Source: Verrucomicrobiota bacterium
Lineage (GTDB): Bacteria > Verrucomicrobiota > Verrucomicrobiia > JAWXBN01
Direction: 5' to 3'
Assembly (NCBI GenBank): GCA_034440155.1
Contig: JAWXBN010000015.1
Location: 1 to 32,917, forward strand
Length of the DNA: 32,917 bases
Part shown: piece after piece, positions 1-32,917 of the stretch
Layout of the letters: every line of letters begins with the position of its first letter
Numbering within the stretch: position 1 is the stretch's first letter
Made by a program: the position numbers and the translations under genes
Notes under the pieces: model-generated
What the model saw: only the letters and a program-made list of their open reading frames with translations
What the model was told of the DNA's origin: nothing
The model's database searches: none

Positions 1-387
1 GGCAGGGTGGGCGACCGGAGCAGTATTTGTGATCCGGAGATAACCGCCGGATTAATTACTTGTGCAGAGGGACTTGTGAAAAAAAATAAAAAATTTCTGT
101 TTCAAAGACGACTGATGTATGGGGGGAGTTGTGAAGGGACAGCTTATAGGATTTATCATTATCAGACAGGGGCTATGTGTTTGCCATTAGGGAATTATCA
201 TAATATGTCAAAAAGTGGGAAAATAAGGGCTGAATACGTGGATTTACGCGATTTAAAGGGATTGATTTCCTTGCTAAATCAATATGCCAAATATCTCGGC
301 GCGCAAATTGCTGACAAAGAATTAAAAAAAAGGCTGGATGAAATCTGGGATAGGAGTAAGAGGAAATTGCTCAATCCCAATAATTAA
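1..387 (+). CDS. C-terminal part of a metallopeptidase-like protein (5' end outside window)
   Basis: The reading frame is open to the left edge, so this is the 3' end of a longer gene; the GTG at 7 is unlikely to be the real start. The visible 129 residues contain GGSCEGTAYRIY followed by CLPLGNYHNM and a helical tail. An acidic residue in a CEGTA segment followed by a histidine in a G-N-Y-H-N segment resembles the C-terminal metal-binding part of zinc aminopeptidases of the M42/M28 kind. This is resemblance from memory, not an alignment. The gene ends 58 bases before bamA on the same strand. One copy of the GCAAATTGC word lies inside it (303-311), read there as Gln-Ile. The specific peptidase family is uncertain. 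Confidence 0.5.
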   Translation, partial: GRVGDRSSICDPEITAGLITCAEGLVKKNKKFLFQRRLMYGGSCEGTAYRIYHYQTGAMCLPLGNYHNMSKSGKIRAEYVDLRDLKGLISLLNQYAKYLGAQIADKELKKRLDEIWDRSKRKLLNPNN

Positions 388-390
388 CGT

Positions 391-419
391 TTGACTTCTT
401 ACTTTGCAATTAGTAGAAA
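391..419 (+). promoter_or_regulatory. possible promoter for bamA-skp-lpxD
   Basis: TTGACT at 391-396 and TAGAAA at 414-419 are separated by 17 bases and lie just after the upstream stop codon. The -35 matches five of six consensus bases and the -10 matches four of six. The predicted transcript would start about 20 bases before the bamA ATG. This is a pattern match only. Confidence 0.3.
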
Positions 420-445
420 GTCGCCATTACCAAACCAATCAAAAG

Positions 446-2761
446 ATGAAGAAGATTTTATTAACCATTTTCGCGATGCTTGTTGTTGTGCCTCTCTGGG
501 CACAAAACCAGACATCGACCTCACAACCTGATGGCGCGAATTCCGGACCGATCGTCCGTGAAATCGAAGTCCAATACGCTGGCCCCCAGACTGTCACGAA
601 GAATGTGATTCTCTCCAATATGAGGACCACTGTCGGGCAAGGTTTCAGCCAGACAGCCATTGAAGAAGATATCCGTAACCTTTATGCTACAGGTTTCTTC
701 ACAAACCTCCGTATTTATGACGAACCCCTCATGGACGGCGTGAAAGTCGTCGTCATCGTCCAGGGCAAACCCACCGTGAAAGAAGTCGTTGTCCAAGGTT
801 TTAAATCCCTGAAAGAAAAAGCCATCCGTAAAGAAATTAAAACTAAACCGGGTAGTGTGATTGACGAAAAACAAATCTCCGATGATGCCCAGAAAATCAC
901 CGAGCTTTACGAGAAAAAGGGTTTTCCAAATGTCGCTGTGACCTACAAGATCGATACGAATGAACAATTTGGGCGTTCCACAGTGACCTATAACATCGAT
1001 GAAGGCGGTAAATACGTCATCAAACAAATTAATTTTGACGGCCTTAAACAGCTCGATGCAAAAACCCTCCGCAAGGAAATGAAGACCAAAAAAGAAGATT
1101 GGCTCTCGTGGATCATGGGTACGGGCAAACTCAAGAAGGAGCAATTTGAAGCTGACTTGGACAAGCTAAAAACCTACGTCATGAATCAGGGCTTTATTGA
1201 TTTCGAGATTAAAGACATCCAATACGAGTACCTCAATGACCGCGAAATGAATGTGACATTGGTTGTTTTTGAAGGAATCAAATACAAGGTGAATTCCATC
1301 ACGGTGGAAGGAAATGAACTTTATACCACTGACAAGGTCATGGCCAAGATCACCATGCCAGCGGGAGCGACATTTTCACCAAAAGGCAATGAAGAGAATA
1401 TCAAGTCCATCCAAGACCTCTATGGCATAGACGGGTATATTGATACCCGTATCCTGCCCGAAGTGCAGGCCAATATCCAGACAGGTATGATGGATGTGGT
1501 TTATAAAATTAAAGAAGGTCCGCAATCTTTTGTCCAAAAAGTCAAAATCGAGGGAAATACAGTCACCAAGGATAAAGTCATCCGCCGCGAGCTTGCTGTT
1601 AAACCTGGTGATGTTTATAACTCCGTGAGTGTGGATGCCAGTAAAGCCCGCCTCCAGAACTTAGGTTATTTCTCCAAGGTGGAAACTTATCCTGAGGAAA
1701 CCAGTGTCCCCACCCGCAAAAACCTCGTCATGAAGGTCGACGAGCAAAAAACAGGTTCATTCACTTTCGGTGCCGGTTTCAGCTCCATCGACTCAATCCT
1801 CGGGTTTGCCGAGTTGACACAAGGTAACTTTGATATCGCTAACTGGCCGAAATTCACCGGTGGCGGACAAAAAGCCCGTTTACGCGTTCAGTACGGTGCT
1901 CAACGTTCCGATTATACCTTGGCCTTTGTCGAGCCTTGGTTCTTGGACAAGATGCTTTCCTTAAGTGTGGATGCTTGGTACCGCACGGCCAGTTATTACA
2001 GTACCTTGTACAACCAAAGCACATACGGTTTTGCCACACGCTTGGAAAAACCTTGGGGCCAATTCTGGCGGACGGGTGTTGGATATCGTTTGGAGAATAT
2101 CAATATTTATAACCTCCAAACCACGGATCCTTTCTACTTGAGCCAAGCAGGCAATTACACAAAGAGTTCGATCAATGCAAATGCTGTTTATGATTCGCGC
2201 GACAATGTGTTCCTGACGCGTAAAGGGAACCGGACTGAGGCTTTTACCGAGTTAGCCGGTGGTCCTTTGGGCGGGAATGTACAGATTTACAAAATGACCG
2301 TGGAAAGCTCACAATACTTTGAAATCTTCAAGGATAATATCATCGTGCTCAACGGTGGCGCCGGTGCTGGGAATTTCTGGGGGGCTGGGACACAAGTGCC
2401 GATCTTTGACCGCTTCTACTTGGGTGGTGCAAATAATATGCGTGGTTTCGCCTACCGTGCGGTCAGTCCATATGACTCCCAAGGTAATGCCGTTGGTGGT
2501 TTGAGCTTTGCAAATTTCACCACAGAATATACATTCCCGATTATTGAACGTGTCCGCGGTGCAGTATTCTACGACGGAGGATTTGTAAATTCCGGGGCGT
2601 GGGACTTTTCACCGGATGATTATAACTCCGATGCGGGTATCGGGTTACGTTTAAATTTACCTATCGGTCCGATCCGTCTTGATTACGGTTATCCGCTCCA
2701 GTCGAACCAGTATAATAAATCCCATGGTAAATTCCAATTTAATGTTGGATATCAATTCTAA
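446..2761 (+). CDS. bamA: BamA, outer membrane protein assembly factor
   Basis: BamA is the Omp85-family core of the machine that folds and inserts beta-barrel proteins into the outer membrane. The frame is open from a TTG at 404, but I place the start at ATG 446 because the protein then begins with a signal peptide (MKKILLTIFAMLVVVPLWAQ) with cleavage probably after WAQ. That gives 771 residues, normal for the family. The first 400 or so residues contain repeated POTRA-type segments, for example VREIEVQYAGPQTV, VKEVVVQGFKSL, IKQINFDGLKQL, VNSITVEGNELY and VQKVKIEGNTV, consistent with five POTRA domains. The C-terminal half is a surface-antigen barrel with FYLGGANNMRGF, and the chain ends in FNVGYQF, whose terminal Phe is the usual barrel signal. 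It is the first of three envelope genes in a row. Confidence 0.95.
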   Translation: MKKILLTIFAMLVVVPLWAQNQTSTSQPDGANSGPIVREIEVQYAGPQTVTKNVILSNMRTTVGQGFSQTAIEEDIRNLYATGFFTNLRIYDEPLMDGVKVVVIVQGKPTVKEVVVQGFKSLKEKAIRKEIKTKPGSVIDEKQISDDAQKITELYEKKGFPNVAVTYKIDTNEQFGRSTVTYNIDEGGKYVIKQINFDGLKQLDAKTLRKEMKTKKEDWLSWIMGTGKLKKEQFEADLDKLKTYVMNQGFIDFEIKDIQYEYLNDREMNVTLVVFEGIKYKVNSITVEGNELYTTDKVMAKITMPAGATFSPKGNEENIKSIQDLYGIDGYIDTRILPEVQANIQTGMMDVVYKIKEGPQSFVQKVKIEGNTVTKDKVIRRELAVKPGDVYNSVSVDASKARLQNLGYFSKVETYPEETSVPTRKNLVMKVDEQKTGSFTFGAGFSSIDSILGFAELTQGNFDIANWPKFTGGGQKARLRVQYGAQRSDYTLAFVEPWFLDKMLSLSVDAWYRTASYYSTLYNQSTYGFATRLEKPWGQFWRTGVGYRLENINIYNLQTTDPFYLSQAGNYTKSSINANAVYDSRDNVFLTRKGNRTEAFTELAGGPLGGNVQIYKMTVESSQYFEIFKDNIIVLNGGAGAGNFWGAGTQVPIFDRFYLGGANNMRGFAYRAVSPYDSQGNAVGGLSFANFTTEYTFPIIERVRGAVFYDGGFVNSGAWDFSPDDYNSDAGIGLRLNLPIGPIRLDYGYPLQSNQYNKSHGKFQFNVGYQF

Positions 2762-2783
2762 AAGTAGTTAACCTTCTGGAATA

Positions 2784-3395
2784 ATGAAATTTATGATTAA
2801 GAAGCTTATCCTTATGGTCTTATTAGTGGGTACTGCGCATTTTGCACAGGCCCAGAATGCAAAGTTCGCCACGGTCGACATGAATAAAATCTTTGAGGGT
2901 TATTATAAAAAGGCTGATGCTGAAAAACGCCTAAAGGAACAAGCCGAGAGTTATAATAACGAGCGTAAGGTGTATGTGGATGGCCTCAAAAAAATCATGG
3001 ATGAAATGAATGTCCTGCGTAACGAAGCAAAAAACCAAGCCACCGCCGAAAAGGTCCAGGAAGAAAAGAAAAAAGCTTTTGTCATGAAGGGTGCCGAATA
3101 TGAGCAACGCATGAGGGAGCTCCAAGAGTTTGACGCCACACGCCGCCGCCAGCTCGCCGATGCATCCGATCGGATGCGCACAGGCATCGTTGATGACATC
3201 CGCAAGGTCGTCAATGATAAGTCTAAAAAAGAAGGATACACAATGGTTTTTGAAATCAGCGGATCAACGGCAAATGGCGCGCCTACTGTCCTTTATTCCA
3301 TGACTTCCATGGATATCAGCGATGATATTTCGAAGACATTGAATGCCAATAAACCGCCAGCAAGTGCTACTCCCGCACCTGCAAAGAAACCATAA
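2784..3395 (+). CDS. skp: OmpH/Skp family periplasmic chaperone
   Basis: Skp/OmpH proteins hold unfolded outer membrane proteins in the periplasm and hand them to BamA. The 203-residue product starts with a signal peptide ([20 protein letters not shown]) and probable cleavage near AQAQ. The mature protein opens with [15 protein letters not shown], the typical first strand and helix of the family. A long charged helical region (about residues 40-130) would form the tentacle-like coiled coil, and the protein closes with a strand containing [10 protein letters not shown] Pro/Ala-rich tail ([13 protein letters not shown]) is a local addition. ATG 2793 is an alternative start. It lies 22 bases after bamA and 2 bases before lpxD, so the three are very likely one operon. 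Confidence 0.9.
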
Positions 3396-3397
3396 TT

Positions 3398-4471
3398 TTG
3401 TCACGGGAAATCCGAGTGGAAGTATCCTTGGAAAAACTGACAGGACTGGTCCCCGGACAAATCGTGGGGACTTACGGGTACCCTTGTATTAATGGGGTCA
3501 ACAGCCTGAAGGCGGCCACCGAGACTGAAGTGTCTTTTTTGGGAAATAAAAAGTATTTACCACAAGTGGCCCAAAGTACGGCAGGGATTATTATCCTCCC
3601 AGAAGATTACAACGGATTACCCCGCCCCGGCCAGGCATTCATTAAAACACAAAACCCTTCCCAGGCCTTTTCCATTGTCGCAGGCCTTTTTGCCCCCATG
3701 GCCATTGTGTATGACCAAGGGATCCACCCGTCGGCTGTCATCCATCCTACTGCCAAGGTGAGTCCTTCAGCGTGTATCCAGCCAAATGCCGTCATTGGCG
3801 AATATTCTGTCATCGGCGACCATACGGTCATTGGTGCAAATTGTTATGTAGGGGCATTTACCCAGATCGGTGAAAATTGTCTAATCTACTCAAATGTCTC
3901 TATCCGAGAACGTTGTAAGGTCGGCAATCATGCGGTGATCCACAGTGGTGTCGTGGTTGGTTCTGATGGTTTCGGATTTGATTTACAGAGTGCTAATAGT
4001 AAGGTTCCCCAGACGGGGATAGTCCAGATCGATGATCATGTCGAGATCGGTGCTAATACGACAATCGACCGCGCCCGCTTTGGACGCACGTGGATACAGT
4101 CGGGAGTCAAAATCGATAACCTCGTGCAGATCGGGCACAATGTCGTGGTAAAGAAGAATACAATTATCGTCGCCCAAGTCGGGATCTCTGGCAGCACGGT
4201 GATCGGTGAAAATGTGATTATCGCAGGGCAAGTCGGCATTATCGGCCATATCGAAATAGGAGACGGCGCCATTGTGGCCGCGCAATCAGGGGTCAGTAAG
4301 GATGTCCCCCCCAAACGAATCTGGTCCAGCCAGTTCCACGCCCGCGAAATGAAAGATTTTTACCAAATGGAAGCCTCCATGAAGAGGTTACCCGTCCTCC
4401 GCAAAAAAGTCCTTGAGTTGGAAGCGAAATTAAAACAGCTCGAAGCAAAATTCCCCGCGTCGGATTCCTAA
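3398..4471 (+). CDS. lpxD: LpxD, UDP-3-O-(3-hydroxyacyl)glucosamine N-acyltransferase
   Basis: LpxD adds the second, N-linked hydroxyacyl chain to UDP-acylglucosamine in lipid A synthesis. The 357-residue protein has an N-terminal substrate-binding domain with SFLGNKKYL, then a left-handed beta helix built from hexapeptide repeats (about residues 110-305) and a helical C-terminus. [11 protein letters not shown] contains the expected catalytic histidine, His247. The annotated start is a TTG two bases after the skp stop; a GTG at 3416 is a second candidate, and neither has a clear ribosome-binding site, suggesting translational coupling. The usual downstream partners (lpxC, fabZ, lpxA) are not here: the next gene, tex, faces the opposite way. 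Confidence 0.93.
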
Positions 4472-4481
4472 ATCTAGGGGG

Positions 4482-4497
4482 GAGGTTGATGAACCTC
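4482..4497. terminator. short hairpin between convergent lpxD and tex
   Basis: GAGGTT (4482-4487) pairs with AACCTC (4492-4497) around the loop GATG, and the right arm overlaps the tex stop codon. A T-rich tail is weak on both strands. Its position between convergent stops suits a bidirectional terminator, but the stem is only 6 bp. Confidence 0.35.
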
Positions 4498-6766
4498 ATT
4501 TCAGCTTGGAAAAAGCATCCCCAAAGGCGCTGCCGAAACCGGAGGAGGAGCTGCCGCGACTTGGGTTACGCTGTGCACTGTCAGTTTTAGGTTTTGGTCC
4601 CCCGCCACCGGCACGGTTCTCACCGATAACAGGATTTTTCTTCATGGATAGGGCGATACGTTTACGTGCGAGGTCGATTTCTGTGATGGTGACTTCGACG
4701 CGTTGGGCCACTTTGACGACATCGGCAGCATTTTGGACAAATTGATCTGAGAGCTGGCTGACGTGGACGAGGCCGTCCTGGTGGACACCGATATCTACAA
4801 AGGCACCAAAAGCGGTGACATTGGTGATGATGCCCGGCAGTTTCATACCGGTCTTTAGGTCGCTCATTTCATTAACGCCCTCGGCGAAACTAAAAGCTTC
4901 AAATTGCTGGCGCGGGTCGCGTCCGGGTTTGGCCAGCTCATTCATGATATCCTTGAGCGTGGGGAGCCCTACCTTATCATCGACATACTTGTGGAGATCG
5001 ATTTTTTTGCGGAGTTCCTCCTTCGACATAAGGTCCGTGACGGAGCATCCCAGATCCGTAGCCATTTTTTCGACGACATGGTAACTTTCGGGGTGGACTG
5101 CACTTGAGTCCAGGGGGTTTGTAGCCCCGCGGATGCGCATGAATCCTGCGGCCTGCTCAAATGCCTTTGGCCCGAGGCGCGGGACCTTTTGCAGGTCGGC
5201 CCGGGATTTGAAGGGACCGGTTTCATTCCGGTGATTAATGATATTTAGGGCGATTTGTGCGTTGAGACCGGAGACATAACTCAGGAGTTGTTTACTCGCG
5301 CTATTCACCTCGACCCCGACATTATTCACACAGGAAATGACGACATCATCGAGCCCGCGTTTCAGGAGTGTCTGCTCGACATCATGCTGGTATTGGCCGA
5401 CCCCGATTGATTTTGGGTCGAGCTTGACGAGTTCCGCCAGCGGGTCTTGTAGGCGGCGGCCGATGGACACCGAGCCACGGACGGTAATGTCGTGGTCGGG
5501 GAATTCCTCACGGGCGACGTCCGAGGCGGAGTAAATGGAGGCACCACTTTCATTGACCATGACCACAGTAATAGAGGGGGCGAGTTTGAGTCCTTTGACA
5601 AAAGTCTCTGTTTCACGACTGGCAGTGCCGTTACCGATGGCGATGGCCTCGATTTTAAAATGTTGGCAAAAGCCGCGGATTTTAACAGCGGATTCTTCGA
5701 CCTCCATTTTCCCCATGGCTGGATAAATAACATCATTGTGGAGCAATTTGCCTTGGGCATCGAGGATCGTGAGCTTGCAACCAGTGCGGAAGCCTGGGTC
5801 GAGGGCGAGAATACACTTTTGACCGAGGGGAGAGGCTAAAAGCAATTCACGCAGGTTCTCGGCAAAAACGCGGATGCCCTCTTGATCAGCCCTTTTTTTC
5901 CCATCGAGCCGGGCTTCTGTTTCCATCGACAGGCTTAATAACCGTTTATAACAATCACTAATGGCCGCCTTGACTTGGAGGGCGCCGGCAGATTTGCCTT
6001 TGCAGAAAAGGTCTTCGAGGATATTGATCGCCTGGTCTTCGGCTGGCTGGATACGGTAATAAAGGAATCCTTCGGCTTCCCCGCGGCGGATCGCCAGCAA
6101 ACGGTGCGAGGGGATCGAACGGATCGGCTCGACCCATTCAAAGTAATCCTTGAATTTGGACCCTTCCTCTTCCTTGCCCGGCACCACCCGGGATTTGATC
6201 TCGGCGTGCTGGAGGAAAAGGGCGCGGATTTTCTCGCGCGCAGTTTTGTCGTCGCTGATTTTTTCGGCAATGATATCCCGCGCCCCGACGAGGGCGTCTT
6301 CCTCGGTTTTCACTTCTTTTTCAGGGTTGATATATTTCCGGGCTTCCGTGACCGGATCCACCGTTTCTTGTGAATCAAAAATAAGATCGGCTAGGGGTTC
6401 GAGATCCTTTTCCTTGGCGATTTGTGCGCGGGTGCGTTTTTTGGGTTTATAGGGCTGGTAAAGATCTTCAAGTTCATTGAGGTTTTGGGCGGCTTCGATT
6501 CCTTTTTTCAAGGTGTCGTGGAGCAAATTGCGTTCGGTCAGGGATTTGAGGATTGATTCACGACGGGAGTCTAGGTCGACTAGCTCAGTGAGACGGTCAC
6601 GGATTTTCGCGATTTGCACTTCATCGAGGGAGCCGGTGATTTCCTTACGGTAACGGGCGATGAATGGCACCGTGGCCCCCCCTTCAATCAGAAGGGAAAC
6701 GGCTTTAACCTGAATGGGTTTTAGTGAGAGTTCCTTAGCGACTTTTTCAAAATGAAGATCAACCAT
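4496..6766 (-). CDS. tex: Tex-family RNA-binding transcription accessory protein
   Basis: Tex proteins are cytoplasmic nucleic-acid-binding proteins associated with transcription. The 756-residue product shows the full family layout: an N-terminal helical region with VPFIARYRKEITGSLDE, an RNase H-like YqgF domain (ILALDPGFRTGCKLTILD, around residue 325), helix-hairpin-helix segments (LGPKAFEQAAGFMRIRG) and an S1 RNA-binding domain at about 645-715 (GIITNVTAFGAFVDIGV, DGLVHVSQLSD). It ends in a Gly/Ser-rich basic tail. The start is the ATG whose complement is at 6764-6766. It converges on lpxD and diverges from the SulP gene, so it is probably transcribed alone. It contains two copies of the GCAAATTGC word, at 5743 and 6523. 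Confidence 0.93.
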   Translation of the reverse strand: MVDLHFEKVAKELSLKPIQVKAVSLLIEGGATVPFIARYRKEITGSLDEVQIAKIRDRLTELVDLDSRRESILKSLTERNLLHDTLKKGIEAAQNLNELEDLYQPYKPKKRTRAQIAKEKDLEPLADLIFDSQETVDPVTEARKYINPEKEVKTEEDALVGARDIIAEKISDDKTAREKIRALFLQHAEIKSRVVPGKEEEGSKFKDYFEWVEPIRSIPSHRLLAIRRGEAEGFLYYRIQPAEDQAINILEDLFCKGKSAGALQVKAAISDCYKRLLSLSMETEARLDGKKRADQEGIRVFAENLRELLLASPLGQKCILALDPGFRTGCKLTILDAQGKLLHNDVIYPAMGKMEVEESAVKIRGFCQHFKIEAIAIGNGTASRETETFVKGLKLAPSITVVMVNESGASIYSASDVAREEFPDHDITVRGSVSIGRRLQDPLAELVKLDPKSIGVGQYQHDVEQTLLKRGLDDVVISCVNNVGVEVNSASKQLLSYVSGLNAQIALNIINHRNETGPFKSRADLQKVPRLGPKAFEQAAGFMRIRGATNPLDSSAVHPESYHVVEKMATDLGCSVTDLMSKEELRKKIDLHKYVDDKVGLPTLKDIMNELAKPGRDPRQQFEAFSFAEGVNEMSDLKTGMKLPGIITNVTAFGAFVDIGVHQDGLVHVSQLSDQFVQNAADVVKVAQRVEVTITEIDLARKRIALSMKKNPVIGENRAGGGGPKPKTDSAQRNPSRGSSSSGFGSAFGDAFSKLK

Positions 6767-6849
6767 GGGTAATTTTTTAAGTTCAAATCCCGCGCCCGCA
6801 AGTCCAAATAATTTTTTCTAATGACATATTTAGACGTAAAAACACGGCG

Positions 6850-6855
6850 TATAAT
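6850..6855 (+). promoter_or_regulatory. possible -10 element in the tex/SulP divergent region
   Basis: A perfect TATAAT lies in the 238-base divergent region, about 150 bases before the SulP start. I find no good -35 at 16-18 bp spacing. The rest of the region is AT-rich with two GGAGGG-like runs (6913, 6964). Confidence 0.25.
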
Positions 6856-6981
6856 CGGGGATTGATGTTTTTATATAAATAATAAAACAGGACAGACTTC
6901 TACCGGTTTATCGGAGGGAAGCCCCCTGATTTGAGTTGCTATAGTGGCTAATCGTCATATACCGGAGGGGAAGATTTGATC

Positions 6982-7008
6982 ATGACAGGAAGAAGTATTT
7001 TGACATGA
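6982..7008 (+). CDS. possible 8-codon leader ORF overlapping the SulP start
   Basis: ATG at 6982 opens a frame of eight codons (MTGRSILT) that ends in TGA at 7006-7008, overlapping the SulP ATG at 7005 in an ATGA arrangement. A GGAGGGG run at 6964-6970 lies 11 bases upstream and could serve as its ribosome-binding site. It may couple translation into the transporter gene. Such a short ORF can arise by chance, and the transporter has its own AGGAAG at 6988-6993. Confidence 0.22.
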   Translation: MTGRSILT

Positions 7009-8747
7009 ACTCCCAGAAGAAAAAGAAACGTCCCTTTTTCCAGCCCAGAATCATTGATGTTTTTAAGCAGGGGTATAAGGGGAGGGATTTTACGAGTGAT
7101 CTCATGGGCGGCATTACGGTCGGGCTGATTGCCTTGCCTTTGGCGATGGCCTTAGGAATTGCCAGTATCCCCGCAGGAGTCGCCACAAATTATCCTGCGC
7201 CTGCCATCGGGCTATTTACCGCGATTTTTGCTGGGTTCCTGATCTCATTGCTCGGTGGCACCCGTGTCCAGATCGGGGGACCTACCGCGGCATTTATTCC
7301 TGTGGTCCTGCTGATTGTCGAAAAACATGGGTACTCCGGCCTTGTGGTAGCGACTTTGATGGCGGGAACGATCCTTGTCATTATGGGGATTACTCGGATG
7401 GGAACACTCATTAAATTTATCCCGTGGCCGGTGACGAGTGGATTTACGACCGGTATTGCTGTGTCGATTATGGCGACACAACTTGCAGACTTCTTCGGGA
7501 TCACAGGAAAGACCCCACCCCCCCGAGAATTTATTGAAAAGCTCCGATGGTTTTATGAAAATATAGGGATGGTCAATCTGGCGACCTTGGGTGCATCCAT
7601 CGTTTGCCTGGGACTCATTTTAATGTGGCCGAAATTTGGCTGGAAACGTTTACCCGGTTCGATTGTTGCGATGTTCTTGGTAACGGTCGTTGTCGCGGCT
7701 TTTGGGTGGGGAGACTCGTCCGGGATCCTGACGGTAGGGGCGAAATTTGGGACAAACGCGATTCCTTCCGGATTACCGGAGTTTCATCTACCTCATTTTG
7801 ATTTGGCCTTGATCCGGAGTTTGATTGGTCCGGCTACAGCTCTGGCTTTACTGGGTGCCATAGAGTCCCTTTTGTCCGCTGTTGTGGCCGATGGCATGAC
7901 GAATGACCGGCATGACAGTAATACAGAACTCATCGCCCAAGGCATTGCCAATATTGTTTGCCCGTTTTTCGGAGGGCTGCCCGCCACCGGTGCCATTGCC
8001 CGGACGTCGGCTAATATTAATAATGGGGGGAAAACCCCTGTTTCGGGTTTGATTCATTCGATTACCCTTTTACTGATTGTTATTCTTTTTGCCCGTTACG
8101 CAGTTTATATCCCGATGGCGGCTATGGCTGCGGTGTTGGTGGCAGTATCCCTAAGGATGGGGGAATGGCATGAGATCAAGCGTCTCGGGAAGATGCCGCG
8201 GAGTGATGCTGCGGTGTTACTGACGACATTCTTTTTGACCGTGATTTTCGATCTGGTCGTCGCAGTGGAAATCGGCATGGTCCTGGCCGCCATGCTTTTT
8301 ATCCGGCGCATTTCAGAGACAACCGAGGTTTCCCTCGTGACCGGTGAGGATATGCTCGAGAGCCCCTCGCAAATGGCGCAAGGTAAGGACATCCCGAAAG
8401 GGGTCTTAGTTTACCGGATTTTCGGGCCGTTTCTTTTTGGGGCAGCGGAAAAAATGGAAGATGCCATGGAGGGAATGGGTGAATTACCCAAAATACTGAT
8501 TTTAAGATTACACCTGGTGACAGCAATGGATGCCACGGCATTAAACGCACTGGAGAGCGTCGTGGAACGCCTGAAAAATGCAGGGGGCACTGTGATCATC
8601 AGTGGCATCCACCTTCAACCCCTCAAGCTTTTGCAGAAAGCAGGGTTTATTAATGTTATTGGGAAAGAAAATTTTCAGGCTACTTTTGATGACTCATTGG
8701 AAAGGTCCCGGGAAATCCTCCAGTTGACCGGGGATAAGACGAAGTAA
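7005..8747 (+). CDS. SulP (SLC26) family anion transporter with STAS domain
   Basis: SulP proteins are inner-membrane anion transporters for sulfate, bicarbonate or similar substrates. The 580-residue protein has a hydrophobic core of many membrane spans opening with the family signature (GGITVGLIALPLAMALGIAS), then VQIGGPTAAFIPV and GGLPATGAIARTSANINNG. The last 120 or so residues form a cytoplasmic STAS domain: VYRIFGPFLFGAAEKM, ILILRLHLVTAMDATAL, and a helix before KLLQKAGF. Asp-Ala-Thr in MDATAL sits where anti-sigma-antagonist-like proteins carry the regulatory Ser/Thr. The start ATG has AGGAAG nine bases or so upstream. No carbonic anhydrase or sulfate-assimilation gene is adjacent, so the substrate cannot be named. 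Confidence 0.9.
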   Translation: MNSQKKKKRPFFQPRIIDVFKQGYKGRDFTSDLMGGITVGLIALPLAMALGIASIPAGVATNYPAPAIGLFTAIFAGFLISLLGGTRVQIGGPTAAFIPVVLLIVEKHGYSGLVVATLMAGTILVIMGITRMGTLIKFIPWPVTSGFTTGIAVSIMATQLADFFGITGKTPPPREFIEKLRWFYENIGMVNLATLGASIVCLGLILMWPKFGWKRLPGSIVAMFLVTVVVAAFGWGDSSGILTVGAKFGTNAIPSGLPEFHLPHFDLALIRSLIGPATALALLGAIESLLSAVVADGMTNDRHDSNTELIAQGIANIVCPFFGGLPATGAIARTSANINNGGKTPVSGLIHSITLLLIVILFARYAVYIPMAAMAAVLVAVSLRMGEWHEIKRLGKMPRSDAAVLLTTFFLTVIFDLVVAVEIGMVLAAMLFIRRISETTEVSLVTGEDMLESPSQMAQGKDIPKGVLVYRIFGPFLFGAAEKMEDAMEGMGELPKILILRLHLVTAMDATALNALESVVERLKNAGGTVIISGIHLQPLKLLQKAGFINVIGKENFQATFDDSLERSREILQLTGDKTK

Positions 8748-8783
8748 ATTTTTTGTTTCTTTAGTCGTCAGTAGTTCGTTTTT

Positions 8784-8792
8784 TGCTAATAT
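8784..8792 (+). promoter_or_regulatory. extended -10 promoter candidate next to glutaredoxin start
   Basis: TGCTAATAT reads as an extended -10 (TG-N-TAATAT) ending 8 bases before the ATG at 8801. Transcription would begin at or nearly at the start codon, giving a leaderless or near-leaderless mRNA. A closely similar block precedes thiH (12980-12988). Confidence 0.35.
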
Positions 8793-8800
8793 TTAATCGT

Positions 8801-9055
8801 ATGAGTACTATTATTCCTGATCTTTATGTAAAGCCCGGTTGCCCTTGGTGCGAAGAAGCGATTGATTTCCTCGATAACCATGGAATTCAATACAACCGTA
8901 TCGACGTGATCTCAGACCAGAAAGCGTTTGTGGAGATGATCCGCATTAGCGGTCAGAGTAAAGCCCCCACTATGACATGGGGGGAAGACATCCTCTCTGA
9001 TTTCGGGGCCGCCGAGCTGGAGCCATTCCTCCGAAAACACAAAGTGATTGAATAA
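8801..9055 (+). CDS. glutaredoxin-like protein
   Basis: This 84-residue protein is a small thioredoxin-fold redox carrier. It has a first strand (DLYVKPG), a dithiol active site Cys-Pro-Trp-Cys in GCPWCEEAIDFL, and a later SKAPTM segment in the place of the cis-proline loop (conserved TVP in glutaredoxins). The frame is open from a TTG at 8783, but ATG 8801 gives MSTIIPDLYVKPGCPWC, the expected short lead before the active site. The closing helix (LEPFLRKHKVIE) fits glutaredoxins. It follows the SulP gene by about 50 bases and may have its own promoter. Confidence 0.85.
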   Translation: MSTIIPDLYVKPGCPWCEEAIDFLDNHGIQYNRIDVISDQKAFVEMIRISGQSKAPTMTWGEDILSDFGAAELEPFLRKHKVIE

Positions 9056-9126
9056 TAAACAGTTCCGCCGGGCTTATTCGATGGCCTTGTGGGTGGGGAT
9101 GTGATTTTTTTTACAAAAAGGCGACT

Positions 9127-9693
9127 ATGATAACTCTTGATGATGTACTATTAGAAACCGACGATAAAATGCAGAAATGTATGGATAGCGTGGAGCACGA
9201 AATGTCCTCGATCCGCACAGGCAAAGCAAACCCCGGCCTCGTGGAGAATCTCCATGTGGAAGCTTATGAAGGCGTACTGAGCAAATTGCGCGAGGTGGCG
9301 AGTATATCCACACCAGAACCCCGCATGATCCTGATCCAACCGTGGGACTCGAGTATTCTTAAAGCCATCGCCATGGCGATCCAAAAAGCCAATATCGGAT
9401 TGTCAGCAAATATTGACGGAAAAATCATCCGCATTCCGATCCCCGAGCTTTCACAGGAACGCCGCACGGAAATGGTGAAAGTCGTCCGAAAAATGGCGGA
9501 AGACGGGCGCGTAGCTGTCCGTGCCGTGCGCCGCAGCGGGATTGAAGACCTCAAAAAACTCCAAAAAGACGGAAAGATCACAGAGGACAACTTAAAAACC
9601 GCTGAAAAAGAAATCCAAGAATACACCGACAAATATGTAAAACACATTGACGGCCAGCTGGAGAAAAAAGAAGCTGAACTACTCAAGATTTAA
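9127..9693 (+). CDS. frr: ribosome recycling factor
   Basis: RRF, with EF-G, splits post-termination ribosomes. The 188-residue product is normal length and contains the family segments SIRTGKANPGLVENLHVEAY, DSSILKAIAMAIQKANIGL, IRIPIPELSQERR and VRRSGIEDLKKLQKDGKI. In many bacteria frr follows pyrH and tsf; here it follows a glutaredoxin gene instead. A weak AAAAAGG lies eight or so bases before the ATG. A strong hairpin with a T run follows the stop. One GCAAATTGC word (9281-9289) is read as Lys-Leu. Confidence 0.96.
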   Translation: MITLDDVLLETDDKMQKCMDSVEHEMSSIRTGKANPGLVENLHVEAYEGVLSKLREVASISTPEPRMILIQPWDSSILKAIAMAIQKANIGLSANIDGKIIRIPIPELSQERRTEMVKVVRKMAEDGRVAVRAVRRSGIEDLKKLQKDGKITEDNLKTAEKEIQEYTDKYVKHIDGQLEKKEAELLKI

Positions 9694-9707
9694 GGTTGAA
9701 TGTACCA

Positions 9708-9738
9708 GATTCCGCCCATTACGCGGGGCGGGATTTTT
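9708..9738 (+). terminator. intrinsic terminator after frr
   Basis: CCGCCC (9712-9717) pairs with GGGCGG (9726-9731) around an 8-base loop, with further weak pairs extending the stem, and TTTTT follows at 9734-9738. It lies 15 bases after the frr stop. Confidence 0.7.
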
Positions 9739-9770
9739 AAACAAACAAAATGGATAAAGGGAGATAAACC

Positions 9771-10580
9771 ATGTCTGAAGAAACTGATAAACTCAAAACC
9801 TCCTTAAAACTTGTTCAAAAACATGAGGCGTCAAAACCTCAGGTCGCGGCCCCAGCACCTCTTGGATCCTCGCCGCAGAATGCCCCACTACCTCCGACTC
9901 CCCCCTCACTCGGAGTGCCTCCGATTACTCCTTCACAGGATGCATCCGCTGTAAATATCACTGAAGCAAATCCTGAAATGACGAATGTGGCTAAACCTTG
10001 GGCCAAATTAAAATCCTCGGGAGGACTCAATAAAATTCTTTTACCGGTCATTGCTCTTTTAGTCGGGTTAGGCCTAGGAGCCGGAGGAGTCTTTTTCATG
10101 TTATCCTCAAAACATGAGGAGGCTGTAGCTGATTTACAAAAGGAAATCGATAAGGCCAAAAAATCAGCCACGACACTTGTCAGTGAAGAAAAAAAGAAAA
10201 CAACTGAGGCGGAGGCAGCTACAAAAGCCAGCGAGGAAAAAGCCCGGATAATCGAAGAAAAAATCAAGGCTGAGAGTGCTGATTTACTGGCACGTAAGGA
10301 CGTGGAGATCAAGATCGCAAAGACATCAGCCGCCATTGCAGCTAATTCCAAAAGAGAAGCCGAGCAGCTGAAGGCCCAAATGGAGGAAATGGAAAAAACC
10401 ATGGCTGATGCCGTAGCCCTTGCCGTGATTGAACGTAAAGAAAAGGAAAGGCTCCGTTACATCGCTCAGCAATATCAGACGGAAATGAAAAAGTTTAACC
10501 CAAAATTTTCCCCGTCTGCGCCACCCGCATCCCAGTCTGTCCCTACACCGGCTCCCTCTCCAGCCGCCACGACCCAGTAA
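9771..10580 (+). CDS. membrane-anchored coiled-coil protein of unknown function
   Basis: I do not recognise this 269-residue protein. It has a soluble N-terminal section rich in Pro (about residues 25-60, APLPPTPPSLGVPPITP), one membrane span at about 87-112 (ILLPVIALLVGLGLGAGGVF), a long Ala/Lys/Glu-rich helix that should form a coiled coil (about 115-235), and a Pro/Ser-rich tail. There is no signal peptide, so the likely topology is N-in with the coiled coil outside the inner membrane. A good AAGGGAGAT ribosome-binding site precedes the ATG. It follows the frr terminator and so is probably expressed separately. A structural or envelope-spanning role is possible, but nothing in the sequence settles it. 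Confidence 0.75.
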   Translation: MSEETDKLKTSLKLVQKHEASKPQVAAPAPLGSSPQNAPLPPTPPSLGVPPITPSQDASAVNITEANPEMTNVAKPWAKLKSSGGLNKILLPVIALLVGLGLGAGGVFFMLSSKHEEAVADLQKEIDKAKKSATTLVSEEKKKTTEAEAATKASEEKARIIEEKIKAESADLLARKDVEIKIAKTSAAIAANSKREAEQLKAQMEEMEKTMADAVALAVIERKEKERLRYIAQQYQTEMKKFNPKFSPSAPPASQSVPTPAPSPAATTQ

Positions 10581-10741
10581 TGCATAGGTGCTGCAAATTT
10601 TTTCAATCTCGGGAAAATTACCCCGGCAATCAATAGCTCGGGCTGTTCTTAAATCTTTATTCTTTGTTTGAATCAGCGGCGGAGTGCTGTTGTTCTATCG
10701 TGGTGGGAGAATAGCGGTTCCGTTATTCGCTTTTTGGTGGA

Positions 10742-11224
10742 GTGTTGTTTATTGCTGCACTCCTCATACTGCCCGGGCGTAGGCCCCAAGGGGAGCAACT
10801 TGCTGCAGATACTTGTTCCTTTGCCCGGATGTATGTGGGACGGCCTTATTATTGGGGCGGGGAAAATGATACAGGTATCGACTGCTTCGGGCTTCCCCGG
10901 AAATCCCTCATCCTTGCCTGCCTTAAGAGGGGAGTCATTATGCTGAATCCCTCATTGATCCGTGAGGGGATTGATCTCTGGTGGAATGACCAGTCGGCGC
11001 GGAGAATGGGCCATATCACAGGAGATAAAACCACATTCATCGGTGAAGATAAGAATCTTAATATGGTGGATTACACATCGAGAAAACCCGGTGATCTCGC
11101 CGTGACACAGGACGGCATACACATGCTTATGTATCTGGGGAATCAAGAATGGATCCAAGCCGATCCAGGGGCGGGTAAAGTCATTATCAGTCATGTTCCC
11201 TCCGAGAATGCCTGGTTTTCATGA
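10742..11224 (+). CDS. NlpC/P60-like cysteine hydrolase, probably interrupted at the C-terminus
   Basis: The 160-residue product has the NlpC/P60 layout: a hydrophobic lead, YVGRPYYWGGENDTGIDCFG with candidate nucleophile Cys48, a His127 segment in QDGIHMLMYLG, and EWIQADPGAGKV. Such enzymes usually cut peptidoglycan stem peptides. Two features are odd. The normally conserved Ser after the nucleophile (DCSGL) is Phe here. The frame stops at TGA 11222-11224 just after ENAWFS, whereas in relatives I recall the chain continues to an R-W segment. Reading past the TGA in frame gives PIMILRWKITES before a second stop at 11261-11263, which looks like the lost end. The GTG start has no strong ribosome-binding site. 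It may be a decaying gene, a sequencing error or stop-codon readthrough. Confidence 0.6.
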   Translation: MLFIAALLILPGRRPQGEQLAADTCSFARMYVGRPYYWGGENDTGIDCFGLPRKSLILACLKRGVIMLNPSLIREGIDLWWNDQSARRMGHITGDKTTFIGEDKNLNMVDYTSRKPGDLAVTQDGIHMLMYLGNQEWIQADPGAGKVIISHVPSENAWFS

Positions 11225-11497
11225 CCAATCATGATTCTCCGCTGGAAGATTACCGAGTCATGAATAGGGGGGGGCACTCCGGATTTTGATCGTTTCACTA
11301 CCCGAAACAGCTTTGCAATATTAAGGACAATTTGCGGCGGAAGAATCAAAATGGAGCGTTATTTGAAAGTTTGAATAGGCCATAAAATGAATGAGTCGGG
11401 TTTACCCATATATCAGGTTAAATCTGAAATAACTCTGACAGTATTATACTTGAATGATGGGCTAAAATAGTTAAATTTAGTTTAATTTTATAATATT

Positions 11498-12964
11498 TTG
11501 ATTAAAGTTATCGCATTAACATTCTTTGCCTTCGGCATAACACTGCTTTTAGTGCCTTTTGTCAGGATTTGGGCTATACGCAGGCGTTTGGTAGATCGCC
11601 CGGATCGGGGCAGGAAAACCCATCGCAAACCAGTGCCGAGGGTGGGAGGATTGGCTATATTCATGAGTTTTCTCGTGATTCTTTTGGGCATGAGTTATTT
11701 GAGGAATAACCATTTGGATATCGAGGTGCTGAGTCTGGCGTTGTCTTCATCCCTCATGTTTGTAGTCGGGTTTTGGGATGATATTCGACCGCTGGGTGCA
11801 AAGGTGAAATTGGTTTTGCAGATTTTGGTGTCTGTCGTGGCCTTTTTATTGGGGATACGCATCGAGATGCTTTTCGGGCATTCGATTGGCTTTTTGAGTT
11901 TGCCGCTGACGATTATTTGGCTTGTTTCGACAGTGAATATTATCAACCTCATTGACGGGATTGACGGGTTGGCCGCCGGCGTCTGTATTTTCTTGATGAT
12001 CACCCTCGGGATATTGGCTTCGAATACCGAGCCCTTGACATTGATTTGTTTCGGAATGGTCGGAGTGCTTGGGGGATTCCTGTTTTATAATTTTCCGCCA
12101 GCCCGGATTTTTCTCGGGGATGGGGGTGCTTATTTCCTGGGATTCTTGATTGGTTCGATCGCCTTGGTGAATTCCCGAAAAGGCGAGGTGGCCTTGGCCC
12201 TGATTGCCCCGTTCCTCGCCTTAGGCCTCCCGGTATTAGATACGGCACTTGCGATTATCCGGAGGGGAATGCGCGGGTTGCCCCTTTTCTTTGGTGACCG
12301 TGAACACATCCACCACCGTTTGGTAGATATAGGTTTTTCGACGAGGCGCGTGATTTTAATCCTGTATTCAGCCTGCGGCCTTTTGAGTTTTTCGGCTATG
12401 CTAGTCTTTTGGACTCAGGGACGTTTACTTCCCCTATTTATCGGGATTTCCCTCCTGAGTATCCTCGTACTCGTCCGGCAGCTCGGTTATATCAAAAGTT
12501 ATGCTAGTCTCGGTGCCCAGATCATCCGCAGCCTCGGCCGGCGACGTGAATCGAAAGCAGCTCAGGAACAGATGATGTTCTGGCGGCAAAAATCTATCGT
12601 GGCGGGTTCCTCATTCGATCCGTGGAAACATTTTGAGATTGTCTTGGCCCGTTTGGAGGTGGAGAAATTTGAGTTCCACTCGTTCGATCCCGAGATGAGT
12701 GAAAATTATCGGTGGGATGAATTAGTCCCCCACGCTCTTGAAGAGGAATTGATTAATAAAGGCCAGATTTATACTTGTGTGAAGGCCATTAAAATTAATG
12801 CCGCCGTGATCGGGGAGATTTACATGTCTAAACACGTGGATAAGGATGATATTGCCCATTTTGAACGGATAACCGGTTTTGTGGCGGAGAGTCTGAAAGA
12901 CTATTTTGCCGATAAAAGGAATCATTTTAAATCTTCTGCCATAAAAGTTCACCGCAACCATTGA
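11498..12964 (+). CDS. WecA/MraY-family undecaprenyl-phosphate sugar-phosphate transferase with C-terminal extension
   Basis: This family moves a sugar-1-phosphate from a UDP-sugar to undecaprenyl phosphate at the inner membrane, starting O-antigen, teichoic or exopolysaccharide chains. The first 335 or so residues are strongly hydrophobic and carry the family marks: RGRKTHRKPVPRVGG, an Asp-Asp in GFWDDIRPLGAKVKL, INLIDGIDGLAAG, FLGDGGAYFLGF and the HIHHRLVD histidine cluster typical of WecA/TagO rather than MraY. The last 145 residues are a soluble domain I cannot name, with FEFHSFDPEMSENYRWDEL and alternating strands and helices. The start is a TTG with no close ATG alternative. A TATAAT at 11489-11494 sits almost on the start codon. 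No glycosyltransferase operon surrounds it. Confidence 0.88.
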   Translation: MIKVIALTFFAFGITLLLVPFVRIWAIRRRLVDRPDRGRKTHRKPVPRVGGLAIFMSFLVILLGMSYLRNNHLDIEVLSLALSSSLMFVVGFWDDIRPLGAKVKLVLQILVSVVAFLLGIRIEMLFGHSIGFLSLPLTIIWLVSTVNIINLIDGIDGLAAGVCIFLMITLGILASNTEPLTLICFGMVGVLGGFLFYNFPPARIFLGDGGAYFLGFLIGSIALVNSRKGEVALALIAPFLALGLPVLDTALAIIRRGMRGLPLFFGDREHIHHRLVDIGFSTRRVILILYSACGLLSFSAMLVFWTQGRLLPLFIGISLLSILVLVRQLGYIKSYASLGAQIIRSLGRRRESKAAQEQMMFWRQKSIVAGSSFDPWKHFEIVLARLEVEKFEFHSFDPEMSENYRWDELVPHALEEELINKGQIYTCVKAIKINAAVIGEIYMSKHVDKDDIAHFERITGFVAESLKDYFADKRNHFKSSAIKVHRNH

Positions 12965-12980
12965 AAAGCGTTCCGCTTTT
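12964..12980 (+). terminator. weak hairpin after the WecA-like gene
   Basis: AAAAGC (12964-12969) pairs with GCTTTT (12975-12980) around a 5-base loop, overlapping the stop codon. The stem is only 6 bp and is not followed by a clean T run. It overlaps the thiH promoter candidate. Confidence 0.3.
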
Positions 12981-12988
12981 GCTAATTT
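12980..12988 (+). promoter_or_regulatory. extended -10 promoter candidate next to thiH start
   Basis: TGCTAATTT reads as an extended -10 whose end lies 9 bases before the thiH ATG. The surrounding block closely matches the one before the glutaredoxin gene, including TTTTGCTAAT and CGTATG at the start codon. The 33-base gap upstream of thiH leaves no room for a TPP riboswitch. Confidence 0.35.
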
Positions 12989-12997
12989 TAAGTCCGT

Positions 12998-14149
12998 ATG
13001 TCATTTGTGGAAGTTTTTAACCGTTTGGATCGTGAGAAAAGTCCCGCTGTCAGGAGATTTGAGCAACTCATTTCCCCCTCTTCCGGGATTTCTCTCGAGC
13101 AACTTGCTCACGAGGCCCATCAAACATCATTAAAATATTTCGGGCGTACGATTCGCCTTTTTGCGCCGTTGTATGTCAGTAATGAATGTATTAATAATTG
13201 TGCTTACTGCGGGTTTTCCCGTGATAACCCCATCCTCAGGGTCACATTGGACGTGGAGGATGTAGCGACAGAAGCCCGTCATCTCGTTGCGGAAGGCTTC
13301 CGCAATTTGCTCATCGTTTCCGGCGAACACCCGAAATTTGTCTCTTCTGGTTATCTCCGTGAGGTGATCCTGCGGCTCCGGGATTTTGTCCCAGCCCTAT
13401 CGATCGAGGTCGGGCCTATGGAAACGGATGAATATATTCCGCTGGTTGAAGCTGGCGCCGAAGGACTCATCGTTTATCAGGAGACCTATGACCGCGATGT
13501 TTACGGGGTCGTCCACACAGCCGGGCCAAAAAAAGATTTTGACTGGAGACTCGAAACACCGGAGCGCGGGTTTGCCGCGGGATTTCGCCGGATCGGTATC
13601 GGAGCCTTGTTAGGACTCTCTGATTGGAGGAGGGAAGCCATCTCATTGGCCGCACACTGTGATTATCTCCTGAAACATTGTTGGAAATCCCAAATAACCG
13701 TTTCTTTCCCCCGCTTGCGTCCGGCAGCGGGCAGTTACGATCCAAAATTCCCTGTCACAGATATCGAGTTTGTCCGGTTGATCTGTGCCATGAGGATTAC
13801 TTTCCCGCAGGTGGGTATCGTCCTTTCGACGCGTGAACCCGCCCCATTACGCGACGGTCTTGTCCCGTTGGGCATTACGATGATGAGTGCGGGGGCAAAA
13901 ACCGAACCCGGCGGTTACACGGGTGCTGGCAAACAAAATGTCCATCTGACTGTCGCGGGTAAACCTCAGGATTCCAGTTGTTATGAATCCGTCGAGACGA
14001 TTCGGTCCGAAGGCGAATATTTGACGGATGCTGAGGAACAATTCCAAATATCCGATACCCGTTCCGCCGCTCAGATGGCCGCTATGCTCCACAAGATGGG
14101 GTATGAAACGGTATGGAAAGACTGGGACCGTGTGATCATGGGAGTGTAG
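12998..14149 (+). CDS. thiH: ThiH, radical SAM tyrosine lyase (2-iminoacetate synthase)
   Basis: ThiH cleaves tyrosine to dehydroglycine (2-iminoacetate) and p-cresol to feed thiazole synthesis for thiamine. The 383-residue length is normal. The 4Fe-4S cluster motif CX3CX2C is visible as Cys64, Cys68 and Cys71 in NECINNCAYCGFSRDN. Downstream blocks include LLIVSGEHPKF, SIEVGPMETDEY, GLIVYQETYDRDVY and SAGAKTEPGGY, all fitting ThiH rather than biotin synthase or the F420 enzymes. thiS follows after 25 bases. thiG, the thiazole synthase that normally accompanies them, is not in the window. One motif copy (13302-13310) is read as Asn-Leu. Confidence 0.93.
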   Translation: MSFVEVFNRLDREKSPAVRRFEQLISPSSGISLEQLAHEAHQTSLKYFGRTIRLFAPLYVSNECINNCAYCGFSRDNPILRVTLDVEDVATEARHLVAEGFRNLLIVSGEHPKFVSSGYLREVILRLRDFVPALSIEVGPMETDEYIPLVEAGAEGLIVYQETYDRDVYGVVHTAGPKKDFDWRLETPERGFAAGFRRIGIGALLGLSDWRREAISLAAHCDYLLKHCWKSQITVSFPRLRPAAGSYDPKFPVTDIEFVRLICAMRITFPQVGIVLSTREPAPLRDGLVPLGITMMSAGAKTEPGGYTGAGKQNVHLTVAGKPQDSSCYESVETIRSEGEYLTDAEEQFQISDTRSAAQMAAMLHKMGYETVWKDWDRVIMGV

Positions 14150-14174
14150 TCGCCCGGAGGGGTGGATCTGTATT

Positions 14175-14384
14175 ATGGAGCAAATTGTTTTTAAGGCCAA
14201 TGGGCAAGAGATGACAGTCGATAGTGAATTAACCATCGACGGCTTTTTGTCCTTAAAGGAAATCGAGCCTCGCACTGTCGCTGTGGAGATTAATGGCGAA
14301 GCCCTCTTCCGTTCTGAGTGGTCCACACGCAAATTGCACCAGGCAGATAACCTCGAGGTCATCCGGGTCGTCGCCGGGGGATAG
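14175..14384 (+). CDS. thiS: ThiS, sulfur carrier protein for thiamine thiazole synthesis
   Basis: ThiS is a small ubiquitin-fold protein whose C-terminal glycine is made into a thiocarboxylate and donates sulfur to the thiazole ring. The 69-residue product ends in VVAGG, the required Gly-Gly, and includes the family segments VAVEINGEALFRSEW and DNLEVIRVVAGG. It follows thiH in the order thiH-thiS. A motif copy lies inside (14329-14337, read as Lys-Leu), another just after it (14422-14430), and a one-mismatch copy spans its first codons (14180-14188). Confidence 0.93.
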   Translation: MEQIVFKANGQEMTVDSELTIDGFLSLKEIEPRTVAVEINGEALFRSEWSTRKLHQADNLEVIRVVAGG

Positions 14385-14450
14385 TCCACTAGTGTCATCC
14401 ACGCCTCCAGACAAGAAGTGAGCAAATTGCTGCGTTGAAGGGCACCCCCA

Positions 14451-14472
14451 CCCATCATTTGCTGATGATGGG
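14451..14472. terminator. terminator-like hairpin between convergent thiS and the PhyH gene
   Basis: CCCATCAT (14451-14458) pairs with ATGATGGG (14465-14472) around TTGCTG. Bidirectional use is plausible because both flanking genes end here. There is no long T run on the plus strand. Confidence 0.5.
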
Positions 14473-14485
14473 GGTTGCTTTGAGA

Positions 14486-15238
14486 TTAAGGATTATATTT
14501 TGATACGCCGCAGATGACGGGGGACATGCCGCCTGCGTAAAAAGCATCGGGGGGGTGTTGGTTGATCGGGGTTCCTTTGTCGAGAGCATCTGCATCACAG
14601 TATTCGAGGAAGAAGGCACGGCGATCGTTGTTTGTTTGATTCTGGAGTGAACGGTGTAGGGTGTAGCCTGTAAAGGCGATGGCTTCACCTGCCTTTAAAT
14701 TTGCGGGAGTGCCATTGCCTTCGACATCCACCTCGATGTGCCAGGAATCCTCCGATTTTTTAATGTGCGGGATCAGCCCTTTTTTATGGCTGCCGGGCAC
14801 GACCCAGACGCAACCATTGTCCGGGGTGACATCATCAAGGGCGAACCAGACGGTGATATTTGTGCCGGGTTCTAATCCGCCATAACCATTATCTTGGTGC
14901 CAGGGAAATGTATTTCTCGCTTTATCAGCAGTGTCAGGGGCTTTGACTACGAACTGATCGAACCAACAACGCAAGTTCGGCCCGATTAATTTTTTCATCG
15001 CTTCGATCTGATTTCCCTCGGTCGCAAAATCCATGATGAGGGGATGTTTCCCTCGTAGCTGAGTGTAAAAAAAGGTTCCTTTATCCTCAGGCCGTTTCGG
15101 GAGTGTGGGGATCAATGCGCGGAATTTTTCGAGTGTTTCATCACTCATGACTTTGCCGAGCATGAGATAGCCGTTTTCTTTATAGAACTCGACATCCTGG
15201 TCGGAGATGGAAAATGTGGACAGTTGTGGTGTGGTCAT
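14486..15238 (-). CDS. phytanoyl-CoA dioxygenase (PhyH) family protein
   Basis: PhyH-family enzymes are Fe(II)/2-oxoglutarate-dependent oxygenases with very varied small-molecule substrates. The 250-residue protein has the facial triad: His114 and Asp116 in FPWHQDNGYG and His195 in GYTLHRSLQN, with Arg206/207 placed to hold 2-oxoglutarate. EPGTNITVWFALDDVTPDNG and VWVVPGSHKKG are typical family segments. Its start is 36 bases from the oppositely oriented AraC regulator, so the regulator very likely controls it. Genes of this type are often paired with AraC regulators in PVC bacteria, to my knowledge. The substrate is unknown. Confidence 0.88.
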   Translation of the reverse strand: MTTPQLSTFSISDQDVEFYKENGYLMLGKVMSDETLEKFRALIPTLPKRPEDKGTFFYTQLRGKHPLIMDFATEGNQIEAMKKLIGPNLRCWFDQFVVKAPDTADKARNTFPWHQDNGYGGLEPGTNITVWFALDDVTPDNGCVWVVPGSHKKGLIPHIKKSEDSWHIEVDVEGNGTPANLKAGEAIAFTGYTLHRSLQNQTNNDRRAFFLEYCDADALDKGTPINQHPPDAFYAGGMSPVICGVSKYNP

Positions 15239-15274
15239 ATAATTTCAACCTAGCAGATCTCTTTTGTCTTTAGA

Positions 15275-16132
15275 ATGGATGTTTATCTCAAATATATGGA
15301 CTTTTATTACAATTCAATAGCCGCTCTCCCCCGCCTCTTCCAATCTCCTTTCCGGGTCAAGGAACTCTATTACCACCCGCGCAAAACGCAATTTGCGCGG
15401 ATGCGCTTTGAGACTTTTAATGTATCATTCATTTTTAGGGGTACGGGCCAATATAAACTCGGGCCACATTCCTGCCGGGTGACGGCTCCTTTTGTCGTTA
15501 CCCAATGGCCCGGCCCTTTGCATGAGTATGGGGCGGATGGGGATTGGGAAGAGTTCGCCTACGCTTGCACCCCCTCGGTGATGGCTGTGCTTGAAAAATC
15601 GGGTCTTATCGATCCCGCTCACCCTTTTTGGCCGATGCAAAATAGCCTCTTTATCCGGCAGCAGTCCGACCATATTCATGAACTCATGAAGCGGGGGCAC
15701 CAACCGGGTGTCGCAGACGAAATCGATCGCCTGTGTGAATTCATCCTTTTTAAAAGCCGGGTGGGAATTAGGACGGATAAAAAGGAGGACGCAGGTGCCA
15801 AAAAAATCAAGGTGATCCGTGAATATCTCGCTGGGAATTACCACCGGACGATTAACCTGAAAACCGTCTGCCGCGAGCACGGGATATCCGCAATCAGCCT
15901 CCACCGTTATTGGAAAAAGTATCTGGGAGGCTCTCCCGGTGATTACATGGGGCATTTGCGGCTGCAGGAGGCTGCCCGCCTTTTAGCCATGTCGGGCCTG
16001 ACCATCGGAGAAATCGCCCGGCAGGTGGGATTTGAAGATCCACTCTACTTTTCCCGCCGCTTCCGGAAAACCTACGGGCTCTCCGCCCGTGATTTCCGGA
16101 AGAGGAATGCATCCATACCTGAACAGTCTTGA
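15275..16132 (+). CDS. AraC family transcriptional regulator
   Basis: The 285-residue protein has an N-terminal cupin-like sensing region (about 1-150, with FIFRGTGQYKLGPHSCRV and TQWPGPLHEYG) and a C-terminal double helix-turn-helix (about 180-278). The second recognition block is clear: MSGLTIGEIARQVGFEDPLY followed by FSRRFRKTYGLSARDFRKR. It is divergent from the PhyH gene, with 36 bases between start codons that must hold both promoters and the operator. ATG 15296 is an alternative start. An antisense copy of the 9-mer (15388-15396) is read here as Gln-Phe-Ala. Confidence 0.9.
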   Translation: MDVYLKYMDFYYNSIAALPRLFQSPFRVKELYYHPRKTQFARMRFETFNVSFIFRGTGQYKLGPHSCRVTAPFVVTQWPGPLHEYGADGDWEEFAYACTPSVMAVLEKSGLIDPAHPFWPMQNSLFIRQQSDHIHELMKRGHQPGVADEIDRLCEFILFKSRVGIRTDKKEDAGAKKIKVIREYLAGNYHRTINLKTVCREHGISAISLHRYWKKYLGGSPGDYMGHLRLQEAARLLAMSGLTIGEIARQVGFEDPLYFSRRFRKTYGLSARDFRKRNASIPEQS

Positions 16133-16200
16133 TGGATATCTGGTTCGTCAGGATTTCCCCTTGCCATCTCGGTCGGTTAATCCTAAAACTCGGTATCATA

Positions 16201-16923
16201 ATGATTAAAACTTCAAATAATCAATCCAAAGTAGAATCCTCTCCTCATAAAGAATTTAATCACAGTACCGCTCAGCATTATGAGCTTTCATCAAATAATC
16301 AGTGGTCGGATTTAAACTTCGAGAAAGTTTATTCCCTTGTTGATACCCCTGAAAAGGCGACAGCACACCAGCTAAAAATGGATAACGAATTTTTCACGAC
16401 CGAAGATTTTACCAAGAGCGTCGTCGAACACCGCGAAGGTAAAATATGCCTGGAAATAGGCCCCGGACCATCAGGAGGATGGGTCTCACATGCCAAAAAC
16501 GCGGGACAACGCATCTTGATTGAACCGTTGGGACTTGCCTATAGAAATTACCAAATCCGCAAATTCGGCAAAACCCTGATCGGTGACGATGTGCAGATAC
16601 TCATCACACCCGCTGAGGATTTAATCAAGGATTATGTTGGAGCTATTGATGGTGCCATCATGTGCCGCAACGCCCTTGACCATTGCAGTGACCCTCTAAA
16701 GATTCTCGAAAACATCGGATTATACGCAGCTCCAGGTTGCTTTTTATTCCTCTGGACCGATCTATGGCATCACCATGATGTGGATGATGGGCATTGCAAC
16801 ATCACTCAAGATTTAGAGGCATTCAAAGAATCGATCCAGAAGATGGACTTTGAGATTATTCACGAATTTTCAGATAGGAACAGGGAAACACTCAATATCG
16901 GCTTAAACGCAATCAAACATTAA
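16201..16923 (+). CDS. class I SAM-dependent methyltransferase-like protein
   Basis: The product has a Rossmann-type SAM-binding motif I (ICLEIGPGPSGGWV), an acidic strand end (ILIEPLG), a motif IV-like stretch (IDGAIMCRNALDHCSDPLKI) and a later strand (GCFLFLWTDLWHHHDV). The frame is open from 16129, overlapping the AraC gene by four bases, but ATG 16201 gives a 240-residue protein with a conventional polar N-terminus. The acceptor cannot be told. The first 100 or so codons are visibly richer in A and T than the neighbours, so recent acquisition is possible. The hydrophilic lead (about 70 residues before motif I) is unassigned. Confidence 0.7.
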   Translation: MIKTSNNQSKVESSPHKEFNHSTAQHYELSSNNQWSDLNFEKVYSLVDTPEKATAHQLKMDNEFFTTEDFTKSVVEHREGKICLEIGPGPSGGWVSHAKNAGQRILIEPLGLAYRNYQIRKFGKTLIGDDVQILITPAEDLIKDYVGAIDGAIMCRNALDHCSDPLKILENIGLYAAPGCFLFLWTDLWHHHDVDDGHCNITQDLEAFKESIQKMDFEIIHEFSDRNRETLNIGLNAIKH

Positions 16924-17358
16924 TCCTAAAAAGGAAAATGGGCATGGGGATTCGGAGCTGAAGGGGGCTCTCAGTGTGGGCGGGTTATTTTTCTGGGATT
17001 AGGGTGTTCTGAGTTAACCGCTGAGGAGCAGTTCGGATTGGGGTGGGAGACCTGAGAGCCATTTTCCTCCTAGGTATCGGCGGAAAATACGCGTTAAGAG
17101 CAAGGTCCAACGTTGATGAGAACGCCATCGCTCCATGATGGATTTGATCTGTTGCAACTCATTACTGATGAGCAGGACAGCTTGGGCGATTGAATTCAAG
17201 ATGTGGGGATGGACCCCGCACAATTATCTCCACCCTCATTTCAGTCATTGGAAAGATGTGAAGTGGCACCGACGCCTCACGGAGAAATTCCTCAAGGGTT
17301 AGGAGAGTCTTTAAAATCTTATCGACGCGCGGGGATCCAAAGTTTTAGAATCCATCCC
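16924..17358. other. gene-poor stretch with inverted repeat and weak ORFs
   Basis: No convincing gene lies between the methyltransferase stop and the preferred glycosidase start. GGCTCTCAG (16966-16974) and CTGAGAGCC (17052-17060) form an inverted repeat about 77 bases apart, and GGAAAATGG / CCATTTTCC flank it in the same sense (16933 and 17059 onward). A 69-codon minus-strand frame (17014-17223, TTG start) reads like real protein (SNELQQIKSIMERWRSHQRW) but I cannot identify it. A plus-strand frame to 17302 is equally protein-like. Together they could be remnants of a lost gene or mobile element. Confidence 0.3.
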
Positions 17359-18852
17359 ATGATTTCCGCGAATCCCCTCCTTTTTGAAATTTCCGCCCGC
17401 AAGTTTGTCGAATCTCTCAAGGCGATTACCGACTCTGAGGCGACCTTGGCGGATGTGCCGGATGAATGGTTTAAGAATCTGGCGGACCAAGGATTTGATA
17501 CTGTCTGGCTCATGGGCGTGTGGCAACTCGGGGAGGTAGGTCGCAAAATCTCGTTGGATCGGGGTCGGCGCAGTGGAGAGTTTGAGCGTCTCTTACCCGG
17601 ATGGACAGAGGCAGATGTGAGTGGCTCCCCTTATTGCGTTCAGGATTATCGGGTTCATCAGGATTTCGGACGCGATGAGGCGTTGGCTGTCTTTCGCAGC
17701 AAATTGCGCGAGCACGGGATGGGACTGGTGCTGGATTTTGTGCCGAACCACACAGCGTGCGACCACCGCTGGGTTAAAGAGCATCCGGAATATTATGTCC
17801 ATGGCACTCCCGGACTTTTGGTCGGGCAGCCTGATAATTACGCTGAGCAGGACGGCACCATTTTTGCCCACGGGCGTGATCCGTATTTTCCCGGGTGGCC
17901 GGATGTTTTCCAGCTTGATTACCGCAAAGAGCTGGTGCAACAGGCGATGATGGAGGATCTCGCACTCGTGTCCGGACTTTGCGACGGGGTCCGCTGCGAC
18001 ATGTCGATGCTGGTGCTACCCGATATTTTCGCTAAGACATGGGGAGTGCTACCTGACTCTTTGTCGCGGGAAGCGGCCAAAGGTTCCTTTTGGTCCCGCG
18101 CCATCGACCGGGTGAAAGAAAAATGCCCGGATTTTAAATTCATTGCGGAGGCGTATTGGGGTTTGGAATACCGCCTGCAAATGGAAGGGTTTGACTACAC
18201 CTACGACAAAACCCTCTACGACCGTCTCGTCCATCAGAACATGCATGAGATTCATGCCGACCTCACAGATTGGCTACCTCTGGCCCGCGGTGTGCATTTT
18301 CTTGAAAATCATGATGAACCCCGCACGGCCTCGGCTTTTCCCGAGCCCTCCTACCGTCAGGCGGCAGCTGTTTTAACCCTCAGTTTACCGGGTGTACGCC
18401 TCGTCTATGATGGCCAGATCGAAGGCCGCAAATTGCGCTACTGTATCCACCTGCGCCGGGCGGCAGATGTACCCTCTGTCGAGAATGAATCGTCTTTTTA
18501 TGAGAGACTCTTCCAAGCGGTGAAAGGTTCTGTCATCGGTAAAGGTATCTCGTCATTTATCCCTTCGCGCCCGACTTGGGCGGGGAATACCCGTTACTCC
18601 GATATCCAAGCCATTCTCTGGGAAAAAGACGGGAAGCGTGACTTGGTGGTGGTGAATCTCTCAGGGAATGAATGCGACACCCGGCTCTCTTTCTTTTTTA
18701 CCGGCATGGGGTCACGCCAATGGGGTTTTAAAAACCGCCTAGGCCTGGAAGAATATACCCGCTCGGGGGATGAGATCGGTACCACCGGCCTCTATATCAA
18801 ACTCTTGCCTTATCAAGCCCAGATTTTTGAACTCTCCCGGTCTCAGGAATAA
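17359..18852 (+). CDS. GH13 (alpha-amylase family) glycoside hydrolase or transferase
   Basis: GH13 enzymes act on alpha-glucosidic bonds through a beta/alpha barrel. The conserved regions are visible: I, LVLDFVPNH; II, GVRCDMS with nucleophile Asp214; III, FIAEAYWG with acid/base Glu264; IV, FLENHDEPR with Asp319. Numbering is from ATG 17359, which gives 497 residues and begins MISANPLLFEISARKF, as expected for these enzymes. The frame stays open to GTG 17203, but that extra stretch is not barrel-like and sits in a gene-poor region. There is no signal peptide, so it probably works in the cytoplasm on glycogen or maltodextrin. Two motif copies are read as Lys-Leu (17699, 18428). It converges on zwf. 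Confidence 0.88.
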   Translation: MISANPLLFEISARKFVESLKAITDSEATLADVPDEWFKNLADQGFDTVWLMGVWQLGEVGRKISLDRGRRSGEFERLLPGWTEADVSGSPYCVQDYRVHQDFGRDEALAVFRSKLREHGMGLVLDFVPNHTACDHRWVKEHPEYYVHGTPGLLVGQPDNYAEQDGTIFAHGRDPYFPGWPDVFQLDYRKELVQQAMMEDLALVSGLCDGVRCDMSMLVLPDIFAKTWGVLPDSLSREAAKGSFWSRAIDRVKEKCPDFKFIAEAYWGLEYRLQMEGFDYTYDKTLYDRLVHQNMHEIHADLTDWLPLARGVHFLENHDEPRTASAFPEPSYRQAAAVLTLSLPGVRLVYDGQIEGRKLRYCIHLRRAADVPSVENESSFYERLFQAVKGSVIGKGISSFIPSRPTWAGNTRYSDIQAILWEKDGKRDLVVVNLSGNECDTRLSFFFTGMGSRQWGFKNRLGLEEYTRSGDEIGTTGLYIKLLPYQAQIFELSRSQE

Positions 18853-18963
18853 AAGCCCTGGAACGACACGAGAAAAAAATGTCGGTGTCCTGGGGGATCA
18901 CTCGCTGTCGTGAACTCAGGAGACAACAATAACTCCGCACGACGTCTCTGCGATGAAATGTAC

Positions 18964-19007
18964 GGAAATCAAGGGTCGGTAGCCGTACTCCCCGCCCCTC
19001 GATTTCC
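18964..19007. terminator. long hairpin between convergent glycosidase and zwf
   Basis: GGAAATCAAGGG (18964-18975) pairs with CCCTCGATTTCC (18996-19007) with one mismatch, around a 20-base loop. It lies 14 bases from the end of zwf. No T run follows on either strand, so terminator function is a guess from position. Confidence 0.35.
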
Positions 19008-19022
19008 TATCGTCGCCTTGGA

Positions 19023-20549
19023 TTACTTTTCATTATACCAGCTGCGACCGTCGCGTTCGAGCAACTGGTCGGAGGAGGCGGGACCCCAGCTTCCGGAAGC
19101 GTAGTTCGGGAAATCGCGGGGGTGGAGGGAGGACCAGACATCGATGATCGGGTCGACCACACGCCAGGCGGCTTCAATCATGTCGCTGCGGTGGAAGAGG
19201 GAGAGGTCGCCGGTCATACAATCGTAAATCAATGTCTCGTATCCAGTGGAGCCCCCTGTCTTGCCGAGGTCTGAGTAGTTAAATTCCAAATTTACCGACT
19301 GCGTGCGGATGATCGGGCCGGGCACCTTGGCGCGCATCTGCATGATGATTCCTTCATCGGGCTGGATATTAATAATCAGGCGGTTCGGGCCGACAGTGCT
19401 TTTGGCTGCATCACCAAAAAAATGCATCGGCGCGCGGCGGAACTGGATAACGACTTCGGTTTTGCGTTGGGCGAGGCGTTTGCCGGTGCGGAGGTAGAAG
19501 GGAACCCCGGCCCAGCGCCAGTTATCGACAAAAAGTTTCAGGGCACAAAATGTATCAGTATTCGATTTGGGATCGACTTTAGGTTCGCTGCGGTAACCGG
19601 CCACCGGCCTGCCGTCGACGGTTCCCGGGCCGTACTGGCCGCGGATGGCATTTGTGATGACTTCTTCCGGAGGCATGGAGTGGATGGACTCGAGGACTTT
19701 GACTTTTTCATTGCGCACGGCATCAGCCTTTAAGGAGCTGGGGGGATCCATGGCGACCAAGGAGAGTAGCATGAGCAAGTGATTCTGCATGACGTCTTTC
19801 ATCGCGCCGGCTTGTTCATAAAAAGCCCCGCGGCCTTCGACGCCGAGGGATTCCGCCGTGGTGATCTGGACGTGGTCGATGTAACGGCGATTCCAGATCG
19901 GTTCAAAAATCCCGTTGCCAAAACGGAAGACGAGGAGATTTTGGACGGTTTCTTTGCCGAGGTAATGGTCAATGCGGTAGATTTGATTCTCGTGGAGGAC
20001 CTGGCGGATATCGTGGTTAAGCGTCTCGGCGGAGTCAAGGTCGTGGCCGAAGGGTTTTTCGATAATGACCCGTTTCCAAGGGGAGCTTTCGTCCTGCTTG
20101 GCGATTTGGGAACGTCCGAGGTTTTGGATAATGGAATTAAAATATTCCGGCGGGGTGGACAGGTAGAAGAGGACATTTTTCTCTGTCTTATGTTTGTCGG
20201 ATAATTCATCGAGCATTTTCCCGAGCTTCTCATAAGTCTCCGGCTGGTCGAAGTCCCCTTGGCAATAATACATCCTCTCCTTAAATTTCGCCCAGAGCGA
20301 TTCATCGACCTGTTGGGTGGCAAATTGGTGGATGTCCTGGGTCATGAGGTCGCGGAACTCCTGATCATTCCAAGGGCGGCGGGCCACGGCGACCACCGCA
20401 AAATTCTCCGGCAATAAATTATGGCATGCCAGATTATAGAGTGACGGGAGCAATTTGCGTTTGGTCAAATCCCCCGATGCACCGAAAATGACGAAAATAC
20501 AGGGACCAGCGGGCTGGTCTTTTATGGGTAGATCATTTGCTTGTGACAT
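19023..20549 (-). CDS. zwf: glucose-6-phosphate 1-dehydrogenase
   Basis: Zwf oxidises glucose 6-phosphate to 6-phosphogluconolactone and reduces NADP+, the first step of the oxidative pentose phosphate pathway. The 508-residue length is normal. The nucleotide-binding motif is FVIFGASGDLTKRKL, the substrate/catalytic motif is YRIDHYLGKETVQNLL, and VIIEKPFGHDLDSA and FYLRTGKRL are also present. Its start lies 12 bases after the gnd stop in the same direction, so gnd and zwf form an operon with gnd first. No pgl gene is adjacent. A motif copy (20450-20458) is read as Lys-Leu-Leu. Confidence 0.96.
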   Translation of the reverse strand: MSQANDLPIKDQPAGPCIFVIFGASGDLTKRKLLPSLYNLACHNLLPENFAVVAVARRPWNDQEFRDLMTQDIHQFATQQVDESLWAKFKERMYYCQGDFDQPETYEKLGKMLDELSDKHKTEKNVLFYLSTPPEYFNSIIQNLGRSQIAKQDESSPWKRVIIEKPFGHDLDSAETLNHDIRQVLHENQIYRIDHYLGKETVQNLLVFRFGNGIFEPIWNRRYIDHVQITTAESLGVEGRGAFYEQAGAMKDVMQNHLLMLLSLVAMDPPSSLKADAVRNEKVKVLESIHSMPPEEVITNAIRGQYGPGTVDGRPVAGYRSEPKVDPKSNTDTFCALKLFVDNWRWAGVPFYLRTGKRLAQRKTEVVIQFRRAPMHFFGDAAKSTVGPNRLIINIQPDEGIIMQMRAKVPGPIIRTQSVNLEFNYSDLGKTGGSTGYETLIYDCMTGDLSLFHRSDMIEAAWRVVDPIIDVWSSLHPRDFPNYASGSWGPASSDQLLERDGRSWYNEK

Positions 20550-20561
20550 AGAAAGAATCGA

Positions 20562-21524
20562 TCATTTGGGTTCTTGATGTCCACCAAAACCTTTGCGCAT
20601 GGCGGAGATGATTTTTTCTGCGAAGGTGTTATCTTGGCGTGAACGGAAACGCTTATAAAGCGCTGTGGTCAGGACATCTGCTGCGACTGATTGCTCGACG
20701 GCAGTATTAACAGTCCAGCGGCCTTCACCGGAGTCGCTGACCTTACCGCTGAAGCTGCCTAAGGTGTTATCCTTGGTCAGCTCGATGGCTGCCAGGTCCA
20801 AAAGCCAGGAAGGAATCACACTCCCGCGCCGCCAGAGCTCTGAAATCGCGGCGACATCGAGATCGTAACGGTGCTCGAGTTTTTCCGCATGTGTTTTGGA
20901 GCTTTTCATGATTTCAAAACCTTCGGCATAAGCTTCCATTAGGCCGTATTCGATTCCGTTATGTACCATCTTTACGTAGTGCCCTGCGCCGGCAGGCCCG
21001 CAGTGTAAGTATCCTGAGGGAGCCGTGCCTTTATGATTAATCGGCTCAATATCCCCGACTCCGGGGGCCAAGGCTTTAAAAATGGGATCAAGGACTTTGA
21101 CTTGCTCATCGGGACCACCAATCATCTGGCAATAACCGCGTTCCAGTCCCCAGACTCCGCCACTGACACCGACATCGACATAATGAATACCCTTTTCCTT
21201 CAGGGTAATGGCCCGGCGGGCATCGTCTTTAAAGAAGGAATTTCCCCCTTCAATAATGGTATCCCCGGGAGAAAGGAGCTTCGCAGCTTCCCAGACATGG
21301 CTTTCAGTTACGTCACCGCAAGGCAACATGAGCCAGACAAAACGGGGTGAAGGCAATTTGCTCACCAAATCCTCTAAGGTCGTCGAACCAATCGCTCCAT
21401 CTTTCACGGCGGCAGCGACTTTTGCCTGGTCACGGTTAAAAACAACAATCTCATGGCCGGCACGAATTAAACGGCGAACCATTCCACCGCCCATGCGGCC
21501 AAGTCCTACTAATCCAATTTTCAT
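20562..21524 (-). CDS. gnd: 6-phosphogluconate dehydrogenase, short (GndA/YqeC-like) form
   Basis: The enzyme oxidatively decarboxylates 6-phosphogluconate to ribulose 5-phosphate. I place the start at the ATG whose complement is 21522-21524, giving MKIGLVGLGRMGGGMVRRL with the Rossmann glycine motif at once, and an AAGGAGA ribosome-binding site about ten bases upstream; the open frame reaches 21572. The resulting 320 residues match the short form of the family, not the 470-residue E. coli Gnd. Catalytic-region marks are GPAGAGHYVKMVHNGIEYGL and GEGRWTVNTA, and it ends with RSRQDNTFAEKIISAMRKGFGG. It is the promoter-proximal gene of the gnd-zwf operon. Confidence 0.94.
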   Translation of the reverse strand: MKIGLVGLGRMGGGMVRRLIRAGHEIVVFNRDQAKVAAAVKDGAIGSTTLEDLVSKLPSPRFVWLMLPCGDVTESHVWEAAKLLSPGDTIIEGGNSFFKDDARRAITLKEKGIHYVDVGVSGGVWGLERGYCQMIGGPDEQVKVLDPIFKALAPGVGDIEPINHKGTAPSGYLHCGPAGAGHYVKMVHNGIEYGLMEAYAEGFEIMKSSKTHAEKLEHRYDLDVAAISELWRRGSVIPSWLLDLAAIELTKDNTLGSFSGKVSDSGEGRWTVNTAVEQSVAADVLTTALYKRFRSRQDNTFAEKIISAMRKGFGGHQEPK

Positions 21525-21572
21525 ATTCGAGAGTCTCCTTAGGGGGGTTAAATAAACGAGCGACTCTAACAC

Positions 21573-21595
21573 GATTCCTTTTCAGGAAAAGAATC
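21573..21595. promoter_or_regulatory. hairpin-like dyad in the gnd / GYF-protein divergent region
   Basis: GATTC at 21573-21577 and GAATC at 21591-21595 enclose TTTT and AAAA blocks that also pair, with one mismatch. It lies about midway between the divergent starts of gnd and the 21670 gene. It could be an operator or the 5' part of a leader. Confidence 0.25.
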
Positions 21596-21669
21596 ATTTT
21601 TGTGAAAATAAACGAATTTTGTTTTTTAAGGTTGTGCAAATGCCGGAAAAATCCAAAATTGGCGTCTGA

Positions 21670-24333
21670 ATGTCTGCGGCGCAGAAAACACTTATCCTCT
21701 TTTTCGGTTCGCTTGTCGGCCTTTTGGCTGCCTGCGTTGCTCTTTGGTATTTTTTGGCGACACCGGGGGTGCTTTTTAGCCTAGCACTCTTTTCTTTAGG
21801 GATGCTCCTGCTCCGAGAAGAGGGGGAAAAGTCGCTGAAGATCATCCTTGAAACTTATTTTACCCACCGCAGCCTTGCCCTGCATGAGGCGAAGGTAAAT
21901 ATCCTCGAAATCCTCGAGGCACCCGTTCCTTTTATCCTCCGTGAAGAATATGAAATGCAGCTAGAGGAAACTTTCATCAGCCAAAGTGATGAACCCACAG
22001 GCATCGAGAAAAAGAAGAAGTGGCGCCGTTTCCGCCGTCGGCGCGCCCGCCCGCTCCACCGTTTTCTTACCGTCGAGATGGAAATCAATCCTTCGGTGAC
22101 CACCGTCGACGGCCAACCAGCCGTGTGGGATGCGTTAGAGGTTCGATTTGCCAAATACGATGAGCCGGTTCCGGGGATTGATCTGGATGAGATCCCGTCT
22201 GAAGAAGAAGGGGCCGAGATTGTCGGTTGGGAAGTCTGGCATAATGATGACTTCCGTATCGAGACATCCCCTGAAATGACGGGTACCAAACGGGTTATTT
22301 ATTATCTTCATCTCCATGGGCCGGAAGTCAAAAGGATCCAAGTACGTTACCTTTATGAAGACCTAGGGACACCTTTCGATGTGCCCGCCCTGCCTGATGC
22401 CCCAAAAACCGCTCTCTTCCACCATCCAGCCCGCAAAAATACCCAACCCCTTTCAAAGCCCGCGATCGCCACCGGTGCGTCAAAGGAACCTGAAGCTATC
22501 ACCGTCAAAGCCCCGGCACTTCCTGAAAAGCCAAAGACGGAAACCCCCAAGGAAACGCCGGAAAAAGTAACCAGTGAATCCTCGGCTGTCGTTATTGCCC
22601 AAAAAGATCAGATTCCGCAGGCTAAAGAAACGGGCGCGGCCAAAATGTCCGAAGAGAAAAAGGATTCCGCTGTTGGGACAAAAGAAACTCCTCTGTCCAA
22701 GGAAGAGCCTGTAGTTAAGACGGACAAGGACAAAAAGGAGTCTGCCGTTGAGCCAAAAGAAATGCCTTTGACCAAGGAAGAGCCTGTAGTCAAGACGGAC
22801 AAGGACAAAAAGGATTCCGCTGTTGGGGCAAAAGAAATGCCTGTGGCCAAGGAAGAGCCCGTGGCCAAGACGGACAAAGACAAAAAGGAGTCTGCCGTTG
22901 AGCCAAAAGAAATGCCTGTGACCAAGGAAGAGCCTGTAGTCAAGACGGACAAGGACAAAAAGGATTCCGCTGTTGGGGCAAAAGAAATGCCTCTGTCCAA
23001 GGAAGAGCCTGTAGTTAAGACGGACAAGGACAAAAAGGAGTCTGCCGTTGAGCCAAAAGAAATGCCTGTGGCCAAGGAAGAGCCTGTAGTCAAGACGGAC
23101 AAGGACATAAAGGATACGGCTCCTTCCAAACAAATTGTTTTGGATATAACCGACGAGAAGAAAGAAATTCCTTCGGAAGTGAAAACCGAATCACCCCGGA
23201 TTGATGCCCCTGTAGGGATAACGCGTCCTATCCCCCCAGTCCAAAGGAAACCCGAAAAGAAGCCTGAGACTCCTATTCCACCGGCTGAAAAATCTTTATC
23301 AGAGAAGAAAAAGGACGAACCCGCTCCGGAGGCCAAAGACAAGGCTGGAAATAAATCGCCCGGAGAAAAAATGGTCGTTCCTGAGGGAGAAACCGCCGAA
23401 TCTCTCGTGAAGATACCAGTGCCGGTACCAGCACACAAAGGCCAGGGAGGGCCTGTCCAGCCCTCAATTACGGTAAAGCCCGTAACTGCGCAAATTGCTT
23501 CACCAGAAATTCAAAAACCGGCCTCTGTTGAAACGGAGATTAAAAAGGCCGATGTCCTAGTGCCCGACCAGACCTCTGCGCAAATTGTCGCGGATAAAGT
23601 AGTGGAAAAAGAGGTTTCGGTACCACTGGTTGCGACTGCTCCCCCCGCCCCGCCTCTCAAAGAAAAACTCGCCCAAGGTTTGGAGAAACTCAAAACCTTT
23701 TTTGGACATGTGAAGAAGGATACAGTACAGAAAACAGTCCATATCGCAGCGCTCACGAGTGTAAAATACAAGACTGTGCAGTCGCGTTACCAGGTTTTCA
23801 CGAATAATCTGGAAGCCAAAGTCAAAGACTTCTCCACAAAGTTGCATGAGAGGAACATGCAAAAAATGGAGTCGATGAAAATTACAATTCCACCCGTGAA
23901 AATCGCTGATTTAAAAACGACACCTCCCCCGTCGATTGAAGTGGACAAGAAAAAAACCGTTAAAATCAACAAGGATCGGGAATTGATCCTGCAACCCGAG
24001 ATTACACATCCTAAAAAAGTCAAGGCACCGGATTCACCTGCCATTAATCTCGCGGTTGAAATGTCGGATGAAAAACCCGGTTCAGAGGGTAATCCTATCG
24101 ATGAGGATTATACGGAGTTCCATTACTTTGTGATTCGCACGGGCGAAGAGCAGGAGGGGCCTTTCGAGTATGATGCTGTCCAGGCCATGTTCGAGAGCGG
24201 GGAATTACGTAGCGAACATCTTATTTGGTACCCCGGACTGGCTGATTGGACACCGATTTCTGACATTGAGGAGGTTATTGAGGAAGAACCTTCAAACAGC
24301 GCAGGCAGCCAGGATGTTTTCTATAAGGGGTAA
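21670..24333 (+). CDS. membrane protein with tandem KxDSAV...KTDKD repeats and C-terminal GYF-like domain
   Basis: The 887-residue protein has no family I can name as a whole. Residues 5-50 form two close membrane spans (LILFFGSLVGLLAACVALWY and a second ending near LLL). A folded cytoplasmic section follows (about 55-240), with a very basic patch WRRFRRRRARP. The middle (about 250-650) is a low-complexity Lys/Glu/Pro/Val linker containing six 25-residue tandem repeats (residues 330-479). A helical section then leads to a C-terminal domain of about 60 residues (YFVIRTGEEQEGPFEYDAVQ to WYPGLADWTPISDIEE), which matches the GYF_2 (DUF4339) type. Such domains usually bind short peptides. The protein looks like a tethered scaffold. 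Confidence 0.75.
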   Translation: MSAAQKTLILFFGSLVGLLAACVALWYFLATPGVLFSLALFSLGMLLLREEGEKSLKIILETYFTHRSLALHEAKVNILEILEAPVPFILREEYEMQLEETFISQSDEPTGIEKKKKWRRFRRRRARPLHRFLTVEMEINPSVTTVDGQPAVWDALEVRFAKYDEPVPGIDLDEIPSEEEGAEIVGWEVWHNDDFRIETSPEMTGTKRVIYYLHLHGPEVKRIQVRYLYEDLGTPFDVPALPDAPKTALFHHPARKNTQPLSKPAIATGASKEPEAITVKAPALPEKPKTETPKETPEKVTSESSAVVIAQKDQIPQAKETGAAKMSEEKKDSAVGTKETPLSKEEPVVKTDKDKKESAVEPKEMPLTKEEPVVKTDKDKKDSAVGAKEMPVAKEEPVAKTDKDKKESAVEPKEMPVTKEEPVVKTDKDKKDSAVGAKEMPLSKEEPVVKTDKDKKESAVEPKEMPVAKEEPVVKTDKDIKDTAPSKQIVLDITDEKKEIPSEVKTESPRIDAPVGITRPIPPVQRKPEKKPETPIPPAEKSLSEKKKDEPAPEAKDKAGNKSPGEKMVVPEGETAESLVKIPVPVPAHKGQGGPVQPSITVKPVTAQIASPEIQKPASVETEIKKADVLVPDQTSAQIVADKVVEKEVSVPLVATAPPAPPLKEKLAQGLEKLKTFFGHVKKDTVQKTVHIAALTSVKYKTVQSRYQVFTNNLEAKVKDFSTKLHERNMQKMESMKITIPPVKIADLKTTPPPSIEVDKKKTVKINKDRELILQPEITHPKKVKAPDSPAINLAVEMSDEKPGSEGNPIDEDYTEFHYFVIRTGEEQEGPFEYDAVQAMFESGELRSEHLIWYPGLADWTPISDIEEVIEEEPSNSAGSQDVFYKG
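22657..23106 (+). repeat. six tandem 75-bp coding repeats of two alternating types
   Basis: Six in-frame units of 25 codons run without gaps. Odd units begin KKDSAVG(T/A)KE, even units begin KKESAVEPKE, and all end in KTDKD, so the array is really three copies of a 150-bp pair. A seventh, degenerate start (IKDTAPSKQ) follows. The near-identity at DNA level suggests recent expansion by slippage or unequal recombination, and copy number may vary between strains. Confidence 0.92.
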
Positions 24334-24422
24334 AACACTATTCTTGTTTTTTAAAATGCCGCTGGATACACTGGGACATTGGCGATTCTGAGAGTCGATA
24401 AGATCAAAATACGTCAAAAAAT

Positions 24423-27400
24423 ATGTTTCCCGTCATTTCCAGCAAATCACTCGAACGCATGAAAGCTTTCTGTGCCGTTGTAGTGGTTGCAACCGGGCTA
24501 ATGGTTCTTTTCGGGTGGTGGCAGGATATTGGGTTATTCATTTACGTGCATAAGAGCTTTCAAGCGATGAATCCGCTCACTGCTCTAAATTTTGTACTCA
24601 CAGGTATAGCTCTTTACATCTCAAACCGTTGTGTTGGTCGTCGAGCCTTGGGTGTTCTTTTGATTTTTTGCTGTTTTTTTGTACTGATGACCTCCTCGTT
24701 GAGGATACTTGATATCTCTGGAATTACCCAGTTTGACATCGACCACCTGCTTTTTTCTGAAAAGGTGAATGATAACCATATGAAGCCTGTGGCGGCTTTA
24801 AATTTTATCCTAGCTTGCTTTGGTTTGCTCGGGGTGAATTTCCGCTGGTGCCGGAAAATCCTGCCGCCTGAAATTATTATTGTTCCTCCATTGCTCTTAC
24901 TATCCATGGGGCTGCTGGGATGTGTAGTTGATATTGTGCTTTTTCAGGAGCTTATCTTCATTATTCCTGTCCCTATCCATACCGCCATGGTCTTCTGGAT
25001 ATTATGTGCCGGTATTATCATGACCCCTTATGCGGGGGGTATGGCCGGGGTGGTACTCGAGAAAAACGGTCCGCTCAAGCCCCACCAACTCATTTACCGG
25101 ATTATCCGCCAGTCCCCTTTGGCATGGATTCTCCTTGTTATTTCCATCCTGGTGACAGGAACCATCTGGAGGATGTCTTCACAATCAATGAGGGCAGAGG
25201 TTGATAAGAATTTTAATCTCCGATGCGCGGAGATTAATTCTGTCATCCTTAGTAGGATTGATTCCTGTGAACTCATCCTGAGTGGTGCCCGCGGGCTTTT
25301 CCATGCCAGCAACCGTGTGACTTATGATGAATGGGCGGATTATGCAAAAAGCCTTCATATTAATGATGCAATATCTGAGTTAAAAGGGATTGGATTCATC
25401 TCTTATGTAAGGGCTGGGCAATTACAGGGTTTTCTTAAAAAGGAAAACAAAGAGCGTACTCTTCCATTACAGCCGAGGAATCTTGATAACGCGGCGGCGG
25501 ATTTTTTTATTGTGAATTACTTTGATCAGGTACCCGGAAGTAGCGATCTCATCGGGAGTGATTTTGGGCAGGACCCCCGAATAAGGCGCGCATTGGAGAG
25601 GACTCTTGAGACAGATTCATTTTCTATGAGCCCGGTGATCGTTTTAGAAGGGGAATCCTCACGGAGTTTCGATATCTTTCTCCCCGTTTATGATATCCAT
25701 CAGGTGGGTGGAGGAAATGCTCCCCGCGGAAAGGCTGGGTTGGCTGGATGGGTTTTTGGTGTTTTTAATGTGGATGACCTCATGCAAAAGGTCCGGGGGT
25801 CCACTGATCCGGGAATCCGTTTTGAAATATTCGACGGACCTTCTATTCTGGCGGAAAATTTGATTTACAGTAGTACCCGCCAAATATTTTCGTCTTCACC
25901 GGCTAATCCGGAGAGGTTCCATTCCATCCAAAATATATTTTTCCCTGGGCATCAATGGACTGTTCGTTATTCATCATTGCCTGCCTTTGAGTTAACTTTT
26001 TCAGACCGGCAATCATCCATTATTCTTAATGCCGGGCTTTTGTTGAGCATATTACTTTTCGGGGTGACATGGTCGCTGAGCAATACCCGGGCGCATGCTG
26101 AAGAAATTGCCGAGCGGATGACCGCCGAGTTAAAAATCAAAGATAAAGCCTTTGCCTCCGTCAATAACGGCATTCTGATTTCGGATGCCACCCGTCCGGA
26201 TATGCCGATTATTTATGTCAATGAGGCATTCTGCCGTATTACGGGATATTCACCGGAAGATGTCATTGGGAAAAACTGCCGCTTTCTCCAAAATGATGAC
26301 AGGCAACAACCCGCTATCGAAGAAATCCGCCACGCCCTGAAGACAGGTATCCCTTGCGATACGGTATTAAGGAATTACCGGAAAGACGGCACACTCTTTT
26401 ATAATGAGTTTTCGATATCCCCGATCAAATCAGTTGATGGCAAAATTTCTCATTTTGTCGGTATCCAGCAGGATATTACCGAGCGTAAGAATATCGAAAG
26501 AAACCTCAAAGAAAGTGAACGAAAATACCGGACGGTCGTTGACTCTGTCCAGGAAGTCATTTTCCAGATGGACTTCAGCGGGCATTGGACATTTCTGAGT
26601 GCCGCTTGGCGTACGATGACTGGTTATCAGGTGGATGAGTCCCTAGGCCATAGTTTTCTCCGTTATATTCATCCCCTCGATAGAACCATGATCTCCGAGA
26701 ATTTCCGGGGACTCCTCACAAAATCCGATGCCTCTTGCCGCCTCGAAGTCCGGGTTCTTTCCAAAGATGATACTTACCAGTGGACGGAGCTCACCATCCA
26801 AAAACGCCCGGGTGAAAAAGGAGAGCGTATGATTCTTCCGGGGACAATCATGAATATTAGCGAGAGGAAACGTGCCGAGGAGATGACGGCCCGGGCCCGG
26901 GATGCCGCGATACAAAGTGCCCGGATGAAAGCCGATTTTCTCGCCAATATGAGCCATGAAATCCGGACTCCGCTCAACGGGATCGTCGGGATGGCCGGGC
27001 TCCTAGCCGATAGCTCTCTCGGGCGTGAACAGAAAGACTTTGTACAAACCATCCGCTCTTGTGCGGACTCGTTAATGGGGATCATTAATGACATCCTTGA
27101 TTTTTCAAAAATCGAGGCAGGTAAACTCTCCTTTGAAACACTGGATTTTAACCTCCGCAATGCGGTGGAAAACTCCATGGATATGGTTTCTGGAGGCATG
27201 GGGGCAAAATCGATCGAGCTTGCTTTCGATATTCATGATGATGTCCCTGTCTATCTCCAGGGAGACCCCGGCCGTCTAAAACAGATTCTTGTGAACTTGA
27301 TTAATAATGCAGCCAAATTCACAGAGAAAGGGGAAGTTGTTATCACTATTTCGGTTGATTCGTTCGCCGGCGAAAAGGCCCTGATCAAGACAGAGGTGCG

Positions 27401-28484
27401 TGACACGGGTATCGGTATTTCCCCGGACAAGCTTCAAGATCTTTTCCAGCCATTTGTCCAGGCAGACACATCCACGACGCGCAAATACGGAGGGACTGGT
27501 TTGGGATTGAGTATCAGCCGGCAATTGGTCACACTGATGGGTGGAACCATGGGAGTCCATAGTGAGCTTGGTGCCGGGTCGACGTTTTGGTTTACCATTC
27601 CCTTTGATTTACAGAGCCAGCCCCCAAAAGGGTATGACCCATCTGGATCTCATCTCAAAGGAGCGCGGGTGCTGATTCTCGATGATAATGAAACCAACCG
27701 CCGGATTCTTTTACATCAATTAAAAAATTGGGACCTTTTAGCCGATGAGCTTGCAGACTCCCGGTTAGCCTTCGACACTTTGATGAAGGCCAAGGAAGCC
27801 GGCAGTCCCTATGACATTTTGTTGCTGGACATGCAAATGCCTTTCTTGGACGGGCTGGGGGTGGCTAAAGCGATCCAATCCTATCGGGGATTGTCCGAGT
27901 TATCCATTTTATTAATGACCTCTGGATCCCCTGGTAGTCAGGAGATGGCTTTTTATAAAGCCTTTGGCATCAGGCAATGCCTGACAAAACCGCTCAAACA
28001 ATCAGTATTATTTGATGCTCTGTCCTGTATTTTGGAACACTCATTAGCATCCTCCACTGCCGCGTCAACCCCGGTTCCCATGGGCCTTCGGGATTCCTCC
28101 GAGAAAAAATCTTTCCGTATTTTGATTGCCGAGGATAATATTACCAACCAGAAAGTCGCACTCCTCCAGCTCGCCAAGCTTGGTTATGAAGCCGATACTG
28201 TAGCCAATGGGCTGGAGGTGATCGAGGCACTTTCGCGTATCCCTTACAAAATTATCCTGATGGATTGCCAAATGCCCGAAATGGATGGATACACGGCTTC
28301 CTCAGTGATCAGGATGAATGAAAAGGATGATTATCACCCGGTGATTATCGCCATGACTGCCCACGCCATGGAAGGTGACGAGAAAAAATGTTTGGACGCC
28401 GGTATGGATGATTATATCTCCAAACCGGTCAATATGGTCAGCCTCAAGACTATACTTGAAAAATGGACAAAAAAAATCGGGTGA
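24423..28484 (+). CDS. hybrid histidine kinase: multi-span membrane region, CHASE, LOV-type PAS, PAS, HisKA, HATPase, two REC domains
   Basis: This 1353-residue sensor begins with about seven to eight membrane spans, including the MNPLTALNFVLTGIALYI segment seen in several sensor families. A periplasmic CHASE domain follows (about 260-425, ELKGIGFISYVRAGQ and DPRIRRALERTLETDSFSMS), then another span (about 530-550). PAS1 (about 575-688) has LOV features: GKNCRFLQ with Cys619, LRNYRKDG, FYNEFSISPI and HFVGIQQDITERK. PAS2 covers about 695-820. The phosphoacceptor is His845 in MSHEIRTPLNG, with ATPase boxes NLINNAAKF, DTGIGISPD and GGTGLGLSI. REC1 has Asp1136 and REC2 Asp1281. There is no HPt domain, so phosphate must leave through a separate HPt protein. 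No response regulator gene is adjacent. Confidence 0.93.
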   Translation: MFPVISSKSLERMKAFCAVVVVATGLMVLFGWWQDIGLFIYVHKSFQAMNPLTALNFVLTGIALYISNRCVGRRALGVLLIFCCFFVLMTSSLRILDISGITQFDIDHLLFSEKVNDNHMKPVAALNFILACFGLLGVNFRWCRKILPPEIIIVPPLLLLSMGLLGCVVDIVLFQELIFIIPVPIHTAMVFWILCAGIIMTPYAGGMAGVVLEKNGPLKPHQLIYRIIRQSPLAWILLVISILVTGTIWRMSSQSMRAEVDKNFNLRCAEINSVILSRIDSCELILSGARGLFHASNRVTYDEWADYAKSLHINDAISELKGIGFISYVRAGQLQGFLKKENKERTLPLQPRNLDNAAADFFIVNYFDQVPGSSDLIGSDFGQDPRIRRALERTLETDSFSMSPVIVLEGESSRSFDIFLPVYDIHQVGGGNAPRGKAGLAGWVFGVFNVDDLMQKVRGSTDPGIRFEIFDGPSILAENLIYSSTRQIFSSSPANPERFHSIQNIFFPGHQWTVRYSSLPAFELTFSDRQSSIILNAGLLLSILLFGVTWSLSNTRAHAEEIAERMTAELKIKDKAFASVNNGILISDATRPDMPIIYVNEAFCRITGYSPEDVIGKNCRFLQNDDRQQPAIEEIRHALKTGIPCDTVLRNYRKDGTLFYNEFSISPIKSVDGKISHFVGIQQDITERKNIERNLKESERKYRTVVDSVQEVIFQMDFSGHWTFLSAAWRTMTGYQVDESLGHSFLRYIHPLDRTMISENFRGLLTKSDASCRLEVRVLSKDDTYQWTELTIQKRPGEKGERMILPGTIMNISERKRAEEMTARARDAAIQSARMKADFLANMSHEIRTPLNGIVGMAGLLADSSLGREQKDFVQTIRSCADSLMGIINDILDFSKIEAGKLSFETLDFNLRNAVENSMDMVSGGMGAKSIELAFDIHDDVPVYLQGDPGRLKQILVNLINNAAKFTEKGEVVITISVDSFAGEKALIKTEVRDTGIGISPDKLQDLFQPFVQADTSTTRKYGGTGLGLSISRQLVTLMGGTMGVHSELGAGSTFWFTIPFDLQSQPPKGYDPSGSHLKGARVLILDDNETNRRILLHQLKNWDLLADELADSRLAFDTLMKAKEAGSPYDILLLDMQMPFLDGLGVAKAIQSYRGLSELSILLMTSGSPGSQEMAFYKAFGIRQCLTKPLKQSVLFDALSCILEHSLASSTAASTPVPMGLRDSSEKKSFRILIAEDNITNQKVALLQLAKLGYEADTVANGLEVIEALSRIPYKIILMDCQMPEMDGYTASSVIRMNEKDDYHPVIIAMTAHAMEGDEKKCLDAGMDDYISKPVNMVSLKTILEKWTKKIG

Positions 28485-28557
28485 AATGGCTGATTCAAAA
28501 AATGGCCGGTGGTTGTAGGTAGACACTTCTGAGGGGGGGCGTTTTTTTTAATTAACA

Positions 28558-28578
28558 AATACGCAAATTGCGCGTATG
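28558..28578. repeat. intergenic copy of the 9-mer within a dyad, upstream of aroC
   Basis: GCAAATTGC at 28563-28571 is embedded in a dyad: ATACGC (28559-28564) and GCGTAT (28572-28577) are inverted repeats. It sits 13-32 bases before the preferred aroC ATG, just after a T8 run, and could lie in the promoter or leader. It is one of two copies outside coding sequence. Confidence 0.6.
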
Positions 28579-28590
28579 AAAGGGGGTCTC

Positions 28591-29688
28591 ATGCCAGCAA
28601 ATACTTTTGGAGAACTTTTTAGAATCACCACTTGGGGCGAATCCCACGGGGGTGGAGTCGGCGTCGTCGTGGACGGCTGCCCGCCAAAGCTTCCCCTTGA
28701 TGAATCCGATATCCAGGGCGATCTCGACCGCCGCCGCCCAGGACAGAGTAAAATCACTACCCCGCGCAAGGAAGCCGACCAATGCCGCATTCTCTCCGGT
28801 GTTTTCCAAGGGAAAACTCTGGGTTCCCCAATATCCATCATGGTCGATAATACCGATGCCCGGCCGGAGGCTTACAGCGAAATGGCCAAGCTTTTCCGCC
28901 CATCCCATGCTGATTACACTTACCAGGCTAAATATGGTATCCGTAATTGGGAGGGTGGCGGGCGCTCCAGTGCACGCGAGACCATCGGGCGTGTGGCAGG
29001 GGCCGCCGTCGGAAAGAAAGTTTTGGGCAAATTGCACCCTGACCTGGAGGTGGTTTGTTATGTCAAACAAGTTAAAGACATCATCGCGCAAATCGCCCCT
29101 GAAAAGGTAAAGTTTTCTGAAGTGGAATCGAATATTGTCCGTTGTCCTGACCAAAAGACCGCCAAGAAAATGATTTCCCTGATCGAAAAGATGAGAGCCC
29201 AAGGAGACTCCGTCGGAGGAATTATCGAGTGTGTCGTCCACGGTGTGCCTGTCGGGTTGGGCGAACCCGTTTTTGACCGGCTCGAAGCCGATCTCGCCAA
29301 GGCCATGATGAGCTTGCCCGCGAGTAAGGGTTTTGAAATCGGTTCGGGCTTCGATTGTATTCATTACACAGGACGCGAACATAATGACCTCTTCCGCATG
29401 CAAGGCGGGAAAGTCCGGACATTAACCAATCGCTCCGGTGGTGTCCAAGGGGGTATCAGCAATGGGGAACCGGTTATCTTCCGCGTGGCCTTCAAACCTG
29501 TCGCCACAGTGATGCATCCCCAAAAAACCATTTCTATCTCGAAGAAAAATGCCGAACTCAAAGCCCGCGGCCGCCATGACCCTTGCGTCCTGCCCCGGGC
29601 TGTTCCCATGGTCGAGGCCATGACTGTCCTGGTCCTCACTGACCACCTCTTGCGTTACCGCGCAAATTGCGCGGGATTTAACAAGTAA
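28591..29688 (+). CDS. aroC: chorismate synthase
   Basis: AroC turns 5-enolpyruvylshikimate 3-phosphate into chorismate using reduced FMN, the last shared step of aromatic amino acid synthesis. I prefer ATG 28591 over the in-frame ATG at 28576 because it gives [20 protein letters not shown], the usual family N-terminus, and has AGGGGG four bases upstream. The 365-residue protein carries [40 protein letters not shown] and [14 protein letters not shown]. Its last residues ([10 protein letters not shown]) encode a palindromic copy of the GCAAATTGC word. It converges on cutA. Confidence 0.96.
29658..29674. repeat. 17-bp perfect interrupted palindrome at the aroC 3' end
   Basis: CCGCGCAAATTGCGCGG has 8-bp arms about a central A, the longest symmetric example of the GCAA-N-TTGC word in the window. 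It lies inside the last codons of aroC. A copy in the opposite orientation (29812-29820) is near the 3' end of the convergent cutA gene. Confidence 0.8.
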
Positions 29689-29719
29689 GACTGGTGGGTG
29701 GCGTGAAACGCGTAAGGTT

Positions 29720-30037
29720 TTAGGCTTTGGTCTGATCAGCCAGCCATCTGAGGTAATCCGCGCTGGCTGTTTCGATTTTGAAGGCGCAGATGCAGGGGCA
29801 TTCGTAGCTGTGCAATTTGCGTACGGCGGCCTCAAGTTTTTTAAAGAGGGTTTTGCGGGTTTTCAGTAGGAGAAGGGTTTCTTTTTCTGTGCAGGGCTTG
29901 CCCTTCCAGATGTAGTGGGATTCGATGGCGCCGACGATATTGGCACAGGCGGCGAGTTTGGCTGAGACGGTCGCCTTTGCGATTTTTCGGGCTTCCGGCA
30001 GGTTTTTGCAGGGGATGTAAACAGTGACGAATACCAT
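29720..30037 (-). CDS. cutA: CutA1 divalent-cation tolerance protein
   Basis: CutA1 is a small trimeric protein linked to copper and other metal tolerance, with an unsettled biochemical role. The 105-residue product fits the family in length and sequence: VYIPCKNLPEARKIAKATVS, KLAACANIVGAIESHYIWKG, EKETLLLLKTRKTLF and LHSYECPCICAF. Its N-terminus has no signal peptide, so it is cytoplasmic. It converges with aroC across 31 bases and diverges from the solute-binding protein gene. A motif copy (29812-29820) is read as Lys-Leu-His. Confidence 0.92.
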   Translation of the reverse strand: MVFVTVYIPCKNLPEARKIAKATVSAKLAACANIVGAIESHYIWKGKPCTEKETLLLLKTRKTLFKKLEAAVRKLHSYECPCICAFKIETASADYLRWLADQTKA

Positions 30038-30166
30038 GGCGCGGGATTATTCCAAAAATCCGCCCGGTTTGCGACAGCGAAATCAGCGGGTAACTCGCTC
30101 CGGGCCACTTTGTCCGGCGGGGGGGGTGGTTTTTCTTCTTTGGCAAAAAAGATTGATGGAATGGAT

Positions 30167-30195
30167 TTGACGCTGAGATAGCCTCTATTTACAAA
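30167..30195 (+). promoter_or_regulatory. possible promoter for the solute-binding protein gene
   Basis: TTGACG (30167-30172) and TACAAA (30190-30195) are 17 bases apart in the cutA/SBP divergent region. Transcription would begin at about the ATG at 30202, another near-leaderless arrangement. The -10 matches four of six consensus bases. Confidence 0.28.
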
Positions 30196-30201
30196 AGGGG
30201 G

Positions 30202-31008
30202 ATGCGATTTATCACCCTTCTTTTTTTCTTTTCGCTGGCTATGACTGGCCTGGCGTTTTCCCAGAATCAAAATCCATTCTCGACGGATATGTCCCGGTAT
30301 GAAATGGGACAGCAAACGACCTACCAGATTTACACCGAAAACGACCCGCCCCGTTCCTTTAAAAATTCACAGGGGAAAATTACTGGTTCCGCCGTGGATG
30401 TGGTTCAAGAGCTGATGAACCGGCTTAACCGCTTTGAACCCATCCAAATCCGCTCTTGGCAGGATGCTTACACTTTCCTCACACGGGGCCCAAATACCCT
30501 ACTCTTTTCAGTCGCTAAAACAAAAACGCGTACACCCATGTTCCGGTGGGTCGGCCCGATCGGCACTTCCAAGCTCCAGATGTTCGCATTGGCGAATACC
30601 CCCAGTAAAGGTGTCGGTACGGACTGGCTCAAGAGCTGCCGGGTGGCGACGGTGCAAGGATGGTATTCGGAAGGTTACCTGCGTGATAACGGATACGCCA
30701 ATATCATTACGCTGAAAAATGCTAGCCTGACAGTAAGGGCTTTGCTTGATGGAACAGTGGAATATATTTGCCTGCCGGATCTTTCGGCGGCGGGCGCAGT
30801 TATTTCTGATAAATTAGAGATGAGTCAGATCAAAAAAGTGGCTGATTTAGAGGTGACCCCTCTTTATATCGCATTTTCCCCCGATGTGCAACCCGACGTG
30901 ATCAAAAAATGGCAGGATACCCTTGGCCAAATGGAAAAAGACGGATTCATCGTCAAAAACCAACAAAAATGGATCGATATTTATAAACAGGCCGTCAACG
31001 CAAAGTAA
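30202..31008 (+). CDS. periplasmic solute-binding protein (SBP_bac_3 type)
   Basis: The 268-residue protein starts with a signal peptide (MRFITLLFFFSLAMTGLAFS) cleaved probably near FSQ. The mature part follows the amino-acid-type binding fold: YQIYTENDPPRSFKNSQGKI with the ligand-site opening strand, GSAVDVVQELMNRL, LLFSVAKTKTRTPMFRWVGP and an inter-lobe VATVQGWYSEGYL. No permease or ATPase gene is nearby, so it may serve a distant ABC transporter or a sensor. The ATG directly abuts an AAGGGGG run, too close for an ordinary ribosome-binding site, so either the mRNA is leaderless or another start is used. Confidence 0.82.
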   Translation: MRFITLLFFFSLAMTGLAFSQNQNPFSTDMSRYEMGQQTTYQIYTENDPPRSFKNSQGKITGSAVDVVQELMNRLNRFEPIQIRSWQDAYTFLTRGPNTLLFSVAKTKTRTPMFRWVGPIGTSKLQMFALANTPSKGVGTDWLKSCRVATVQGWYSEGYLRDNGYANIITLKNASLTVRALLDGTVEYICLPDLSAAGAVISDKLEMSQIKKVADLEVTPLYIAFSPDVQPDVIKKWQDTLGQMEKDGFIVKNQQKWIDIYKQAVNAK

Positions 31009-31015
31009 TTCATTT

Positions 31016-31876
31016 ATGAAACCACCCAAAATCGGTATTATCGGCGGCAGCGGTCTTTACGAAATCGACGGCATCAGCAAATTACGCGAGGTGGCGGTTA
31101 AAACCCCTTTCGGAGCCCCTTCAGACAAATTCATCTGTGGTGAGCTCGAAGGCCGCGAGGTGGTATTCCTCGCCCGCCACTGCCGGGGGCATAAACTCCT
31201 CCCCGGCGAGATCAACCACCGGGCCAATATCTGGGCGATGAAAAAGCTCGGCGTGGCATGGATCATCAGTGTGAGTGCTTGTGGCTCCCTCCAGGCAAAA
31301 TATCCACCGTGTTCGATTGTTTTTCCTGACCAGTTTTTCGACCGGACAAAACGTCCGCTGGCCCACACCTTTTTTGGGCGGGGGGTCGTGGCACATGTGA
31401 ATTTTGCTGAGCCGACCTGCGTGCCTGTCCAAAAGCAACTTGCGCAAATCGCGCGGAAACTCAAAGCCAAGGTGGCTCTCGGGGGAACGTATGTATGTAT
31501 GGAGGGTCCGCAATTTTCGACCAAGGCCGAGTCGGGTTTTTACCGGAAATGCGGTTTTGACATTATCGGAATGACGAATCTCCCCGAGGCTAAACTCGCC
31601 CGTGAAGCGCAAATTGCTTACGTGCCGATGTCTTTTGTGACCGATTTTGATTGTTGGCATCCGGACCATGACCATGTGACAGTGAAAATGATCATCGGTA
31701 ACTTGCATGCTAATGCCCAACTAGCCAAGGATATCCTCCGAGCTGCTGTGGCAAAGATGCCCCTGAAAGCGGATGATTTTTCCCATAATGCCCTTGAGAG
31801 TGCCATCATTACACCGCAAAAACTCTGGCCGAAAAAAACGGCCACGGAATTAAAAGTGATCATGGCCAAATTTTAA
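31016..31876 (+). CDS. mtnP: S-methyl-5'-thioadenosine phosphorylase
   Basis: The enzyme splits methylthioadenosine into adenine and methylthioribose 1-phosphate in methionine salvage. ATG 31016 gives 286 residues starting MKPPKIGIIGGSGLYEIDG, the normal N-terminus, whereas the open frame extends back to 30923 inside the upstream gene. Family marks include ACGSLQ, PDQFFDRTKRP, CMEGPQFSTKAES, IGMTNLPEAKLAREA and VTDFDCW. Two positions are unusual: the RHGRxH loop reads RHCRGH, and the PGD segment before the PDQF strand reads PPCS. The rest of the salvage pathway is not here. One exact motif copy (31609) and three near-copies lie inside. Confidence 0.92.
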   Translation: MKPPKIGIIGGSGLYEIDGISKLREVAVKTPFGAPSDKFICGELEGREVVFLARHCRGHKLLPGEINHRANIWAMKKLGVAWIISVSACGSLQAKYPPCSIVFPDQFFDRTKRPLAHTFFGRGVVAHVNFAEPTCVPVQKQLAQIARKLKAKVALGGTYVCMEGPQFSTKAESGFYRKCGFDIIGMTNLPEAKLAREAQIAYVPMSFVTDFDCWHPDHDHVTVKMIIGNLHANAQLAKDILRAAVAKMPLKADDFSHNALESAIITPQKLWPKKTATELKVIMAKF

Positions 31877-31907
31877 TTTTCTAAAAAGGTAGGCCCAAAG
31901 ACTATTT

Positions 31908-32675
31908 ATGGAACGGATCATCATTATTCCTGATATCCACTACCGGTTAACGGTGGTAAATACTATTCTCGAAAGGGAATATGCCAAGGCTGATAAAATC
32001 ATCTTTCTCGGGGATTATTTTGATACACAAGATCATTCCCATGAATCGGCGGCTGTCACCTCCTTGTGGATAAAGGGGCTTTTGAATGATAAAAAGTGCG
32101 TATGCTTGCTGGGTAACCATGACATGCAGTATCTTTTTCCTAAAAATAATCATTTCCGGGTGAAGGGTTTTAATGCCAAGGCGGCCCGCATTATCAGTGA
32201 GATTTTCAAACCGACTGACTTGAATAAATTCTCGCTTTATTGGATATATAAAAAGTGGGTGATGAGCCATGCGGGCATCCACCCCGGATTTATTCCAGGA
32301 GGGAATATCCCCTTGCGCACACAGCTAGGACTCTTGTCGCGGAATGCATTTCGCGCAGCTCATGAAGGGCATTCCCACAGTTTTTTGGAGGCAGGATATG
32401 CCCGCCACGGCAGGGCGGCTTTTGGGGGGGTGACTTGGCTCGATTTTGAAGAGGAGTTTATGCCCATCAGGGGCCTGAATCAAATTGTAGGACATACCCG
32501 GGGGTTAAAAGTCAGATTTATCGAAGAAAAAGACTCCCGGAATTATTGTCTGGATGCCCAAGGCCGTTATTATGCTGTCTTAAACGAGAACCGCTTGCAG
32601 GTGAAGAAATTTGATTCTGATAAAATCATCAGAAATTCTGATATCAAAAAACTTGTCAGCAAAAAAAGGTTATGA
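31908..32675 (+). CDS. calcineurin-type metallophosphoesterase
   Basis: The 255-residue protein carries the complete dinuclear-metal signature of the family: IIPDIHYR (D-x-H), FLGDYFD (GDxxD), LLGNHDMQYL (GNHD), VMSHAGIHP and IVGHTRG (GHT). Such enzymes hydrolyse phosphomono- or diesters; the PP2A/ApaH-like arrangement allows several substrates and none can be chosen. A weak AAAAAGGTAGG precedes the ATG. Its TGA overlaps the ATG of the next gene, so the two are translationally coupled. Confidence 0.85.
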   Translation: MERIIIIPDIHYRLTVVNTILEREYAKADKIIFLGDYFDTQDHSHESAAVTSLWIKGLLNDKKCVCLLGNHDMQYLFPKNNHFRVKGFNAKAARIISEIFKPTDLNKFSLYWIYKKWVMSHAGIHPGFIPGGNIPLRTQLGLLSRNAFRAAHEGHSHSFLEAGYARHGRAAFGGVTWLDFEEEFMPIRGLNQIVGHTRGLKVRFIEEKDSRNYCLDAQGRYYAVLNENRLQVKKFDSDKIIRNSDIKKLVSKKRL

Positions 32676-32917
32676 GTTTGAAGGCCCCATCGCAGAATAT
32701 CCTTATTTACGCAGACAGCGAAAAATCCGCGGACATGCTTTACGCCTGCGGTATTTTTGTTCCTGACCCTTTTATCTATTTCACCAGCAATGGCAGGTCG
32801 TTTATGGTCGTGGGTGATTTGGAGATTGACCGTGCGCGGGCTACAGCAAAGGCCGACGAGATTCTCCCACTCGCAAAGATACAGGACAGACTCAAAAGAA
32901 TAAAAAAAATAAAAAAA
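32672..32917 (+). CDS. N-terminal fragment, possibly an Xaa-Pro aminopeptidase (M24) family protein
   Basis: ATG 32672 overlaps the preceding stop codon (ATGA) and the frame is open for 82 codons to the window edge. The visible part (ILIYADSEKSADMLYACGIF, DPFIYFTSNGR, MVVGDLEIDRAR) resembles the creatinase-type N-terminal domain that precedes M24 catalytic domains. The catalytic domain would lie beyond the window, so the family call is tentative. The last 20 or so bases are almost pure A with two T, which could be sequence or a contig-end artefact. Confidence 0.5.
   Translation, partial: MSLKAPSQNILIYADSEKSADMLYACGIFVPDPFIYFTSNGRSFMVVGDLEIDRARATAKADEILPLAKIQDRLKRIKKIKK

Follow-up and report, generated by a model that had tools for sequence, protein, structure and literature searches.

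LOV domains sense blue light through a flavin-cysteine bond, and CHASE domains as a family bind small extracellular ligands. Each is well known, and their fusion in one protein is uncommon. On the photosensory side, the closest described systems are the LOV histidine kinases, i.e., Brucella LOV-HK (6pps/6ph4), the engineered YF1 (4gcz) and SB2F1 (8a3u), which share the placement of a LOV domain upstream of a histidine kinase, and whose photochemistry and glutamine relay have been reviewed (PMC6798134). Most of the known LOV and phytochrome receptors are soluble and reside in the cytosol (PMC6798134), and histidine kinases make up about half of 1390 bacterial LOV proteins, some of these kinases having extra sensing domains (PMC4844311). 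On the chemosensory side, PcrK of Xanthomonas (6k62; PMC7804937), a cytokinin sensor whose pocket was closed in its crystal structure (PMC7072313), and plant AHK4 carry a periplasmic or extracellular CHASE domain in a histidine kinase, and in the parts of the sources consulted a LOV domain goes unmentioned for either. In CdgD of Azospirillum, two membrane helices flank the CHASE domain and a cytoplasmic PAS domain comes next, although that PAS is not called a LOV and the output is GGDEF-EAL (PMC7804937).

The protein described here, encoded in a window of 32,917 nucleotides from a Verrucomicrobiota bacterium (the whole stretch of DNA that was analysed), combines the two sensors. The initial annotation had reported a hybrid histidine kinase on the forward strand at 24423-28484, and the open reading frame proved to be intact with precisely those coordinates and that strand. 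Its CHASE domain, the multi-span membrane region ahead of it, the kinase core and two receivers had also been proposed, and all were recovered by Pfam, hydropathy and AlphaFold2, which gave the domain order 6TM-TM7-CHASE-TM8-LOV-PAS-HisKA-HATPase-REC-REC. That the gene encodes a CHASE and LOV hybrid histidine kinase is well supported, and its features are as follows:

24423..28484, + strand: whole gene, 1353 aa, ATG start (open reading frame list and Pfam)
24441..25019, + strand: six-helix N-terminal membrane module, aa 7-199 (AlphaFold2, pLDDT 85.5, six long helices)
25113..25169, + strand: TM7, aa 231-249, exit to the periplasm (hydropathy; a basic loop precedes it)
25314..25868, + strand: CHASE domain, aa 298-482, predicted periplasmic (PF03924, E = 1.8e-25)
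26013..26069, + strand: TM8, aa 531-549, return to the cytoplasm (hydropathy)
26145..26483, + strand: LOV photosensor, aa 575-687 (PDB sequence matches, AlphaFold2, Foldseek)
26277..26279, + strand: codon of the adduct cysteine C619 (NCRFLQ at 618-623)
26523..26867, + strand: second PAS domain, about aa 701-815 (PF08447/PF00989)
26928..27122, + strand: HisKA dimerisation and phospho-acceptor domain, aa 836-900, with His845 (PF00512, E = 8.6e-23)
27261..27608, + strand: HATPase_c catalytic domain, aa 947-1062 (PF02518, E = 2.9e-30; N, G1 and G2 boxes)
27663..28022, + strand: receiver 1, phospho-acceptor D1136 (Response_reg in two stretches; boundaries by motif)
28119..28457, + strand: receiver 2, phospho-acceptor D1281 (Response_reg at 1233-1345; motifs)

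The protein shares with the bacterial LOV histidine kinases the adduct cysteine and the active-site glutamine, and with Brucella LOV-HK (6pps) the succession of LOV and then PAS. Unlike them, it is membrane-anchored, with a periplasmic CHASE domain, an additional membrane module and two receivers. It does not constitute a new class, since many bacterial LOV proteins are kinases and some of these have extra sensors (PMC4844311). Our literature searches found no account of CHASE and LOV in one bacterial protein, with the caveat that the survey of Glantz et al. 2016, which lay outside their scope, may list some.

The evidence is strong that the first PAS domain is a LOV domain, with the residues of its photochemical pocket intact. 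The LOV signature was complete (N618, C619, R620, Q623, R636, N651, N661 and Q682, with the cysteine in the context GKNCRFLQ). The adduct motif NCRFLQ singled out in the initial annotation starts at residue 618, which does make its cysteine C619, and the flavin-contact positions named there fall on N651 (the Asn of LRNYRKDG), N661 (the Asn of FYNEF) and Q682 (the Gln of GIQQD). Sequence matches in the PDB were to the Pseudomonas short LOV protein, YtvA, phototropin, aureochrome, Brucella LOV-HK and LOV chimeras, and included a LOV diguanylate cyclase at E = 7.9e-36. An AlphaFold2 model of the domain, built from 36 window and locus sequences, had a mean pLDDT of 92.1, and in a Foldseek search of the PDB with this model each of the 50 top-ranked structures was a LOV domain (best E = 7e-16, TMq up to 0.95). 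As a control, residues were scored at the columns of a purpose-built LOV model, counting every domain that it matched, and the signature was present in 29 of 44 high-scoring LOV-like domains versus none of 87 weaker PAS domains, among which was the second PAS of the window protein itself. The LOV identity proposed initially thus held in sequence matches, fold and control alike. The placement of Cys619 in the flavin pocket is supported in a more qualified manner, through homology and fold: in the AlphaFold2 model, which contains no flavin, C619 (model residue 50) opens a short helix (50-54) where helix E-alpha is expected. A second exact NCRFLQ-type match to the DNA of the genome (C93:6454) sat in no long open frame, and matches with one mismatch yielded no LOV, in a search that is blind to degenerate LOV domains.

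The CHASE domain covers its profile over the full length (PF03924 positions 2-189 of 189), is flanked by TM7 and TM8, and is the sole CHASE domain found in a search of the genome. Its only sequence match in the PDB was to 6k62, and the similarity was weak (E = 1.1e-7). In total eight membrane helices are predicted, six from the AlphaFold2 model and the two flanking CHASE from hydropathy. The succession of six helices, a basic loop at residues 200-230, TM7, CHASE, TM8 and a charged helix leading into the LOV domain is the reason for which the latter is placed in the cytoplasm; as judged from the sequence, CHASE would be periplasmic and everything beyond residue 549 cytoplasmic. The six-helix module had no Pfam match above the cut-off and no significant match in a fold search of the PDB, and 13 of the 288 further genomes sampled from the phylum carry homologues (L088-L101), behind which lie histidine kinases, PAS-kinases and, once, a chemotaxis (MCP) output. 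The module has the look of a MASE-like sensor domain not yet described; the initial annotation had not singled it out as a domain in its own right, nor remarked on the missing HPt. It contains an internal near-repeat (MNPxTALxFxLxG ... MxPxxALNFxL).

The second PAS domain lacks the LOV signature, the residues at the LOV columns being SLRIHRVTLI. Downstream of it, His845, the N, G1 and G2 boxes, and the Asp, Thr and Lys of both receivers are intact, as befits a hybrid histidine kinase, and to judge by these residues both receivers look functional. Pfam detected no Hpt domain in the protein, which therefore differs from a complete phosphorelay kinase of the BarA/TorS type, and the NCBIfam BarA/TorS models scored far below their cut-offs. 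The genome encodes three HPt domains, two within larger frames and one in a frame of 171 aa (G000 C77), and this apparently stand-alone HPt protein would be the natural candidate partner of the kinase. His845 lies 161 residues from the LOV DIT motif, which is a multiple of seven, and 34 residues from the motif of the second PAS, spacings from which, in one sequence, nothing firm follows. A promoter and terminator scan performed no better than on shuffled sequences, and no RNA was matched in an Rfam search.

The CHASE-LOV fusion is not unique to this genome, since five further CHASE-LOV kinases were found in the same class, with LOV-like domains that scored 187-198 bits. The relatives (L161-L165) share with the window protein the CHASE domain, the TM after it, a LOV at the same place and the kinase core; they differ in that their CHASE domains start 103-165 aa into the frame, which leaves no room for a six-helix module. 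At the two photochemical positions they read as follows:

L005/L161: Ala in place of Cys, Gln retained
L080/L162: Pro in place of Cys, Ser in place of Gln; GAF domain
L006/L163: Cys kept, Ser at Gln; GAF domain; C-terminal HPt
L068/L164: Cys kept, Ser at Gln; GAF domain; C-terminal HPt
L007/L165: Cys kept, His at the position of Q623, Leu at Gln

The adduct cysteine is thus missing in two of the five, the active-site glutamine in four and both in one. As every relative has lost one or both, the complete pair is confined to the window protein (one of six), and the CHASE-LOV architecture does not strictly preserve the light chemistry (none of the five relatives keeps both). The replacements of Cys (Ala, Pro) and Gln (Ser, Leu) may be a natural series in which LOV domains decay or are put to new uses, and as such offer a means of studying how LOV domains lose or alter light sensing. 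Loss of these residues need not mean loss of signalling: Cys-less LOV domains can signal through photoreduction (PMC6798134), and naturally Gln-deficient LOV receptors have been described, most of whose substitutions still signal (PMC9098866). The relatives bearing Ser or Leu resemble these receptors, unlike the window protein, which keeps its Gln, and on that precedent the Gln-less relatives may still sense light. At the end of the L162 frame (1936-5601), which encodes a CHASE-LOV-GAF-PAS kinase, a PemK/MazF-like match (1112-1218, E = 5e-8) immediately follows the kinase core; either the output is unusual or the match is an artefact of the assembly or the frame.

Outside the class, no CHASE-LOV protein was present among about 20 loci examined from the cyanobacterial phylum (386 genomes) and the class holding Methylococcaceae (369 genomes). 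These surveys, of about 755 genomes, used a strict E cut-off and scored at most four candidates per genome, so that they do not prove absence. At the loci examined in the phylum, in cyanobacteria and in gammaproteobacteria, the other CHASE proteins had ordinary PAS domains or none. Two plasmid CHASE-PAS candidates that were examined (Caballeronia and Yersinia ruckeri) were without the LOV signature. The viral contigs searched gave only a LOV-GGDEF protein with no CHASE domain; this protein, of 333 aa with an intact NCRxLQ signature, occurs on three IMG/VR contigs (L158, L159 and L160), for which host contamination is possible. In the LOV tree, the five relatives grouped together (83/86) with two other rows and the window LOV was unplaced, and in the CHASE tree the window CHASE sat on a long branch, which together leave both a single fusion and several fusions admissible.

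Given this anatomy, the protein is probably a hybrid kinase that is anchored in the membrane, regulated by blue light and additionally responsive to a periplasmic signal, and that passes phosphate on via a separate HPt protein. It is reasonable to suppose that one protein would integrate light and a chemical signal in this manner, and we infer flavin binding, a photocycle, a CHASE ligand, the integration of the inputs and the phosphorelay route from the same domains. Blue light would generate a thioadduct between C619 and the flavin C4a, with protonation of flavin N5 and a flip of Q682. The resulting strain in a LOV dimer would then be transmitted along the coiled-coil helix after DITERK, through the second PAS, to the kinase. 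Input from CHASE, the second signal and a periplasmic one, would arrive via TM7, TM8 and the helix entering the LOV domain, and the six-helix membrane module may provide a third. Phosphate would move from His845 to D1136 and D1281, on to a separate HPt protein and then to a response regulator; a separate HPt protein is invoked because both receivers look functional but the protein itself has no HPt domain. More tentatively, and with the balance of our judgement against it, three inputs (six-helix sensor, CHASE and LOV) might jointly set one kinase, in a class-level CHASE-LOV group in which one member after another has lost or changed parts of the light chemistry (Cys in some, Gln in others), the window protein alone having the full set. 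A complete LOV directly behind a transmembrane CHASE domain would make it possible to study how photon and ligand are combined in one receptor, and whether the sensing of an outside chemical is gated by light.

Other readings of the same anatomy were weighed. The domain could be a generic PAS that binds no flavin, has acquired NCRFLQ by chance and has no function in light, a reading prompted by the library matches to the region, which are to generic PAS models (Pfam PAS, aa 582-687) or a partial YtvA-family match below the cut-off (NCBIfam YtvA_fam, LOV part only, 158.8 bits against 250, which places the protein outside that family). It is close to refuted by the full set of contact residues, the sequence and fold matches to LOV only, and the lack of the signature throughout the control PAS domains. 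An improbable reading is that the LOV does bind flavin but chiefly senses redox state or oxygen, with CHASE as the main signal and light incidental. LOV flavins are reducible at near-physiological potentials, and a Cys-less LOV is still able to signal through N5 protonation (PMC6798134); two of the relatives have Ala or Pro in place of the adduct cysteine. Redox sensing alone, however, would need neither C619 nor Q682, and the window protein retains both; a photolyase-type gene in the genome is also consistent with, while no proof of, exposure to light.

We further regard it as quite unlikely that the LOV is photoactive and CHASE a ligand-free structural anchor, i.e., that the protein is an ordinary LOV histidine kinase that happens to be membrane-bound. 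Such a role would fit the weak resemblance of CHASE to PcrK, and even the pocket of PcrK crystallised closed (PMC7072313), whereas the window CHASE is of full length with a good score, and the domain is present in all five LOV-bearing relatives.

Counting against the favoured reading, of a light-regulated kinase with a periplasmic input, are the replaced Cys or Gln in each of the five relatives and the genes nearby. The neighbourhood encodes glucose-6-phosphate and 6-phosphogluconate dehydrogenases, a GYF-domain protein, chorismate synthase and a nucleoside-phosphorylase-family protein, the GYF-domain and chorismate synthase genes being the immediate neighbours, and no obvious light-linked partner gene was among them. 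The initial annotation had called the protein unexpected among plain housekeeping genes; the neighbours are indeed housekeeping genes, and the unexpectedness carries little weight, given that histidine-kinase and PAS-type loci are plentiful in the genome (37 matches to the window protein), that a photolyase/cryptochrome-type gene lies elsewhere in it, and that the class holds the five other CHASE-LOV kinases. Within the neighbouring GYF-domain gene (21670-24333), a 75-bp unit is repeated six times in tandem at 22657-23114, and the repeats that it encodes are rich in Lys and Glu.
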